Shown here: positions 1-64,000 of the stretch, in pieces
Numbering within the stretch: position 1 is the stretch's first letter
Layout of the letters: every line of letters starts with the position of its first letter
Source of the DNA: Prochloraceae cyanobacterium
GTDB taxonomy: Bacteria > Cyanobacteriota > Cyanobacteriia > Cyanobacteriales > JASJDA01
Direction: 5' to 3'
NCBI GenBank assembly: GCA_030065755.1
Contig: JASJDA010000003.1
Coordinates: forward strand, 27,541 to 91,540
Length of the DNA stretch: 64,000 nucleotides
Notes under the pieces: generated by a model
Told to the model about the DNA's origin: nothing
Database searches by the model: none
Seen by the model: only the letters and a program-made list of their open reading frames with translations
Made by a program: the position numbers and the translations under genes

Positions 1-294
1 AAACCCCATCCCTTTGTTTTGTATAAAGCAATTTATCCCGATAAAAGCGCAGACCAATTATCTAGCGATCGATTTCAACTCGCAAATGGTCAGCAAATAG
101 CTTATATAGGAGATGCTGGTAGCGATGTCGTCGCTGCTAAAAAAGCAGGATGTATGTCGATCGGAGTTTTGACGGGTTTTGCAGAAGGGAAAGCTAGGGA
201 AAACAAAAAAAAGATGTTAGCAGATCTCGGTTGTGATGTTATTTTAGACAGCGTAGTTGAGTTACCGCAATTACTGGGAGTAAAAATCAATTGA
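1..294 (+). CDS. HAD-family hydrolase, C-terminal part (cut by window edge)
   Basis: The frame is open to the left edge, so this is the C-terminal ~97 residues of a longer protein. The first visible residues, KPHPF, match the post-core loop of HAD phosphatases that precedes the last catalytic motif. GDAGSDVVAAKKAGC gives motif IV (GDxxxD), which binds Mg2+. The tail (IGVLTGFAEGKARENKKKML) is usual for phosphoglycolate-phosphatase-like HAD-IA enzymes. The nucleophile motif DxD lies outside the window, so the substrate cannot be named. The stop codon overlaps the TTG start of the next gene (hisC-like) by 4 nt, implying co-translation. A phosphatase coupled to a HisC-type aminotransferase would suit amino-acid phosphate-ester metabolism, but that link is inference. 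Confidence 0.8.
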   Translation, partial: KPHPFVLYKAIYPDKSADQLSSDRFQLANGQQIAYIGDAGSDVVAAKKAGCMSIGVLTGFAEGKARENKKKMLADLGCDVILDSVVELPQLLGVKIN

Positions 295-1364
295 AAGAGA
301 AAATAGATAGTTTAATTAACGAAAATATCAAAGCTTTAAACCCCAAGCAAGCATTACCTAAAGCAGAAAATGCTATTTACTTGAATAAAGGGGAATTACC
401 CTATCCTCCCTCTCCTGAAGTAGTAAAGGCGATCGTCGATGCTGCTACCACTGTCAACAGATATCCAGATGTATTAGGAGGTAATTTAAGAAAAGCATTA
501 GCTGAATATACTGGCAAAAAAGTCGAACAAATTATTATCGGTAATGGTTCGGACGATTTGATTGAATTAATCATTAAAGTGTTTGTCAAACCAGGAGAAG
601 AAGTATTACTTCCAATTCCCACTTTTTTCGTGTACGGTTTGGCAACTCAAATTATTGGAGGGGTACCAGTTTTTGTCAACAGAAACGAAAATTTCGATCT
701 AGATATTGAAGCAATTATAGAGAAAGTTACACCTAAAACTAAGATTTTATTTATTGCCAATCCTAACAATCCTACTGCTAAAATTACTGCTAAAGATACT
801 ATTGTAGAAATACTCGATCGAGTCAATTGTTTGGTAGTTGTCGATGAATGTTACTATGAATTTTCTCGAAAAACTGTAGCAGATTTACTAGAAAAATATC
901 CAAATTTGATTATTTTAAGAAGCTTGTCTAAGAATTTTGGATTAGCAGGACTTAGAGTCGGCTATGGAATAGCAAGTGAAACTATTATTGACTATTGTTA
1001 TCGAGCAGCTCAACTATTTCCAGTTAATAAATTAGCATTAATTGCTGGAGAAATAGCTTTACAAAATCTAGAATATGTTCGAGAAAAAATTGCAGAAATC
1101 GATCGGGAAAAAAGCAATTTAACTAAAGAACTAGAAAAACTCGGCTTTATTGTCTGTCCGTCTGCTGCTAACTTTCTATTTGTCAGAACCAAACCTTTAG
1201 GAATAACTTCTAAAGATTTAGTAGAAGTATTGGCAAATAAAAATATCTTTGTAGCTGATTTTGGCTTAAAACAAGGATTAGATGCCTATTATTTTAGAAC
1301 AAGCGTAGGCACCCCACAAGAAAATCAAGCCTTACTGAAAGCTTTGAACCGGAGTTTAGACTAG
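291..1364 (+). CDS. hisC: HisC-type PLP aminotransferase (histidinol-phosphate aminotransferase family)
   Basis: A 357-residue fold-type I aminotransferase of normal HisC length. Motifs visible: GNGSDDLIELI (cofactor phosphate region), NPNNPTAKI (substrate/PLP loop), VVVDECYYEF (Asp contacting the pyridine N), SLSKNFGLAGLRVGYG with the Schiff-base Lys in SLSKN, and a C-terminal YFRTSVGTPQEN Arg region that binds substrate. Family role: transamination of histidinol phosphate with glutamate in histidine synthesis. The start is TTG, overlapping the upstream HAD gene's stop (TTGA), which explains the absence of an ATG. Cyanobacteria usually carry more than one HisC-like paralogue, so specificity for histidinol phosphate rather than an aromatic or threonine-phosphate substrate is not proven. 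The stop codon sits inside a 36-nt sequence repeated at 2511. Confidence 0.75.
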   Translation: MKEKIDSLINENIKALNPKQALPKAENAIYLNKGELPYPPSPEVVKAIVDAATTVNRYPDVLGGNLRKALAEYTGKKVEQIIIGNGSDDLIELIIKVFVKPGEEVLLPIPTFFVYGLATQIIGGVPVFVNRNENFDLDIEAIIEKVTPKTKILFIANPNNPTAKITAKDTIVEILDRVNCLVVVDECYYEFSRKTVADLLEKYPNLIILRSLSKNFGLAGLRVGYGIASETIIDYCYRAAQLFPVNKLALIAGEIALQNLEYVREKIAEIDREKSNLTKELEKLGFIVCPSAANFLFVRTKPLGITSKDLVEVLANKNIFVADFGLKQGLDAYYFRTSVGTPQENQALLKALNRSLD

Positions 1365-1390
1365 TACTCGGTGCAAAACTCAAACCTTTC
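1355..1390 (+). repeat. Imperfect direct repeat, left copy (flanks glycosyltransferase island)
   Basis: This stretch begins TTTAGACTAGTACTCGGTGC and continues through AAACCTTT. It recurs in the same orientation at 2511-2547 with about five differences and one indel. The left copy contains the hisC stop codon. The two copies bracket the AT-rich glycosyltransferase gene. Confidence 0.75.
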
Positions 1391-1420
1391 CCACATAAGC
1401 TTTAGGTTGCACTAGTCCAA

Positions 1421-2422
1421 TCATAGCAGCATCATGGAAATAAAATTTTCTTGAAAAAATTTATTGTTATCCTCAAACCATTTCCTAGCAGCAGTAGACT
1501 TTTTATTTTTTTCTTGTTGAGTATCTTCAATAACTTGAAAAACCTTTTTCTTTAGATCTAAAGGATCGAAATAAAACGTATCATGCAAATTTCGCTCTTT
1601 TCGCTGAATTTTAGAACACTCTACTAAATATCCTCTATCCGATTGAACTAGCTCATTCATAGGTTTACCGTTAGTTGTTACGATCGATGCACCGCAACTT
1701 AAACCTTCTACAATAAAGTGACCAAAACCTTCAGCTTCGGATAAACAAAGATGTACTCCACATCTATTCTGTAAATCTAGAACCACTTCATCGGTTACGT
1801 ATTCATCTAGTATCTCAATATTGTGACAATTTTTATAATCGCTCTTATTGACTTGACGTGCTATTACAGTAAGTTTTGGAAATTCAAAATTATTTTTCCA
1901 TAAATCTAATATCTGATTAGTTCCTCTTCGATAAGAACTCTTTCCAGCAAGATGAAGAAAATGATTATAATTTTTTCTTATTTTAGTATTTAAATTATCT
2001 TTTGATGAAAAACTTATAAACTTAGAATTACAGCCAAGATTACTAAATATTTTCTGAGCGTATTTGGTCTTGCATAAAACACAATCAATAAACTCAAGTA
2101 AATGAACATTGTTAGTTGAAAACATCTCATGATTTGGAATTAAAATATTTTTTTCTGCATACCCTAAAAATTCGGGTCTAATTTTTTCTAGAAATATATT
2201 GATTCCAAATTTACTGCCTCTAGTTTTTAGATATGTTTTGATTTTAGATGTTAGGCTTTGAGGTATACCTAATTTCTTAAAAATACGGCGTTCCGTTATT
2301 TTATAATGATTGACTTTATAAGCAGATGATTGTAACAATTGCTGTATAATTTCAGCATCTTGTTCTAAACCAGTGGTTCTATTCAGAGCAGCTTTGTAAA
2401 TCAGATTAACTGTTTTTTTCAT
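1421..2422 (-). CDS. Glycosyltransferase, GT4/group 1 type
   Basis: The C-terminal half carries a typical GT-B donor-binding signature, GVHLCLSEAEGFGHFIVEGL, with the E-x7-E arrangement (EAEGFGHFIVE) that contacts the nucleotide sugar. NGKPMNELVQ and a C-terminal RKWFEDN segment follow. Such enzymes add sugars to polysaccharide or lipid carriers at the cytoplasmic face of the membrane; acceptor and donor are unknown. The frame is open upstream to 2557, but its first 45 residues translate the flanking repeat. I therefore prefer the ATG at 2422 (MKKTVNLIYK), giving 333 residues. It is markedly more AT-rich than hisC or the Rieske gene and is enclosed by direct repeats and an orphan omega-RNA head, all suggesting acquired DNA. 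No glycan operon surrounds it. Confidence 0.7.
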   Translation of the reverse strand: MKKTVNLIYKAALNRTTGLEQDAEIIQQLLQSSAYKVNHYKITERRIFKKLGIPQSLTSKIKTYLKTRGSKFGINIFLEKIRPEFLGYAEKNILIPNHEMFSTNNVHLLEFIDCVLCKTKYAQKIFSNLGCNSKFISFSSKDNLNTKIRKNYNHFLHLAGKSSYRRGTNQILDLWKNNFEFPKLTVIARQVNKSDYKNCHNIEILDEYVTDEVVLDLQNRCGVHLCLSEAEGFGHFIVEGLSCGASIVTTNGKPMNELVQSDRGYLVECSKIQRKERNLHDTFYFDPLDLKKKVFQVIEDTQQEKNKKSTAARKWFEDNNKFFQENFISMMLL

Positions 2423-2510
2423 ATTAGGTTGAACAATTTGTTTATTTTCTTTATTATATAGATTAAACGATCGAGCAAAAACAGCAAAAAAAAGTTGGAT
2501 AATACTTTGG

Positions 2511-2547
2511 TTTAGATTAGTACTCGGTGCGAAATCCAAAACCTTTA
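2511..2547 (+). repeat. Imperfect direct repeat, right copy
   Basis: The partner of 1355-1390; it begins TTTAGATTAGTACTCGGTGC and ends AAAACCTTTA. It directly abuts the IscB-type omega-RNA head that starts at 2550. Confidence 0.75.
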
Positions 2548-2549
2548 CA

Positions 2550-2590
2550 GTCAGCACCCCGCACTAAAGTGACGGGGTTTCATGCCTCAA
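2550..2590 (+). ncRNA. Orphan IscB omega-RNA (HEARO) 5' head, no adjacent iscB
   Basis: The 37 nt from 2550 to 2586 match the start of the IscB-linked RNA at 62295-62331 with only two differences. They form the same hairpin: CCCCG and CACT pair with AGTG and CGGGG around one bulged A. After about 2590 the two sequences diverge, and no IscB reading frame follows; the next gene is the oppositely oriented Rieske gene ending at 2655. HEARO-type RNAs without an ORF are known, so this may be a relic, a minimal mobile unit or a solo guide RNA. Calling it a functional RNA would be speculative. Confidence 0.5.
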
Positions 2591-2654
2591 AACTTTAATT
2601 AGGTGAGACACCTTACTGCAAATGATTTGAAGAGGTTATGGGGTGTTGTGACCT

Positions 2655-3710
2655 CTAACGATCCCAATTTTCGAGATAGTTCATAGCTAATTCAGCAGGT
2701 GTATCATTTTTGAGTGTAATCTTTTTATTAAAAGTCGCATAAAGATTATTTAATATCGATACATCTTCAAAAATGAACCGATCGCGGAATTTGTTTGCCT
2801 TTTCGGGAATGTTGAGAAGTTTTTGCCACCAGGCAAATTCAAAATCCAAATAACTATTTAGAGAAACATTAGTTTTTTCTGGCGATTCTGGATACATAGA
2901 AACAACTCCTACAACAAGTTGTCCTTTGAAATCTAAAGTAGCAACTGTCAAACTTGGTAAAAATGAATTTAAACATTGAACCATTACGTCTTCAAGTAAT
3001 AGATTATTTTGATTTCTTTTGGCATCTCGATCGTTCCTTTTATACTGAGTAAGTTGCCAAGAAATTTTATTCTCATTCTGAACTAGATTATCAATTTTGA
3101 TTTCTTTTGTAAGAAAGGTATCTCGATGAGTCCCAGCAAAATGTTCCCCATCGTGTAGATTCCATATAGGTTGGAGAATATTACAGTTAACTGATTCAGA
3201 ATGAAAATAAATATGGTTGAGTTTGTTCAGATGCAATTGGGAATGAGATTGAGTTAAAAAAGGAACATTACTATAATCTGGAATAGGTAGTAATGGTTCA
3301 ATTGGTTCGGAAACTAATTTTCCTTCACTTTCTTTCCAATGAAGGCCATAAGTCCAAACTAAACCGTCAATAACTTGTAAAGGTAAAACTTGTTGTATTG
3401 CTTGACTGGAAAGATTTCCTTCTACAATTACTTTCCCATCGCCTAAAAATTGGACTTTATTACCGTGATAAGGACAAGCCAAACAACTTTTTCCTTTAAA
3501 CTCTAAAATGTAACCGCCTTCAGCTAGATTGGCTCCAGCATGAGGACAGATATTATCTAAAGCATTTAAATTACCTTCTTCATCTTTCCAAATTACATAA
3601 TCGTGACCCAGAAGAGTAATTAATTTGGGTTTATTAATTTCAAAACTGTCATATCTACCCAAACACCAAGGCGCGCCTTCATACATTTGTGTTTTAGTTT
3701 CAACTTTCAT
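2655..3710 (-). CDS. Rieske non-heme iron oxygenase (ring-hydroxylating type alpha subunit)
   Basis: 351 residues with an N-terminal Rieske [2Fe-2S] domain. CPHAGANLAEG supplies the first Cys-x-His pair and CLACPYHG the second Cys-x2-His. The catalytic domain has NLHDGEHFAGTHRDTF, consistent with the two histidines of the mononuclear Fe(II) site. Family role: NAD(P)H-driven hydroxylation, demethylation or ring opening of an aromatic or other hydrophobic substrate, using an external reductase that is not encoded nearby. The cyanobacterial relatives include pigment-catabolic enzymes, but the substrate cannot be read from sequence. An AraC-type regulator lies 96 bp upstream on the same strand, so the pair is probably co-regulated or co-transcribed. 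Confidence 0.85.
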   Translation of the reverse strand: MKVETKTQMYEGAPWCLGRYDSFEINKPKLITLLGHDYVIWKDEEGNLNALDNICPHAGANLAEGGYILEFKGKSCLACPYHGNKVQFLGDGKVIVEGNLSSQAIQQVLPLQVIDGLVWTYGLHWKESEGKLVSEPIEPLLPIPDYSNVPFLTQSHSQLHLNKLNHIYFHSESVNCNILQPIWNLHDGEHFAGTHRDTFLTKEIKIDNLVQNENKISWQLTQYKRNDRDAKRNQNNLLLEDVMVQCLNSFLPSLTVATLDFKGQLVVGVVSMYPESPEKTNVSLNSYLDFEFAWWQKLLNIPEKANKFRDRFIFEDVSILNNLYATFNKKITLKNDTPAELAMNYLENWDR

Positions 3711-3806
3711 TGTGGCTGTTACTCTCTTTGTATTTTTCTAATGACCAGTATGAAAAGTTTGCCGAGTAACTAGCTTGTACATTTTTGCTATTTTTGGATA
3801 TTCTTG

Positions 3807-4739
3807 CTATTTATTAAACTGTTTTGAAAAAGTTTTAGGCGTAATACCCACTAGACGCTTGAAATAACGATGAAGATGACTTCGATCTACAAAACCCACT
3901 TCCATTGCTATATCATCTATGGATAATTTTCCCTGTTTTAATAAATCCTTAGCTCGATCGATACGACAGCGAATCACATATTGATGGGGGGTAATACCTG
4001 TAGTTTCCTTAAAAAGCCGAGAAAAATAATGGGGGCTCATTTGCACGACATTAGCTAATTCCTTTAAGCTTAAGTCGCGATCGAGATGAACGTAAATATA
4101 ATCTATTACATGTCGTAATTTATATTGAGGCAGTTTTCCTGCTACACATTCAGAGGAATTGCCAGGAACAGAATAATGTTCTATTAAATGGACGATGAGT
4201 GTATTAACTAAAGTCTCTGCATAAAGACGACTGGTAGAACCACCTTTCGATAAAGCAGATTTAAGTGCGACTCCGATTTGGTAAACGAGTGGATCGGGAG
4301 TCGCAAACTGCGGTAAAAGTTCAATGCGATCGGGATCGACTACTTCGTGAATAGTTTGAGCAAAAGATGTAGGTTCGATCGCGATCGTGACTGCGCTACC
4401 TTCGCGATCCCATACTGCTTGATGAGTTGTGTTAGCAGGGACAATAATAATATCTCCTCGAACATTTTGTTCTTGCACCAAACGTCCGTCGATTTTTCTT
4501 TCTGTTTGCGCGAGTGATGAAGGTATATCGGTCAAAATTGCTATGCAATGTTGTTTTGCCGAAGTCTTAGGCATTTCAAATGGAGGCTGTCGATCGTAAG
4601 CAATACCGAGATCTTCCCAGCCAACAGATATGCTAGAAACAAGAGGAGATCGCCTATAAATACGTTTATAACCTTCTTCTTTCTCTTTAGTAAAATCTAT
4701 TTGTTTTAAAGTTTTTAATTCTTCCATTACTGTTTTCAC
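3807..4739 (-). CDS. AraC-family transcriptional regulator
   Basis: 310 residues. The C-terminal ~100 residues hold the double helix-turn-helix of the AraC/XylS family. The first HTH lies around LKELANVVQMSPHYFSRLFK; the second has IDDIAMEVGFVDRSHLHRYF followed by the family signature GITPKTF. The N-terminal part (residues ~40-200) is an effector domain without an obvious sugar-binding cupin signature. It sits upstream of the Rieske oxygenase on the same strand and is the natural candidate for its regulator, possibly responding to the oxygenase substrate; this is inference from position only. The region upstream of its start is occupied by a dispersed repeat (4747-4855). Confidence 0.9.
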   Translation of the reverse strand: MKTVMEELKTLKQIDFTKEKEEGYKRIYRRSPLVSSISVGWEDLGIAYDRQPPFEMPKTSAKQHCIAILTDIPSSLAQTERKIDGRLVQEQNVRGDIIIVPANTTHQAVWDREGSAVTIAIEPTSFAQTIHEVVDPDRIELLPQFATPDPLVYQIGVALKSALSKGGSTSRLYAETLVNTLIVHLIEHYSVPGNSSECVAGKLPQYKLRHVIDYIYVHLDRDLSLKELANVVQMSPHYFSRLFKETTGITPHQYVIRCRIDRAKDLLKQGKLSIDDIAMEVGFVDRSHLHRYFKRLVGITPKTFSKQFNK

Positions 4740-4746
4740 AAATAAT

Positions 4747-4855
4747 AAAGGATGACAAATGAAGGATGAATTTTTTGGGTTTAAGCTCCTTGCTAATGTT
4801 TTAGATATTAACGAGGTCTAAATCCTTATCCGTCATCCTTTTACTTTCATCCTTA
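4747..4855. repeat. MITE-like dispersed repeat with AAGGATGA / TCATCCTT ends
   Basis: Left end AAAGGATGAC...GAAGGATGAA, right end GTCATCCTTTT...TTTCATCCTT, so the ends form inverted repeats about 110 bp apart. The interior has TTGGGTTTAAGCTCC. A similar unit of about 128 bp lies at 21638-21766. No coding capacity. Confidence 0.55.
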
Positions 4856-4888
4856 CCTTTTTTTAAAGCTAGCTAACTTTCTCCAGTT

Positions 4889-5959
4889 CTATTGTGGTTT
4901 GGCGATATCTCCCACTTGGAATGTAGAATTTGAAGATACGATCGTGCCTTCGCTAGATTTGCTGTCTACGTCGGTCAACTTAATCTCGCCAATTTTTTCA
5001 GTTACTTCCCTAATTACTTCACCTGTCTCGGGATCTTTTACTTGGCGAACAACTCTCTCAATTGATACTTTCATTCCGACTCGGAAACCATCTGAGGAGC
5101 CTTTATTGATAATAACTTGAGTGCCAGCAATGTCTGCAACTAATGCTTTGACGTTACTCGATATTGTGCGAGGACTATTTCTTAAACCTCTAGGGGAAGC
5201 AGCAGTATTTTGATAGCGAGAGTTTAGCTGAGTCACGACCTGGTCGATCGCTTTTTCGGTTGCTGTAGCAAGTAATTTATCCGCATCGATACTGTCAGAA
5301 CTTCCACTAAATCCGTAAACGCTTATGCTACCTCGATCCGAGTCTTTAGCTTCTCCTTTTCCTTCAGCCACCATCAGAATCTCTCCAGTGGTTGTATCAA
5401 CTACCCTGACGTTTAATCTAACGTTAGCTTGCGTGCTGTTAGACGAACCTCCATATCCCCAAACGCTAAATCCTTCTCGTTTGGTATCGGCATCAAATTC
5501 AGTAACAGAGCCGATTATTATCATTTTTACACCCAACAGCTTGCCAATCTGAGCTGCTGTACTCGCATCGACTCTTCCAGAAGCGCCTAAATTTTGCTCA
5601 GTGAGAACGGCTTCAATTTTACTGCGTTCAATTACTCTATACAGACCGCTTTGCACTAACTTGTTGGTGAGGATATCGCTGACTCCCCTCGATCCTCGCC
5701 TAATTGAGCCAGGACTGCTAATACTGCTAAAGTCAAAGTCTAATACAGCAATTCTCGGTCTTCCTTGTTTGCTTTGAATTTTGCTATTGTCTGGCGAATT
5801 CTTGTGCAAAGCACCAGCTAAATTAAGATCGGAATCTAGCTCTTTGGCTTTGACTGGTTCGTTATAGGCGATCGGTAAGGTAAATAGTACAGCTGTAGCG
5901 CTAAAACAAATTCTATATAGCAGTGACGAGTTTTTATTTCGATCGCTTCTATAGTTCAT
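4889..5959 (-). CDS. CsgG/FlgT-like secreted or envelope protein
   Basis: 356 residues. Residues 1-38 look like a signal peptide (basic Lys/Arg stretch, then a hydrophobic segment ending near VKAKE). The middle domain (~70-240) has the CsgG-type pattern RIAVLDFDFSS, ISDILTNKL-like GVSDILTNKLVQSG, YRVIERSKIEAVLTEQ and GKLLGVKMIIIGSVTEFD. The C-terminal ~90 residues (VIINKGSSDGFRVGMKVSIE ... GEIKLTDVDSKSSEGTI) resemble the C-terminal domain of FlgT-like proteins. CsgG relatives form or assist outer-membrane secretion channels, but many cyanobacterial members are soluble periplasmic proteins of unknown role. No curli subunit genes are nearby, so a curli role should not be assumed. Monocistronic by spacing. 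Confidence 0.7.
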   Translation of the reverse strand: MNYRSDRNKNSSLLYRICFSATAVLFTLPIAYNEPVKAKELDSDLNLAGALHKNSPDNSKIQSKQGRPRIAVLDFDFSSISSPGSIRRGSRGVSDILTNKLVQSGLYRVIERSKIEAVLTEQNLGASGRVDASTAAQIGKLLGVKMIIIGSVTEFDADTKREGFSVWGYGGSSNSTQANVRLNVRVVDTTTGEILMVAEGKGEAKDSDRGSISVYGFSGSSDSIDADKLLATATEKAIDQVVTQLNSRYQNTAASPRGLRNSPRTISSNVKALVADIAGTQVIINKGSSDGFRVGMKVSIERVVRQVKDPETGEVIREVTEKIGEIKLTDVDSKSSEGTIVSSNSTFQVGDIAKPQ

Positions 5960-6086
5960 TATTTCTAGTATCTCCTCTGCGAATCTTCGATTTATAATTA
6001 CAAAAGTACTACTAAGATTTTACTTTTTTTTAACATATCTAATAATTTTACTAATTTTTTTCAGGGAAAAGTCAAGTTTTATTTTA

Positions 6087-7586
6087 TTATTTTGATTTTA
6101 AAGTTAAATAATTATTAGAAACCGAAGAAGAGGTCAGGGGAAAAGTCACGGTGAAAGTGCTTCCAACTCCCTGCTGAGAACGTAGAGAAATACTGCCCCC
6201 CATTCCTTCAACTAGGGTTTTAACAATTGAAAGACCCAAACCAGTACCCCCAGTAGCGCGAGAGCGATCGTCGTCAACGCGATAAAAACGCTCGAAAATA
6301 CGAGCTTGTTGTGCTAAGGGAATGCCAATACCGCGATCGCTAACTTGAATGGCAACTTTTGCTCCTTGCCGAGCTAATTTGACCGTAACTGGCTCTCGAT
6401 CGTCGGAGTATTTAACAGCATTGTCAATTAAATTGAGCAGTACTTGTTTGAGGCGATTTATATCTGCTTTGACAATCATCGTCTTAGAACTAGATTTCAC
6501 GTTGACAGTACGATTGCAATATTCTCTCGCCATCCCTACTATTTCTTCGATGAAATCGTTGAGTACGATAGCCTCTATCTGAAAGTGCATCCTACCACTA
6601 TCTACTCTTGCTAAATCTAATAAATCTTGCATTAATTGGATAGTGCGATTGGCTTCTGAAGATGCTATTTCCAGTGCTTCCCGTTGAGGTTGTGTCAAGT
6701 TATGACCTCGGCGCAAAGTACTTTGTAAATAGCCAGAAACAATAGTTAGGGGAGTGCGTAATTCGTGGGAAACATTGCTGAGTAATTGCTGTTGGTGTTC
6801 CCAAGCATCCGAGAGACGAACTAACATTTTCTCGAAGGTTTGTGCCAATTCCTTAACCTCGCTAGGAGGATTTTCTAAGTCTATGTGCGCTTCTTTGAGA
6901 TCTTCAGCGGAAATTTTTTCTGTTAGTTTAGAAATCCTCTGCAAAGGTTGAAGAGATCTCCCCACGTAAATGGCGAGCGCCACTGTTATTCCTGCAATTG
7001 ACAGCAAGCTGGCTATACTCAAATTGCGTATCAGGCGCAAAAACATGGTTTGATCGCCAGTGATATCCTGAGCGATATAAAATTTCCCCAGCCTATTTCC
7101 TTTGACCTCTAGAGGAGTAGCGCAGAGCAACCAGTAGCGTCCTTCAACTTGCTTTATTTCGGGAATTGGGGGGACTTGTGTCAGGCTTAATAGATCCCTA
7201 CCTTTAATCCCCATTTCAATGGGATCCGATTGAGCGAGAACAATACCATCTTGATTTTTTATCCACAGTAAAATGTTAGCGGTAGTCCGGCGATCGATGG
7301 CTTTTTGCATCGCATTTGGAAGCAAAACCATATCGCTGTAGATTTCTACATCGTGGGGGAAGCGATCGGCAATGTATTGAATATTTTGCTTGTGAGTAAC
7401 AACTAGAATATTTTGCATCCTCAAACTCGTCCAGATGGCAACACCTCCTAGTCCGAGTGCTGAAAGGGTAACAACACCAACCGTTAACCTCATTCGTAAA
7501 GAAGACGGATCGATCTGCTTTTTAAATTCACTTATTTTTTTACGCAGATGCGTGAAGAATTTCATAATATTTTTGTTAGATGCCAT
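6087..7586 (-). CDS. Membrane sensor histidine kinase (HAMP-HisKA-HATPase)
   Basis: 499 residues. TM1 spans about residues 32-52 (TVGVVTLSALGLGGVAIW) and TM2 about 186-206, enclosing a periplasmic sensor loop of ~130 residues. A HAMP linker with the PLQRISKLTEKIS segment follows. The H-box is NVSHELRTPLTIVSGYL (phosphoacceptor His). ATP-binding boxes: N (LLNLIDNAVKYS), G1 (DRGIGIP), F (FERFYRVD) and G2 (GTGLGLSIVK). No response regulator is adjacent, so it is an orphan kinase. Its ATG follows the upstream cupin gene's TAA with no gap, so translation is probably coupled. An alternative start is the internal Met at 7565. The signal sensed is unknown. Confidence 0.92.
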   Translation of the reverse strand: MASNKNIMKFFTHLRKKISEFKKQIDPSSLRMRLTVGVVTLSALGLGGVAIWTSLRMQNILVVTHKQNIQYIADRFPHDVEIYSDMVLLPNAMQKAIDRRTTANILLWIKNQDGIVLAQSDPIEMGIKGRDLLSLTQVPPIPEIKQVEGRYWLLCATPLEVKGNRLGKFYIAQDITGDQTMFLRLIRNLSIASLLSIAGITVALAIYVGRSLQPLQRISKLTEKISAEDLKEAHIDLENPPSEVKELAQTFEKMLVRLSDAWEHQQQLLSNVSHELRTPLTIVSGYLQSTLRRGHNLTQPQREALEIASSEANRTIQLMQDLLDLARVDSGRMHFQIEAIVLNDFIEEIVGMAREYCNRTVNVKSSSKTMIVKADINRLKQVLLNLIDNAVKYSDDREPVTVKLARQGAKVAIQVSDRGIGIPLAQQARIFERFYRVDDDRSRATGGTGLGLSIVKTLVEGMGGSISLRSQQGVGSTFTVTFPLTSSSVSNNYLTLKSK

Positions 7587-8198
7587 TTAAAAATTTTTGG
7601 CGCTATGATTTTGTATATCGAATTCAAATCGTTGTTGGTAATTTGTTTCGCCGTAAAGATTAAAACTAATAGTCGGTTCTTCTGATATTGCTTCTACACT
7701 GTGAATAGCATCGGCAGTAAAGCTAATAATATCTCCTGGCAGGAGAATTTTTTCTCCAACTTTTTCAATGCGATCTCGATTTTCACGATCGCCACTGCGC
7801 TGCCAAAAAGTATTTTTTTCTTCGCCACTAATTAATGCTACTACTCCCCAGGTAGCGTGATTGTGTATGGGAGAGACTTTTTTTGGTTCCCAGACTACAG
7901 TTTGTACGGTTAAAGGAAAATCGATCTCGTCATATAGCATTAAAACCGACCAACCTGTTTCGGGATTGGGTTCTCGATATTCACCTTGCAGCCAGTAGGA
8001 ACTGGTAAGTAAGCGACGCACTAGGGGACGAATTGCTTCGAGACGCTGGCGATCGTCTTCAACTGTCTCGATAATATCTTCTAAGTCAGTGAGGAAGCGA
8101 TAGAGTCGATATGGTTTTTCTGACCATTCCCAGTTATTTGGTATCTCACAAGCAATACAGCTACCGTCATCTTGCACTAACCAATCCGTATTCTCCAT
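7587..8198 (-). CDS. Cysteine dioxygenase-family cupin
   Basis: 203 residues. The cupin metal motif PIHNHATWGVVALISGEEK has the H-x-H of the 3-His Fe(II) site. The third ligand lies in the second motif, LLPGDIISFTADAIHSVEAI (His in AIHSV). This is the pattern of type I cysteine dioxygenase / thiol dioxygenase proteins, which add O2 to a thiol to give a sulfinate. Substrate specificity (cysteine, mercaptopropionate or other) cannot be assigned. The stop codon directly abuts the ATG of the downstream histidine kinase, so the two are very probably one transcription unit; a link between thiol or sulfur status and signalling is a hypothesis from position. Confidence 0.75.
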   Translation of the reverse strand: MENTDWLVQDDGSCIACEIPNNWEWSEKPYRLYRFLTDLEDIIETVEDDRQRLEAIRPLVRRLLTSSYWLQGEYREPNPETGWSVLMLYDEIDFPLTVQTVVWEPKKVSPIHNHATWGVVALISGEEKNTFWQRSGDRENRDRIEKVGEKILLPGDIISFTADAIHSVEAISEEPTISFNLYGETNYQQRFEFDIQNHSAKNF

Positions 8199-8430
8199 TA
8201 TCGATCGCCCCTAGCTCAATTTTTGTTGCCTCAATCTTAATTTAGTAGAAAAACATCTGTTTGAGATGATTTTTACCCTAGCTGCACCTAAATTTTTCCT
8301 GAGAAAATAAAGTTTTTAGCCGCGATCGCCTTTTTTAGTCTTAAATATTTTTTAGTCGGTTCTCAGTGAAAACTCAGTTTAATCTCGTTAAATTAAATAT
8401 TAGATATCAATTTCTATTTGAGAGATAAAT

Positions 8431-8652
8431 ATGAAAATCAAATCTGTTACTATGCTCGCGATCGCTCCTATTTTATCTTTGGCACTTGTAACTGCGTGTA
8501 CTAACCCCTGTGCTGCTAAAGAAAAACCTGCTGGCGATCGGACAGAAAACCCCTGCGCTGCTAAAGAAAACCCCTGCGCTGCTAAAGAAAATCCTTGCGC
8601 TGCTAAAGAAAACCCTTGCGCTGCTAAAGAAAACCCCTGCGCTGCTAAGTAG
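8431..8652 (+). CDS. Small lipoprotein with tandem NPCAAKE repeats
   Basis: 73 residues. The N-terminus is a lipoprotein signal (MKIK, hydrophobic core, then LVTAC) with a lipidated Cys near residue 23. The mature part is almost only the heptad NPCAAKE: one copy, a short KPAGDRT spacer, then five more copies ending NPCAAK at the stop. Every heptad carries one Cys, giving evenly spaced thiols every seven residues. Codons vary between units (CCC/CCT, TGC/TGT), so the protein rather than the DNA repeat seems conserved. Function unknown; a thiol/metal-buffering or redox role at the membrane is a guess. A clean ATG has GAGAG 8-9 nt upstream. The other-frame ORF across it is a shadow. Confidence 0.75.
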   Translation: MKIKSVTMLAIAPILSLALVTACTNPCAAKEKPAGDRTENPCAAKENPCAAKENPCAAKENPCAAKENPCAAK

Positions 8653-8896
8653 TGGTTTAGGTATTGGTAAAAATCTGATTTCTTCTAGTTTGAACTTTGT
8701 CTGGGTGCGCGATCGAAGTCTTGTCACAACAGACAAAGTTTACTGTTTTAATATCTTAAGTTTACTGTGTTATTTGTGAATTGACTGCGATCGCCTCAAC
8801 TTTGCTTGCATAATCTATTTCTTTATATCTACTCCATATATACTTTGAGAGAAAGTAATAAAATATTAATTACTCAGTAAGACAAAAGTAGAAAAT

Positions 8897-9241
8897 ATGA
8901 ACTTTGAGGAGCTGAAATTAGAACAATGCAACTTTATTCCTAAAACTAAAACTAATGTAATGGAATTACTTGTTGCACAAGAAATAAAAAAGCAAATAGA
9001 GCACTATCCCGCACAAATTAAAGAGTATATCAACGAAGTAGAAGTAGCAGCTTATGCTTTGAATCGTTTACCTCCTCTGTACGCTTCTAGTGAAGAAGGT
9101 GTTTACAGACAAAAACAAATCGCACTAAGAGAGTACAGACATCAAATTAGTAATGTCGTACGTCAATCTTTGGAAACTGTACAAGCACAACCCCTTAGAT
9201 TTTCCACGCCTTTAGAAGAAACACGCGAATCAATTGAATAA
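8897..9241 (+). CDS. comFB: ComFB-family protein
   Basis: 114 residues. The core INEVEVAAYALNRLPPLYASSEEG is the hallmark of the ComFB (late competence development) family, followed by RHQISNVVRQSLETV. Established knowledge: cyanobacterial ComFB-like proteins have been described as cyclic di-nucleotide receptors tied to motility and competence. No nucleotide-cyclase gene lies nearby. The gene stands alone on the plus strand, 136 bp before furC, between two non-coding stretches. The C-terminal ~20 residues are polar and variable. Confidence 0.85.
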   Translation: MNFEELKLEQCNFIPKTKTNVMELLVAQEIKKQIEHYPAQIKEYINEVEVAAYALNRLPPLYASSEEGVYRQKQIALREYRHQISNVVRQSLETVQAQPLRFSTPLEETRESIE

Positions 9242-9377
9242 CCCTGGATTAGATGAAGATTTTTGGATTTTCCTAGTAGTTTTTGCGATTAATTATCAAT
9301 TAACTTAATTTGTTGCAGATAAACAGTAATGAGAATTATGATTGTCAATAGATTTAGTTTACTGACAGTAGGATAAT

Positions 9378-9911
9378 ATGTCGCCCTTGTCTTCTTATAC
9401 AGCCGCTTCACTCAAAGCAGAGTTGAACGCACGGGGCTGGCGCATGACACCCCAAAGAGAAAAAATTCTGCACGTTTTTCAAAATCTTCCTAAAGGTAAT
9501 CACCTGAGTGCAGAGGAACTCCACAATCTCCTAGAACGCCGAGGAGAATCGATTAGCTTGTCTACTATTTACCGAAGCGTTAAATTAATGGCGCGCATGG
9601 GTATTTTGCGAGAATTGGAGTTAGCCGAAGGACACAAGCATTATGAAGTCAATCAACCCTATCCCCACCATCACCATCATTTAGTCTGCATTCAGTGCAA
9701 CAAGACCCTCGAATTCAACAACGACTCTATATTGAAACACAGTCTCAAACAGTGCGAAAAAGAAGGATTTCAGCTTATTGACTGCCAACTTACCGTTATG
9801 GCTATTTGTCCGGAAGCTTTGCGCATGGGATGGCCTTCTGGTCTCCCCAGTAATTGGTCTTGCAGTCGTTCTATTTCACAAAGCGAACCTTTAGAACAAG
9901 AAGAAGAATAA
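9378..9911 (+). CDS. furC: Fur-family regulator, FurC/PerR-like
   Basis: 177 residues. Winged-helix domain residues ~8-90: RGWRMTPQREKILHVFQ and the recognition segment SLSTIYRSVKLMARMGILREL. A His-rich metal site (HHHHHLVCIQCNKTLEF) supplies one Cys-x2-Cys half of the structural Zn site. The C-terminal ICPEALRMGWPSGLPSNWSC matches cyanobacterial FurC (PerR-type peroxide regulators) rather than the iron regulator FurA. Family role: repression of peroxide-defence genes, relieved by metal-catalysed oxidation of a ligand histidine. The second Zn Cys pair is not in the usual C-x2-C form; this looks normal for the subfamily. An AT-rich upstream stretch (GAGAATTATGATTGTCAAT, 9330-9348) is a weak candidate autoregulatory box. 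Confidence 0.85.
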   Translation: MSPLSSYTAASLKAELNARGWRMTPQREKILHVFQNLPKGNHLSAEELHNLLERRGESISLSTIYRSVKLMARMGILRELELAEGHKHYEVNQPYPHHHHHLVCIQCNKTLEFNNDSILKHSLKQCEKEGFQLIDCQLTVMAICPEALRMGWPSGLPSNWSCSRSISQSEPLEQEEE

Positions 9912-10014
9912 ATTTTATTTGCAATCTGCTTGTCTTACGGTCTGTCAAAATTCTTCAAAATTCTAAAGATTTCTCTTTAATTTACAAAAGTCAATAACAA
10001 AGAAATAAAGGATT

Positions 10015-10455
10015 TCAAGAAGAAGTAGCAATTTTAAAACCTAGTGCTTTTTTCTTCATAGTTTGAAAAATATTGTAAAATCCATTAGCACGGGAAGGTG
10101 TGAGACTTACCTTAAGACCAGTTTCTTCAATAAAATCGGGGGTTACTTGCAAGATTTCTTCTGGGGTTAAACCATTAAGTCCTTCTATTAATAAAGCGAC
10201 TAAACCTTTAACCAACTGAGCGTCGGAGTCTCCTTTGTACAATATTTTTCCATCTTCGAGATCGGCAGTAATATAAACCTGAGAAACGCAGCCATTAACT
10301 TTATTTTCTGGTGTTTTGAATTCTTGCGGCATTTCTTGAAGTTTTTTGGCATACCACAGTAGTTGTTCGTAACGTTGCTTGGGATTTGAGCGACGTTTGA
10401 AACGTTGGACAATGCGATCGAGGTTTGGAGGTAGAGGTGTTGCAGCAGATGACAT
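10015..10455 (-). CDS. sufE: Cysteine desulfuration protein SufE
   Basis: 146 residues, normal for SufE. NPKQRYEQLLWYAKKLQEMP starts the domain. NKVNGCVSQV contains the persulfide-accepting Cys in the conserved GCxSQV context. GLVALLIEGLNGLTPEEIL and the C-terminal SRANGFYNIFQTMK complete the family pattern. SufE takes sulfane sulfur from the desulfurase SufS and passes it to the SufBCD scaffold for Fe-S cluster assembly. The suf operon itself is not nearby, as is common in cyanobacteria where sufE is separate. It is convergent with furC, ~100 bp apart. Confidence 0.92.
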   Translation of the reverse strand: MSSAATPLPPNLDRIVQRFKRRSNPKQRYEQLLWYAKKLQEMPQEFKTPENKVNGCVSQVYITADLEDGKILYKGDSDAQLVKGLVALLIEGLNGLTPEEILQVTPDFIEETGLKVSLTPSRANGFYNIFQTMKKKALGFKIATSS

Positions 10456-10675
10456 AATCTAGGTTTAATCTGGAAAATGTTTGTCAGTAATTGCTTTTCT
10501 TAATAGTGAAAAACCTGGGAACAATGTTCTGGTATTTTCAACGGCGAGGGTTGTTCGCAAACTAAAATTCTGACATACATATATTACCATAAAAAACTGC
10601 TATTTTAGTAGTCCAGTGGCTTATTTTTCTTGTCTTATAAATTTCGAGCATAAAGCAAATAGAAAAATTTAAAAA

Positions 10676-11137
10676 TCAAATTAGTTTAAATTCTTTAAGG
10701 GCTGGTAAAAAATTAAGATTTTCATGTTTAGAGCGACTGAGTTTAATTAAAGCAAAACGCTGAAGGTCATTCAACTTAAACCATTGTTCTGATGTAATTT
10801 GACAATTAAATTCAAGAGCTTTTTCTCGTACTTCGTTAGGAATAATTAGATGGTTTTTCCAAGGTGGTAAAGGGTTGATTTCAATATTTTTAGCTATTTC
10901 TCCGGTATATTTTTGGACTAAGTTTTGCAGTAATTCGCGATAATTATTTATTTCTAAATTACTTTGACAAGGTTGTTTGACAAGAATAAGGCGTTCTTGT
11001 TGGCTAAATTTATTCCAGTGCGTTAATTTTAATTTAATCCCACAAGTATCTAATTTTAAACGAACAATCATAGGAATACAATGTAGAGAATCGACAAAAT
11101 CAGACTCGAATTTAAAAAAATCGCTATTTTGATTCAT
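10676..11137 (-). CDS. narM: NarM, nitrate reductase-associated protein
   Basis: 153 residues of the cyanobacterial nitrate-reductase-associated family. Recognisable stretches are FKFESDFVDSLHCIPMIVRLKLD near the start, GIKLKLTHWNKFSQQERLILVK in the first third, and ITSEQWFKLNDLQRFALIKL near the end. In Synechococcus the NarM protein is needed for active ferredoxin-dependent nitrate reductase NarB; its biochemical role is not fully defined. It follows mobA by 25 nt on the same strand, so the two form an operon joining molybdopterin cofactor nucleotidylation with nitrate-reductase maturation. narB and the transport genes are not in the window. Confidence 0.8.
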   Translation of the reverse strand: MNQNSDFFKFESDFVDSLHCIPMIVRLKLDTCGIKLKLTHWNKFSQQERLILVKQPCQSNLEINNYRELLQNLVQKYTGEIAKNIEINPLPPWKNHLIIPNEVREKALEFNCQITSEQWFKLNDLQRFALIKLSRSKHENLNFLPALKEFKLI

Positions 11138-11162
11138 AATCTTAAAATTGACAACTTAAAAT

Positions 11163-11771
11163 TTAATCTATTGTTTCTTGCTTTAAGTCAGAAGAAGTAT
11201 TACAATTCCACAGCATTAAATTTTCTTCAGAAGACATAAATATTGGTTTGACGGATACAGATGACAACCAAACTTGAAAAGAATTACCCCCTCGATCGAT
11301 AAATTTTTCTAAGTCGGATAAAATTTTTGGGCGGTAAAAAGCGCATAAAGGTTCCCATTGACGATCTTTATTTTGAGGTACTAAAGCCACGATATTAGCT
11401 GGAAGCCCGTCTAAGTATTGTATCCAACTTTGCAGAATTTCTACTTGCAATTTAGGTAAATCGCAAGCAAGAAGTAAAATCCAATCGAAATAGGAAACGC
11501 GATTTATTTGAGATAGTCCCTCAGCAAAAGCGATTATTGGTCCTCGACCCTGGCTAGACTCTTCGAGAAAAAAATAATCCTGTTTTAAGATAGTTTGATA
11601 TTGAGTAACTCTAGGAGTAATAATATAAACGCGATCGCAACAAATATTCGCGGTAGAACAAACGCGATCGAGCATGGGAATACCTTTCCAGGGAATTAAG
11701 GCTTTATCTCGACCCATGCGCGAACTTTTCCCTCCGGCTAAAACCAGTGCTGCTATTTTTGTTTCCATCAT
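11163..11771 (-). CDS. mobA: Molybdenum cofactor guanylyltransferase MobA
   Basis: 202 residues. The N-terminal nucleotidyltransferase motif LVLAGGKSSRMGRDKALIPW (GTP/Mg binding) is diagnostic of MobA. DWILLLACDLPKLQVEIL carries the metal-binding Asp of the nucleotidyltransferase fold, and WEPLCAFYRPKIL the substrate loop. It links GMP to Mo-molybdopterin to make the bis-MGD cofactor used by nitrate reductase, in the cytoplasm. It is the first gene of a two-gene unit with narM. ATG at 11771 with no plausible longer start. Confidence 0.92.
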   Translation of the reverse strand: MMETKIAALVLAGGKSSRMGRDKALIPWKGIPMLDRVCSTANICCDRVYIITPRVTQYQTILKQDYFFLEESSQGRGPIIAFAEGLSQINRVSYFDWILLLACDLPKLQVEILQSWIQYLDGLPANIVALVPQNKDRQWEPLCAFYRPKILSDLEKFIDRGGNSFQVWLSSVSVKPIFMSSEENLMLWNCNTSSDLKQETID

Positions 11772-11853
11772 TGCTTTTTATGGAACAAAGAAGAAGCCGA
11801 GCGGATTGACTGAGAAAAGTCCACTGTGCTGGAATTAAAAAAGATCGCCAAAG

Positions 11854-12174
11854 TCACCAAATATCGCCAAAGTCAGCGAATGGTAACGAATCACCAAAAT
11901 CGCCAAATCCAGGACCGATTAGATCGCCAAAGTCACTAAATGGTAACGAATCGCCAAAATCTCCCCAAAATGCTAGTAAATATTCTTCTAACTCTGCTTG
12001 AGAATTAAGTGATGCTTGTTGGTGTTTTTCGCGAAGTTTTTCATGAATGGTTACCAGACGCTCTGAAATAGTTTTCTTCGGCGATGAAATTTTAGCCTCA
12101 GCAACAGCAGGATTAACTGTTGCTAGAGCCATTAATATTCCTAAATAGCCAAGCTTGGTGTTGACTTTTATCAT
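11854..12174 (-). CDS. grrA: GrrA-like RiPP precursor with repeated FGD motifs
   Basis: 106 residues. Residues 1-27 form a signal peptide (hydrophobic LGYLGILMALATV, then PAVAEA), as in GRRM-system precursors. Residues ~30-68 are a charged leader (ERLVTIHEKLREKHQQ...ELEEYLL). The core, residues 69-106, has two near-identical 15-residue units: W/F-GDFGDSLPF-S/A-DFGD at 70-84 and 90-104, joined by LIGPG and ending IW. It holds eight aromatic-x-Asp triplets (WGD, FGD, FSD, FAD), the substrate pattern of cyclophane-forming radical SAM enzymes. The adjacent grrM and grrP support this. Directly after the stop, the next frame encodes F-G-D-F-G-D-L-F then TAA (to 11835), so a third unit looks cut off by a frameshift. 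Confidence 0.82.
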   Translation of the reverse strand: MIKVNTKLGYLGILMALATVNPAVAEAKISSPKKTISERLVTIHEKLREKHQQASLNSQAELEEYLLAFWGDFGDSLPFSDFGDLIGPGFGDFGDSLPFADFGDIW

Positions 12175-12207
12175 TAAATATCCTCAACTAAGACAAATTG
12201 GTTAAAA

Positions 12208-12383
12208 CAGTTATCAGTTATCAGTTATCAGTTATCAGGTCTCCGTAACCCATTGTTTGGGAGAGAAAACGGAACAGCCTTACTTACTTGTTATTTTCCC
12301 CAAAAAACCTACTCTTGCCTGTTCCCTGTTGCCTTTTCCCTCTCCCTTCGGGAGATAACTGTTCAATGTTCGCTGATAACTGT
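12208..12383. repeat. AGTTATC short tandem repeats and inverted partner between grrA and grrM
   Basis: Left end: four tandem copies of the 7-mer AGTTATC (12208-12238). Right end: CTGATAACTGTT (12372-12383), its inverted partner. Between them lie GTTCCCTGTTGCC-type repeats (12310-12345). The right end overlaps the last codons of grrM, so the encoded C-terminal TVISEH is repeat-derived. Confidence 0.6.
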
Positions 12384-13559
12384 TAATCCTAAGCGGCTTT
12401 CTAAGTTTTGTAAAATTATATCAGCAATTATCTGTTTGTTATATTGACAAGCCATTGTTTGCGAACAGCTAAAAGTGTTATTTTCCCAATATTTATTACT
12501 GGGCGCACCTCCACCACAGAGACAGAAATACTCGCAGGTTTCCTGACATTCCCTTACTCCCTTATTAATATCATGATAGAGTCTTTGAAATTTATGACTT
12601 TGACAAACTGACTCTAAAGAATCTACTCTAAGGTTGCCCAGCACAAAATCACCATATTGTTCGCTTTTCATTGCCAGTAATTCTGGGGAAAATGTCGAAA
12701 AATTACCTTGGCTGTCGATACTAACAATAGAGAAAGGATGACACAACTCATTTTTTATTCTTTGTTTACCCGAGAGAATCAAAGAACTGATTTGCTCGAA
12801 CTCTCGAACTTGAAATTCACCTTTAGTTGCTACTGTTAACTCCCAAAACCTCTGAAAAAATGCTCTAATCCGCTCTGCTTGATGAGATGAATTTAAGGAA
12901 GAATTACGATGAATTCCTTCAATTTCTTCGATATTAAATGCTACTTTATTAATGCCATTATCTCGGAAAAAATTAAAAATTTCATCGGGATAATCGAGAG
13001 AATTTGCCGTCAAGACAGCAATGATTTGAAAATCTACTTCATTTTTTTTCAGTAACTCAATTCCTCTCATCGTTCCGGCATGAGTTCCTAACCCCGTTCG
13101 AGTCTTGCGATGGGCATCATGAATAAAATCAGGTCCATCTAAGCTAACCCCAACTTTAAAAGGATATTGTTGGAAAAAATCACACCACGCTTGGTTAATT
13201 AATAGTCCATTAGTTTGCACAGAATAAACTATTTTAGTATTGTCAGAACAGATTTGAAGCTGTAAGTTATCAATAATCTGTAAAGCTTTTTGGTAAAAGC
13301 TCAGAGGAACAGTAAGAGGCTCGCCAGCGTGCCAACAAACGGTAAATTTTTTCCTCATCCAAGAACTAGTTAGTATTCTTTGGAAAATTGGACTAATTAG
13401 CTCCAAAGATAGTTGGTGTTTTGATTGGCGGTCTGGTAAATAACAGTAATCGCAATCTAAGTTACAGTAAGATGATGCCTGAATAATGACCAAGCGAATC
13501 GAGCCAAATGACGAGATTTCTTTCTCATTTAATAACTCTTCAGTAGACTGTACGCTCAT
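12363..13559 (-). CDS. grrM: GrrM-type radical SAM/SPASM cyclophane synthase
   Basis: 398 residues. SSYCNLDCDYCYLP gives the radical SAM Cx3Cx2C cluster motif (Cys32/36/39); SLDGP is a conserved strand further on. The C-terminal ECQETCEYFCLCGGGAPSNK...FSCSQTMAC is a SPASM-type domain with enough cysteines for two auxiliary [4Fe-4S] clusters. Together with a signal-bearing, aromatic-x-Asp precursor and a GrrP-like protein this matches the GRRM maturase family. Relatives form C-C bonds between an aromatic ring and the beta carbon of a residue two positions later (triceptide cyclophanes). The start is 2 nt after the grrP stop, so translation is coupled. The last residues (VISEH) come from a dispersed repeat, so the native C-terminus may have been replaced. 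Confidence 0.88.
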   Translation of the reverse strand: MSVQSTEELLNEKEISSFGSIRLVIIQASSYCNLDCDYCYLPDRQSKHQLSLELISPIFQRILTSSWMRKKFTVCWHAGEPLTVPLSFYQKALQIIDNLQLQICSDNTKIVYSVQTNGLLINQAWCDFFQQYPFKVGVSLDGPDFIHDAHRKTRTGLGTHAGTMRGIELLKKNEVDFQIIAVLTANSLDYPDEIFNFFRDNGINKVAFNIEEIEGIHRNSSLNSSHQAERIRAFFQRFWELTVATKGEFQVREFEQISSLILSGKQRIKNELCHPFSIVSIDSQGNFSTFSPELLAMKSEQYGDFVLGNLRVDSLESVCQSHKFQRLYHDINKGVRECQETCEYFCLCGGGAPSNKYWENNTFSCSQTMACQYNKQIIADIILQNLESRLGLTVISEH

Positions 13560-13561
13560 TA

Positions 13562-14476
13562 TTAAAATGCTGTCTTAGGTATTCTTTCCACTGAATCAAC
13601 AATGCCTTGGAAATGATTGGTAAGGACTTCTTGAGAATAAGGAACAACGCCAGATTCTCCAAACCATCCATCAAACATTTGCTTAAATTCAGGGTCTTCA
13701 ATAAGATATCCTTGAATCGCCCTTAAAATACTATAATTAACAAAATCTCGCCAGTTAGAATCATTTTCTCGTAGCAAGCAGGCGTAGGATTCGCGACTAA
13801 TTAGATCGTCTGGCGGGACAATTTCCCAAGTATCTGGTTTAGTGGCTCTTTGTTTGAGTGCCTCCAGAAGAATTCCATCACCAGCATAGACATCAATTTT
13901 TCCCTGTTGTAGTTGAGAGAAACCATCCTTACCATTTGCCACAGTAACCAAATTTAGTCGAGTGTCAAGAACTTTGAGAACATTTTCAGTGGTTGTATTT
14001 CGCTCAACCCCAATGCGCAGAGAACGCAAATCTTTTAGAGAATCCAACTTGGTTCCTTTTTTTACCAATAATTGAGTTCCAGTGACAAAATAACTGAGGG
14101 AAAAATCCACATATTTTTCTCGATTCCAAGTAAAGGTAGTCGGACCGCAGGAAATATCAACTTTGCCATCCATAACCAAATCAAAACGATTTTGCGTATT
14201 GACTTCTATTAATTCCAGCTTGAGGGGCTTTTTTAAGGCTTTTTCTAGTTGGCTTTTTACAACTGTCATCATGTCAATTCCGTAGCCTACCCATTTCCCC
14301 TTTTCATTGACATAACCAAAGGGTTCGGCATCCTTCCAAGCACCTGCTCTTATAACTCCCGTGCGCTTAATACGCTCTATAGTAGTTTCTGCGAGACTGG
14401 AGGATTGTAGAAAAATACTGAAGACAAATGCTAAAAAGCCAATATAGAAAAATTTGTGGTTAAAGATTCTGTTCAA
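13562..14476 (-). CDS. grrP: GrrP-type extracellular solute-binding-like protein
   Basis: About 304 residues from a TTG start at 14476. That start is preceded by a perfect AGGAG at 8-nt spacing and places a signal peptide (FFYIGFLAFVFSIFLQSSSLAE) right at the N-terminus. The ATG further upstream (14632) would add 52 residues before the signal and is unlikely. The mature part is a bacterial solute-binding protein fold of the amino-acid type: RIKRTGVIRAGAWKDAEPFG, GYGIDMM, DLVMDGKVDISCG, then LRIGVERNTTTENVL and GKIDVYAGDGILLE. No ABC permease or ATPase is adjacent, as is usual for the orphan GrrP proteins of GRRM clusters. It heads the grrP-grrM-grrA unit and may handle the peptide or its ligand in the periplasm (inference). 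Confidence 0.8.
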   Translation of the reverse strand: MNRIFNHKFFYIGFLAFVFSIFLQSSSLAETTIERIKRTGVIRAGAWKDAEPFGYVNEKGKWVGYGIDMMTVVKSQLEKALKKPLKLELIEVNTQNRFDLVMDGKVDISCGPTTFTWNREKYVDFSLSYFVTGTQLLVKKGTKLDSLKDLRSLRIGVERNTTTENVLKVLDTRLNLVTVANGKDGFSQLQQGKIDVYAGDGILLEALKQRATKPDTWEIVPPDDLISRESYACLLRENDSNWRDFVNYSILRAIQGYLIEDPEFKQMFDGWFGESGVVPYSQEVLTNHFQGIVDSVERIPKTAF

Positions 14477-14484
14477 TATTTTAA

Positions 14485-14489
14485 CTCCT
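14485..14489 (-). promoter_or_regulatory. Ribosome binding site deciding the grrP TTG start
   Basis: AGGAG on the minus strand, 8 nt before TTG at 14476. It decides the start against the ATG at 14632, which lacks a comparable site and would bury the signal peptide. Confidence 0.7.
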
Positions 14490-15095
14490 GAAACACTATT
14501 ATTTTTCGTTTTTGACAGAGTATCTATTTCTCTAGAAATCCTTCTAGCTGTAAGATAACGATTGCGAAACAGAAGGGCATTAATTGTTTTTGAAGCTAGT
14601 AAAAAATTTCCTTTGCTTGACATAAAATGCAATTAACAACCCTTACTCCATCCGCGCTCCAAACTATTATCAGAAGGGAAATGAATATTCATCTTCATTA
14701 CTATACCATCCGTCTTCATCTTTCTCCCTCTAATTATGTTGTTATGCCAATTCTCGAAAATAATGAGAGACTTAGGAGAAGGTTAGGGAACAGGGAACAG
14801 GGAAGACAGGAATTTGAGCAGACAAGATGCGATCGAGTGTAATTTAAGTTTATAGTTTTATAATTCAATTTATGGATCGAGCGATAAAAATAGAACAAGA
14901 AATTAAAGAATTTCGATTATGAATTTATTTCGTATCTGTTATTTTACATCCTATTCTCAAAAGTAACTGGAAAAATAAGAAATACTTTTTATTAATAAAA
15001 AAAGCTCAAATCCCTCTGTTCCCTATTCCCTGTTCCCTGTTCCCTTTCTGAAAAACCACTTTTAACTCACTTTACTCAGACTATATGTTTTAGTT
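14490..15095. other. Non-coding stretch with inverted GGGAACA / TGTTCCC repeats
   Basis: No supported gene. It holds GGGAACAGGGAACAGGGAA at 14785-14804 and the complementary run TTCCCTATTCCCTGTTCCC at 15019-15037, so the two arms could pair across ~215 bp. A 71-codon plus-strand ORF inside (14627-14842) has no recognisable features and runs through the repeat. Confidence 0.6.
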
Positions 15096-17888
15096 CTATT
15101 GTTTCTTCTGTGTTTGTTGATTCAATTGTTTTAATATGTTTTCTAGTTGGAGCTGATATTGACCGTAGCTGACCCAGTCTCCTCTACGCAGCGCCTCAAT
15201 TCCTTTTTGGTAGGTCAAGAGCGCTTCTTTGCCGAGCCGGAGTACTTCAGACGGTACGGCTGTGTCTCCTAGCTGTACTTCAGGCATTTGCTGTTGTTGG
15301 CTGCCAAAAATGGCCGCAATAGCCTCATCGAGAGATTTTTCCATCACTATCTGATTCTGATAAGCGACGATAACTCGTTTCAACTCAGGCAACTCGCTTT
15401 GTTCGGCTCGCAGGTAAACTGGCTCGACATAGAGCAAAGAATTGAGTATGGGAATCACTAACAAATCGCCGCGAATCACCCTAGAACCTTGCTGACTCCA
15501 CAAAGTCAACTGTTGGGAAATTTTGGGATTTTGATCGATGCGAGCTTCAATTTGCCTCGGACCATAAACTAATTCTTGTTTGGGAAACTGGTAGAGCAGC
15601 AACTTACCATAATTCTCACCATCCGATCGCGCCGTCATCCAGGCGATCGTGTTGTCTTTATTAGCGGGAGTGAAGGGCAAAATCAGCAGAAATTCTGCTG
15701 TTTTTTCTCGCGGCAAGCGCATAATCGCATAGTAGGGCTGCATCAGTTGGGAGTTCCCTTCATAAATCTGTTTGGGGAAGCGCCACAAGTCCTCTCGATT
15801 GTAAAATACTTCGGGATTGCTCATGTGGTAAGTTAGATACATTTGACCCTGGATTTTAAATAAATCGCGAGGGTAGCGAAAATGAACTTTCACTGCCGTG
15901 GGAATTGACTGGCTCGATTCAAATAGGTTCGGGAAGATTTTGCGATAAGTAGCTAGAACAGGATCCTTTTCGTCAACGACAAAAAACTTCATGCTGCCGT
16001 CATAGGCATCCAGCACAACTTTAACCGAGTTGCGAATGTAGTTAACTCCACCCTCGATAATTTGCTGAGCATTTGACTCTCGTAAAATAGATTGAGCATC
16101 ATTAGTGCGCCCAACTGGCTCGGAATAGGGATAGCGATCGCTCACCGTATAAGCATCAATCAACCACTGCAGTCGCCCGTCAATCAGAGCCACATAAGGA
16201 TCGTTGTCAAATCGTAGAAACGGCGCTACTTTTTGCACTCTTTCTTCAATCTGCCGGTAATAATGGATGCGGGACTGGTTAGTAAAGTAGTTGGAAATTA
16301 AAATCTTGATACTGCCAAAATCGAGAGCATAAGCCAGGCGATGCCACACAGAGGACAGGGGAACTCCACCAGTACCGTCGTATTGGGTGAATACGTTTTC
16401 ACTTCCTTGAGGATAGTCGAATTCGTCAGTTGTAGTGCCAGTAAAGATATAGGATTTTGTTTTTTCCCCGTAGTAAATTGCTGATGACTTAATTGTCAGG
16501 TTGACATTGGATACGGGCGGTATATCTTTAATATAGAGTTTGGGTAAACCATCAGGAGTGACTGTGTTGACAGGACTCATGACTAATCCATAGCCGTGAG
16601 TATACTTAAGTCGCTGATTGACCCACGTTCGCGCCTTTTGTGGTAATTGTTCGTAGTCCAGTTCCCGCGCCGCCAGCATCACTTGTCGGTAATTATCGCC
16701 GTTTAAGTTGTAGCGATCTACATCTACGTCTTTAAATCGGTAGTAGAGACGAATTTCCTGAAGCTGGCGATAGGTATTCAGTAAAGGTCTGTAGTCCCAC
16801 AACCGAATATTATCAATTGTTGGCTGGTTTTCTAATAATACCTGGCGATTTAATTGGTCTTTAACCTGATAGTTAAACTGTGCTACCTCAGAGAGCCCGT
16901 AGGCTTTCTGGGTCAATTCAATATTATGAGCTATGTATGGCAATTCTTTTTCTAATTGGTTGGGAGCAACGATAAATTGTTCGACAAACCAGGGGTAAAT
17001 GCCCCAAAGCAGCACCCACGCACAAGCGCTCAAACCAATTCCGATTGCTGGGGTGGTTAAATTGCCGCCAAGGGCCGAGAAGACAAATAGCGCTGCTACT
17101 ACTAGGGCTGCTATGCTCAAAACGTAATAAGCTAAAATCCTAGCTTTAACGTCAGTGTAGCCTGCTCCGAAAACGACTCCTTGAGGAGAATAAAGTAACT
17201 GGTAGCGTTGTAACCAGAAGCCACAGGCGGCTAAGAAAGCGATCGCTGAGCTAAGCCAGTTCAGATGAGCCCTCGCTTTCTGACCGTAGATAATCCTACT
17301 CCAGCCATTGACAAAAGAAATTTTTCCTTTCAATCCGTAAACCGATACCGACAGCAGCAATCCCCAAACCACCAACACTAAGAGCCAATTGAGAATTCCT
17401 TCGTAAAAGGGTAATTGAAAAAGGTAAAAGCCAATATCGCGAGCGTAGATGGGATCGCGATCGTTAAAATAACTGGAATTGAGATACTTTAAGACTATTT
17501 CCCAGGCTGAGCTGCTCACTGTTGCTGTGCTGCTAGCGATCAGAAAAATCAGACCCAAAGCGATATAGTTAATGGTTTTTTTGACTACATTTTCTAAACC
17601 GTTCTCGGAGAGAAACTTCAGGGTGCGATTTGGTTTGAGTAAACGCACTGGCTCACTCGAGCTTATTATCAGAGCCAGTTGATAGTTTCCCCAAAGAAAA
17701 AGAAAGTAGAAAATGAAGCTAACCAGCCAAAGTCCAATTTGCCAGCCCACTCTGAGCCAGAAAACTTCAGAAAAACCGACTCCTTCAAACCACCAGGCTT
17801 CGGTAAGCAGGTGTATGAGAGTTTTAGATATAAAGATACCTACAAATAGGAGGAGAACGATCGGAATGCTCGCGGTGCGCCAGTTCAT
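15096..17888 (-). CDS. UPF0182 family integral membrane protein
   Basis: 930 residues, typical length for UPF0182 (COG1615). The N-terminal ~330 residues contain seven hydrophobic segments (for example IPIVLLLFVGIFISKTLI, WLVSFIFYFLFLWG, YIALGLIFLIASS, WLLVLVVWGLLLSVSVYG, LSIAALVVAALFVFSAL). The large soluble C-terminal part carries the conserved WDYRPLLNTYRQLQEIRLYY, HGYGLVMSPVN and YGPRQIEARIDQNPKISQQL motifs. A Gln-rich tail closes the protein. The family is widespread in cyanobacteria and actinobacteria and has no established function. ATG at 17888; monocistronic. Confidence 0.9.
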   Translation of the reverse strand: MNWRTASIPIVLLLFVGIFISKTLIHLLTEAWWFEGVGFSEVFWLRVGWQIGLWLVSFIFYFLFLWGNYQLALIISSSEPVRLLKPNRTLKFLSENGLENVVKKTINYIALGLIFLIASSTATVSSSAWEIVLKYLNSSYFNDRDPIYARDIGFYLFQLPFYEGILNWLLVLVVWGLLLSVSVYGLKGKISFVNGWSRIIYGQKARAHLNWLSSAIAFLAACGFWLQRYQLLYSPQGVVFGAGYTDVKARILAYYVLSIAALVVAALFVFSALGGNLTTPAIGIGLSACAWVLLWGIYPWFVEQFIVAPNQLEKELPYIAHNIELTQKAYGLSEVAQFNYQVKDQLNRQVLLENQPTIDNIRLWDYRPLLNTYRQLQEIRLYYRFKDVDVDRYNLNGDNYRQVMLAARELDYEQLPQKARTWVNQRLKYTHGYGLVMSPVNTVTPDGLPKLYIKDIPPVSNVNLTIKSSAIYYGEKTKSYIFTGTTTDEFDYPQGSENVFTQYDGTGGVPLSSVWHRLAYALDFGSIKILISNYFTNQSRIHYYRQIEERVQKVAPFLRFDNDPYVALIDGRLQWLIDAYTVSDRYPYSEPVGRTNDAQSILRESNAQQIIEGGVNYIRNSVKVVLDAYDGSMKFFVVDEKDPVLATYRKIFPNLFESSQSIPTAVKVHFRYPRDLFKIQGQMYLTYHMSNPEVFYNREDLWRFPKQIYEGNSQLMQPYYAIMRLPREKTAEFLLILPFTPANKDNTIAWMTARSDGENYGKLLLYQFPKQELVYGPRQIEARIDQNPKISQQLTLWSQQGSRVIRGDLLVIPILNSLLYVEPVYLRAEQSELPELKRVIVAYQNQIVMEKSLDEAIAAIFGSQQQQMPEVQLGDTAVPSEVLRLGKEALLTYQKGIEALRRGDWVSYGQYQLQLENILKQLNQQTQKKQ

Positions 17889-17952
17889 GTTTAGGGATCG
17901 ATAGCTGTCATTCTTTTAATTTACTAGTAAATTCGATCTCATTAACATCAAG

Positions 17953-18315
17953 TTATTTTTCTTGTAAAAGGGCTTGACAATAACCGATAAGTTTCTGCGT
18001 GCGATCGCTCACTGTTTTCAATCTGGCTTCGGTAGTTGCAGCTTGACGGGAGGAGCGCAAAAACAAAATATCAGTACCCAGAAGCCTTATAGCTCGGTAA
18101 ATCTCGGTTTGAATAGATTGCCATCGAGATGCGATCGCGGGATCTACCTCATCACTCGTCAAAATTGCAACTTGCTTTTGGAAAATTTGCTGTACATTTT
18201 GAAAATTTTGTTGTAACGAAGCTGCATCGGTGTTGGAAGCAGTAGAAAGATTTTGTAAATCTAGGAGCGTTCTTAAAAATTCCTGATAAGCTTGACGGTG
18301 TGATTTAGGTAACAT
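17953..18315 (-). CDS. patD: PatD-like small protein
   Basis: 120 residues, mostly helical: HRQAYQEFLRTLLDLQNL at the start, a Gln-rich middle (LQQNFQNVQQIFQKQV) and a C-terminal LIGYCQALLQEK. Length and pattern fit the cyanobacterial family named after the Anabaena heterocyst-frequency protein PatD. The family occurs outside heterocyst formers, so the name does not prove cell differentiation here. It is divergent from spoT and shares the intergenic region that contains a stem-loop. Identification is from pattern memory only. Confidence 0.55.
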   Translation of the reverse strand: MLPKSHRQAYQEFLRTLLDLQNLSTASNTDAASLQQNFQNVQQIFQKQVAILTSDEVDPAIASRWQSIQTEIYRAIRLLGTDILFLRSSRQAATTEARLKTVSDRTQKLIGYCQALLQEK

Positions 18316-18451
18316 CTATAACCAGAATAAGTTAGAATTTTGGTAAATAATACTATCTTTAATGCACAAATTGAGCTAGGGAAGATCCTCTCCCAAGTCT
18401 AGACGTTTAAAAATAATTATCTTAAAACAAATAATAAGACCCTGCCCTAGT

Positions 18452-18503
18452 ACTTAACTCTGCTGGTAGAGAACGACATAGATCCCGAAACACCAGAGTA
18501 AGT
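18452..18503 (+). promoter_or_regulatory. Stem-loop in the spoT upstream region
   Basis: ACTTAACTCTGCTGGT (18452-18467) pairs with ACCAGAGTAAGT (18492-18503) except for two bulged bases, leaving a 24-nt loop. It lies 93 nt before the spoT ATG and 137 nt from the divergent patD-like gene. It could be a leader structure or small RNA. No U-run follows, so it is not a plain terminator. Confidence 0.4.
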
Positions 18504-18596
18504 TACTACTTTCAGTATTATCCAAGCAATTTTTAAAAACCCAGATTTACAAGCTATTTTCCTCACTCCTACTTCTATTTCCTCAAACATCTTAGT

Positions 18597-20843
18597 ATGA
18601 ACTCAACCACATTGACCGCTCCTGAGCAATTTCAATTTCAGGTTCCCCACTGGCTTCAAGAATGCTTGCTAGCTGAGGAAAAAGGCAATAATGAAGACAA
18701 TCATCTAGTTTGTAGTGCTTTTCAATTTGCCTATCAATTGCACGAAGGACAGTATCGTAAATCTGGGGAACCCTATATAGGTCACCCAGTGGCTGTTGCT
18801 GGTTTACTTCGGGATCTCGGCGGTGACAGTGCTATGATAGCTGCTGGTTTCCTACACGACGTAGTCGAAGATACCGAAACGACGATCGAAGAAATTGAAG
18901 AACGCTTTGGTGCTGAGGTAAGACAGTTAGTAGAGGGTGTCACTAAACTATCTAAATTTAACTTCTCCAGTAAAACCGAACGTCAAGCAGAGAACTTTCG
19001 CCGCATGTTCCTGGCGATGGCGAAAGACATTAGAGTGATTGTAGTTAAATTAGCCGATCGCCTCCATAATATGCGCACGCTCCAACCTCTGAGACCGGAG
19101 AAACAGAAGCGCATTGCACTAGAAACGCGAGAAATCTTTGCTCCTTTAGCTAATCGCTTGGGGATTGGATGTTTTAAGTGGGAATTAGAAGATTTATCTT
19201 TTAAATACTTAGAACCAGAAGCTTATCGGAAAATACAAGGATTGGTAGCCGAAAAGCGGGTCGATCGCGAAGCCAGACTGGAAAAAGTTATTGAACTTCT
19301 ACGGGAACGTTTGAGGAAAATCGGCATCAATGTCTTTGAAGTCAAAGGTCGTCCCAAGCACCTTTACGGCATTTACCATAAAATGTATAGGCTGCAAAAA
19401 GAATTTACGGAAATTTACGATCTCGCTGGGGTGCGTATCATCGTCAATACAAATGAAGAATGTTATCGTACCTTAGCGGTGGCTCACGACGCTTTTAAAC
19501 CAATTCCAGGTCGTTTTAAAGATTATATCGGCTTGCCTAAACCTAACCGCTACCAATCCCTTCACACTACAGTAGTGGGTTTACACGGTCGTCCTTTGGA
19601 AATACAGATCCGCACCCTGGAAATGCATCAAGTTGCTGAATACGGGATCGCTGCTCACTGGAAATATAAAGAAACTGGCGGATCTAACTTCACCAAGTCA
19701 ACCTCAGAAGACGAAAAATTTACTTGGTTGCGACAACTGCTAGAGTGGCAAAAGGAATTAAAAGACTCTCAGGAGTATATAGATAGTCTCAAAGATAATT
19801 TATTTGAGGACGACGTATACGTATTTACTCCTAAGGGGGACGTAATCGCGCTGGCTCAAGGAGCCACAGCAGTAGATTTTGCCTATCGAATTCACACAGA
19901 AGTAGGCAATCACATGAAAGGAGCTAGAATTAACGGACGGTGGTCGGTTTTGGATACTCCACTGAAAAATGGGGATATTGTGGAAATTGTTACCAGTAAA
20001 AACAGCCATCCCAGTTTAGATTGGCTTAACTTTGCTGTTACACCCAGTGCGAGGAATCGCATCAGACAGTGGTATAAGCGATCGCACCGAGACGAAAATG
20101 TGGCTCGCGCTCAAAAATTGCTAGAAAAAGAATTGGGTAAAAGTAGTTTAGAAGCACTGCTCAAATCCGATCCCATGCAAACTGTAGCTGGTAGGTGCAA
20201 TTATCAAAATGTTGAAGACTTACTAGCTGCTCTCGGTTACGGAGAAATAACTTTAAACCAAGTAGTTAACAAACTGCGAGAAGAGATTAAAGCGCAACAA
20301 CCCCCAGAAGAAGAAACAGAATTTCAACCAGAATTACCTCCTCAAACCCAAGCAAAGGATATCAAAAGCGATCGAGGAGATCGATCTCCTATTATTGGTA
20401 TAGAAGGAATGGTCTATTATGTTGCTGGCTGTTGCAACCCCGTTCCTGGGGAACCGATTATCGGTATTGTTACTCGCTCTGCTAAAGGAATTTCCATTCA
20501 TCGCCAAGGATGTCCTAATGTAGAAGGGGTCCCAGGGGAGCGCCTAATTCCAGTGAGTTGGAACCGAAGCAATGCTAACGGAAGACCTCAGACTTATCCA
20601 GTTGACATTCAAATTGAAGCGATCGATCGCGTTGGGGTACTCAGGGATATTTTGGCGCGCTTGAGTGATGAAAATATTAACGTGCGTAATGCTGGTGTGA
20701 AAACTAGTTTTGGCAAACCTGCTTTGATTTTCTTGAGCGTTGACGTGACCGATCGTCAACAATTAGAGTGCAGCATCAAAAAAATCAGAAATATGTGCGA
20801 TATCCTCAATATTCGTCGGATAACTGAGGCTGATAACCTGTAG
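18597..20843 (+). CDS. spoT: Bifunctional (p)ppGpp synthetase/hydrolase (long RSH)
   Basis: 748 residues. The HD hydrolase domain (~40-200) contains HEGQYRKSGEPYIGHP, FLHDVVEDTETT and LADRLHNMRTL. The synthetase domain (~240-370) contains GRPKHLYGIYHKMY, YDLAGVRIIV and FKDYIGLPKPNRYQSLHTTV. The TGS domain (~405-465) starts DVYVFTPKGDVIALAQGATAVDFAY; a C-terminal ACT domain (~670-745) starts YPVDIQIEAIDRVGVLRDIL. Both catalytic centres look intact, so it can make and degrade the stringent alarmone, as expected of the single long RSH in cyanobacteria. The TAG stop lies inside a 28-nt REP palindrome (20840-20867), which probably also limits read-through into the convergent rpmA. Confidence 0.95.
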   Translation: MNSTTLTAPEQFQFQVPHWLQECLLAEEKGNNEDNHLVCSAFQFAYQLHEGQYRKSGEPYIGHPVAVAGLLRDLGGDSAMIAAGFLHDVVEDTETTIEEIEERFGAEVRQLVEGVTKLSKFNFSSKTERQAENFRRMFLAMAKDIRVIVVKLADRLHNMRTLQPLRPEKQKRIALETREIFAPLANRLGIGCFKWELEDLSFKYLEPEAYRKIQGLVAEKRVDREARLEKVIELLRERLRKIGINVFEVKGRPKHLYGIYHKMYRLQKEFTEIYDLAGVRIIVNTNEECYRTLAVAHDAFKPIPGRFKDYIGLPKPNRYQSLHTTVVGLHGRPLEIQIRTLEMHQVAEYGIAAHWKYKETGGSNFTKSTSEDEKFTWLRQLLEWQKELKDSQEYIDSLKDNLFEDDVYVFTPKGDVIALAQGATAVDFAYRIHTEVGNHMKGARINGRWSVLDTPLKNGDIVEIVTSKNSHPSLDWLNFAVTPSARNRIRQWYKRSHRDENVARAQKLLEKELGKSSLEALLKSDPMQTVAGRCNYQNVEDLLAALGYGEITLNQVVNKLREEIKAQQPPEEETEFQPELPPQTQAKDIKSDRGDRSPIIGIEGMVYYVAGCCNPVPGEPIIGIVTRSAKGISIHRQGCPNVEGVPGERLIPVSWNRSNANGRPQTYPVDIQIEAIDRVGVLRDILARLSDENINVRNAGVKTSFGKPALIFLSVDVTDRQQLECSIKKIRNMCDILNIRRITEADNL

Positions 20844-20867
20844 AGACGTTTCATGAAACGTCTCTAC
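20840..20867. repeat. Perfect 28-nt REP palindrome, copy 1 (centre TCATGA)
   Basis: Half-site GTAGAGACGTTTCATG followed by its complement. Identical arms occur at 55540-55567 and 55870-55897; only the base pair flanking CATG changes (T-A here, G-C and C-G there). It contains the spoT stop codon and lies between convergent spoT and rpmA. Confidence 0.9.
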
Positions 20868-20885
20868 TACAGAATGGCGATCGCT

Positions 20886-21158
20886 CTAAACCGCTGTTTC
20901 TACTGGTACGGGATAAACGCTTACTTTCTTGCGTTTTCTATCTCTATGTTCGAAGGTAACAACTCCATCAATTAGAGCAAACAAAGTATCGTCATTTCCA
21001 CGACCTACGTTATTTCCAGGATAGACTTTAGTGCCGCGCTGACGAACTAAAATATTCCCAGCTCTAACTACTTGACCTCCATAGCGCTTAACTCCTAAGC
21101 GCTTGGAATTAGAGTCACGACCGTTACGAGTACTACCAGTTCCTTTCTTATGTGCCAT
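20886..21158 (-). CDS. rpmA: 50S ribosomal protein L27
   Basis: 90 residues. The N-terminus [20 protein letters not shown], then [20 protein letters not shown] and [20 protein letters not shown], is unmistakable L27. L27 reaches the peptidyl-transferase centre of the large subunit with its N-terminal tail. No N-terminal extension needing cleavage is present. It follows rplU by 27 nt on the same strand, the conserved rplU-rpmA order. The C-terminus ([10 protein letters not shown]) is a short lineage-specific tail. Confidence 0.98.
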
Positions 21159-21185
21159 AATTTTCTCCTATATCGCTCTTTTATT

Positions 21186-21593
21186 CTATTCTGAAGCAGT
21201 TTCAGCAGGTGTTTCAGTTTCAGCAGGTGCTTCAGTAGTTTTTTCCATCTCTACGGTTGCAGAAGCTAGTACCGAACCATTCATACTGATAGAATTAATC
21301 ATCAGTCGGGTTATCTCTTGACGGTGACCCCGTTTTTTACGGGTTTTCTTTTTCGGTTGCATCTTGTAGACGATTATTTTACGTCCCCGTCGATGTTCCA
21401 TTACCGTCCCTTCTACGGTCGCACCTTCTACGTAAGGTTGACCGACACTGATTTCGTTTTCTTGACGTACCAACAAGACTTTATCAATGGTGTAGTTCTC
21501 GTTTGCTTCTACGTGAAGTAATTCTATATCGTAAAATCTACCAGGTTCGACGCGCAGTTGTTTGCCGCCAGTTTCAATTATTGCGTAAGTCAC
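21186..21593 (-). CDS. rplU: 50S ribosomal protein L21
   Basis: 135 residues. [44 protein letters not shown] and the basic [19 protein letters not shown] signature identify L21, which binds 23S rRNA. The last ~30 residues form a Glu/Thr/Ala-rich acidic tail ([16 protein letters not shown]) beyond the usual domain, a common low-complexity extension in cyanobacteria. First gene of the rplU-rpmA pair. The region upstream carries a dispersed repeat (21638-21766). Confidence 0.97.
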
Positions 21594-21920
21594 GATCGAC
21601 TCTCCTTAAATTGCCGTACAGGTAGCCGTGAATTAATAAGGATGAATTATGAAGGATGAATTATGAATTGTTGGATTTAAGTCCCCTACTAAAAATTTAG
21701 TAGTCTTCATATAGGTTAGGGTAAGAAGCCTTATCCTTTATCTTTCATCCTTTATCCTTTCCTTAACTTCGGCTTTTGCTATGTCTCAACCCGATCCGAG
21801 CATTAATTAGACACACAATCTATAATTATACCTCGATTATTTAAAGTAAGGTTGACAGATATTTGTTTGGTGCTAAAAATCTATCGTCTATACTATTCAA
21901 GAGCAATATGCCAATAACCC
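21594..21920. other. Intergenic stretch upstream of rplU, mostly a dispersed repeat
   Basis: No gene. It includes the MITE-like repeat at 21638-21766 and about 150 nt of AT-rich sequence that must hold the divergent rplU and LOG-gene promoters. No promoter could be assigned with confidence. Confidence 0.6.
21638..21766. repeat. MITE-like dispersed repeat, second copy
   Basis: Left end AAGGATGAATTATGAAGGATG, right end TCTTTCATCCTTTATCCTTT; the interior has TTGGATTTAAGTCCCC. Related to 4747-4855 in ends, interior and size. Confidence 0.55.
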
Positions 21921-22667
21921 ATGAGTGAAAATCAATCATTGAACTCAAACGATCGAGCCTTTGAAAAACTTAACAATGTTAGTGTTTCTGATGGGGAAGC
22001 AACTTTTAAAGTAATTGAAGAAGCAGTACTCAGACTTTGGGAAGTAGTCAACGGTTTAACAACCATCAGACCGCCAAAACGAGAAAATTATCGCGTTACC
22101 ATATTTGGTTCGGCAAGAATTGGTAAAGACACTCCCATTTATAACGACGTCAAACTGTTAGCGACCGAACTTACTGCGATGGGATGCGATATAGTTACTG
22201 GAGGCGGGCCAGGATTAATGGAAGCTGCAAATGAAGGTAGCGTCATAGCTGACCCTGAAGATAAACTTAAATCCATTGGCATCCGCGTGGCCCTAGAATT
22301 TGAACAAAATCCCAATCCTTTCGTAGAGCAAATATATCAGCATCGAACATTCTTTTCTCGCTTACATCACTTCATTCTCGTCTCCGATGCCTTTGTCGTA
22401 GTACCAGGAGGAATTGGGACTACTTTAGAAGCATTAATGATTTGGCAATTGCTACAAGTTCGTCAACTCAATCATACACCTTTAATCATGTTGGGCGAGA
22501 TGTGGTCCGATTTGCGGAATTGGGCTACTAAGTACATGGTTAATAGCGAACCGAAATTAGCCAAAGAAAATGACATGAATATTCCTCAATGCGTGGATAC
22601 GGTTGAAGAAGCGATCGCAATTTTGCGTCAATCTCAGGGACAATGGAAGAGTAAAACTGACGTATAA
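21921..22667 (+). CDS. LOG-family protein (TIGR00730-like)
   Basis: 248 residues. The Rossmann-like core has VTIFGSARIG, VTGGGPGLMEAANEGS and the family signature PGGIGTTLEALMIWQLLQ (PGGxGTxxE). FFSRLHHFILVSDAFVVV precedes it. LOG proteins hydrolyse nucleoside 5'-monophosphates to base and ribose phosphate, classically activating cytokinin nucleotides; the physiological role in cyanobacteria is mostly open. The N-terminal ~50 residues are an extra helical segment. A short hypothetical gene follows 56 nt downstream on the same strand. Confidence 0.85.
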   Translation: MSENQSLNSNDRAFEKLNNVSVSDGEATFKVIEEAVLRLWEVVNGLTTIRPPKRENYRVTIFGSARIGKDTPIYNDVKLLATELTAMGCDIVTGGGPGLMEAANEGSVIADPEDKLKSIGIRVALEFEQNPNPFVEQIYQHRTFFSRLHHFILVSDAFVVVPGGIGTTLEALMIWQLLQVRQLNHTPLIMLGEMWSDLRNWATKYMVNSEPKLAKENDMNIPQCVDTVEEAIAILRQSQGQWKSKTDV

Positions 22668-22723
22668 TTTAGAGAGTTATACTACATATTTAAAACTCGA
22701 CATAAATAAATTCCTATAAATTT

Positions 22724-23083
22724 ATGCCAAAGTTAGTCAGAAGCTTGCCATTTATTGCTCTAGGAAAAAATAAAATTCAAGGACTCATAAGGGTTGATGA
22801 ATTAGATTTTATATTTGAGTTTGAGGTTGGTTTTTTCAAAAAAAAGGTAAAAGAAATTAGAGTTTTAATAGATGATATTGAGTGCGTAGAGTTTAAGAAA
22901 AATATCTTTAAAAAACTCTTAATTATTACAACTCATAGTTTAAAAATATTGAGAGATATTCCAGGTAATAATTGTGGAAAAATAGAAGTTTATATACTCA
23001 AAGAAAATGTCAAAATTGCTGAAGATTTAGTTAGATTTTGGCAATTAAAATCCTCAGAAAATAGCCTAGACGAAATCCTATAA
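22724..23083 (+). CDS. Hypothetical protein, 119 residues
   Basis: Not recognised. Alternating hydrophobic/charged beta-strand pattern (IQGLIRVDELDFIFEFEVGF, KEIRVLIDDIECVEF, LLIITTHSLKIL) suggests a small beta-sandwich or PH-like fold with a C-terminal helix (VKIAEDLVRFWQL). No signal peptide or membrane segment. Very AT-rich, unlike its neighbours. It lies 56 nt after the LOG gene on the same strand and may be co-transcribed. No function is proposed. Confidence 0.6.
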   Translation: MPKLVRSLPFIALGKNKIQGLIRVDELDFIFEFEVGFFKKKVKEIRVLIDDIECVEFKKNIFKKLLIITTHSLKILRDIPGNNCGKIEVYILKENVKIAEDLVRFWQLKSSENSLDEIL

Positions 23084-23124
23084 TTTGATGTCTATAAGAA
23101 AGCTAGAAATAGATTGCGAGCGGG

Positions 23125-24318
23125 CTAAAAACTACTAATATTTCCTGCTTCCACAGAGAGAATTTGAGAATTTTGCAGCCATTGAGCGTCGAAAGAACCT
23201 ATATGTGTAGTAGTAATTAAGGTCTGAAAGTGGTCTTGAATGGCATCGAGAAGCTGATTTTGACGATTGAGATCTAATTCGGCTAAAACATCGTCTAGAA
23301 GTAACAGTGGTGGTTCTCCTATAACTTCTTCAATTAGTTTTAACTCTGCTAATTTTAGTGCTAAAACAAGAGTGCGTTGCTGTCCTTGAGAACCATAAGA
23401 CTTGGCCGGTGTATTGTTAATAGATAACTCTATTTCGTCTCGATGGGGGCCGACAACAGTAGTACCTAAATTTTTTTCGGCTATACGGCGCTGTTCTATT
23501 TTCTCTAAAAAGGCTTGCTGTACTTTTTCTGGCTCGTCTTCTAACCAATTTACATTGGGAGCATATTTTACTTCTAATACCTCAGTTTTACTGCTAATAC
23601 TGGCGTGCCACGATCGAGCTATTGGTGCAAGTCTTTCTATGACTCTAGCTCTTCTGCGGGTTACTCTAGAACCTGTTTCGGCTAATTTTTCGTCCCAGAG
23701 TTTGAGTTGTAATATCTGAGGAGAAATTGTTTCTATCTTTGAGGAATAAGAATGTTCAGAAGTTAAATTATAATTGCGATTGCCCTCTGCACAGCGTTTT
23801 TCTAAACCGTCGCGCATTGTTTTTAACAAAGCATTACGCTGTCGCAAAACTTGGTAATACTGATGCAAAATATGAGCATAAATCGGCTCTAACTGAACCA
23901 AAAGAGCATCTACCCAACTGCGACGACACTCAGGGGCACCTCTAACTAATTCTAAATCTAAGCTAGAAAATTGTACTGAATTGAGAATACCTAAAAAATC
24001 CAGATGACGGCGGAGATTTTCTTTATTGAGGCTGACAGTGCGTCTTCCTTGGCTGCGTAAAGTGACGGCTAATTCTGCTTCGCCATAAATACGTTTTATG
24101 TTAGCTTCTATTTGAGCCGCAGTTTGTCCTTCTTTAACCAAATCGCGATCGCGTCTGGCACGGTGAGTTTTGAGTGTAGACAGCAATTCTACTGCTTCGA
24201 GTAGATTGGACTTACCTTGAGCGTTGTTTCCTACTAATATGGTCTTTTGAGCGTCAAACTCCACCTGCTGATTCATGTAGTTACGGAACGATCGCAGGTG
24301 AAGAGTTTTTAAGTACAT
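23125..24318 (-). CDS. recF: DNA replication/repair protein RecF
   Basis: 397 residues. Starts MYLKTLHLRSFRNY, the RecF opening. Walker A is GNNAQGKSNLLEAVELL (residues 30-37 core). The ABC-type signature is SYGSQGQQRTLVLALKLAE and Walker B PPLLLLDDVLAELD. RecF is an SMC-like ATPase that loads RecA at ssDNA-dsDNA junctions with RecO and RecR. A low-complexity insertion (EGNRNYNLTSEHSYSSK, residues ~180-195) is not part of the core. It stands alone here rather than with dnaN/gyrB, as usual in cyanobacteria. Confidence 0.95.
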   Translation of the reverse strand: MYLKTLHLRSFRNYMNQQVEFDAQKTILVGNNAQGKSNLLEAVELLSTLKTHRARRDRDLVKEGQTAAQIEANIKRIYGEAELAVTLRSQGRRTVSLNKENLRRHLDFLGILNSVQFSSLDLELVRGAPECRRSWVDALLVQLEPIYAHILHQYYQVLRQRNALLKTMRDGLEKRCAEGNRNYNLTSEHSYSSKIETISPQILQLKLWDEKLAETGSRVTRRRARVIERLAPIARSWHASISSKTEVLEVKYAPNVNWLEDEPEKVQQAFLEKIEQRRIAEKNLGTTVVGPHRDEIELSINNTPAKSYGSQGQQRTLVLALKLAELKLIEEVIGEPPLLLLDDVLAELDLNRQNQLLDAIQDHFQTLITTTHIGSFDAQWLQNSQILSVEAGNISSF

Positions 24319-24358
24319 ATATTATCCGGTTTCTATTCCATTGGTAATTTTATCTCTC

Positions 24359-24440
24359 GCAGAGGGGGAGAGGGGGAGAGGGGGGAGAGGGGGAAGCAAG
24401 GGGAGAAATTAATAACTAACAGCCAACAGCTAACAGCTTT
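24359..24440. repeat. Composite repeat: GAGGGGGA tract plus TAACAGCCAACAGC repeat
   Basis: A purine tract (units of GAGGGGGA, 24361-24405) is followed by AACAGCCAACAGCTAACAGC (24418-24437). The same two parts occur in inverted orientation at 38541-38632. Non-coding apart from touching the end of the next gene. Confidence 0.6.
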
Positions 24441-25527
24441 AACTTAGGCGCTGGCGCAACCATAAGGCCAATAGGGGTAAAGCAATTTTGTAACCTAGTT
24501 CTGCACCGTAAATTAAGCCTTTGTTTTGCAACCCCGCGATCGCTCCTTGGAGGCTTCCTCCTCTGGAAAGATGGTGTCTGTTGATATATTCTTTACTTTG
24601 AGGTTTTTCTGTGGGATCTATTGCCAAGCATTCTAATAAATGGGCTTGATTGGCAGGAAGTAGGGTCAATAAAGATTCAAAGGTGGTCGAAAGGCTGGAT
24701 AATATTTCTTGTCTGGTTTGCTCTACGTCTTCAGAGTTAATTAAGCCTTTTTCTACCCGCAAAGTGGTTAATCGCTTTAATAAACTGGAAGCGTCTCCTA
24801 TATGCCCCTGTACCGCATCTAAGAAGAGTTTTAAAGAGTTCGATCGTGGGTTAAAGGTTAATCCTTCTTTTCTCAAAATGTCCTGCGCCCAAGCTGCAAC
24901 TACTTCATCTGCTAAGGGGGTTAATTGCACTGTTTCTAAGTAAAAGTCTTCCTGGTTGCTAATTTCCCCTATAGTTGCCACTAGCACGTAACTCACTGCT
25001 GTATGATGCTTTATCTCTTTGCGTAAGAATCCCTCCCAAGTTCCCTGGCGATCCCAGTTACGGATGTGAGGAAAGCCGTGCAGAATAATTACCATCTGTC
25101 TGCCAATAGTCTTTGCTACGAGTTGGGGCAGTTGGAGCAATAGCTTGTATGTCAGCCATCGTTGTTCCTGAAGGGCTGCGAGTTTTGGTTTGAATTTACC
25201 TTTTTCTATCCTCTCAAATAACTCTGCCCCCTCTTCAGATAGCCATTGCTCTACTACTTCGTGGGAGGCTGCACTTTTAAAGGTTTTGTTCATTCCCTCG
25301 CACAAAAGTTGCAAAAAGCGCTGGTTATTGGTTGCTCGGACGCAGTCTATATCTAGGGTTTTTGCCCCGACTTCTTTGGCTGCACGGCGTACTAATGTTC
25401 GCCGTCCGCTTCCAGGTACCCCAGCAATAAGTAAGTCTCCATCGCGAGCAAGTGCTTGGGTAATTTGCTGAAATTGAGCTTGTCGCCCAAAGATTTCCAA
25501 GGAACTAGAAGTTTCTAAAACATTCAT
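24439..25527 (-). CDS. AAA/STAND-like ATPase domain protein with degenerate P-loop
   Basis: 362 residues. The N-terminal part (EIFGRQAQFQQITQAL, then GDLLIAGVPGSGRRTLVRRAA) is laid out like an AAA/STAND ATPase, but the Walker A Lys is Arg (GVPGSGRRT). The Walker B-like strand, MVIILHGFPHI, has no acidic pair. The C-terminal half (LTLLPANQAHLLECLAIDPT ... LSRGGSLQGAIAGLQNKGLIYG) looks like a winged-helix module. ATP hydrolysis is therefore doubtful; it could be a scaffold or a nucleotide-sensing relic. Function not recognised. No partner gene is adjacent; it is upstream of recF on the same strand but separated by a repeat. Confidence 0.6.
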   Translation of the reverse strand: MNVLETSSSLEIFGRQAQFQQITQALARDGDLLIAGVPGSGRRTLVRRAAKEVGAKTLDIDCVRATNNQRFLQLLCEGMNKTFKSAASHEVVEQWLSEEGAELFERIEKGKFKPKLAALQEQRWLTYKLLLQLPQLVAKTIGRQMVIILHGFPHIRNWDRQGTWEGFLRKEIKHHTAVSYVLVATIGEISNQEDFYLETVQLTPLADEVVAAWAQDILRKEGLTFNPRSNSLKLFLDAVQGHIGDASSLLKRLTTLRVEKGLINSEDVEQTRQEILSSLSTTFESLLTLLPANQAHLLECLAIDPTEKPQSKEYINRHHLSRGGSLQGAIAGLQNKGLIYGAELGYKIALPLLALWLRQRLS

Positions 25528-25650
25528 GCAATATCTCTAGAGTTATTTATTACCCTTGGATATAACTTACACCTATAGTTCTCCCATATTGAGTATATTT
25601 CTTTACAGATTTATTAGTATTTTCTTTTTTAAAAAACTATTTTTCTTCAA

Positions 25651-25905
25651 TTAAGGATGAAGCTCGATCGTGCAATAGATCTTTGTTGGCTTTGATATAT
25701 TTCCAAGATAAGGGGAAAATCTTCTGCCAGCGATTATTTTTTTGCCAGTTGATAAAAGTAAAATTAATCTCTGTAAGTAGGTTATCTGAGGATTGCTTTT
25801 AGGAGAAACAGGAGTTTTTATTTCTTTATTGTTACTATTTGAAATGCTGAAAATAATAGCTGTTGACAAAGCGGCTGATACCAACATTTTATAAAAAACT
25901 TTCAC
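25651..25905 (-). CDS. Small hypothetical secreted or membrane-anchored protein
   Basis: 84 residues, not recognised. An N-terminal hydrophobic segment (MLVSAALSTAIIFSISNS) looks like a signal peptide or anchor. The remainder is basic. AAAGGAGTTT 12 nt before the ATG is a good ribosome site. The motif STAIIFxIS recurs in another small protein at 46439-46684. Confidence 0.45.
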   Translation of the reverse strand: MKVFYKMLVSAALSTAIIFSISNSNNKEIKTPVSPKSNPQITYLQRLILLLSTGKKIIAGRRFSPYLGNISKPTKIYCTIELHP

Positions 25906-25993
25906 AAAAAAAACTCCTTTGGAACTAAACTTTAATGGATCGATTCGTCACTAAAGTCATGTTCACTTCTAGGAACATTGTCAAAGGAATCGA

Positions 25994-26027
25994 CTACCGC
26001 GAGTTCTACCTCGGTAACTCGCGGTAG
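25994..26027. repeat. Perfect 12-bp hairpin between the small ORF and dgcN
   Basis: CTACCGCGAGTT pairs exactly with AACTCGCGGTAG across a 10-nt loop. On the plus strand a T-rich tract (GAGGTTTTTAG) begins 8 nt later. It lies between two minus-strand genes, so it may insulate them, but its strand polarity is unclear. Confidence 0.45.
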
Positions 26028-26103
26028 TTCGTGAGGTTTTTAGTTGATTTTTTGCTTGTTAGATTAGCATCTCGTAGGAGAATTAGGAGCGATCTCGAAG
26101 AGT

Positions 26104-26121
26104 CCGCGCAGCGGTGCGCGG
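26104..26121 (-). terminator. GC-rich hairpin after dgcN
   Basis: CCGCGCA/TGCGCGG with a GCGG loop, starting 12 nt past the dgcN stop codon. No clear U-run follows on the minus strand, so it may be a processing or stabilising hairpin, or a common interspersed repeat. Confidence 0.3.
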
Positions 26122-26132
26122 GGCTAAATTTT

Positions 26133-27173
26133 CTAGACGATCGCTATGGCTTCAGAGAGCAACTCTTCAGCGCCAAAACGCACTACGTCAGTGCAAGGTA
26201 AACCTGTCTCTTGCTTGACTTTATCAATTTCTTTTTGGGCGTTTTCTGCATTCAAATGGGCAGTATTAAGGGCGATCGCCTTAACTTTCACGTCTCCAAA
26301 AATCCCTCCACCAGATGCTAGATTTTCGTATAATTTTATTACCTCTGTTAGCGGTGGAATAGCTATCTGTGGTAAATCTAAAAGGTGTTTTTGTCCGGCG
26401 CGATGCACCAAGACTAGATCGGTTGGTTGAGAGCCGCGAATAAGTGGGAGAGTAGCCGAGGAACCTGGATGAAGTATAGATCCTTGTCCTTCAATTATTA
26501 GTAAAAAGTATTCGTCAGCAAAATCGAGTACCATCTTTTCTACCGCACCAGCAGCAAAATCTACTCGCACCGCATCAAGAGGTACCCCATCACCAGCGAT
26601 CGCCAATCCCCCTTGTCCAGTTGCTAGAAACTTAGATTCTATTCCTTTCTTTTGCGCTGCTCTATATAACTCTACAGCTGTGGACATCTTACCTATTCCC
26701 ATATCCGTACCCACAGTAACGAGACGTTTTCCTGGGAGCGATCGCGCCTTACCCGTTCCAATGCTTAAATTTTTCGGTTCTTGGCGAATATCCCAAATCC
26801 ACTGTCCTGGTTGCAAATTCCCAAATATTAATGCCATGGGGACGTGCAACCCATTCACTACCGACAACCCCATTTCTACTGCTTGTTTTATTTCTAGCCA
26901 CCAACTTTCGGGTAATGACCCCCCTGAAGGAGCAATACCTATTAGGAGAACGTTTGGATTGTGTTGCAACGCTTCTGATACGCTAGCTACGATCGGTACT
27001 TTTTTCTCTATCCCTGTTAATCTTGACAAAGATTCCCCAGCACATTGTTCGTCAATTAAGGCAACTACTGAGGCTTGGCCATAGCGCAGATATGATAGCC
27101 CTGTTTTTCCTTGGTGGCTGCGAATTCCTTCGTGTAGTAAAATAGCAACCCGATGTTCAGCTAAAAGACGCAC
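26133..27173 (-). CDS. dgcN: DUF1611 protein, D-glutamate N-acetyltransferase DgcN-like
   Basis: 346 residues. The N-terminal Rossmann-like domain has VPIVASVSEAL and LLIGIAPSGGSLPESWW. The C-terminal P-loop-like domain has LVTVGTDMGIGKMSTAVELY (GTDxxxGKxxT) and LIIEGQGSILHPG. DUF1611 proteins named DgcN acetylate D-glutamate, and the partner DgcA racemises the N-acetyl product, opening a D-Glu breakdown route. Here the gene overlaps the 3' end of a dipeptide-epimerase/DgcA-type enolase gene by 17 nt, exactly the expected pairing. The function in this organism (peptidoglycan D-Glu recycling?) is inference. Confidence 0.78.
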   Translation of the reverse strand: MRLLAEHRVAILLHEGIRSHQGKTGLSYLRYGQASVVALIDEQCAGESLSRLTGIEKKVPIVASVSEALQHNPNVLLIGIAPSGGSLPESWWLEIKQAVEMGLSVVNGLHVPMALIFGNLQPGQWIWDIRQEPKNLSIGTGKARSLPGKRLVTVGTDMGIGKMSTAVELYRAAQKKGIESKFLATGQGGLAIAGDGVPLDAVRVDFAAGAVEKMVLDFADEYFLLIIEGQGSILHPGSSATLPLIRGSQPTDLVLVHRAGQKHLLDLPQIAIPPLTEVIKLYENLASGGGIFGDVKVKAIALNTAHLNAENAQKEIDKVKQETGLPCTDVVRFGAEELLSEAIAIV

Positions 27174-28212
27174 GGTATTCTACCCCTATTCCTGGTAAGT
27201 TATTTGGCAGCAAACGTCCTTGTTGTAAGATTGCTCCCGTAAATGGATCGTCCCTCAAATTTAGATGGCTGTCTAGATCCAAATAATCAGCCAGAGGTGC
27301 GAGGTGAGACATAGCCGTGTTTGCTAAAGTACTGTCAGAATAGCAACCAAACATTACTTTCAAACCGCAAGCTTTGGCAATTTGGATCGATCTCATCACC
27401 TCGGTTAACCCTCCAGCTTTCATTATTTTGATATTAACGCCACAGACGCAGTTAGCTAACTTAGGAATATCTCTGCTGCTAAAACAACTCTCGTCTGCAA
27501 AAATTGGCAGTGGGGATTTTTGATGCAACGCGAACAAGTTTTTCTCCTCTCCCACTGCTAGGGGTTGTTCGACAAATTCTACATTTCCCAATTCTGCCAG
27601 CCAATTACACATCGAGTAAGCTTCATCTAAATTCCATCCTCCATTGGCATCTATGCTTAAGGTAGCATTTGGCGCTTCTTCTTTAACTGCTAACAACATT
27701 TGGCGATCGGCTTCAATTCCTTGAGGATTGCCCAATTTCACTTTTAATATTTTGACATCCATCAATTGCTGCCAGTCGCGCACTCTTTGTTTTACCGCCT
27801 CTTGGGAGTTTATCCCTACTGTTACTGAGGTTGGTACGATGCGATCGCGATCTAACCCCCACAAACGCCACAGAGGTAAACCTACTCGTTTTCCCAGCCA
27901 ATCGTGTAATGCCATGTCGATGGCGCTTCGCACTGATGATGACACTTGTAATTCTTTCAATATCTCTTCAATTGACTGTCTTTGGTAGGGGCTGAATTTT
28001 TCTAGTTTAGGGATAATTTGTTGCAATTCGGTGACAAGTCGATCGCTACTGTATTTTTCACCAACTATAGAAAATGCCGAAGCCTCTCCCCAGCCTTCAA
28101 TTCCTTCCTCTTTTACCCGCACCCAGATATTCGTTGTTTGGGAGGTGGTGCCGCGACTAATAGTTAAAGGAAATCGCTTGGAAATAGTGAAAGTCTCAAC
28201 TGCAAAATCCAT
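27157..28212 (-). CDS. dgcA: Enolase-superfamily racemase: DgcA / L-Ala-D/L-Glu epimerase type
   Basis: 351 residues. N-terminal capping domain, then the barrel with catalytic ILKVKLG (K-x-K base), metal ligands in LSIDANGGWN (Asp), VEFVEQPL (Glu) and IFADESC (Asp), and the second base in VNIKIMKAGG (Lys). This is the dipeptide-epimerase/muconate-lactonising subgroup. Candidate reactions are L-Ala-D/L-Glu epimerisation in murein peptide recycling or N-acetyl-D-glutamate racemisation (DgcA). Overlap with the dgcN-type gene favours the second, but both start from D-Glu. First gene of the two-gene unit. Confidence 0.8.
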   Translation of the reverse strand: MDFAVETFTISKRFPLTISRGTTSQTTNIWVRVKEEGIEGWGEASAFSIVGEKYSSDRLVTELQQIIPKLEKFSPYQRQSIEEILKELQVSSSVRSAIDMALHDWLGKRVGLPLWRLWGLDRDRIVPTSVTVGINSQEAVKQRVRDWQQLMDVKILKVKLGNPQGIEADRQMLLAVKEEAPNATLSIDANGGWNLDEAYSMCNWLAELGNVEFVEQPLAVGEEKNLFALHQKSPLPIFADESCFSSRDIPKLANCVCGVNIKIMKAGGLTEVMRSIQIAKACGLKVMFGCYSDSTLANTAMSHLAPLADYLDLDSHLNLRDDPFTGAILQQGRLLPNNLPGIGVEYRASFS

Positions 28213-28298
28213 TTTTTCAACTTAATTTTAAACTATAGTTTTTGTTAAATTAGGTAATGGTGCTTTACGAGCAAGTCATCTACAAAGTTCTTAATTTT

Positions 28299-28868
28299 AT
28301 GACTACTTTAAACAAATGGAAAACCCTTAATTCTCAATTGGTTTTGAACAATAAATGGTGTCGAGTCAAGCAAGATACTGTCAAATTATCTAATGGGACA
28401 ATAATTGACGATTATTTTATTAATATTAGACCTGACATTGCTTTAGTTTTCCCAGTAACTAAAAACAAAGAAGTTATTTTTGTGCGTCAATATCGTCACG
28501 GGGTAGAAGAGATATTATTAGAACTTCCTGCTGGCAGTTTTGATGCCGATCGAGAGGATAGCCTGAGCGCAGCACGTCGAGAATTAGAGGAGGAAACGGG
28601 ATATATTAGTGAAAAATTGATTCAATTACCGGCATTATACGACAATCCTGTTAAAGACACCAACAAAATTTATCTTTTCCTTGCCCTAGATGCCACTCCG
28701 ATTGGAAAACAAAATTTTGATATAACCGAAGATATTGAAATAGAATTAATTCCGCTAATAGAAATAAAAGAAAGGATATTTACCGGAGAAATTTGCGTTT
28801 CTGGTAGTGTTTCTGCCCTTTTTTTGGGACTAGATTATCTTTCTCAATTAGATTATAACCAAAAGTAA
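28299..28868 (+). CDS. Nudix hydrolase, ADP-ribose pyrophosphatase type
   Basis: 189 residues from the preferred ATG at 28299 (MTTLNKWKTLNSQLVL); an in-frame ATG at 28257 would add 14 non-conserved residues. The Nudix box is visible in ELPAGSFDADREDSLSAARR followed by ELEEETGY. It matches G-x(5-6)-E-x7-REL-x-EE-x-G with one extra residue in the first spacer. VIFVRQYRHGVEEILLELPAG is typical of the ADP-ribose/ADP-sugar hydrolase subgroup, which cleaves NDP-sugars to AMP and sugar phosphate. Divergent from dgcA with a ~45-85 nt gap. Confidence 0.85.
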   Translation: MTTLNKWKTLNSQLVLNNKWCRVKQDTVKLSNGTIIDDYFINIRPDIALVFPVTKNKEVIFVRQYRHGVEEILLELPAGSFDADREDSLSAARRELEEETGYISEKLIQLPALYDNPVKDTNKIYLFLALDATPIGKQNFDITEDIEIELIPLIEIKERIFTGEICVSGSVSALFLGLDYLSQLDYNQK

Positions 28869-28897
28869 TAAGCTTTAAGAAATAACCCAAAAATCAC

Positions 28898-29212
28898 CTA
28901 ATGTTTTGATTCGTAATGAGGACAATCATCACAAGGGCCAGAGGGATTAACAGCACAGCGAATATAAGGAGAGCGAGCATTATAGCGACAACTCAGGTTG
29001 CCAATAAAATAACTGTGGACTTCTTCTACTTGCTCCCATTCATCATCATCAGGCGGGCACGTGCTTCCCCTTCTTCGTCTCTCAAAAGTCATAGGGCGAA
29101 TATATCTGGGTCTTCTCGGCCATCGCCGCTTAAATTTGGGCAGTAACACCAAATAAAGTAGTGAAGGAATGAGACTAATGAGCAAAATAATGAGGATAAT
29201 CTCGATCGCCAT
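28898..29212 (-). CDS. DUF6464-type small membrane-anchored protein
   Basis: 104 residues. One N-terminal transmembrane helix (IEIILIILLISLIPSLLYLVLL), a very basic linker (KFKRRWPRRPRYIRP), an acidic stretch, then the conserved Cys segment FIGNLSCRYNARSPYIRCAV followed by NPSGPCDDCPHYE. The Cys arrangement is the signature of a conserved cyanobacterial family (DUF6464 by memory). Four Cys and one His could bind metal. Convergent with the Nudix gene, 29 bp apart. Function unknown. Confidence 0.65.
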   Translation of the reverse strand: MAIEIILIILLISLIPSLLYLVLLPKFKRRWPRRPRYIRPMTFERRRRGSTCPPDDDEWEQVEEVHSYFIGNLSCRYNARSPYIRCAVNPSGPCDDCPHYESKH

Positions 29213-29459
29213 ACTTTCCGATTTAGGTATTTTAAGTTAGTTACTACAGCCTGGACTTAATAAATAGTGGGCTAAGGGTTTTGTATTTTATACGCTGTAG
29301 CCTTTTTGATATGCTGCTAGCGCGACATTTATAATCTCATTATCTCAAAAGCTCAAAGACCTAAATCTAAAGAGTTTTCAAATTTTTTACCCCGTATCTG
29401 AAGATACGGGGCTATCAATTGCAATTGTTTAGTTTATACTATTATTTTCTTGTTGCTCG

Positions 29460-29846
29460 TTAATAAACGTAAGTTTTCATCTTTTCTGGGTGATTTGCTT
29501 GTAAGGAAAATCCCCGATCGATTTCTTTGACAGTAATTTTTTTAGCTTGAAGTGCTGTTGTAAGAAAGTCTACTGCTTCTTCCGGCTTCCCTTGACCGCA
29601 AAAAAATAGATCGGCTGCAAAATAGCCGTATTCTGGCCAAGTGTGAATGGCAATGTGAGATTCTGCTAAAGTTGCTGTTGCGGTTACTCCATGGGGACTA
29701 AACTGGTGTACGCATAAATCAATCAGAGTTGCTTCTCCGGCACAAACAGCGTCTGTAATAGCGCTGCGAATGCGATCGGGGTCGTTTAGCAGGTCTGTTG
29801 GTGCTTCCCATGCATCTACTACCAAGTGAGTTCCCACTTTTACCAT
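29460..29846 (-). CDS. speD: S-adenosylmethionine decarboxylase proenzyme
   Basis: About 128 residues from the ATG at 29846 (MVKVGTHLVVDAWEAPTDLL); the frame extends to 29897 but those 17 residues are not family-like. LAESHIAIHTWPEYGYFAAD contains the self-cleavage site: the Ser of ESHI becomes the pyruvoyl cofactor, and His and Cys (DLFFCGQG) assist. This is the short prokaryotic class that makes decarboxylated SAM, the aminopropyl donor for spermidine. Stand-alone, convergent with nothing. A perfect 9-bp hairpin lies downstream at 29390-29411, but without a U-run. Confidence 0.93.
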   Translation of the reverse strand: MVKVGTHLVVDAWEAPTDLLNDPDRIRSAITDAVCAGEATLIDLCVHQFSPHGVTATATLAESHIAIHTWPEYGYFAADLFFCGQGKPEEAVDFLTTALQAKKITVKEIDRGFSLQANHPEKMKTYVY

Positions 29847-29954
29847 TCTTTTCAATCTACTCCATCGTAAAAATCCCAAGCTATTTAGGTATAACACATG
29901 ATTATCTATTCCTCAATAGAACTACCTTAGAGGTTTGGGAGGTCTGAGAGAATA

Positions 29955-30950
29955 TTATATTGCTATTTGCGTACCATTAGGCATAATTGTTTTTTCTAAA
30001 GATGCAGCTAGAAAATTAGTTTTGCTGAGGTTGGCTCCAATAAGATTAGCTTCATTGAGGTTAGTTCCACTCAAATTAGCACCCTTTAAATCGCTCAGTA
30101 ATAAACCAGCTTGGAATAAGTTGGCTCCAGAGAGATTAGCATTACATAGTTTAGCATTAAGCAAGCTACTTCCTGTTAGGTTAGCTTGAGTTAATTGAGT
30201 TTGTTTGAGGTTGGCTGACTTGAGTTTTGCTTCTTGTAGATTCGCTTTATTTAAGTTAGCACCAGTTAAATTAGCTCCTTCTAGATTAGTTCCTTCTAGA
30301 TTAGCTCCTTCTAGATTAGCTCCTTTTAAATTAGCTCCCCGCAGATCGGCTAAACTTAGATCGGCTTGCTTTAAATTTGCTTTTTGCAGATTGGCTCGAT
30401 TTAATGAAGCTCTAATTAATATTGTTTGGGTGAGATTGGCTCTACTTAAATTAGCTTCTGAGAGTATCGCTTTTGTGAAAATGGCACGCTCTAAATTAGC
30501 ATCACAAAGAATTGCTCTGGTTAGAGTAGCTGCGGTGAGATTGGCCGATCTTAGTTGAGTTTCGCTCAGTTGGGCTTGAATTAAACTACTGCTAACTAAA
30601 CAGGCATTGCTGAGATCCGCTTTGTAGATATTAGCATGACAAAGAATTGCACCACTTAAGTCTGCTTCTACTAAAATCGCTTCCGTTAGTATTGCATTAG
30701 ATAAGGTAGTCTCAACTAGTTTGGCTTTAGATAAGTTTCCTTGACTCAAATCTATACTATTTAAGTTAGAAGCAATTAATTTAACTTCACTTAAATTTGC
30801 TCCTCTCAGCTTTGCTTGGCGAAGATTGATACGATTGAGATTAGCTTTAACTAACTTTGCTTTAATCAATTTGATTCCAGTAAAATTACGCTCTCCTTTT
30901 CTATATCTTGTCAAAATTACATTGCCACTGTCTAGATTGCTGGTATTCAT
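29955..30950 (-). CDS. Pentapeptide-repeat protein
   Basis: About 331 residues from ATG 30950 (MNTSNLDSGNVIL followed by TRYRKGERNFTG, a typical start of cyanobacterial members); the frame continues to 31025. Nearly all of it is A(N/D)Lxx pentapeptide repeats (for example LRGANLKGANLEGANLEG), about 55 units from residue ~40 to ~320, which fold as a right-handed quadrilateral beta-helix. The end (AASLEKTIMPNGTQ) is the common cap of such proteins. No signal peptide or membrane segment. Function unknown; DNA-mimic gyrase-protecting roles known for some relatives cannot be inferred. The antisense long ORFs are shadows of the repeats. Confidence 0.88.
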   Translation of the reverse strand: MNTSNLDSGNVILTRYRKGERNFTGIKLIKAKLVKANLNRINLRQAKLRGANLSEVKLIASNLNSIDLSQGNLSKAKLVETTLSNAILTEAILVEADLSGAILCHANIYKADLSNACLVSSSLIQAQLSETQLRSANLTAATLTRAILCDANLERAIFTKAILSEANLSRANLTQTILIRASLNRANLQKANLKQADLSLADLRGANLKGANLEGANLEGTNLEGANLTGANLNKANLQEAKLKSANLKQTQLTQANLTGSSLLNAKLCNANLSGANLFQAGLLLSDLKGANLSGTNLNEANLIGANLSKTNFLAASLEKTIMPNGTQIAI

Positions 30951-31025
30951 AAAAAAGGTAAAAACAGTATGTTTTTTACTGATAAAGTTCTGTATTTTTC
31001 TCTGATATCTCAAAAATAGAGCCAA

Positions 31026-31827
31026 TATCTTCTACTATTTGGATAGAAACTAATAGATCGATAGCTCAGTTTTTTAGTAGTAATAAAAAGTAGATTTTGA
31101 AACTATTTAGATATTAGATTTCGTTCCCTCTATTGGAATTTTCTACCTCATTACCTAAAAATTTTATTCGTAGAGTTATTTATGATGAGGGCTGGTTGCG
31201 AATAGTTTTAATGTTATTTTTTAGTAGAACACTCTACTCCCTTTGAAGACATCGAACCAAAAGTACTATCGCTATAGATAGTCTGTCCCCAGACCTATAC
31301 ATTCTCTCCAACCAGGTCTGGGCATTAAACTAGAAAAGTCTTTTGACTTAGTTATTCTACTCGAATCTGTTTTTTCTTCTAAATCTCTGCTCAGTATCAT
31401 AAAGTTATGAGCATGTCTATTTTAAGCTTATACTAGCTAAGTTTTAGTTTTTGTAATTGCACACTTTAGACTTGACACCTAGATCTTTATAGGCATAAAT
31501 ATCTATCGATGCCAACATTTACTCCAAGGCTAAATTTCCTAGAATTGGTGCATTATAAATTACACCTCAAGGATAGTAGATTAAATGAGTATTTTACAAG
31601 ATAACTCTAACAAATATTCATTATAGCCCAACAACAAAAATGGTAAGATTGTTTTTTACGCGCACGGTCTGGGATAAAACCCTAGCAGGCGCCATCTTGA
31701 GGGGATTGCGATCGCAATCTCGAAGAGGTTCGATCCAAAAACAAACAACAAATAACGAATAGCCAATAACCAATAACAATCCAGATATTATAGTTAAGCT
31801 CTTTTTACAAACAACAACTAACTAACC
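31026..31827. other. 800-bp AT-rich intergenic region before leuB with two structured elements
   Basis: No supported ORF. A 9-bp hairpin CCCAGACCT/AGGTCTGGG sits at 31288-31322 with a 17-nt loop. A palindrome GATTGCGATCGCAATC (31705-31720, an extended HIP1 site) and a tandem AATAACGAATAGCCAATAAC-type repeat (31747-31777) follow just upstream of leuB. I see no leucine-rich leader peptide, so classical attenuation is not supported. Confidence 0.5.
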
Positions 31828-32916
31828 ATGACCGGACAATACCGCATTACCCTTCTACCTGGCGATGGCATTGGCCCTGAAATTATGTCGGTAACGGTAG
31901 AATTACTGAAAGTTATTGGCGAGAAATTTAATATCCAGTTTGATTTTACTGAAGCAGTTATTGGGGGTGCGGCGATCGACGCTACAGGAGAACCCCTACC
32001 CGCCAAAACTCTAGAAATTTGTCGCAATAGCGATGCGGTGTTACTAGCGGCTATTGGCGGTTATAAATGGGATAATTTACCTCGTCACCAACGCCCAGAA
32101 ACGGGATTGTTAGGATTGAGGGCAGGATTGGGTTTATTTGCTAATTTGCGACCAGCTACTATTTTCCCTCAATTGGTCGATGCTTCTACCCTCAAACGGG
32201 AAGTCGTTGAAGGGGTAGATGTTATGGTGGTGCGAGAACTAACTGGCGGTATTTATTTCGGTCAACCTAAAGGTATTTTTGCCACGGAGACGGGGCAAAA
32301 ACGGGGGGTAAATACCATGGGTTATACCGAAGCTGAAATCGATCGCATTGCTAAAGTGGGGTTTGAAACGGCACAAAAACGCTCTGGCAAACTTTGCTCG
32401 GTGGATAAGGCAAATGTCTTGGACGTGTCTCAATTGTGGCGCGATCGCGTTACTAACATGGCTCAGGAATATCCGGATGTGGAACTATCTCACCTCTACG
32501 TAGATAATGCTGCCATGCAGCTAGTTCGCGCCCCCAAACAATTCGATACTATTGTTACGGGCAATCTCTTTGGGGATATCCTCTCCGATATTTCTGCTAT
32601 GCTTACTGGCAGTATAGGGATGTTACCCTCTGCTAGTTTAGGTGCTGACGGCCCTGGCCTGTTTGAACCCGTCCACGGTTCTGCTCCCGATATAGCAGGT
32701 CAAAATAAAGCTAATCCTTTGGCTATGGTTTTGAGTGCGGCTATGATGCTGCGCTACGAACTAAATCAACCTCAGGCAGCTAACAGCATAGAAAAGGCAG
32801 TAAGTCAAGTCTTAGAAAGAGGCGATCGAACGGGAGATATTATGTCAGAAGGAATGAATCTCTTGGGCTGTACTGCTATGGGAGAAGCTTTAATAGAAGT
32901 TATAAAAATACAATAA
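31828..32916 (+). CDS. leuB: 3-isopropylmalate dehydrogenase
   Basis: 362 residues. [14 protein letters not shown] opens the isocitrate/isopropylmalate dehydrogenase fold. [13 protein letters not shown] (substrate Arg residues), [14 protein letters not shown] (Arg and catalytic Tyr), [15 protein letters not shown] (catalytic Lys), [20 protein letters not shown] (metal Asp residues) and [20 protein letters not shown] (NAD adenine loop) are all present. Reaction: oxidative decarboxylation of 3-isopropylmalate to 2-oxoisocaproate in leucine synthesis. Other leu genes are not adjacent, as common in cyanobacteria. Confidence 0.96.
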
Positions 32917-32981
32917 AATTTATCTTTACCTCTTGCCAACAAAAACAAGGTATTATATTTGGCTAGATCCTACTGGGATCG

Positions 32982-33260
32982 ATGAGACAGAGACAGGTGA
33001 CTAAAATAATGTCGAGAACCTCAGAGATGGAAATGGATCGAGCTAAAATTCCCATATCCCTAGATCCAATATTACTAAGAGCAGCGCGAAAAACCTATCA
33101 AACTTACTCTCAGTTACACTCTAAATTACCTAAAATTCCTCTAGGCGTAGTCATAAATCGGTATAATTACCGAGGTCATTTGATTTTTCGCAAAAAACCC
33201 ATTCTATTGCCAGGGGAATCTTTCATACCCTTAAATCAGCTAGAAGAGCAATTTTATTAA
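32982..33260 (+). CDS. Hypothetical protein, 92 residues
   Basis: Not recognised. Basic N-terminal half (RQRQVTKIM...RAARKTYQTYSQLHSKL) and a C-terminal part with LGVVINRYNYRGHLIFRKKP. No signal peptide or transmembrane segment. Internal Mets at codons 10 and 16 could be the true start. It lies between leuB and the TnpB element. Confidence 0.45.
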   Translation: MRQRQVTKIMSRTSEMEMDRAKIPISLDPILLRAARKTYQTYSQLHSKLPKIPLGVVINRYNYRGHLIFRKKPILLPGESFIPLNQLEEQFY

Positions 33261-33374
33261 TCCCGATCGACAGTCCGATAGATTGGGGTATAATCACTAG
33301 ATTAACTTTAAAACCGATAGAGATACCACTGTAAATTTACTGAACTTGTAAGAGATTCTCAATCTCGACAATGA

Positions 33375-34845
33375 ATTGACTGCTCCCCTGCTTAAAAGAG
33401 AGGGGATTCTAATAAGGAGGTTTGAGAACGGGTTAAAACCGCATTCTCAAACGCTGTTTTCTTATTAGCTGACCAAAGTTTAATTCTCTGGGGACGAGTC
33501 AAAGCGCCCCTAGACACTCGCTCAAGGCTTACATTGCTAAGAATGCTTGAGGTTGTGCTTACTTGTGTTAGTTTGCAAATGATATTTGCTGCTCCATTAC
33601 AGTCAGCATTGATATACCAGTTGTTAGCGGTTCGATACAAACCGCGCTTAGTTCTTGTACCTGATGGTTTCCAATCTTTGGGTTTTTCACCTATGGTTGG
33701 CAGATAGTCACCATCTAAAAAACTAGCAATACTTGTATAAGATTCTTCAGTTTCAACGAACTGAATTCCGTATTGAGAACATAGTTGTTCAATTCTTTCT
33801 TTGAGTCTGGCTGTAGGAATAGGGACAAACTCAGAGTTATTCTTTTTGCCGATATTGATACTGTCTTTGTTTCGTTTGTTCCAACCAAAAATAACAGTAC
33901 CTATATTGTTTTTTAGGCAATGATTAATTACTATTCTTGCTGCTTTATTGATTCCATCTTTGACTTGTCTATTGCGTTTTTCGGTTATGGCAGCTAACTT
34001 ATTATTCCAAAAATCTTGAGACTTATTCTCTTTAATAGTTGAGACTTTCTTGTTATACCAGCGATTCATTGATTTCAGATGCTTACCATCAACAATAAAG
34101 CTGGTGTCAACGTTAGACACACAGGTTAACCAGTTATCAACTCCTGGGTCTATTCCTAGTACATTATCTGGGTTAACCTGAAATGTTTCTATTTGTTTTT
34201 CATAGACAAACTCAAAGTAGAAACATTTATTTCTAGGAAGTATTCTCAACTCTTTAATGTCAGCAAAGTTAAGGTTAGCAGGTATTGAAATCAAAAAACT
34301 ATCTATTGCAAACCATCTTTTACAGGTCGTGCCTAGTGGTACTCTAATCTGACCCTCTTTTAGCTTTAATGCCTGCTTGGGGTAACTTACTGTGGCTAAT
34401 CCACCTTTTTTTCTATAATTAGGGATTTGTGGTCTTTCAGTTATTTTGCCCTTTTTATATGCCTTGATTAGTCCATAATAAGACTTGAAAGATTCCGCGA
34501 CAGTTCTCAATATTTGTTGTGCCGCTTGAGAGTATAAAACCTTGTAGTGGTTGTTGCTTTTGTAGACTTTCTCTAAGTCATATTTACCTATACCTTTTTG
34601 AGCTTTAAAGTATAGTTGTCTGGCATAATAAATCCCCATGTTAGTGAGTTTATGAGACTCTTCACATAAGAATGTTAGTATGTTGAGTAGGTCTGGGTTT
34701 TGACTTACTAAAACTTGCTGACAACCGTACATATTTTGGGATTTACACTAATAAAATTGTACCATGTTTCGAGACACTTAAAAGTGTCTGACCTAAACGG
34801 TTCGCTCGTTTTCATCCCCTACTTGAAAGACAGGGGCTTTCAACA
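33375..34845 (-). mobile_element. IS605-family TnpB-only element (IS1341 type)
   Basis: The element contains one tnpB. The 5' (LE) side, at higher coordinates, has CCCCT/AGGGG hairpin arms at 34816-34836 and an AGACACTT/AAGTGTCT hairpin at 34772-34789. The 3' (RE) side has the matching CCCCT/AGGGG pair at about 33385-33406, overlapping the tnpB stop; in TnpB systems this end encodes the guide (reRNA). No tnpA is present, so mobility would depend on a transposase elsewhere. It lies about 25 bp beyond the stop of the WD40 gene. Confidence 0.7.
33392..34732 (-). CDS. tnpB: TnpB RNA-guided endonuclease, Zn-ribbon cysteines absent
   Basis: 446 residues. An N-terminal helical/Wedge-REC part (residues 1-185) contains RPQIPNYRKKGGLATVSYPK. 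RuvC-I is NVLGIDPGVDNWLTCVS (Asp195); RuvC-II lies around VETEESYTSIASFLDGDYLP (Glu); RuvC-III is WYINADCNGAANIICK (Asp). The CxxC...CxxC zinc ribbon between RuvC-II and III, standard in TnpB, is replaced by a cysteine-free segment (IGEKPKDWKPSGTRTKRG), as in a cyanobacterial subgroup. TnpB uses an RNA from the element's 3' end to cut target DNA and help retain the element. The reading frame is intact, so the protein may be active. Confidence 0.88.
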   Translation of the reverse strand: MYGCQQVLVSQNPDLLNILTFLCEESHKLTNMGIYYARQLYFKAQKGIGKYDLEKVYKSNNHYKVLYSQAAQQILRTVAESFKSYYGLIKAYKKGKITERPQIPNYRKKGGLATVSYPKQALKLKEGQIRVPLGTTCKRWFAIDSFLISIPANLNFADIKELRILPRNKCFYFEFVYEKQIETFQVNPDNVLGIDPGVDNWLTCVSNVDTSFIVDGKHLKSMNRWYNKKVSTIKENKSQDFWNNKLAAITEKRNRQVKDGINKAARIVINHCLKNNIGTVIFGWNKRNKDSINIGKKNNSEFVPIPTARLKERIEQLCSQYGIQFVETEESYTSIASFLDGDYLPTIGEKPKDWKPSGTRTKRGLYRTANNWYINADCNGAANIICKLTQVSTTSSILSNVSLERVSRGALTRPQRIKLWSANKKTAFENAVLTRSQTSLLESPLF

Positions 34846-34869
34846 TCGCTATTCCGGTAAAAACACTCC

Positions 34870-37800
34870 TTACCATATATGGCGCCCCGTAGCCGGTTCC
34901 TGCGGGACAGATGCTTTTGCAAGAGGTCTGTGACAAAGTTGGCGATCGTCTTGCGATCGACCCTTAGTAACGCTCTTTTCCGTCGAAAGATTGTTCTGCA
35001 AGTAATCTCGTACCCAATTGCAAGCTTTTTGTGTCAGCGCCTCCAAACTCCGATCGATATCTAAATTCCAAATAATTACCTTTCCTAAAGAATCTGAAGA
35101 GGCAAGTATTTTACCGTCAGGAGAAAAACTAACACTTCTAACAGCCCCATTATGACCCTGCAAAATTTGAATTTGCTTTCCTTTGGGGTTCCACAGGTTA
35201 ATAGTGCCCTTATAGGAACCAGAGGCGATCGTCTTTCCGTCAGGAGAGAAACTAGCACTCCCAATAGAGTCTTGAGGGCTTTTGAGGGTAAGATACTCTT
35301 TTCCCTCTAGAGTCCATATTTTAATGGTTCCATCTCTTCCTGCCGAAGCGATCGTCTTTCCGTCAGGACTAAAACTAACCTCGATCGCCCAATCTTTATG
35401 ACCTTTGAAGGTACGAATTAATGTACCGTCTAGGTGCCACAATTTTATTGTTTTGTCCTCACTCCCAGAAACGATCGTTTTTCCGTCGGGACTAAAATCG
35501 ATACTAAAAACAGCACCTTCATGACCGATCGAAGTTCCGATCTCTGTTCCCTCTGCGTCCCACAATTTTATTGTTTTGTCCTCGCTAGCAGAAGCAACAA
35601 TTTGGCTGTCTGGGCTAAATTTTACACTCCAAACGGCTCCAGTATGACCCTTGAGAATTTTATTGAGTTGAAATTTACCTTCTGGGTTTTGGTGCCAAAG
35701 GGCGATGGTTTGTCCCCAACTGGCGATCGCCATACTACTACTGTCGGGACTAAATGCAACATCCCTAACTGCGGAGTGAAAACCTTCTAATGTTTGCAAT
35801 AGTTGTCCTGACAGACTCCATAGTTTGACATTAAAATCCAGCCCCGCAGTAGCAAGAATATTACCGTCAGGACTAAAAGTAACGTCTCTAACTGCTGCGT
35901 TATCTGCTTGAATAATTTTGAGGGTATTGTTGTTGAGCTGCCATAGTTTAATGGTTCTGTCTTCGCTAGCGCTAGCAATGGTTTGACCGTCGGGAGAAAA
36001 ACTAACACCCCAAACAGAATCTTGATGTCTTTTAAGGGTTTCTAATTCTTTTCCGTGTAAACTCCAGAGTTTAACTGTAGTATCCCAACTAGCACTAGCA
36101 AGGGTTTGACCGTCAGGAGAGAAATTGATGCGAAATACGGCTGCATTGTGAGCGGGAAAAGATACCCTTTCCTTCCCGTCTTTGCTCCACAGTTTAATTG
36201 TTCCGTCTCGACTGCTGCTAGCAAGGGTTTGACCGTAGGGACTAAATTTGACACTAAAGACCCAGTCAGTATGTCCCTCAATAGTTTTTAATTTTTTGCC
36301 CTTTTTACTCCACAGTTCGATCGAACCGTCTGCAGCTGCAGAGGCAAACATTTGTTCGTCAGGACTCACGTCGAGATCGAATATTCCACCTCGATCGCTC
36401 TGAAAACTGTGGATCTCTTTTCCTTGTAAATTCCAAACTTTAATTTTCCCATCCCAACTAGCGCTTACAATGACGCGATTTTTGGGACAAAAAATCGCAC
36501 TTACTACCCAACTTTTATGACCTCGCAAAGTTTGCTGAAGTTGAAATTTTCCACTTCGATCTCGCTGCCAAATTTTAATTGTTTTATCTTCGCTACCAGT
36601 CACTAAAGTTTTGCTATCGGGACTGAAATTAAGGCTCCAAACGGCATCTTCATGAGCTTGCCAACTTTGCAATTCTTTTCCTTGAGGATTCCAGATTTTT
36701 ATTTTTCCCTCTCGATCGCTACTGACTATTAACTGACCGTCAGGACTAAAAGTTACATTCATCACTGAATCTCTATGTCCTTGAAGTCTGTTGCGCTCTT
36801 TAATCCAGTACATAACTTCTTGCAGAGAGCTTTCTAGTTTATTTTGTACTTCTGGATCTTTTTTCATTACAGACTGTAGCTTTTTAGCGGCTCTGAGACT
36901 TTCTAACAGTGCGTCAAATTCTTCTTTATTTGCCAATAAAGCTTTTGAAGAAGTTATTAGAGCTTGAATTTCACTGAGGGTAGCTTGTTGTTTTTGTTTA
37001 GCAGCTTGCATCGATAGGTTTGCTGCTAATCCTAACAAGAAAATAGCCAAAACAGAAATACTAGACAGTCCAATTAATCCCAAGCGAATAGTTCGCTTAG
37101 CTTTTTGTTGAGCTTCTGATAAGATTCGATTGGCTATTTCAGCGGCTTCTAAGGCAGTTTGTACTTCTTTTTTATCTAATTCTTGACTGGCAGCCAGAAA
37201 ATGATAATCCCAATCGCTCAAACTTTTATCTACCGACCAAGCTTGTGCATCTTCTAATGCTTTCCCCCGCAAAAGTCGAGATTCGTCGGTACATTCAGAA
37301 ATAATCCACGCTCGTAAATTTTCCGAATAAGGTCGCCTTTTTGACAGTTCTTTTTCTACCCATTCTCGATTGAAAACTGCTTCGTAAATGCGGTTATAAA
37401 CTTTTAATTCCCCTTGTTTCTTGACGACTAATCCCGATAAAAGTAGATCTATTTGTTCTGCACTATTGTCGGTAATAATGTGTCCTTGCTGCAGAATTTT
37501 TTGATATATTCCTAGTAAACGTCCAGTACGCTGTTCGTTTTTGAGCAGGCGATCGCGTATAGTTCTTAAATGTTCTGGTTCGTCTTGAAATTCCCAGTTA
37601 TTAATAATCTGGGATTCTACTATATAGGCTATCTTAGCTTGCCTCATAATCTGGGCAATTGACTTATTATTATCTTCAGAATCTAAATTAGGAAAAGAGG
37701 GAGTATATTTGGGCTGAGTTACTTTTTTTAGATCGCCAACTTGGAGATTATCCCACTGTCGATCGCTTCCATATTCCCACACTAACTGACACAATTTTTG

Positions 37801-38541
37801 GGTGAGAAATGGCTGTCCTCCTGTCCAAAATAAAATTTCTTTAAGTACTGCTTGCGGATTGCCAACTTTTCCTGCTAATCCTTTGGCTAGAGGTTTAACT
37901 TCTTCTAATTGAAATCCTTGTAATTGAATTGCTTTACCAATATTAAAAGGAGTGCGATCGCGATCTTGTATTAAATCTGAGGGGGTCGCTACTCCAAAAA
38001 TAGCAAAAGTCAGGCGATTATATTCTGAATTTTCTGCTCTTTTGTTGTAGCAAAAACGAATAAAAGCAAAAAAATCGTCGCTGGAAAAATTCAAACTGAG
38101 AATACTATCTATTTCATCAATAAAAATAAAAATTTTTTCGCTGCTTATTTCAGTTAATAAAACATCTTCAATAAATCTCTGTAAAATTTTAACCGGAGAC
38201 AATCCTTCTTGTTCTTTCCACCAAGATTTTAAATTAATTTTCCCAGAGTAATTTAACCCCCGCCACAACTCATATATTAATCCTTTATACCACTGTTGTG
38301 GAGTAATATTTTGACTGCCAATACTAGTAAGATCTACTGAAACACAGCTATATCCTTCTTGTTTCAATCGATGTTTAATGCGTACTCGCAAACTAGATTT
38401 ACCCATTTGTCGGGAATTAAGTATGTAACAAAATTCCCCTTTTCTCAAAGCTTCATATAATTCTCTATCTGCTTGTCGATCGACATAACTGGGTGAATTG
38501 AATTTCAGACTTCCACCAACTTGATATTGATAATTTGTCAT
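34870..38541 (-). CDS. AAA-like (AAA_35) ATPase with TM helix and 14 WD40 repeats
   Basis: 1223 residues. AAA_35-type domain (~1-330): LNSRQMGKSSLRVRIKHRL as Walker A, KIFIFIDEIDSILS as Walker B, and GGQPFLTQKLCQLV as a conserved later motif. An accessory region (~330-480) and one TM helix (GLIGLSSISVLAIFLLGLAA, ~480-505) lead to a coiled coil. Then 14 WD40 repeats (~580-1170; FSPDGxxxASxSxDxTIKLW units) could build two 7-blade propellers. This is a STAND-like signalling layout: NTPase switch plus protein-binding propellers. The last ~20 residues (KASVPQEPATGRHIW) look unrelated to the family end (DRQLC) and lie next to the TnpB insertion. Start ATG at 38541. Downstream of the VMAP-type ATPase. 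Confidence 0.88.
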   Translation of the reverse strand: MTNYQYQVGGSLKFNSPSYVDRQADRELYEALRKGEFCYILNSRQMGKSSLRVRIKHRLKQEGYSCVSVDLTSIGSQNITPQQWYKGLIYELWRGLNYSGKINLKSWWKEQEGLSPVKILQRFIEDVLLTEISSEKIFIFIDEIDSILSLNFSSDDFFAFIRFCYNKRAENSEYNRLTFAIFGVATPSDLIQDRDRTPFNIGKAIQLQGFQLEEVKPLAKGLAGKVGNPQAVLKEILFWTGGQPFLTQKLCQLVWEYGSDRQWDNLQVGDLKKVTQPKYTPSFPNLDSEDNNKSIAQIMRQAKIAYIVESQIINNWEFQDEPEHLRTIRDRLLKNEQRTGRLLGIYQKILQQGHIITDNSAEQIDLLLSGLVVKKQGELKVYNRIYEAVFNREWVEKELSKRRPYSENLRAWIISECTDESRLLRGKALEDAQAWSVDKSLSDWDYHFLAASQELDKKEVQTALEAAEIANRILSEAQQKAKRTIRLGLIGLSSISVLAIFLLGLAANLSMQAAKQKQQATLSEIQALITSSKALLANKEEFDALLESLRAAKKLQSVMKKDPEVQNKLESSLQEVMYWIKERNRLQGHRDSVMNVTFSPDGQLIVSSDREGKIKIWNPQGKELQSWQAHEDAVWSLNFSPDSKTLVTGSEDKTIKIWQRDRSGKFQLQQTLRGHKSWVVSAIFCPKNRVIVSASWDGKIKVWNLQGKEIHSFQSDRGGIFDLDVSPDEQMFASAAADGSIELWSKKGKKLKTIEGHTDWVFSVKFSPYGQTLASSSRDGTIKLWSKDGKERVSFPAHNAAVFRINFSPDGQTLASASWDTTVKLWSLHGKELETLKRHQDSVWGVSFSPDGQTIASASEDRTIKLWQLNNNTLKIIQADNAAVRDVTFSPDGNILATAGLDFNVKLWSLSGQLLQTLEGFHSAVRDVAFSPDSSSMAIASWGQTIALWHQNPEGKFQLNKILKGHTGAVWSVKFSPDSQIVASASEDKTIKLWDAEGTEIGTSIGHEGAVFSIDFSPDGKTIVSGSEDKTIKLWHLDGTLIRTFKGHKDWAIEVSFSPDGKTIASAGRDGTIKIWTLEGKEYLTLKSPQDSIGSASFSPDGKTIASGSYKGTINLWNPKGKQIQILQGHNGAVRSVSFSPDGKILASSDSLGKVIIWNLDIDRSLEALTQKACNWVRDYLQNNLSTEKSVTKGRSQDDRQLCHRPLAKASVPQEPATGRHIW

Positions 38542-38632
38542 TTGCTATTTGCTGTTAGCTGTTGGTTGTTTGTATATAATTTTCTCCCCCATCTCCCCCT
38601 CTCCCCCTCTCCCCCTCTCCCTCTCTTTTTCT
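38541..38632. repeat. Composite repeat: GCTGTTAGCTGTTGG plus CTCCCCCT tract
   Basis: The inverted counterpart of 24359-24440: a TGCTGTTAGCTGTTGGTTG stretch (38550-38568) followed by a pyrimidine tract of CTCCCCCT units (38583-38625). It fills the 91-bp gap between the two AAA-like genes. Confidence 0.6.
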
Positions 38633-39994
38633 TTAAACTAATTCAGAGCGAAAATAAAGAGCATATAACTGACAGCTTGGAGTTACTTTATTTTGATGTA
38701 ATTTAACTAATCCCATACTATCTAACTTATAGGCTATTATTGATTCTAATTCGACGATCGTGTCTGCCATTACTACTTTTTTCATCCCTGCTGCTAATTC
38801 TGGATTAGTTTCAATATTGGCTAAATGTCTCCTTAAATGGTGATTATAAATACCCGAACGAGTAGGTGCTTCTTGCAGGAGTTTTTCTAAAGTAATATTT
38901 TGAGATGCTAAATGATAGAAAGCTAATTGCAAAAGATAAGGATGTCCGCCGATAGAAGCCAATAAAGAATTAGCTTTTTTTATTCCTACTTCATCTGTCC
39001 AATCCGAGTCATAAAGTTTTGCTAATTGCTGTACTTGTTTAATAGTTAATTCAGGTAATTTAATCGGCAAACCAACATTAAAAGGGGATTGATTTATATT
39101 AAGAGGAATATAAACTTCCGTAGAGTGAACGACAATTAACCTCAGTTTTTGCCAAACTTCTATATTGTTAGCTTCTTCGTGCCAAAAACGCAATAGAGGG
39201 AGAAATTCAGCCGCAGTTTCTGGAAACTCAAAAATGCGATCGAGTTCGTCTAATGCTAAAACTAAGGGACAATTTAAATGTTGTAGCAAATAACCTTGTA
39301 CGTAAGCAGTACAGCTAACTTTACTACCTAGATCTTCATCCCAATAGTCGTTTATTTTTGATTCGAGCATTAATTGGCGACTGACATTGGCACAAAACCA
39401 ACGCAAAAACTTATCTAGATTCCCTAAAATTGGTAGCTCTGCTTGGCTGAGATTGAGACGCGCTGTGTGATAGCCTAAAGAGGCAGCACGAGCCATAATT
39501 CTGAGAGTCAGGGAGGTTTTTCCCATCTGTTTGGGTGCTTTGATTCTGATTAATGCGCCAGTAGATGCGATCGCAGCGTAACACTGTTCTTCAATAGGAG
39601 GGCGATCGATATACAAAGGAGAGTCTATACTAACTGGACCTTCAGGAAAAGAAGGATTTATCTTTTTTGCAAGAGGTTGAGATATTAGGAGATCGTCTCC
39701 CTCTCCTGTAGAATTCAAGTGTTGTAAATATTGGCTGAGGATTGAATGGATATTACTTTTAGTAACTTTTTCTCCTAAAACTTTTGACAGTAATTTCCAT
39801 AATTTGTAACCAACATCGCGAATATGTTGGATGCTGTAACCAGAAGATTCAGCTATTTCTTCATAGGTTTGTCCTAAGTATGAGTGACGCAAAACTAAAT
39901 CTTGTACGTCGTTTAGACGCTTGGGTTGAATTAGCTTATTGATTATTTGTACTGCTTGTTCGACGGAAATTGTTGTTACTAGTTGTCTCGACAT
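38633..39994 (-). CDS. VMAP-type HTH plus AAA-like ATPase
   Basis: 453 residues. The N-terminal ~90 residues (SVEQAVQIINKLIQPKRLND, QTYEEIAESSGYSIQHIRD, VGYKLWKLLSKVLGEKVTK) match the N-terminal HTH of vWA-MoxR-associated proteins (VMAP). The AAA_35 domain follows: IRIKAPKQMGKTSLTLRI as Walker A, CPLVLALDELDRIFE as Walker B, SIGGHPYLLQLAFYHL later. The end resembles a winged helix (YKLDSMGLVKLHQNKVTPSC). Proteins of this type occur in cyanobacterial signalling or conflict gene sets. Adjacent and upstream of the WD40 ATPase on the same strand, separated only by a repeat. Confidence 0.8.
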   Translation of the reverse strand: MSRQLVTTISVEQAVQIINKLIQPKRLNDVQDLVLRHSYLGQTYEEIAESSGYSIQHIRDVGYKLWKLLSKVLGEKVTKSNIHSILSQYLQHLNSTGEGDDLLISQPLAKKINPSFPEGPVSIDSPLYIDRPPIEEQCYAAIASTGALIRIKAPKQMGKTSLTLRIMARAASLGYHTARLNLSQAELPILGNLDKFLRWFCANVSRQLMLESKINDYWDEDLGSKVSCTAYVQGYLLQHLNCPLVLALDELDRIFEFPETAAEFLPLLRFWHEEANNIEVWQKLRLIVVHSTEVYIPLNINQSPFNVGLPIKLPELTIKQVQQLAKLYDSDWTDEVGIKKANSLLASIGGHPYLLQLAFYHLASQNITLEKLLQEAPTRSGIYNHHLRRHLANIETNPELAAGMKKVVMADTIVELESIIAYKLDSMGLVKLHQNKVTPSCQLYALYFRSELV

Positions 39995-40167
39995 TCATTT
40001 ATAGTTGCCACTAGATAATAGATAATCCTACCAATACATAGATTATCTAGATTTGTCAGCTATTTTGCATCTGACAGGTCCCTCGATGCTGCAAATTTTT
40101 TTTATGACTATTGTCTTGCAAAAGGAATGTATCCTACTAAAATAGAAAGCTCTGTGTCTCCTCCCCC

Positions 40168-40196
40168 TTGTCACTGGGAACAAAAATGATTATAAT
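40168..40196 (+). promoter_or_regulatory. Sigma-70-type promoter of ssrA
   Basis: TTGTCA (40168-40173), 17-nt spacer, TATAAT (40191-40196). The predicted transcription start is about 10 nt before the mature tmRNA 5' end (40212). It is the best consensus promoter I found in the window. Confidence 0.75.
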
Positions 40197-40211
40197 TATA
40201 GGTAGACACAT

Positions 40212-40597
40212 GGGGCCGCAACGGTTTCGACAGGTTGGCGAAAACTATCCCGTGATGCAGGTCGAGAGTGAGTCTCCTCTCGTAAATCAAAGACTCAAAC
40301 AATCTGTAAATGCGAACAACATTGTAAGATTCGAGCGTAAGGCAGTAGCTATTGCCTAGGTCATAACTCTTAAGACTTGCTCACTTTTAGCTTGACTCCG
40401 TTAAGGGCTAAAAGTTAACCCCCAACGGATGCTCTAGTTAGGTTCCTCTGGTGAGCTAACTAGTTAAGAATTTACCAGAGCATCCCACCGTCAGGGATAA
40501 TCGACGGTTCCCGCCTGAGGATTAGAAAGGCTAAGCCTGTGAAAGATCGGAAAGTCAATACCCAATTTGGACAGCAGTTCGACTCTGCTCGGCTCCA
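40212..40597 (+). ncRNA. ssrA: Transfer-messenger RNA (one-piece tmRNA)
   Basis: The 5' end GGGGCCGCAACGGTTTCGAC and 3' end GTTCGACTCTGCTCGGCTCCA form the tRNA-like domain; GGGGCCG pairs with CGGCTCC with one G-U. The tag frame at 40312-40359 encodes ANNIVRFERKAVAIA then TAG, a cyanobacterial-type tag, with GCG as resume codon. A T-run follows (40598-40602). tmRNA with SmpB rescues stalled ribosomes and tags the nascent chain for proteolysis. CCA is not encoded directly after the discriminator A, so it would be added after transcription. Confidence 0.97.
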
Positions 40598-40699
40598 TTT
40601 TTCACTTCTTCCAACTGCCTAAACCTCTAGGGATATTTTGACTTGGGGAATTCCTCCTTCTTCACAGGTTTCCCCAATTTGTTTAAAATTCCAAAGCAA

Positions 40700-40730
40700 A
40701 ATAGTTCGCGGGGACTGGTCGCGAACTATT
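40700..40730 (-). terminator. Hairpin terminator downstream of the COP23-like gene
   Basis: AATAGTTCGCG pairs perfectly with CGCGAACTATT around a 9-nt loop. On the minus strand the stem is followed by TTTGCTTT. It lies 56 nt after the stop of the COP23-like gene and also separates it from convergent ssrA. Confidence 0.65.
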
Positions 40731-40786
40731 AAAAAGACTATTCTATACTAAGCAACTATTGTTTCAGGTGCGGAAAGTTGAAAAAC

Positions 40787-41503
40787 CTACTCTTGGATAG
40801 GTAATTCTACGCTAGGATCTGCTTCGCCACCAGCAGCTACTGATACGCCAGCTTTGAAACTAGAGAGAACTTCATCCCACTGTCTCGCATTTGCAGGAGA
40901 AAGAGTAAAGATAACGGTTTGATCCGCATCAGTAGGTTCTTCCACTACAGTGTGCATAGTGCGTAGAGGAATGTAAGCACCAGTGATATTTTGGTCAGAA
41001 GCGAGAATTACTCTTTCACTGATGTATTCGCCAAAAAGGTTTCTGCCGTAAACACCTGTAGCTCGGCTGATGTCGGATACTTCTTCCAGAGCGCTGATGA
41101 AGCTTTCTCCCATTCTCATCGAAGGATTCATGTTGCGTTTAGCAGCTGCAACACCACTAACTAAATCGGTCAAACGCTCGCTAACAGTATAGCAACGTGA
41201 CTCAGGAACAAAACGACCATTATCTAAAGATTTTGTCCAGCTAATTAATGGTTCGTCGGATTGAAAGCGGATATCTTCAGTTACTACTGTGTTGGGATAT
41301 CTTACATATGTTACTTGCTCTACATATTGAGGTACTGTAACCCAATTACCAGAAACATCTTGTGAACACTTAAAAACTATTTTTTCTTCGCTAATTGTTT
41401 CCATCGTGCTCAACATAATCTGTGCGTTAGCTTTTGGAGCTAATCCGAATAGACTTGTAGCCAGTAAAGTAGCAGTTCCTAGTACACCAAAGTATTTTTG
41501 CAT
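40787..41503 (-). CDS. COP23-domain-like secreted protein
   Basis: 238 residues. A signal peptide (GVLGTATLLATSLFGLAPKA, then NAQ) precedes a domain with FKCSQDVSGNWVTVPQ, LISWTKSLDNGRFVPESRCY and TVSERLTDLVSG. These are the features of the cyanobacterial COP23 (circadian oscillating protein) family, including the two Cys residues that could form a disulfide. The C-terminal ~80 residues (TVIFTLSPANARQWDEVLSS) are additional. Location likely periplasm or membrane periphery. The family role is undefined. A hairpin terminator follows; a 15-bp perfect inverted repeat lies 135 nt upstream. Confidence 0.6.
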   Translation of the reverse strand: MQKYFGVLGTATLLATSLFGLAPKANAQIMLSTMETISEEKIVFKCSQDVSGNWVTVPQYVEQVTYVRYPNTVVTEDIRFQSDEPLISWTKSLDNGRFVPESRCYTVSERLTDLVSGVAAAKRNMNPSMRMGESFISALEEVSDISRATGVYGRNLFGEYISERVILASDQNITGAYIPLRTMHTVVEEPTDADQTVIFTLSPANARQWDEVLSSFKAGVSVAAGGEADPSVELPIQE

Positions 41504-42092
41504 TTTGGCAATCCTTCTTTATAAATTTTCGATGAACTTAATGTTCTTACATCTCCAAGTTAGCTCCTTGTTTCGCAGAGTGTAAATCAGAAATAATAAC
41601 TAACAAAATTTAAAATTAATGTAAAGATTGCTTGCTTATAAGTAAAAACACTGAAGTGTTTTTACTTATGGTAACTTAAAGTAAACAAAGCTAGAGAAAA
41701 TCACTGCCGCGACAGGAGATTATACTCAAGGGGATCGGAGCTTGTGAAGTCAAGCAAACAAGTAAATACTCGGAGAAAAATTAAGTCAATTTAAAAACAC
41801 GTGAATACCCTGAGAAATAATTTAAGTGAAAACACGGATTTATCCTGAAAGATAAATAACTACAAATCGAGTTATTTTGTAAAAGCAAATAATAATGTTT
41901 TAAGAAATGCAAAGGTAGATAGTAAAAACTTGGGTGGTGGAAGTTAAAGTTGAAAAGAAATAGTCCTCCACACTTCCCACACCTCCCGCACACCCCACAC
42001 TTGGGACACCTCTTGCTCGATCCATTTAGGTGAGTTTGAAGGAGGAGCGTAAAATAAGCAGTGTGAATGTACTATATTTTTTTTTGTGAAGC
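41504..42092. other. Intergenic region between COP23-like gene and sbcC
   Basis: No supported gene. It contains a perfect 15-bp inverted repeat at 41638-41669 and a pyrimidine-rich CACACTTCCCACACCTCCC-type tract at 41968-42000. A 70-codon minus-strand ORF across the latter (41781-41993) lacks a coherent protein pattern. It must hold the divergent promoters of the COP23-like gene and sbcC. Confidence 0.55.
41638..41669. repeat. Perfect 15-bp inverted repeat with GA centre
   Basis: ATAAGTAAAAACACT, GA, then AGTGTTTTTACTTAT. As RNA it is a tight, long hairpin; as DNA an operator-like palindrome. It lies 135 nt upstream of the COP23-like start. Confidence 0.7.
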
Positions 42093-45000
42093 ATGATTCC
42101 ACTGCAGTTAACTCTGAAAAACTTCCTCAGCTATCGCCAAGCCAATCTAGATTTTCGCGAACTTCATACAGCCTGTATTTGCGGTGCTAACGGTGCGGGA
42201 AAGTCTTCTTTGCTAGAAGCAATTACTTGGGTAATTTGGGGAGAATGTCGTGCAGCCACAGAAGATGATGTCATTCACGCGGGAGAGAAAAATGTCAGGG
42301 TAGATTTTGAATTTATTTGTAACGAGCAAATCTATCGCATTATTCGCTCTCGTCCCAGAGGTAAAAGTACTTCGGTAGAATTTCAAATACAAACAGAGTC
42401 CGATCGATTTCTTTCTCTGACAGCAAAAGGCTTGCGCGCTACCCAACAAAAGATTATCTGCGATTTGAAATTAGATTACGATACTTTTATTAATTCTGCT
42501 TATTTGCGTCAGGGAAGAGCAGATGAATTTATGCTGCGTCGTCCTAACGAAAGAAAACAAGTCTTAGCTAACCTGCTCAAACTCGATCGCTACGAAGAGT
42601 TAGCAACTAAAGCTAAAGATGTCTCGAAACAATATAAGGGAAAAGCAGACCAGTTAGAATTGAGTTTGCAACCGCTAAAAGAACAACTGGCAAAAAAAAC
42701 AGCGATCGCCACCGAAAAAACTAACCTGGAAACAGAATTAACTAATACCACTCGACAACAAGAAAGCGATCGCCAACAACTCCAGAGTTTACAAGAAATA
42801 GAACATCAGCGAAAAACCTGGCAACAACAGCTAAGCTGGCAACAGACACAATATCAAAATCTCACTCAAGAGTGCGATCGCATCGTTCGAGAACAATCTT
42901 CAGCCAACACCAAACTTACAAACTTACAAAAGAGACTCGATCGAGAATCAGAAATTACTGCTGGATATGAAAACCTACTGCGCTTACAACAAGAAGAACA
43001 AACCCTCGCAGAAAAATTTCAAGCTTTTCAGGACGCACAACAGCAAAAACAACAACTAACTCAGCAACTCGATCGACAAGTCAATGAAATAAATCTGCAA
43101 ATTCGCCAAACCCAAACTCGTTTAGAAACAGTCCAACAAGAAGACAGACAAATGCAAGAAGTCGTCAAAGGGGACGGGGAAGTACGATCGGCTCTAGAAA
43201 AACTATACCAATGTCGCCAGCGGATCGCCGAGTTCGATCGACTGCAACATCAAGTTTCCCCTCTATTAAAAAGACGCAGCGAATTGCAAACACAAATAGA
43301 AACAGCAAAAGCGCGACTGACAGCGAAATTAGAACAATTAAAGGACTCACAAGCCAAATTATCCAAAGCATTGGAACAAATTCCCCAGATGCGACAAGCA
43401 GCGCTTGCGGTTGATGCAGAAATTGGGGAGTTAGATAAAAAACAGGTTCGTCAAAAGTACGTTGAGGAAAAAGAGTTAGAAAATAGCAATTTAAAAGAGA
43501 GATTACAGGCAAATCAGAGAATTTATCAAGAGCAATGCCAACAATTGCAGAAGAAACTGGAAATGTTAGCTAAACCAGAAGCAGTTTGTCCTTTGTGCCA
43601 ACAGGGACTTGACGAACACTATCGCCACCAAGTTGTTGAGAAAACCGAAAAACAACTCGAAGAAATTCAAGAGTATATTTGGGAAATTCGCGAGAGACTG
43701 GCGAGTTGCGAGCGCGAACTTCAGACTTTACGAAATGAATACTCTCAAATATCCGAGCAATTAGGAGAATATAAAAATTTACAGCAACAATTAGGACAAT
43801 TAGAAGCAAAATTAGAAGCAACAGGGGAGATATATACTCAACTGCAACAAATTAACACAGAAACAGAACAAATAGAGCGATCGCTTGGGGGAGAAAATTA
43901 TGCGCGAGATTTACATTTAGAGTTAAAAAAACTCGACGAGCAACTGGCGCACCTCAATTATGACGAAAAAACTCACGCTCTAGTTCGGGGACAAGAGAAA
44001 CGCTGGCGCTGGGCGGAAATTAAACAAGCTAAAATTGAAGAAGCTAAACGCCGTCTATTGTCAATAAACGCTCAAAAACCAGAATTAGAAGCAAAAATTA
44101 GCAATTTAAAAGCTTCTATTACTCAGTTACGGGACAATTCCCCCATTCAGCAACAAATAGAGAGGCTCGATCGCTACATTGCTGAATTAGGTTACGATCG
44201 CGCCAACCACAACCAAATTATCGCCTTAACTCGTCAAGCACAACAGTGGCAATTATCCCATCAAGAATTGGTACGAGCAAAGCAAGAATATCCCGAGGTA
44301 CTAGGATTACATCAGCAGCTAGAAGTTAGATTACAACAGCGCCTTAAAGATAAAGAAGAAATAAAAGAACAACTCGATCGCGCTGCTGCACAAATGGAAG
44401 CGATCGCAGACAGTCGAGAAAAAATCGATCGTCTAGAAGAGCAAATTTATTCTAGACGCAAGAAACTAGACGAATTAATTGCCAGACAAGGAAGACTCGA
44501 CGAGCAACTGAAGCAATTAGAAATCCTACAAATTCAATATGAAGATAGCGAACATCAGTTAAAAGATGTACGCAAAAAGTATCGAGTTTACCAGGAATTA
44601 GCTCAAGCTTTTGGTAAAAATGGCATCCAAGCTTTGACGATCGAGAATGTGTTACCTCAATTAGAAGCCGAAGCAAATCAAATATTAGCACGACTAACAG
44701 GAAATCAATTTCACATACAATTTGTGACCCAAAAAGCAGGGCGATCGAGTCGTTCTAAAAAACAAGTGACTAAATTAATTGATACCCTCGATATTGTAAT
44801 TGCAGATGCGAGGGGAACTCGTCCCTATGAAACTTATTCTGGAGGAGAAGCATTTAGAATTAATTTTTCTATTCGTTTAGCATTAGCAAGGTTATTAGTG
44901 CAGCGTGCGGGGACATCTTTACAAATGCTGATTATTGATGAAGGTTTTGGTACTCAAGATGTAGAAGGATGCGAGCGGTTAATTGCAGCAATTAATGCTA

Positions 45001-45122
45001 TTGCTGCTGATTTTAGCTGTATTTTAACTGTTACTCACATGCGTCAATTTAAAGAAGCTTTTCAAACTCGTATAGAAGTTAGTAAAACCGAGCAGGGTTC
45101 GCAGTTAAAATTATCGAATTGA
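42093..45122 (+). CDS. sbcC: Exonuclease SbcC (Rad50-like ATPase)
   Basis: 1009 residues. Walker A is CGANGAGKSSLLEAITW (residues 31-38 core). Two long Gln/Glu-rich coiled coils (~180-480 and ~520-830) flank the zinc hook CPLCQQG (Cys499/Cys502). The ABC signature is TYSGGEAFRINFSIRLALAR (~914-933); Walker B is LIIDEGFGTQD (~948). With SbcD it forms the nuclease complex that opens DNA hairpins and palindromes and processes blocked ends. sbcD is not adjacent. Start ATG at 42093 gives the standard LTLKNFLSY opening. Its presence may be relevant to the many perfect palindromes in this genome. Confidence 0.93.
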   Translation: MIPLQLTLKNFLSYRQANLDFRELHTACICGANGAGKSSLLEAITWVIWGECRAATEDDVIHAGEKNVRVDFEFICNEQIYRIIRSRPRGKSTSVEFQIQTESDRFLSLTAKGLRATQQKIICDLKLDYDTFINSAYLRQGRADEFMLRRPNERKQVLANLLKLDRYEELATKAKDVSKQYKGKADQLELSLQPLKEQLAKKTAIATEKTNLETELTNTTRQQESDRQQLQSLQEIEHQRKTWQQQLSWQQTQYQNLTQECDRIVREQSSANTKLTNLQKRLDRESEITAGYENLLRLQQEEQTLAEKFQAFQDAQQQKQQLTQQLDRQVNEINLQIRQTQTRLETVQQEDRQMQEVVKGDGEVRSALEKLYQCRQRIAEFDRLQHQVSPLLKRRSELQTQIETAKARLTAKLEQLKDSQAKLSKALEQIPQMRQAALAVDAEIGELDKKQVRQKYVEEKELENSNLKERLQANQRIYQEQCQQLQKKLEMLAKPEAVCPLCQQGLDEHYRHQVVEKTEKQLEEIQEYIWEIRERLASCERELQTLRNEYSQISEQLGEYKNLQQQLGQLEAKLEATGEIYTQLQQINTETEQIERSLGGENYARDLHLELKKLDEQLAHLNYDEKTHALVRGQEKRWRWAEIKQAKIEEAKRRLLSINAQKPELEAKISNLKASITQLRDNSPIQQQIERLDRYIAELGYDRANHNQIIALTRQAQQWQLSHQELVRAKQEYPEVLGLHQQLEVRLQQRLKDKEEIKEQLDRAAAQMEAIADSREKIDRLEEQIYSRRKKLDELIARQGRLDEQLKQLEILQIQYEDSEHQLKDVRKKYRVYQELAQAFGKNGIQALTIENVLPQLEAEANQILARLTGNQFHIQFVTQKAGRSSRSKKQVTKLIDTLDIVIADARGTRPYETYSGGEAFRINFSIRLALARLLVQRAGTSLQMLIIDEGFGTQDVEGCERLIAAINAIAADFSCILTVTHMRQFKEAFQTRIEVSKTEQGSQLKLSN

Positions 45123-45339
45123 TGTTTTATATTTGCTATCGATCGCGATTGCGGAGAAAGGAGCGAAATATAGTTATCAATAAATCGAGGAGACGGGGAG
45201 ACTTTGGGAAGAGTTTTCTGAAGGATAAATTATTTTTGCTGCATCCAACTCTCTCCCTGTCTCCCTGTCCCCTAATCCCCCAGTATCCTCGATCGAGAAT
45301 TAATTAAACGGACTTACTATTAGGAATTCTCTACTGTTA

Positions 45340-45747
45340 TTAAATTTTTTCTATTGCATCCATAATTTTTTTATAAGCAACTGTATTTCCTTGTTGTTGA
45401 GAAATTTGTGCTGCTGTTTGTAAATCATTAATGGCTTTTTGCTTATCTCCCAACTCTATCCAAATCATTCCTCTACTAAAGTAAGCATCAGCATAATTAG
45501 GATTAATTTCTATGGCTTTGTTGTAATCAGTTAGAGCTGATTCCCATTTTTTCTGATTGTAGTAAGCATTGCCGAGACTGTAATAAGTTTCGGCATCGTT
45601 AAGATGAATATTGAGTAATTGTTTTTCTCGTGTTATATCCTGAGAAAAATCTTTTTGGGCAACAGCTTTAGTAGGGATAAAAGTATTTGCTATCACAGGC
45701 ATTGAAATACCTATGGTTGCCATTATGACTAGCCTTTTCAACTTCAT
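45340..45747 (-). CDS. Small TPR-repeat secreted protein
   Basis: 135 residues. Signal peptide (RLVIMATIGISMPVIANTF, then IPTKAVAQ), then about two and a half tetratricopeptide units: AETYYSLGNAYYNQKKWESA, ALTDYNKAIEINPNYADAYF and SRGMIWIELGDKQKAINDLQ. TPRs mediate protein-protein contacts; the location is probably periplasmic. No partner gene is evident: sbcC is convergent and the other side is non-coding. Confidence 0.8.
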   Translation of the reverse strand: MKLKRLVIMATIGISMPVIANTFIPTKAVAQKDFSQDITREKQLLNIHLNDAETYYSLGNAYYNQKKWESALTDYNKAIEINPNYADAYFSRGMIWIELGDKQKAINDLQTAAQISQQQGNTVAYKKIMDAIEKI

Positions 45748-46438
45748 ATTTTCTCTCGGTTTTATTTTTTTAATTTTGGATACTTCGACAAAATTTTAAA
45801 ATTCGCTATCTTGTCAATACTTTATCTCTCCTTTAAAAATAGGTAAGCGATCGCTTTAAAAGTATCTTGGTGAGTTTTGTCACACACTTTGATGGATTTT
45901 GATACCTATTAAAATAATTTAATTAATATTTAAAAAAATTGGGAGAGAATAGATGGCGATCGCGGTGGTTCTCCCCGTGCAAGAGTCCCAGCAGTCCTAA
46001 AAACCTTTGGAAAACAGCACGGGAGTGCTGGAGGAACTCGTGCGCACCTACTGCACAAGTCAAGAAACCGATTGGGGATTTTGTGGTTCTATCAAAAAAA
46101 CTCATGTTGATTACGGAACTATTAAACCCTGTAACCCTTGTTTAATAAGAGTTTTAGCGCTTCGACCGCCACTTGTTATGATAAATGCCGTAGTAAAAGA
46201 CTCAAAACTTTTTTATCCGATCGGGCTTTTAGAGTATGATTTCTAACAGTTTTACATGACAGGTTTGGTATAACCTATTTTGTATTTACAAATAAGAGGG
46301 ACAGAAATTGCGTTTTTGTGCAATTGACCTAACTTAAAATTGCAATTAAATAGGCACAAACAGTGAAGACGTTGTGTTCAAACAACAGTTATTCTATAGA
46401 CAAATAACAAAGTTAGTGTCAGCTAAAAAAACAATCAA
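45748..46438. other. 690-bp stretch with no supported gene
   Basis: AT-rich except for a GC-richer block at about 45945-46080 (CACGGGAGTGCTGGAGGAACT and CGTGCGCACCTACTGCACAA) that looks like an interspersed repeat or insertion relic. Overlapping short ORFs there (45939-46145, 46007-46246) share no start signals and no family pattern. Confidence 0.5.
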
Positions 46439-46684
46439 ATGTCCACTAATTCTTCTAAAATAAAGTTAAAACTATTAAGATTATTCGTTTTTTGTAAATT
46501 AAATTATATCAGTATATTATATCAAACATTTGCCTTAGCTGCTTGGTCAACAGCTATTATTTTCATCATTTCAGATAGTATCAATAACTCACTTTTACCA
46601 CATAACCATTGGCTGAGGTATAGACTATTTGATGTTAATCATCAACAGCACCTTCAGATAAATGACTCAATTAGCCAATATTGA
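46439..46684 (+). CDS. Small hypothetical membrane protein
   Basis: 81 residues, not recognised. One hydrophobic segment (YQTFALAAWSTAIIFIISDS), a basic N-terminus and a polar C-terminus. The hydrophobic segment resembles that of the small protein at 25651-25905 (STAIIFxIS, then N/D-rich). No clear ribosome site. Could be a genuine small protein or chance. Confidence 0.35.
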   Translation: MSTNSSKIKLKLLRLFVFCKLNYISILYQTFALAAWSTAIIFIISDSINNSLLPHNHWLRYRLFDVNHQQHLQINDSISQY

Positions 46685-47056
46685 AGTCCAAAATCTTAAT
46701 CATTTAGGAATAGTAGAAATAATAAATAAACAATAAAAATTACTTCAATTGTAAATTTGCTTAATTTATTTATTTAATAAGGAAAGAAAATGAAGGGCAA
46801 AAAGTGCTGCTTGAGTGCGATCGCGCAGACCCAATCTACTGAAAATATTTGTAACGTGGCTTGAGCTGTGATAGGTATTCCCAAAAGCCTTTGCTGATGG
46901 GGTAAAGAGCTGCTTAGTTCAGCCGAGGTCGGTCAAAGAACATTTTGAGATCTGAAAAGAGGTGACCTTCTCCCCAACCTGCGCACTTCGCTTGGACGGG
47001 GCTTCATCCCTTGCGATATGAGCTGTCCACAGCAAGAAATTACTCGATATAAGTCT
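46685..47056. other. Stretch of gene debris between a small ORF and the hydrolase gene
   Basis: It contains a LuxR-domain remnant (46766-46918, minus) and, at 46967-47011, a sequence with separated CCCC and CGGGGCTTC arms like the ends of IS605-type elements. No intact gene. Confidence 0.55.
46766..46918 (-). pseudogene. Remnant of a LuxR/NarL-type HTH domain
   Basis: The minus-strand reading frame before the TAA at 46766-46768 encodes about 50 residues. SSHVTNIFSRLGLRDRTQAA then LFALHFL matches the recognition helix and C-terminal helix of NarL/FixJ-type regulators (V-x-x-HV-x-N-I-x-x-K/R-L-x-x-x-DRTQA). The frame is closed by a stop just upstream, with no receiver domain and no start codon. 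It is therefore the 3' end of a decayed response regulator. Confidence 0.7.
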
Positions 47057-47875
47057 TTAAGCAAGAGCAAAATAACTTTTTTGGTAGGGATCGATTTCTA
47101 GAAAATTTTTGGCTTTGATAATTTTATAAAGACTGATATCTCTTTCTAGCAGACAAGTGTGACCGCTAGATGGAAGTACTACCATTTGACCTTGAGGAAG
47201 AATATTGACCAGACGTTTGGCTTCTCGGACAGAAGGTAATATTCCATCTCTGGCACTAGCTAATATTAATACTGGAAGTTTCAGTGCATTTAACAAGCGC
47301 TCTTCGAGGATAAAATCTGCCAGTAAAGACAGTCGCCAAGAAGCGGTTTGTGAGGGTATTGACTTCATCGCCTCTAATAAAGCTCGTTGCTCGCTCTTTT
47401 TTAATCGTTCTAGAGCTGCTATGAAAGGCAACAACCCTAAAGTAACTCCTTGATATAGAGAATCTGGCATCCAGCTAACTAAATGCTCTCCCCAACCTAG
47501 TAAGGGCTGTTGTTTGAAGCAAGATGCTGGGTTAATCAAAATAATTCGGTTAAATATTTGGGGCGATCTCCTAGCTATTTCGATAGCCAAACAGCCTCCA
47601 AAAGATTCTCCACACAGATATACAAAACGCTGAGATTTCTTTTCTAGTTCGGCTTTAATCAGCTCTAAAACTCTTTCTGCAAGCGCGTTCCAATCGCTTA
47701 AGTTTTTTCGCCCGATCGCTAAACAGCGAATGTCGAAGCATTTCTCCAAACTATGAGCTTGAGTATATAGCAGTTTACCAGTGCCGTCCATCCCTGGCAA
47801 AAATACAAACAAGGGGAGATCGGGCTGAATTGGTTTTGGAGTTAAAAAACAAAGATCGCTTTGAATTGCTGGCAT
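47057..47875 (-). CDS. Alpha/beta hydrolase
   Basis: 272 residues. The oxyanion region FLPGMDGTGKLL, nucleophile elbow CGESFGGCLA (Ser), acid around LASARDGILP (Asp) and catalytic His in SSGHTCLLE complete the triad. GMDGTG near the N-terminus is like the hydrolase half of plant phytyl-ester synthase/esterase-lipase-thioesterase proteins. The upstream neighbour on the same strand is a PlsC-type acyltransferase, the other half of those plant fusions. Likely role: acyl-ester or thioester hydrolysis or transfer at membranes or lipid droplets (inference). No signal peptide. Confidence 0.82.
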   Translation of the reverse strand: MPAIQSDLCFLTPKPIQPDLPLFVFLPGMDGTGKLLYTQAHSLEKCFDIRCLAIGRKNLSDWNALAERVLELIKAELEKKSQRFVYLCGESFGGCLAIEIARRSPQIFNRIILINPASCFKQQPLLGWGEHLVSWMPDSLYQGVTLGLLPFIAALERLKKSEQRALLEAMKSIPSQTASWRLSLLADFILEERLLNALKLPVLILASARDGILPSVREAKRLVNILPQGQMVVLPSSGHTCLLERDISLYKIIKAKNFLEIDPYQKSYFALA

Positions 47876-47983
47876 TTGGATATTCAGTAATTATTTCGCG
47901 CTGGTTTGGGACAATCGGACGCGGGAGAGAGTAAAACAAGGTTATTTACAGCCTACACGATGGAGTAAACCGACTCCTGTGAG

Positions 47984-48718
47984 TTAGGTCAAATAACGAT
48001 TGCATCCCCAAGTAACTAAGGTAGAAATTTCCTGCTGACAATATGCGGTTATCTCTTCAATCGTTTTTTTCGCTTGTTTTCCTCGATACTGCTGTTTGTC
48101 TTTTTCTGTAATCCAATAGGGACGACCGATCGCCACATTGACGCGATTGTAAAAGACCATCGGATGCAATCCCGAACGATCGAATAGGGGTTCTTTGGGG
48201 TCAAATAACCGCAAAAATCTAATTGGCAATCCTTGTTCTATTGTTTCTTCTACTGAGGCGATCGCCACGGGTAATATAGCTAGATTGGGTAGAGGTGTCC
48301 TCAAAGCTAAATGAGCAAATCCGCGCTCGAACTTGCCTACTTCTGTTGGCTTGGTTAAATTTAGCATTGGTTCCCCTCCTTCGGGAAATATGCCTACCCA
48401 CTGTTGGACTTTGAGTAGGTTAGTTGCTTGCTTAAAAAAATGCTGCTTTCGTTGTTGTGGTTTTTCCAGTGGAAAACACCCCAGCAAATCCACAATTTCT
48501 CGCATTATTGGCACTTGACCCATATAGTGATGGCAAGCAAAACGAACCTTACCCTCTAAAACAGCGATCGTAATAAAAGCATCCATAGCACTGCGATGAT
48601 TGGTTATGACGATCGCAGGGGTTTCTTGGGGAATTCGATCTCGGTGGTAAACGAATACCTTGGTTCCCATTATTTCTAACAGGGATTGAGACATTAACAA
48701 TGAAGTTTTAGGAAACAT
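47984..48718 (-). CDS. 1-acyl-glycerol-3-phosphate acyltransferase-like (PlsC family)
   Basis: 244 residues. NHRSAMDAFIT is the catalytic H-x4-D motif; GIFPEGGEPM is the substrate-binding block (FPEG). PAIVIT precedes the catalytic block. The family transfers acyl chains to lysophosphatidate or other alcohols. The adjacent alpha/beta hydrolase (108 nt downstream, same strand) suggests a joint role like the two-domain phytyl-ester/diacylglycerol acyltransferases of chloroplasts. This may therefore not be the housekeeping phospholipid enzyme. Start ATG at 48718. Confidence 0.82.
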   Translation of the reverse strand: MFPKTSLLMSQSLLEIMGTKVFVYHRDRIPQETPAIVITNHRSAMDAFITIAVLEGKVRFACHHYMGQVPIMREIVDLLGCFPLEKPQQRKQHFFKQATNLLKVQQWVGIFPEGGEPMLNLTKPTEVGKFERGFAHLALRTPLPNLAILPVAIASVEETIEQGLPIRFLRLFDPKEPLFDRSGLHPMVFYNRVNVAIGRPYWITEKDKQQYRGKQAKKTIEEITAYCQQEISTLVTWGCNRYLT

Positions 48719-48908
48719 GGATCGAAATTGAAATCAGTCAATATAATATTTTTTAGTTTTTCTTAAAAAAAATTAAACTATTTTAATCTAATTTAAAAAT
48801 CGAGAAAAAGAATAATTATGCATGGGTAGCAACTAAAATAGTAATCCAAAGCAATAATTTTTCGAGCGAGCAATAATCTAGATAGATTTGAGTCGTTCCA
48901 TTTGTTAG

Positions 48909-50525
48909 ATGAGCAATAATCCAACCAAACAAAAATTTGCCTTAACCACCCCTCTGTACTATGTTAACGCTTTACCCCATATTGGTAGCGCTTATCCTAC
49001 AATGGCTGCAGATGCCCTCGCTCGCTTTAAGAGACTCCAAGGACATTCAGTATTATTTATCACTGGTACAGACGAACACGGACAAAAAATCCAGCGATCG
49101 GCAGAAGCTAATGGATTGGATCCTCAAGAACATTGCGATCGAATAGTTGCCAATTTTGACGCTCTCTGGCACAAACTTAACATACAATACGATCGCTTCA
49201 GTCGTACCACATCAGAACGTCACCACGCGATCGTCCGAGAATTTTTCGAGCGAGTTAAGGCTAGTGGAGATATTTACCTCGATCGTCAACAAGGTTGGTA
49301 TTGTGTTGCTTGCGAAGAATTTAAAGAAAAACGAGAATTAGTTGAAGGCGGTTATTGTGGGATCCACACCAACAAAAAAGCCGAGTGGAGAGATGAAGAA
49401 AATTACTTTTTCAAGCTGTCGAAATACCAACAAAAATTAGAAGACCTCTACGCCAAACAACCCGATTTTATTCAACCAGAAACTCGTCGAAACGAAGTAC
49501 TTAGTTTCGTCAGTCAGGGACTCAAAGACTTCTCCATCTCTCGCGTTAATTTAGAGTGGGGATTTCCCATACCTAGCGATCCCCAACACACAATATATGT
49601 ATGGTTTGACGCTCTTTTAGGTTACGTTACTGCCTTAGTTCCTCCAGAACAAGAACCAACTTTAGAAAATGCTTTATCTCAATGGTGGCCCATAAATTTA
49701 CACTTGATCGGTAAAGATATTTTGCGCTTTCACGCAGTGTATTGGCCGGCTATGTTATTGTCAGCAGAAATACCATTGCCAGAACGGGTATTTGCTCACG
49801 GATACCTCACCAAAGACGGTCAGAAAATGGGTAAAAGTTTAGGCAATACCATCGATCCTTTTGCTTTAGTCGATCGTTATGGTGCTGATGCAATTCGTTA
49901 CTATTTTCTCAAAGAAATAGAGTTGGGAAGGGATGGAGATTTTAACGAAACTAGATTTGTTAATGTTCTTAATGCCGATATAGCTAACGACTTAGGTAAT
50001 TTGCTCAATCGCACCGTCAATATGGTCATAAAATATTGCAAAGGTTCTTTGCCAAAGTTAACGGCAGAAGATATTCCCAATGAAAATCCCTTAAAAATTA
50101 TTGGTTTGGAATTGGGAAAACGGGCAAGCAAAGCTTACGAATCATTACGTTTAGATCTTTCTTGTGAAGAGATATTGACCCTGGTTCGTGCTAGCAATAA
50201 ATATATAGACGAAACCGCACCTTGGAGTTTAAACAAACAAGGTAAGAAAACCGAAGTCGAACGAGTGTTGTATGCTGTTCTAGAATCCATCAGACTTTCA
50301 GCTTATTTACTATCTCCAATTATTCCCAATCTCAGCACCGATATTTACCAACAACTCGGCTTTTCTATAGATTTTAACGATCGCAACTCTAAGGACTATT
50401 CAAGTGTATTCGAGCAGCATTCTCAATGGGGTAATCTACCTGCTAATCAAAATTTAAATAAGCCCAGACCAATTTTTGCTAAATTGGAACAACCCGAAAA
50501 GGAGGATAAGTCAGTCCCATTGTAA
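48909..50525 (+). CDS. metG: Methionyl-tRNA synthetase
   Basis: 538 residues. TTPLYYVNALPHIGSAYPTM contains the HIGH-type motif (HIGS). FITGTDEHGQKI follows; KDGQKMGKSLGN is the KMSKS loop (as KMGKS). WFDALLGYVT and the C-terminal anticodon-binding helical domain (DETAPWSL) are present. It charges tRNA-Met. Length fits the short MetG form without a C-terminal dimerisation (EMAP-like) domain. Divergent from the plsC-like gene; a LabA-like gene follows 101 nt downstream. Confidence 0.97.
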   Translation: MSNNPTKQKFALTTPLYYVNALPHIGSAYPTMAADALARFKRLQGHSVLFITGTDEHGQKIQRSAEANGLDPQEHCDRIVANFDALWHKLNIQYDRFSRTTSERHHAIVREFFERVKASGDIYLDRQQGWYCVACEEFKEKRELVEGGYCGIHTNKKAEWRDEENYFFKLSKYQQKLEDLYAKQPDFIQPETRRNEVLSFVSQGLKDFSISRVNLEWGFPIPSDPQHTIYVWFDALLGYVTALVPPEQEPTLENALSQWWPINLHLIGKDILRFHAVYWPAMLLSAEIPLPERVFAHGYLTKDGQKMGKSLGNTIDPFALVDRYGADAIRYYFLKEIELGRDGDFNETRFVNVLNADIANDLGNLLNRTVNMVIKYCKGSLPKLTAEDIPNENPLKIIGLELGKRASKAYESLRLDLSCEEILTLVRASNKYIDETAPWSLNKQGKKTEVERVLYAVLESIRLSAYLLSPIIPNLSTDIYQQLGFSIDFNDRNSKDYSSVFEQHSQWGNLPANQNLNKPRPIFAKLEQPEKEDKSVPL

Positions 50526-50626
50526 ATTAAGCAAAAGAAAATAAGTAATTAAAGGTAGATTGAATTCAATTGGAGGTAAAAAGAGAGGTAGAAGATTTTA
50601 ATTATAATAAATGAGGCATAAGAAAA

Positions 50627-51238
50627 ATGTTCGATCATTACGATACCGACTCGGTATTTACACCCGAACAAGTGCTAGAAAATCGCGGTCGGGTAGCAAT
50701 CTTCATTGACGGCTCAAATTTGTTTTACGCGGCGCTACAGTTAGGAGTAGAAATAGACTATACTAAACTGCTTTATCGCTTGACAGGAGGCTCGAAATTG
50801 CTGCGAGCTTTCTTTTACACTGGAGTTGACCCTACTAATGAAAAGCAGCAAGGGTTTCTTCTCTGGATGCGTCGTAACGGGTACAGAGTGATTTCTAAAG
50901 ATCTGGTGCAATTACCCGATGGTTCCAAAAAAGCTAATTTGGATGTAGAAATTGCCGTAGATTTGATGGCGCTAGTTAGCTCATACGATACAGCAGTTTT
51001 AGTTAGTGGGGATGGAGATTTAGCCTATGCTGTGAATGCTGTCAGTTATCGCGGCGCTAGAGTAGAAGTAGTGAGCTTGCGATCGATGACTAGCGACAGT
51101 TTGATTAACGTTGCCGATCGCTATATCGATCTCGACCAAATCAAAGAAGATATCCAAAAATCTTCTAAATCCCACCATCCTTGTCCTAGTTTTCCAGGTT
51201 TTCACCTGTTAGATGAAGAAAGAAGGTCAGAAACCTAA
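50627..51238 (+). CDS. NYN-domain protein, LabA-like
   Basis: 203 residues. VAIFIDGSNLFYAALQLGVE gives the first acidic NYN motif (Asp), DVEIAVDLMALVSSYDTAVL the second, and VSGDGDLAYAVNAV the third, forming a PIN-like metal-binding site. The family is named after LabA, a Synechococcus clock-output factor, but most members are general NYN putative RNases, and clock function is not implied. The N-terminus MFDHYDTDSVFTPEQV is conserved among cyanobacterial homologues (from memory). Overlaps the longest form of lptC by 26 nt; the two are probably co-transcribed. Confidence 0.85.
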   Translation: MFDHYDTDSVFTPEQVLENRGRVAIFIDGSNLFYAALQLGVEIDYTKLLYRLTGGSKLLRAFFYTGVDPTNEKQQGFLLWMRRNGYRVISKDLVQLPDGSKKANLDVEIAVDLMALVSSYDTAVLVSGDGDLAYAVNAVSYRGARVEVVSLRSMTSDSLINVADRYIDLDQIKEDIQKSSKSHHPCPSFPGFHLLDEERRSET

Positions 51239-51254
51239 GTCAATTGATGGAGCA

Positions 51255-52469
51255 ATGATGCTGCCAATTATTCCAAACTGGTGGAAAAGCTTAGCATATA
51301 GCAAAAAAGTATCAATCTGGGTAGTAAAAGGATTATTATTCTCCTTGCTTCTATCTATTTCAGCTTGTTCAAAAGTCAATAAACCACAAGAGGGAACAGC
51401 CCGAGAGCCTATTTCGGCTTCAACCAACGAGAATCGCTTAACCCTTAACAATGCTGTTTTAGAACAATCTAATCCAGAAGGAGGAATTTCCTGGAAAGTT
51501 AAGGCAGCTAATACTACTTATAGCCCCGATCGAGAAGCTGCTCTTCTAGAGGATATTGTAGCAAATATCCTCCAAGACGGGGAAATAATTTTGCGCGCCA
51601 GTGCTAAAATAGGTCAGATCGAAAAAAATGGCGAAGAAATTATTCTCAAAGAGGATATTATAGCTACCTATCCTCGAAATCAAGTAGTTATTCGAGCAAA
51701 TGAGGCGCGATGGTATCCAAAACAAAATTTATTAATCGTTCGCGATAATTTGAGAGGCAATCACCCTAAATTAGATATATGGGCAAATGAAGGACGTTTT
51801 TATCTAGGAAAACAACGCCTAGAATTGAGGGGAAAAATTGTTGCGGTAGCAAAAGAGGAACCAATACGAATGAAAGCCGAATATTTGTATTGGGATATAT
51901 CCGCACAAAAAGCGATCGGCGAACCTCCTCTAACAGAGGATAGCAAAAATTATCGTCCGCCTCAGATGTGGCGTTATAAAGGCGATGAAATTAGCGAGGT
52001 AGTTTATGCCGATCGCTTTGAAGTGGATCTCAATACAGATACTGTCACCCTCAAAGATAACGTCCGCGTCAAATCTGCAGATCCCCCCGTACAAATTGCG
52101 ACAAATTCATTAATCTGGAAATACAAACAGGATCTAATTACCTCAGATAAGCCTGTAAAAATAGTACATTCCCAAGCTAAAATTACCGTTACTGGCAATC
52201 AAGGAACAATGGATTTAGAAAAGGAAATAGCTCATTTAAAAGGTGGAGTGAGGGGAATTAACACGTCCGATCGAGCTACTTTATATTCTAATGAATTGAT
52301 CTGGAGCATACCAAATCGAACGATCGAAGCCATAGGAAATGTAGTTTACGAACAAACTGACCCAGCATTTAACGTAACAGGAGTTAAAGCAGTGGGTCAA
52401 TTAGCTAAAAATAAAGTAATTGTCACTGGAGATCGAGGAAAGAGAGTGGTAACGAAAATCTTTCCTTAA
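51255..52469 (+). CDS. lptC: LptC-like LPS-export lipoprotein
   Basis: About 404 residues from the Met at 51255 (MMLPIIPNWWK), which removes the overlap with the LabA-like gene; the frame also allows ATG 51213. A hydrophobic segment and lipobox (LLFSLLLSISAC) suggest a lipoprotein. The mature part is a repeated beta-jellyroll as in LptC/OstA proteins: NTTYSPDREAALLEDIVANI, EIILRASAKIGQI, VVIRANEARWYPKQNLLIV and later DLEKEIAHLKGGVRGI. Longer than E. coli LptC, as is typical for cyanobacteria. Role: shuttling lipopolysaccharide from the inner-membrane LptBFG complex across the periplasm. A short copy of part of this gene lies at 53908-53960. Confidence 0.8.
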   Translation: MMLPIIPNWWKSLAYSKKVSIWVVKGLLFSLLLSISACSKVNKPQEGTAREPISASTNENRLTLNNAVLEQSNPEGGISWKVKAANTTYSPDREAALLEDIVANILQDGEIILRASAKIGQIEKNGEEIILKEDIIATYPRNQVVIRANEARWYPKQNLLIVRDNLRGNHPKLDIWANEGRFYLGKQRLELRGKIVAVAKEEPIRMKAEYLYWDISAQKAIGEPPLTEDSKNYRPPQMWRYKGDEISEVVYADRFEVDLNTDTVTLKDNVRVKSADPPVQIATNSLIWKYKQDLITSDKPVKIVHSQAKITVTGNQGTMDLEKEIAHLKGGVRGINTSDRATLYSNELIWSIPNRTIEAIGNVVYEQTDPAFNVTGVKAVGQLAKNKVIVTGDRGKRVVTKIFP

Positions 52470-53797
52470 CAGTTAGAATTAACTAGTTTCACTTTTAATC
52501 CCGATCGCGGATGCAGACTTGGAATGCGATCGGGAGTTAGGTTTTGATTGGGAAGTATTTCCCAAGCACAATTACGCAATACTAGAGAAGCAAAAATCTT
52601 CATTTCTATTTGAGCAAAAGCGTATCCCAAACAAAAACGCGGACCGCCACCAAAACCTACCAAACTATATTCTGTTTTTTTATGTTCTGCCCTTTCGTCA
52701 CTGAAGCGATCGGGATCGAATTGTTTGGGATTAGTGAAAACGTTACTATCTTGATGGGAAGAATTAATTCGGTAACTAACGATCCAACCTTCGGGAACGT
52801 AATATCCTTTAAAAACAAAAGGTTTGATTACACCGCGAAAACCACCGCCAATTGGTGGATACAAGCGTTCTACTTCTTTGAGAACTCGATCCAAATAAGT
52901 CATTTGTTTTAGTTTTTCTAAACTCAAATCCCCTTCGAGCGCCAATTCTTGCTGTTCTGCTTTTGCCTTAGCCAATACCTCTGGATGCTGTGCCAAAGCC
53001 ATACATAAAAAAGTCAACATAGATGTAGTGGTTTCGTGACCTGCGAATAGCAATAGCAACGCTTGTAATTTTATTTCTTCTCTGCTGAGGCGATCGCCAT
53101 CTTCATCTGTGGTTTGTAACATTAATCCTAATGCGTCTTTTCCTGGATTAGACAGTCTTTTTTCTATTTGTTCGTCAATATATTTTAAGAGGCGATCGCG
53201 TGCGGCTAATGCTTTGCCGTATTTAGTCCAACTTGCACGTATGGGAAAAATAGCAAACAAACCGTTTGTTAACTCAGTAAACCATTGTGATAAAAGCTTA
53301 GTTTTATCTTCTGGAGGACTACCCAAAAGCAAGACGCTGGCTATTTCAAAAGTCATTTGCTTTATTTCGGGAAACCAAGTCAATTTTTTTTTAACGACCC
53401 ATTTTTGCAAATATTTAGAAATTATTTCTTCCATCGTTGTGACATAGTTAGCTAATGCTTGTCCGTGAAAAGCAGGCATTAGTAACTTACGATTGCGTTT
53501 GTGTTCTTCTCCGTCTTGGAGAAACAAAGATCTTCCCAAGATTTCTTTGAAATTATCTGGCCAACCTTTACCCCAAGAAAAATAGTCCATATGGCTGGAC
53601 AATATAAATTTATTTGCTTCTGCACCACTCATAAAGACTGTTTTTCGACCTAAAATATTAGTTTTAGAGATCGAACCATATTGCTTTTCTCGTTTATCTA
53701 CATATTCGGAATCGAACAAAAATTGGATTGTTTCCCCTACGATCGGCAAACCGAAACTGCCTGGAGGCAAGGATTGGGATGTATCTTTCATGTCCAA
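52466..53797 (-). CDS. Cytochrome P450, CYP120-like
   Basis: 443 residues. I-helix LLLFAGHETTTSML, K-helix EVERLYPP (ExxR) and heme loop FGGGPRFCLGYAFAQIEM with the proximal Cys are complete. The start PPGSFGLPIVGETIQFL resembles cyanobacterial CYP120 and plant CYP85-clan proteins. CYP120A1 of Synechocystis hydroxylates retinoids; the substrate here is inferred only by family. Soluble, no membrane anchor. Convergent with lptC, overlapping by 4 nt. Ferredoxin or flavodoxin would supply electrons. Confidence 0.88.
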   Translation of the reverse strand: MDMKDTSQSLPPGSFGLPIVGETIQFLFDSEYVDKREKQYGSISKTNILGRKTVFMSGAEANKFILSSHMDYFSWGKGWPDNFKEILGRSLFLQDGEEHKRNRKLLMPAFHGQALANYVTTMEEIISKYLQKWVVKKKLTWFPEIKQMTFEIASVLLLGSPPEDKTKLLSQWFTELTNGLFAIFPIRASWTKYGKALAARDRLLKYIDEQIEKRLSNPGKDALGLMLQTTDEDGDRLSREEIKLQALLLLFAGHETTTSMLTFLCMALAQHPEVLAKAKAEQQELALEGDLSLEKLKQMTYLDRVLKEVERLYPPIGGGFRGVIKPFVFKGYYVPEGWIVSYRINSSHQDSNVFTNPKQFDPDRFSDERAEHKKTEYSLVGFGGGPRFCLGYAFAQIEMKIFASLVLRNCAWEILPNQNLTPDRIPSLHPRSGLKVKLVNSNC

Positions 53798-53907
53798 ATA
53801 AGCTAAATATTACTTTAGTTTACCTTTTCTTATCTTTCTAAAAAAGTAGCTTAGGTACTCTTAGAGGAATAGATTCAATACAATATTTTTTTGGCGATCG
53901 AAGAAAA

Positions 53908-53960
53908 ATGGATTTAGAAAGGGAAATAGCTCATTTAAAAGAGCGATCGGAAATGTAGTT
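53908..53960 (+). pseudogene. Duplicated internal fragment of lptC
   Basis: 53908-53941 repeats lptC 52209-52242 with 33 of 34 bases identical. After a jump, 53948-53956 (GGAAATGTA...) repeats the segment near 52336. The ~90 bp between them in lptC are missing. The fragment lies beyond the P450 gene and has no start or continuing frame. Confidence 0.75.
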
Positions 53961-54023
53961 CGTCGATCGATAACTTATTTTCAATTGAGAATTCTAGGAT
54001 AAGCATCACAATAGAGAGAAATC

Positions 54024-54725
54024 ATGGACAGCAAACAAAGTAAAACAGCATTAGTTACTGGTGGTAATCGAGGAATTGGATTTGCGATCGCCAATGGTTT
54101 ATTACAAAAAGGCTACGAGGTAATTATTACTTCTCGTTCCCTCGACAAAGCTACTGAAGCGGCCAAGAAACTGCAAGGAATTGTAATTCCTGTCAAATTA
54201 GACGTGAGTGACGATCGCTCTATAGATCGAGCCAAAGAAACATTAAATCAAAAAATCGATCGCTTAGATGTTTTGATTAACAATGCAGGTATTTATCCCG
54301 ACGAAGGCGTAAATATTCTCACCATCGATCGCCAACTTTTAGAATTAACGCTCAATACCAATACTTTTGGTGCAATTCGGATGGTACAGGTATTTTTACC
54401 ACTTCTAGAAAAATCTCAAGATGCAAGAGTAATTAATGTTTCTAGTGGTTATGGGGAAATCGACGGACTGTCTGCGAATGTTCCCAGTTACTGTTTGTCC
54501 AAACTAGCATTGAACGGCGCAACAATTATGCTTGCTGATGCTTTGCACTCAAAAGGTATTGTCGTAAATGCCATGTGTCCTGGTTGGGTGAGAACCGATA
54601 TGGGAGGTAAATCGGCAACGCGATCGCCAGAAGAAGGTGCAGATACGGCAATTTGGTTGGCTACAGAAGCTTCCCGCAATGAGACAGGTAAATTTTGGCG
54701 CGACAGACGAGTCATTTCTTATTAA
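54024..54725 (+). CDS. Short-chain dehydrogenase/reductase
   Basis: 233 residues. The nucleotide-binding motif TGGNRGIGFAIAN (TGxxxGIG), VLINNAGIYPDEG (NNAG), catalytic Ser in INVSSGYGEIDG, and SYCLSKLALNG (YxxxK) are complete; MCPGWVRTDMGG follows. Length and layout are those of classical NADP-dependent carbonyl reductases. Substrate unknown. Followed 29 nt later by a truncated aldo-keto reductase on the same strand. Confidence 0.92.
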   Translation: MDSKQSKTALVTGGNRGIGFAIANGLLQKGYEVIITSRSLDKATEAAKKLQGIVIPVKLDVSDDRSIDRAKETLNQKIDRLDVLINNAGIYPDEGVNILTIDRQLLELTLNTNTFGAIRMVQVFLPLLEKSQDARVINVSSGYGEIDGLSANVPSYCLSKLALNGATIMLADALHSKGIVVNAMCPGWVRTDMGGKSATRSPEEGADTAIWLATEASRNETGKFWRDRRVISY

Positions 54726-54754
54726 TTGGAAAAAAAATAATTTGGAGATCGATC

Positions 54755-55153
54755 GTGAATAGAAATTCTGTATCAGTTAACACAAAATTTGCTATCGGTG
54801 ATGATTTGCTAGTTAATCGTATTGGTTACGGTGCAATGAGACTCACTGGACAACCTGGTAATTTTGGGCCTTATCGAGACTGGGAAGCAGGAGAAAAGCT
54901 TTTACGTCGTGCCTTTGAATTGGGTGTAAATTTCATCGATACTGCCGAAGCTTATGGCCCAGGTTTCAATGAAGAAATTATCGCCTATGCTTTGCATCCA
55001 TACTCAGAAGATTTAGTTATTGCTACTAAAGGCGGAATTAATAAACCCGCACCCGATAATATTCAAGCCGATGGGAGACCAGAAAGTCTCAGACGCAGCG
55101 TTGAAGCTAGTTTAAAACGGCTTAAATTAGAACAAATCGATACAATAAATTAA
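54755..55153 (+). pseudogene. Aldo-keto reductase truncated after ~132 residues
   Basis: The best start is GTG at 54755 with TTGGAG 8 nt upstream; the frame also extends to 54695. NRIGYGAMRLTGQPGNFGPY, FELGVNFIDTAEAYGPG (catalytic Asp and Tyr) and LVIATKGGI (Lys) match an aldo-keto reductase of 280-300 residues, but the protein stops after KLEQIDTIN-type sequence (LKLEQIDTIN), losing the C-terminal half with the catalytic His region. The break coincides with the start of a duplicated chlH tail (55150-55217). A functional enzyme is unlikely. Confidence 0.8.
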
Positions 55154-55217
55154 AAATTAATCAATCCCTTCAATTTAATCTTCAACTTTTCGATATAAAT
55201 CTCGCAAACGATCGAGA
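55150..55217 (-). pseudogene. Duplicated 3' tail of chlH
   Basis: 68 nt matching the true chlH end at 55929-55996 with 7 differences. The match covers the stop codon, 7 nt beyond it and the last ~20 codons ([13 protein letters not shown] here, [13 protein letters not shown] in chlH), with an in-frame stop in the copy. It adjoins the broken aldo-keto reductase on one side and the RAYT transposase gene on the other. Confidence 0.8.
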
Positions 55218-55271
55218 GAGTTTAGATTAGCTAGCAAGTCCTTCGATCGCCACTTCTGGATCTATAGTTAT

Positions 55272-55850
55272 TTACATCCACAAAGAAGCGGAATTATTTC
55301 GATCTTTTTCCCATTTGGCAGGATTATTAATTATATATTGTCTAATTCTGTCTAAAGAACCATCCTTACGGATAACGCGATCGTAAAATCTCGATTGCCA
55401 GGCAAAATTTTGGCGATTATTTGTTCGACACCAACGGGTTACAGATGATTTGTATGACCTGATAATTACACCCAAAGAATTTGATTTTGGGGACATTTGC
55501 GACATTGCCCTAGATAGATCGTATTTATCATTTGACCGTGTAGAGACGTTGCATGCAACGTCTCTACAATATCGATCGGGTTTGTCAATAACAATAATGC
55601 CATGAACGTGATTCGGCATAATTACGTATTCATCTATATATGTATATTTAGAATGATTAGGAATTTCTAACCAAAATTGTCGGGCAATTTTTCCAATAGC
55701 AGAGAGTTGCATTTGTCCGTTGATAATATTTCCAAAATATGGAAGGCGATCGCCCGTACAAATTGTCACAAAATACCAACCATTAGCCCCATAATCCCTG
55801 TTAGGCAATCGGATAGATTCAATACGATATTTTTTTTTATACAATGTCAT
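55272..55850 (-). CDS. REP-associated tyrosine transposase (RAYT, Y1 HUH family)
   Basis: 192 residues. YDRVIRKDGSLDRIRQYIIN carries the catalytic Tyr region; VIMPNHVHGIIVI is the HUH (His-x-His) metal motif; YFVTICTGDRLPYFG is the usual N-terminal strand. The family processes single-stranded REP hairpins. One REP palindrome (55540-55567) lies inside the coding region, in frame, adding about YCRDVACNVSTR; another (55870-55897) lies 20 nt before the start. Starts at the ATG at 55850 with a clean Y1 fold. Intact reading frame, so activity is plausible unless the insertion disturbs it. Confidence 0.88.
   Translation of the reverse strand: MTLYKKKYRIESIRLPNRDYGANGWYFVTICTGDRLPYFGNIINGQMQLSAIGKIARQFWLEIPNHSKYTYIDEYVIMPNHVHGIIVIDKPDRYCRDVACNVSTRSNDKYDLSRAMSQMSPKSNSLGVIIRSYKSSVTRWCRTNNRQNFAWQSRFYDRVIRKDGSLDRIRQYIINNPAKWEKDRNNSASLWM
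55540..55567. repeat. Perfect 28-nt REP palindrome, copy 2 (centre GCATGC), inside the RAYT gene
   Basis: Half-site GTAGAGACGTTGCATG with its exact complement. It is read in frame within the transposase gene. Confidence 0.95.
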
Positions 55851-55869
55851 GGCAATATCCTAAAACCAT

Positions 55870-55897
55870 GTAGAGACGTTCCATGGAACGTCTCTAC
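55870..55897. repeat. Perfect 28-nt REP palindrome, copy 3 (centre CCATGG), upstream of RAYT
   Basis: Half-site GTAGAGACGTTCCATG with its exact complement. It lies between the RAYT start and the chlH stop. Confidence 0.95.
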
Positions 55898-55935
55898 AAT
55901 ATTTTGTTATAGGATTAAATTACCCAAATTAAAAA

Positions 55936-58900
55936 TTAATCGATCCCTTCAATTCGATCTTCAACTTCTTGATACAAATCGCGCAAACGATCGAGATTTT
56001 CTTCACTAGTTTCCCAATAACCGCGACCATTTACTTCCAATAAAGTACCGACTAATTTGCGGAAAGAATTGGGATTTAAATTCATTAACCGCCGACACAT
56101 TTCTTCATCTTTAATGAAGGTATCGTTTGCGTCTTCATATACCCAATTATCTACCGCGCCAGCAGTTGCAGACCAACCCATTGTATTCACCAGACGCTTG
56201 GAAAGTTCCCTGACGCCTTCGTAACCGTGGTTTAACATCCCTTCGTACCATTTGGGATTTAATAGCTTAGTACGGGCATCTAAACGCACGGTTTCTGATA
56301 AGGTACGTACTTGGGCGTTAGCAGTGGTGGTATCGGCGATATAAGCAGTGGGTTTTTTCCCGTCTTTACGCAGAGTAGCCACTACTTTAGTCGGATCTGA
56401 GTCAAAATAGTGAGAAACATCGGTCAAACTAATCTCAGAAGAATCTAGATTTTGGAAAGTAACTTCAGCAGTTTTTAAGGCTGCTTCAAACACTTTTCGA
56501 TCGTCTTTCATAACTCCAGGATTGTCAGAATCAAAGGCAAAAGATTTGCGTTTGAGATACATTTCCTGTAATTCTGCTTCTTCTTCCCAACTGCTATTTT
56601 CTACTGCTAAATTGACGTTGGAAGAATAAGAACCAGAAGCATTAGAGAAGACTCGAGTAGCTGCTTGACGGAGATTAATTCCCATCTCCTCTGCTTGTTC
56701 TAAAGCGTGTTTGCGGACGTAATTCATCTCAATTGGTTCGTCTGCTTCTGCTGCCATTTTCACAGCTTGGTCGAGTAAATTCATTTGGTTAATGAATAAA
56801 TCGCGGAAGACACCAGAACAATTAACTACCACGTCAACGCGGGGACGACCTAATTCTTCGAGGGGAATCAATTCTAATTTATTCACCCTTCCTAACGCAT
56901 CGGGTACGGGTTTAACTCCCACCATCCACATAATTTGTGCGAGGGATTCTCCGTAGGTTTTAATGTTATCGGTTCCCCAGAGTACGCAAGCAATAGTTTC
57001 GGGATATTTGCCGCCATTTTCTGCCATTTGCCGCGATAACAAGCGATCGACTACTACTTTAGCCGACTGAACTGCTGCCATCGTCGGTATAGACTGAGGA
57101 TCGAGGGCGTGTATGTTCTTTCCTGTAGGTAATACGTCGGGGTTGCGGATGGGATCTCCTCCTGGTCCTGGAAGTACGTATTCCCCTTCTAATGCTTTGA
57201 GTAACCCACCTAGTTCGTTATCCGCACATACTTGTTCTAAACAGAATTCTAGATATTCAAACAAGGGTTTTAGTGCGTCGGTGTCTACTTTTGCGTAACC
57301 GAGTTCGTGTAATTTTTGCACCCAAGGCGCTTTTTTACCGAGGTTGAAGATGTTTAGTCTTGCGATCGCCGATACCCTTCCGTCCGCATCTACTTGCGCT
57401 TGGACTAGCGCGCCAACAGCTTCGCGAGTTGCTTCGGTTATTTGTTGCAACAGTTCTACATCTTCTAGAACACCTTTATCGCTGTTAGTGTAGATTTCGT
57501 CGATATCGCGATCGAGACTATTAGCAATAATGCGAGGTAAAGAGATTATTTCTTCTTCTTCGCGATCGAGAGAAGCGATATTTACTAGGGTTGCGACTGC
57601 TTCTTCTGCTGTGGGTGGTTTCCCAATAACGTGGAGTCCGCAGGGTAATAAGCGAGATTCGATTTCTATCAACTTCTTATAAACCGAACCGACGATCGCG
57701 TCTCTTTCTTCTGCAGTCAAATCTTTGGCGTCTGTTTCTGGTAAGTCGATATCCTTATCTAAATTCACCAAGCGACATTTATCGACGATCGTATTCACAA
57801 TAGGAATACCCCGTCCTGTATCTTTTAGTGTTTGATAGGAACCAATTAACTCGCTTAACTCTTTCAACCCTTTATATAAACCTGCATTTTCCGCAGGAGG
57901 AGTCAGGTAAGAAATAGTTTCCGCATAACTGCGACGTTTGGCGATCGTTGCTTCGGAGGGATTATTTGCAGCGTAATAGTACAAATTGGGAATACTTCCG
58001 ATCAGGTTATCTGGGTAGCAGTCCCCAGACATTCCCATCTGTTTACCTGGCATAAATTCTAAGCTTCCGTGAGTTCCAAAGTGCAAAACTGCGTCAGCTT
58101 TCCAGACCTGATTCAAATAGGTGTAATATGCTGCAAAACCGTGGTGAGGACTTGCCGATCGAGAGAATAACAACCGCATGGGATCCCCTTCATAACCGAA
58201 GGTGGGTTGCACCCCTATAAATACATTACCGAAGTGTTTGCCATAGATTAGCAAATTTTGTCCGTCGCTGTTAAGATGTCCTGGAGGTGGACCCCAATTC
58301 TCTTCTAAACGTACCGAATAAGGGGTCAGTCTTTCGTATTGTTCCACTGACATCCGATGAGCTATATTGAGTTCTGGACTTTGATACTGGGCTTGTAAGT
58401 CGTGAATGACATCCTGCATTAATTGTTCTGCAGACTCTGGCAAATCTTGAATGTCGTAGCCGTTATTTTTCAAAGCCTTCATCACTTCGTAAATAGACCC
58501 GAACACGTCTAAATAAGCAGCAGTACCGATGTTTCCTTTATCTGGGGGAAAACTAAAAACAGTGATGGCAACTTTCTTGTTTAATTTGGGCTTTTTACGT
58601 AAATTAGCCCATTTCATTGCTCTTTGGGCGACAGCTTCGATGCGATCTTGTAGGGCGATCGCCTTTCCTGTTACCCCATCTCTTCCAGACATGATAATCG
58701 GTTCGATCGCGCCGTCTAGTTCTGGTATGGCGATTTGTAAAGCTACTTGAATCGGATGCAAGCCCAGATCGCTTTTTTCCCACTCTTCAGTAGTTTGGAA
58801 AACTAGAGGCAACGCTACCATATAAGGGCGATTTAATCTCTTAAGAGATTCTATTGCTTTGGGGTGATCTTGTCTAGCTGGGCCCCCCACTAAAGCAAAT

Positions 58901-59928
58901 CCTGTCAAGGATACAACTGTATCCACTATGGCCATGGGTGCCATTCCTTTTACTGCGCTATCCCAGAAATATGTATCTACAGGTTTAGAAAAGTCCAAAC
59001 CTCCAGCAAATACAGCAATTACTCTAGCACCCATTGCTTCGAGTTCCTGTACCATTGCTACATAATGGGCATCATCTCCAGTAACTAGGTGAGTCCGTTG
59101 CAATACCAATCCTATACAGGGAGCAAGAGGATCTTTAAGTTCTTCTGCAATATCAGAGCGGCTACTATACCATTTAAAATATTCTTTGACATCCTCAAAC
59201 ATTTTTGGCGCTAGTGGATGCCAAATTCCCATATCGGGATAAACTACTGGTTCTTGATATTGAACTTTTTTATCTTTCTTTAAGTCCTTAAATACGTATT
59301 TATCAGCTAACATCAGCATGAAGTTTTCTAGGTTTTGAGGAGAACCTCCCAACCAATATTGGAAACTTAGCATGAAGTTGCGAGCATCCTGCGCCTTGTC
59401 CATTGGCATATATTTTAAGACTTTAGGCAAGGTGCGCAGTAGTTTCAGCATCCCGTCTTGGAAGGAAGCGCCAGAGTTTTCCTTGCGTTTGCGCATGAAT
59501 TTTGCTATTGCGCTTTTTGACTGACCTAGTTGCGCCATGGAGAAGCTACCCAACTTATTGAGGCGCATTACTTGAGGCATGGAGGGAAAGACTACAATAG
59601 CATCGAGTTTATCTCGGTGAGGTTTAACTACAGAAACTACTTTTTCTGCTAGATCTTCAATGAAAATCAGAGAAGCGATAAAAATATTTGCCTCAGCAAC
59701 ATCTTGCTTGAAGTCTTCGTAATTTTCTGGCGATCGCAATTCTTCGAGTAAATAACCGTTAATTTCTATGGCTATATCGGGATTATTTTCGTTTATAGTT
59801 CTTACGGCTGCCGATAGAGAACTTTGATACTGAGGCTCTAACACGACATAGACCACCTTAAGCAAAGAACGATCTTTCACATTTTCTGGGGAAATGTGCC
59901 GAATGGTGGACTTGACGTGAGTGAACAT
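55936..59928 (-). CDS. chlH: Magnesium chelatase subunit H
   Basis: 1330 residues, the normal length. Recognisable blocks are [20 protein letters not shown] near the N-terminus, [80 protein letters not shown] and [20 protein letters not shown]. ChlH binds protoporphyrin IX and, with the ATPase subunits ChlI and ChlD, inserts Mg2+, the first committed step of chlorophyll synthesis. ChlI and ChlD are not here, as usual for cyanobacteria. Start ATG at 59928 with GGAG 9-12 nt upstream. A partial copy of its 3' end lies at 55150. Confidence 0.97.
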
Positions 59929-60301
59929 ATATGTATTCTCCTTTAATTTGCACGTAGCAGATACAGACCAGGTAAAGAGGTGCCAAACAATTTTTGTGCC
60001 TACTATGTGTTTGTATCAAAAAATGCTCCCAAAATAAGCATTAAAGCTTTGATTTGACACAATTCGATAACAAAAATGAAATATTTATTCATAAATATTG
60101 ACAAACTATATAGCAATCGCTCTCATAAAAATTAATTAAAAAATAATTAACTTGACAAATAAACACAAAAAATATAATTTTCAAAACACTCAGGTGTCTT
60201 AGAAAAACAAAAAGATTCATCGAAGGCAAGTCAAGTTATGATGGTTGACTTGAGTCCCATCCAGTTACCGATCGAATTGACTTAGTTACCAAATCGTAAA
60301 T
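59929..60301. other. AT-rich divergent intergenic region (chlH / outer membrane protein)
   Basis: No gene or clear repeat. It must contain the promoter of chlH (minus) and that of the barrel protein (plus); I could not place consensus sites with confidence. Confidence 0.6.
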
Positions 60302-62278
60302 ATGCGCTTTAAAACTCTGTTTTTTTGTGGTCTGATCTGTTTTGCTTGCGCTGCAAATAGCCAAAAAAGCATCGCTTCTCCAGAACCCAAGACCGATCCT
60401 GTAGTAACTACAACTAATAGTAACCCTCTTCAATCCCCCTCAACCCTGAAGATTGAATTGTCAGGGGTGCTTTTACCTTTAATCTTTGACAAACAGTCAG
60501 AAGAAGGAACTTTTGCCCCAGCATCGCTACAGTGGTACGAAATAGCACAAAATTCTCAATTAGGATTTAATAACCAAACCAGATACGGACCCCTCACCAA
60601 TAAGCTTTTCCAACAGCCAACTGCACAGCATTTGCGTCGAGGAGAAGTTGTTTTCAATATTATCAATCGTTCCTTTTTTACCTCAGATTCGGTCGAAGAA
60701 GACGGAACAGCAGCCTATCTAAACTTTGGCGCTACTTGGGGTATTCTAGATAACCTAGAATTTACTATAGAATCTCAAAGAGTGGATACTGCCTTTCCAA
60801 CAAGACAAGGGCAATTTCGCGCTAATAGAAATCCGAGAGGAGAGAATAACTTTTTATCCGAACAAGAATTAAGCTTTCAACTCAAACAAAGATTTTGGCA
60901 CAACGAATCGGAAACACTGGCTTTAAGCGGTGTTGCTGCTGTTTCTATAGGCGATCGCGGTTTTTCTTTTCGCGATCGAAATGGGAGAATAGTTCAAGAC
61001 GGTTCGCGATCGGGGGCAGTTCCAGCCTTTGCCATTCCTTTTACTGCTTCTGTTAACGATCGCGCCTATTTCACTTTTTCGCCTACTATAGCCTTCTTTG
61101 ACGAAGAAAATGCCCTTCACATCCATCGACCACCTGTTGCCAATCCTGGATCTTTTGGCACTACTTTTGGTTTAACAGGTGGGATTTCCTTTATTGTTTC
61201 CCCGCGTTTAGTTCTTTGGGGAGATGGTTTCGTTCCTCTTACTGGTAATAATAGTATCGATCGAGATTCCGGTCTTCCAGATAAAACAGTAGCTTTGAAT
61301 GCTGGGGTGCGCTATTTGGTCAACCCTCGTTTGGGATTAGACATATATGCTTCCAATACCCAAGGTAGTAAAATTCCTCTTGCCTTAACAGCCGATCGAG
61401 ACTGGGCGGCTTTAGGAGTAGGATTGTTATTTATGCCAGAGTTCGTACCTGCTAATCGTCGTTACTCAGATAGTTTCGCATCATCTGACGATCGCGCTGA
61501 AGAACCTTTCACTACTGACGGGTTGGGCTTTTTTGATGGGGGTACCGTACCCAGTGGAATGTTTAAGTTTCACTTACAAGGAGGAAGTCAAGGGGTTCTC
61601 ACTGCTTTACGCTATGGGGTACTCAAGGATTTCGAGTTAGGGGCTTATCTAGATTACATTTCGGGAGACGTAGACGAATCAGAACAAGGGTTTAGTGCCA
61701 AGATCCGACTGGTGAACCAAGCAGAAAACTATCCCTTAACCGTAAGCTTAGGCGCAACTCTCGGTATAACTGACGAAGTTTTTACCAATTTTAGTAACAA
61801 CGACAAAAGGGAGTTCGATCGACGCAATATAGATGCAGGGGTTCCCTTTTTCTTCCAACGAGATAATGAAGAGGGACGAAGGTTTGTTGCTACCGTCTCC
61901 TTACCAATAAATTACGATTTTGAGAATGGTGCAGGCATCTGGTTAACTCCTATAGTGGGTTTCGCACAACGGTTAGGAACGGAAATTGCTGGTTTTAATG
62001 TTGGCGGTTCGGCACCACTGCCTCTAAATTTTAGTCTCATAGGAGAAGTAGGGGCTAATTTTGCCGGTCGGGGTAATGCCTTTATCGGCAATAGACTAGA
62101 AGACCGCATTCCTTGGAATGTCGGTTTTCAATGGAACCCCGAACCTTCTTTAAATAGTGTTAATCCTGCTGTGGGTATATACGTAACTAACCGCGTGGGT
62201 TCTTCTACTTGGCATCAACTGCGAGTTAGAGAACAAGATGAGATCGCAGTGGGAGGTAATTTTTCATTATCTTTCTAA
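60302..62278 (+). CDS. Outer-membrane beta-barrel protein
   Basis: 658 residues. The N-terminal signal MRFKTLFFCGLICFACAANS is followed by a low-complexity Pro/Thr/Ser linker and a long series of short amphipathic strands with alternating hydrophobics (AYLNFGATWGILDNLEFTIE, LTGGISFIVSPRLVLWGDGF, LGVGLLFMPEF). It ends in Phe (GGNFSLSF), the usual barrel-assembly signal. Two paralogous halves, about 120-380 and 400-650, seem likely. No TonB plug or OprB/SLH motif was seen, so it is not a classic cyanobacterial porin. Function unknown. An IscB element starts about 16 nt after its stop. Confidence 0.75.
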   Translation: MRFKTLFFCGLICFACAANSQKSIASPEPKTDPVVTTTNSNPLQSPSTLKIELSGVLLPLIFDKQSEEGTFAPASLQWYEIAQNSQLGFNNQTRYGPLTNKLFQQPTAQHLRRGEVVFNIINRSFFTSDSVEEDGTAAYLNFGATWGILDNLEFTIESQRVDTAFPTRQGQFRANRNPRGENNFLSEQELSFQLKQRFWHNESETLALSGVAAVSIGDRGFSFRDRNGRIVQDGSRSGAVPAFAIPFTASVNDRAYFTFSPTIAFFDEENALHIHRPPVANPGSFGTTFGLTGGISFIVSPRLVLWGDGFVPLTGNNSIDRDSGLPDKTVALNAGVRYLVNPRLGLDIYASNTQGSKIPLALTADRDWAALGVGLLFMPEFVPANRRYSDSFASSDDRAEEPFTTDGLGFFDGGTVPSGMFKFHLQGGSQGVLTALRYGVLKDFELGAYLDYISGDVDESEQGFSAKIRLVNQAENYPLTVSLGATLGITDEVFTNFSNNDKREFDRRNIDAGVPFFFQRDNEEGRRFVATVSLPINYDFENGAGIWLTPIVGFAQRLGTEIAGFNVGGSAPLPLNFSLIGEVGANFAGRGNAFIGNRLEDRIPWNVGFQWNPEPSLNSVNPAVGIYVTNRVGSSTWHQLRVREQDEIAVGGNFSLSF

Positions 62279-62294
62279 CAAAACAAAAATGCTG

Positions 62295-62540
62295 TCAGCA
62301 CCCCGCACTAAAGTGACGGGGCTTCGTGCCCTCCTTTAGTTAGTTGACCAGCTTGAGTTCTTTTTGAGAACTACGTTATTGGCAAGAGTTGAAGACCTAC
62401 CTTGAAATGCGTGCCAGTTTCAAGCTCTAGAACTTAAAAGTTAAACAGTTTTACGAGGGGTAAAACAGTGCTTTTGAGATAGTACCGACCAATAACTTTA
62501 GCGAGGCAAACATTATCCAATATTTGGAGAAATAGAGACG
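62295..62540 (+). ncRNA. IscB omega-RNA (HEARO RNA)
   Basis: Starts GTCAGCACCCCGCACTAAAG, folding into the CCCCGCACT/AGTGACGGGG hairpin that opens HEARO-type RNAs, followed by ~200 nt of further structure up to the iscB ATG at 62546. The last part has GGAGAAATAG, likely the iscB ribosome site. The ~16 nt just upstream (62279-62294) would act as the guide in the known arrangement. The same head occurs without iscB at 2550. Confidence 0.75.
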
Positions 62541-62545
62541 CAAAA

Positions 62546-63871
62546 ATGTCTAATAAAGTATTTGTAATAGATACCAACAAGCACCCATTAGAACCATGCT
62601 CGCCAACAGTAGCTAAAAAGCTACTAAAAGCACAGAAAGCTGCAATATTTAGACAATATCCATTCACAATTATTTTAAAGAAAGCAATTGGGAAACAGGA
62701 GCTAAAAAAATGTCAATTAAAACTTGACCCTGGATCTAAAACCACTGGAATAGCAATAATTCAAGAAAATCAACTTATTTGGGCAGCAGAATTAACGCAC
62801 CGAGGACAACAGATAAAAGACGATCTAGAATCTCGCTCCTCTCTACGACGTGGACGTAGAGTCAGAAAAACTAGATACAGAAAACCAAGATTTCTCAATA
62901 GAACTAGAGAAAAAGGGTGGTTAGCTCCTAGTTTAGAACATCGGGTTCTAACGACATTAACTTGGGTTAATAAGTTAATTAAATTCTGTCCTATTGATTC
63001 AATAGCAACAGAACTAGTTAGGTTTGATACTCAGAAAATAAACAATCCTGAAATATCAGGTAAACAATACCAACAAGGAACACTTTATCAGTACGAGGTT
63101 AGAGAATACTTGTTAGAAAAGTTTAATCGAACCTGTGCTTATTGTGGTGTTAAAAATGTTCCTTTAGAGGTTGAGCATATAGTACCCAAGTCCAAAGGGG
63201 GAAGTAATCGAATATCTAATTTGACTATTGCCTGTGTACCCTGCAATCAAAGTAAATCTAATCGAGATATCAAAGATTTTTTAGCTAAAAAACCATCTTT
63301 GCTCAAAAAGATATTAACTCAAGCTAAAGCGCCTTTAAAAGATGCAGCAGCAGTTAATTCTACGCGGTGGAAACTGTTTAAATCACTCAAAGAAACTGGC
63401 GTACCTGTAACAACTGGTACGGGAGGACAAACCAAGTTTAATCGTACTCAACAACAACTAGAAAAACGTCATTATTTGGATGCTGCTTGTGTTGGGGATA
63501 CTCCTGATTTAAAGATACTGACCCGAGAACCATTACTAATTAAATGCGGTGGTCATGGTCAACGACAAGTTATTCATGTCGATAAACATGGTTTTCCTAG
63601 ACTAAACAAGACAGGAAACCAGGTGAGAAAATCAGCTCATATTAAACAAGTTAAAGGTTTTCAGACTGGAGATATTGTTAAAGCTGTTGTCGCTCGCGGA
63701 AAAAAAGTTGGTCTTTATTTGGGTAAAGTAGCTGTTAGAAGTAGTGGTTCTTTTAACATCAAAACTCTAAAAGAAACAGTACAAGGAATTAGCTATAGGT
63801 ACTGTACTTCTATACACCGAAAAGATGGATATATTTATGGATTCGTTCCCAAGAATTTTCACGGCGGTTAA
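62546..63871 (+). CDS. iscB: IscB RNA-guided nuclease
   Basis: 441 residues with the full IscB layout. N-terminal PLMP region: VFVIDTNKHPLEPCSP (1-45). RuvC-I: LDPGSKTTGIAII (Asp61). Arg-rich bridge helix: SSLRRGRRVRKTRYRKPRF (~100-118). RuvC-II: SIATELVRFD (Glu). HNH: CAYCGVKNVPLEVEHIVPKS ... CVPCNQSKSNRD (~197-245; zinc Cys pairs and catalytic His). RuvC-III: KRHYLDAACVGD (His/Asp). Then the C-terminal TAM-interacting region. IscB is the ancestor of Cas9 and cuts DNA guided by the omega-RNA encoded directly upstream. No catalytic residue appears missing. Confidence 0.92.
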   Translation: MSNKVFVIDTNKHPLEPCSPTVAKKLLKAQKAAIFRQYPFTIILKKAIGKQELKKCQLKLDPGSKTTGIAIIQENQLIWAAELTHRGQQIKDDLESRSSLRRGRRVRKTRYRKPRFLNRTREKGWLAPSLEHRVLTTLTWVNKLIKFCPIDSIATELVRFDTQKINNPEISGKQYQQGTLYQYEVREYLLEKFNRTCAYCGVKNVPLEVEHIVPKSKGGSNRISNLTIACVPCNQSKSNRDIKDFLAKKPSLLKKILTQAKAPLKDAAAVNSTRWKLFKSLKETGVPVTTGTGGQTKFNRTQQQLEKRHYLDAACVGDTPDLKILTREPLLIKCGGHGQRQVIHVDKHGFPRLNKTGNQVRKSAHIKQVKGFQTGDIVKAVVARGKKVGLYLGKVAVRSSGSFNIKTLKETVQGISYRYCTSIHRKDGYIYGFVPKNFHGG

Positions 63872-63906
63872 AACCGCTCGTGTCGTTTTTCCGAGAGATG
63901 TTTTTA

Positions 63907-63988
63907 TTTTTATTAGGGAAGTCTTTTAACGATAACTTTATTGCTTCGTATATAACTGAACTGCTGATGAAGACTTCCCTAATAAAAA
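63907..63988. repeat. Perfect 19-bp inverted repeat at the window end (82-bp unit)
   Basis: TTTTTATTAGGGAAGTCTT (63907-63925) and its exact complement (63970-63988) enclose a 44-nt AT-rich centre. It could be a MITE or a long hairpin. It may mark the end of, or a neighbour to, the IscB element. Confidence 0.75.
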
Positions 63989-64000
63989 TGAACTTTTTGT

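What the first reader, a model, noticed from the sequence alone, without database searches (positions are those of the whole stretch)
55540..55897. RAYT transposase with its own REP palindromes, one inside the gene
Two perfect 28-nt palindromes flank and interrupt the Y1 transposase gene and a third caps spoT. The arms are identical; only the pair next to CATG varies (TA, GC, CG), always keeping the palindrome. Such compensating change argues for selection or processing of the hairpin. The internal copy is in frame, adding about 12 residues between HUH and Tyr motifs.
Basis: partly seen in the sequence, partly recalled or inferred. Interest (0 to 1): 0.62.

Follow-up and report, generated by a model that had tools for sequence, protein, structure and literature searches.

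The report
Transposase gene carrying its own repeat
A cyanobacterial REP-type transposase gene carries, inside its reading frame, a copy of the same DNA hairpin that lies just upstream of it; this internal hairpin is a known habit of its enzyme family, but here it changes in step with the outer copy, and the gene proves to be parked behind a chlorophyll gene (chlH) in many cyanobacteria.

Summary
The 192-aa Y1/HUH protein (55275-55850, minus) is a REP-associated tyrosine transposase (RAYT, TnpA_REP). A perfect 30-nt palindrome lies just upstream of its start codon, a second lies in frame between HUH and Tyr, and a third supplies the stop codon of spoT. The arrangement is not new in kind: Quentin et al. 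2018 (PMC6006769) define TnpA_REP subclass 2.4 by 'double-foot' GTAG...CTAC REPs and by REPs inserted in the tnpA_REP gene, and every subclass feature tested here is met. What I add: (1) in 206 distinct homologue loci palindromes sit in the HUH-Tyr linker at 3.8/kb against 0.14 and 0.13/kb in the rest of the gene; (2) the internal REP matches its own outer REP better than those of the nearest relatives (p=7e-9), and differences come as paired changes; (3) the RAYT stands directly behind chlH, on the same strand, in about 20 genomes of many cyanobacterial families, its divergence follows that of chlH (Mantel r=0.62), and internal and 5' REPs have changed together there. Best reading: a REPtron whose enzyme keeps recopying, or selecting, its own internal substrate in a tolerant disordered loop. 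A dedicated regulatory role is not excluded.

The parts
55275..55850 (-). RAYT / TnpA_REP gene (192 aa; ORF with stop 55272-55850). HUH = NHVH (residues 80-83), WQ 151-152, Y motif YIINNP with putative catalytic Y172
55539..55568 (.). internal double-foot REP, TGTAGAGACGTTGCATGCAACGTCTCTACA; encodes residues 95-104 (CRDVACNVST)
   Evidence: predicted disordered loop; RNA hairpin z = -4.4
55869..55898 (.). 5' REP, TGTAGAGACGTTCCATGGAACGTCTCTACA, between chlH and the RAYT start codon
20840..20867 (.). solo REP, GTAGAGACGTTTCATGAAACGTCTCTAC; its GTAG provides the TAG stop of spoT
18597..20843 (+). RelA/SpoT-type gene (748 aa; identified from its sequence) ending inside the solo REP
55936..59928 (-). 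chlH-type magnesium chelatase large subunit gene, directly upstream of and co-directional with the RAYT; the same neighbour in about 20 other genomes
   Evidence: gene identity from its sequence
55147..55217 (-). second, 90% identical copy of the last 71 nt around the chlH 3' end, on the far side of the RAYT; marks a rearrangement junction with a truncated aldo/keto reductase gene

Best explanation
This is a REPtron of TnpA_REP subclass 2.4: a single-strand-specific HUH/Y1 nuclease gene with its own double-foot REP hairpins. The enzyme recognises GTAG plus hairpin on single-stranded DNA and spreads or rewrites REPs; its own gene, lying beside its cognate REP, is the target it meets most often. 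In-frame copies survive almost only in the disordered loop between the HUH strand and helix C, which tolerates about 10 extra residues in either of the two frames that avoid TAG. The internal copy is not a passive fossil: it is repeatedly renewed, or kept by selection, so that it matches the current REP of the locus. Shown here: the anatomy, the position bias, the matching of internal and outer REP, the recurrent gains and frame switches, and the stable seat behind chlH. Inferred from relatives: binding and cleavage of the hairpin, and that renewal runs through the RAYT's own activity or gene conversion.
For: Linker 115 palindromes (3.8/kb) versus 7 and 4 (0.14 and 0.13/kb) in the N and C parts of 206 distinct RAYT loci. 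Internal REP similarity to own flank 0.87, to the nearest relative's flank 0.72, to others 0.52, p=7e-9. Differences from own flank: 41 both-sided paired changes versus 48 broken pairs, with few half-decayed copies. Two frames used 45:30 and the stop frame 0 times; at least 35 presence/absence and 16 frame changes on a linker-free tree. REP-encoded residues fall in a low-confidence loop (residues 99-103 pLDDT < 50) of an otherwise confident model (mean 85.7) whose best PDB match is RAYT bound to a REP hairpin. chlH-linked orthologues have different internal REPs, most of which equal or nearly equal their own 5' REP.
Against: No biochemistry exists for this enzyme. If the loop were merely tolerant, the linker should hold fewer REPs than the free intergenic flanks; it holds about as many or more (3.8/kb versus about 2.6/kb in the nearest 150 bp upstream), although only about 2 in 9 random insertions would keep an open frame. 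That leaves room for selection or target preference. The sample was found by similarity to proteins with inserts; in the closest group, which would be found without the linker, 24 of 31 have the insert.
Confidence: 0.62

Rival explanations
1. The internal REP is a working cis-element: the hairpin in the RAYT's own mRNA or single-stranded gene DNA binds RAYT (or stalls ribosomes) and limits its synthesis, together with the 5' REP beside the ribosome-binding site. It is kept by selection and must track RAYT specificity.
For: Internal REP present in more loci (107) than an upstream (88) or downstream REP (68); at least as dense as in the flanks despite frame constraints; strong RNA hairpin; coupled change with the 5' REP in chlH-linked orthologues.
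Against: About half of the family lacks it, including members that keep flanking REPs (40 loci; L016, L069 and L071 at the same chlH seat); 35 gains or losses on the tree; position and frame vary; no expression data.
Confidence: 0.23
2. Paired variation and perfect arms arise by mutation bias alone: hairpin-templated repair makes any quasi-palindrome perfect, with no role for the RAYT or selection, and the internal REP is an old neutral insertion.
For: Coupled changes are what templated correction would give; decayed copies are frequent elsewhere in the genome (10 of 14 imperfect).
Against: It does not explain why the internal REP follows the sequence of the separate 5' REP, nor the bias to the linker.
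Confidence: 0.08
3. A chance in-frame palindrome or misread frame: the real RAYT is shorter or a pseudogene and the palindrome is simply intergenic debris.
For: G007 and G102 carry broken versions at the same seat.
Against: The ORF is intact, with all motifs on both sides of the palindrome in one frame; confident fold on both sides; dozens of in-frame homologues.
Confidence: 0.02

Closest known systems
TnpA_REP subclass 2.4 of Quentin et al. 2018 (PMC6006769), which its Table 1 equates with group 4 of Bertels et al.
   Same: NH[IFV]H, WQ and YIxNNP motifs; variable insert between HUH strand and helix C; double-foot GTAG...CTAC REPs; REPs inserted in frame in the tnpA_REP gene between HuH and Y; Cyanobacteria and Bacteroidetes.
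   Different: Nothing that excludes membership. Not found in the passages of that paper that I read: matching of internal to own outer REP, recurrent gain in two frames, the chlH-linked lineage.
GTAG-tagged REPs of Di Nocera et al. 2013 (PMC3733652), including families reported from Cyanobacteria
   Same: GTAG-tagged palindromes near RAYT genes, often providing TAG stop codons to flanking ORFs, sometimes intragenic.
   Different: GTAG is described there as unpaired at one end; here it is paired with CTAC (double foot). That paper lists intragenic REPs in many genes, notably DNA repair genes; I saw no mention of REPs inside RAYT genes.
E. coli TnpA_REP / REPtron Ec (PDB 4er8; PMC8266576)
   Same: Fold and HUH/Y1 architecture; GTAG plus hairpin recognised on ssDNA.
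   Different: Short link of about 10 residues between HUH strand and helix C; bulged REP stems (PMC8266576); no internal REP in the short link.
IS200/IS605 transposases (IS608, ISDra2)
   Same: HUH/Y1 fold, next best structural matches.
   Different: Mobile elements with their own ends; here the gene is locus-stable behind chlH and lacks a downstream REP.

Membership tests
RAYT / TnpA_REP | HUH motif and single catalytic Tyr in a Y1 transposase fold | tested here: met
   NHVH, WQ and YIINNP conserved; model matches 4er8 best, E 1.6e-6
RAYT / TnpA_REP | curated family score | tested here: inconclusive
   NF047646 REP_Tyr_transpos 65.5 bits, E 4.6e-18, under the cut-off of 80; Pfam Y1_Tnp 22.4 bits, cut-off 23
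RAYT / TnpA_REP | gene flanked by cognate GTAG REPs in inverted arrangement | tested here: inconclusive
   5' REP and internal REP present, none within 500 bp downstream; the REPs are palindromes, so orientation is undefined
RAYT / TnpA_REP | cognate REPs dispersed in the genome | tested here: met
   4 perfect and 10 near copies in 8.46 Mb, a low number
TnpA_REP subclass 2.4 | motifs NH[IFV]H, WQ, YIxNNP | tested here: met
   NHVH, WQ, YIINNP
TnpA_REP subclass 2.4 | double-foot REP (GTAG at 5', CTAC at 3', paired) | tested here: met
TnpA_REP subclass 2.4 | REP inserted in frame in tnpA_REP between HuH and Y | tested here: met
   residues 95-104 between H83 and Y172
TnpA_REP subclass 2.4 | placement in the published class tree | not tested
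   the published alignment was not available here
RAYT / TnpA_REP | binding and cleavage of single-stranded REP | not testable with these tools
   needs the purified protein

The most novel reading that the evidence does not exclude
The internal REP is a functional, co-evolving cis-element of the RAYT gene: the enzyme's target sits inside its own coding sequence and tracks its specificity, so the gene regulates itself or always carries a fresh template of its substrate, and in a cyanobacterial lineage this unit is stably tied to the end of the chlH transcript.
Probability: 0.23. Interest if true: 0.66.

Novelty: new member of a known kind. Interest (0 to 1): 0.42.

Why it matters
RAYTs are a well-known case of domesticated bacterial transposases, and how they spread and keep REPs is open. 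A REP in the enzyme's own reading frame records, inside one gene, which substrate the enzyme has been handling. The chlH-linked lineage fixes the locus, so enzyme, outer REP and inner REP can be followed through the same genomes; this makes the questions of RAYT-REP co-evolution and of a possible role of the inner REP directly testable.

Tried and rejected
Tying REP abundance to the presence of this RAYT failed: the most REP-rich relatives (G032, G035) have no detectable close RAYT. The Pfam Y1_Tnp scan mostly found compact Y1 transposases and is insensitive to this subclass (22.4 bits for the window protein), so it cannot show absence. Considered and dropped: a CRISPR or tandem array (no array), a terminator (perfect palindrome in frame, no T run), HIP1 (different sequence). 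The empty-site comparison at spoT in G001 is too diverged to give an exact junction. Searches of the paper library for the palindrome arms as text gave nothing on REPs. A text search for chlH with transposase and REP turned up no report of the linkage among the listed papers. The reductase 3' half was not found in the own genome, so the rearrangement was not followed further.

Full report
WHAT IS THERE. The window is from a cyanobacterial genome of 8.46 Mb in 455 contigs. At 55272-55850 (minus) an ORF of 192 aa has the HUH motif NHVH, WQ and YIINNP. It scores as REP-associated tyrosine transposase in NCBIfam (65.5 bits, below the 80-bit cut-off) and just below the Pfam Y1_Tnp cut-off. An AlphaFold2 model from 71 window and locus proteins has mean pLDDT 85.7; its best PDB match is E. 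coli RAYT bound to a REP hairpin, 4er8. Two perfect 30-nt palindromes belong to it: 55869-55898, upstream of the start codon, and 55539-55568, in frame, encoding CRDVACNVST (residues 95-104). A third, 20840-20867, supplies the TAG stop of spoT. Shuffled windows contain none. The genome holds 4 copies matching the pattern perfectly and 14 within three mismatches. Of these only the RAYT copy lies clearly inside a convincing gene; the spoT copy overlaps the gene's end.

A CLASS-WIDE HABIT, ALREADY PUBLISHED. Homologues in other families carry palindromes at the same place with other sequences. Over 206 distinct RAYT loci (137 from a sample of 391 genomes of the order; 69 from the GTDB-wide scan) I counted palindromes with stems of 10 bp or more: 115 in the HUH-Tyr linker (3.8/kb), 7 in the N part and 4 in the C part (0.14 and 0.13/kb), with 107 upstream and 86 downstream within 500 bp. 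The hosts named span Cyanobacteria, Bacteroidota, Chloroflexota, Planctomycetes, Desulfobacterota and Patescibacteria, some with the very same palindrome as the window (L080, L090). The literature check then showed that Quentin et al. 2018 (PMC6006769) name this as the distinguishing feature of TnpA_REP subclass 2.4: double-foot REPs and REP insertions within tnpA_REP, in frame, generally between HuH and Y, in a peripheral loop. The window gene meets each subclass feature that could be tested. So the finding is a new member of a known kind.

BEYOND THAT DESCRIPTION. (a) Matching. In the 74 loci with both, the internal REP resembles its own flanking REP (mean 0.87) more than the flanking REP of the nearest relative (0.72) or of others (0.52), Wilcoxon p = 7e-9. 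In 75 loci where the internal copy is at least 70% like a flanking one, 889 pairs are the same, 41 changed on both sides and still paired, 11 changed to G-T and 48 broken. With the observed change rate about 2 both-sided paired changes would be expected by independent mutation (my estimate from these counts). Half-decayed internal copies are few. (b) Recurrence. Both frames that avoid the TAG in GTAG are used (45 and 30), the third never. On a tree built without the linker there are at least 35 gains or losses (about 69 if labels are shuffled) and 16 frame changes. The insert is therefore neither a single old event nor random over the tree. (c) Location in the fold. The model is confident on both sides and disordered exactly at the REP-encoded residues (99-103 below pLDDT 50). 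A few loci have a REP at a second place in the N part. (d) A chlH-linked lineage. In G007 a RAYT remnant of some 35 codons with an intact internal REP lies right behind chlH. A search for chlH in all loci found it next to the RAYT in some 20 further genomes. In all 19 with enough sequence the two genes are co-directional, mostly 70-290 bp apart; RAYT and chlH distances correlate (Mantel r 0.62, p 0.0002); and the linked RAYTs cluster on the tree (5 changes of state against about 20 for shuffled labels). In 80 other genomes, chosen because no linked RAYT was known there, the site behind chlH has no RAYT, but several have a solo REP there, as does, decayed, the sister species G001. At this fixed seat the internal REP differs between orthologues and usually equals or nearly equals the 5' REP of the same gene.

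MECHANISM. Established for relatives (PMC8266576): TnpA_REP recognises GTAG plus hairpin on single-stranded DNA and cleaves nearby. Inferred here: the RAYT gene, lying beside its REP, is the enzyme's most frequent target; only in-frame copies in the tolerant loop survive; renewal by the enzyme or by gene conversion keeps the inner copy like the outer one. Against pure tolerance: the linker holds at least as many REPs per kb as the nearest upstream flank (about 2.6/kb) although most random insertions would break the frame, and internal REPs are found in more loci (107) than upstream (88) or downstream ones (68). That excess could be target preference or selection for a function such as autoregulation; the data do not decide. 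The RNA would fold strongly there (z -4.4), which is necessary but not sufficient.

Compensated variation is real. It shows that the hairpin, not the single bases, is the unit that is copied or kept; it does not by itself show selection. REP abundance does not follow the presence of this RAYT in relatives, probably because REPs outlive lost RAYTs.

CAVEATS. The loci were found with proteins that include the insert. In the closest group, which would be found without it, 24 of 31 carry it; among the other loci of the order sample 34 of 106. Palindrome calls use a 10-bp stem and 40% G+C threshold. Phylum labels of metagenome bins may be wrong for short contigs. Vertical descent at the chlH seat is the simplest reading of (d), but transfer together with chlH is not excluded.

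Noticed in passing
55936-59928 with 55272-55850; L016, L017, L045, L046, L048, L049, L053, L054, L056, L058, L063-L065, L068-L071, L152, L153: A RAYT sits directly behind chlH, on the same strand, in about 20 genomes from many cyanobacterial families, with RAYT and chlH divergence correlated; solo REPs mark the same site in several genomes without the RAYT.
   Followed up: yes
55147-55217 and 55926-55996: 71-nt repeat of the chlH 3' end (90% identical) on both sides of the RAYT; the aldo/keto reductase gene is cut off at 55153. In G001 the intact reductase and chlH are about 25 kb apart on one contig, so the RAYT sits at a rearrangement junction; the missing reductase half was not found in the own genome.
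   Followed up: partly
L044 1477-1641 (G007): RAYT reduced to about 35 codons around a perfect internal REP, right behind chlH, in a genome with 65 copies of the REP.
   Followed up: partly
18597-20843 and 20840-20867: The GTAG of the solo REP provides the TAG stop codon of spoT; in G001 the gene ends differently.
   Followed up: partly
L098, L120, L133, L146 (about 120-140 nt before the HUH motif): A second place in the RAYT gene, in the N-terminal part, also holds REPs in non-cyanobacterial loci.
   Followed up: no
L032, L043 (G004): A RAYT-like protein with many repeated ASNRGNRGGIAPT-type stretches in both the N part and the linker, as if REP-like pieces had been inserted repeatedly.
   Followed up: no
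L080, L090 against window 55539-55568: The identical 28-nt palindrome lies inside RAYT genes of bins named Desulfobacterales and Chlorobiota, suggesting transfer of gene and REP together (bin labels unchecked).
   Followed up: no
G032, G035: 154 and 132 copies of the REP without a detectable close RAYT.
   Followed up: partly
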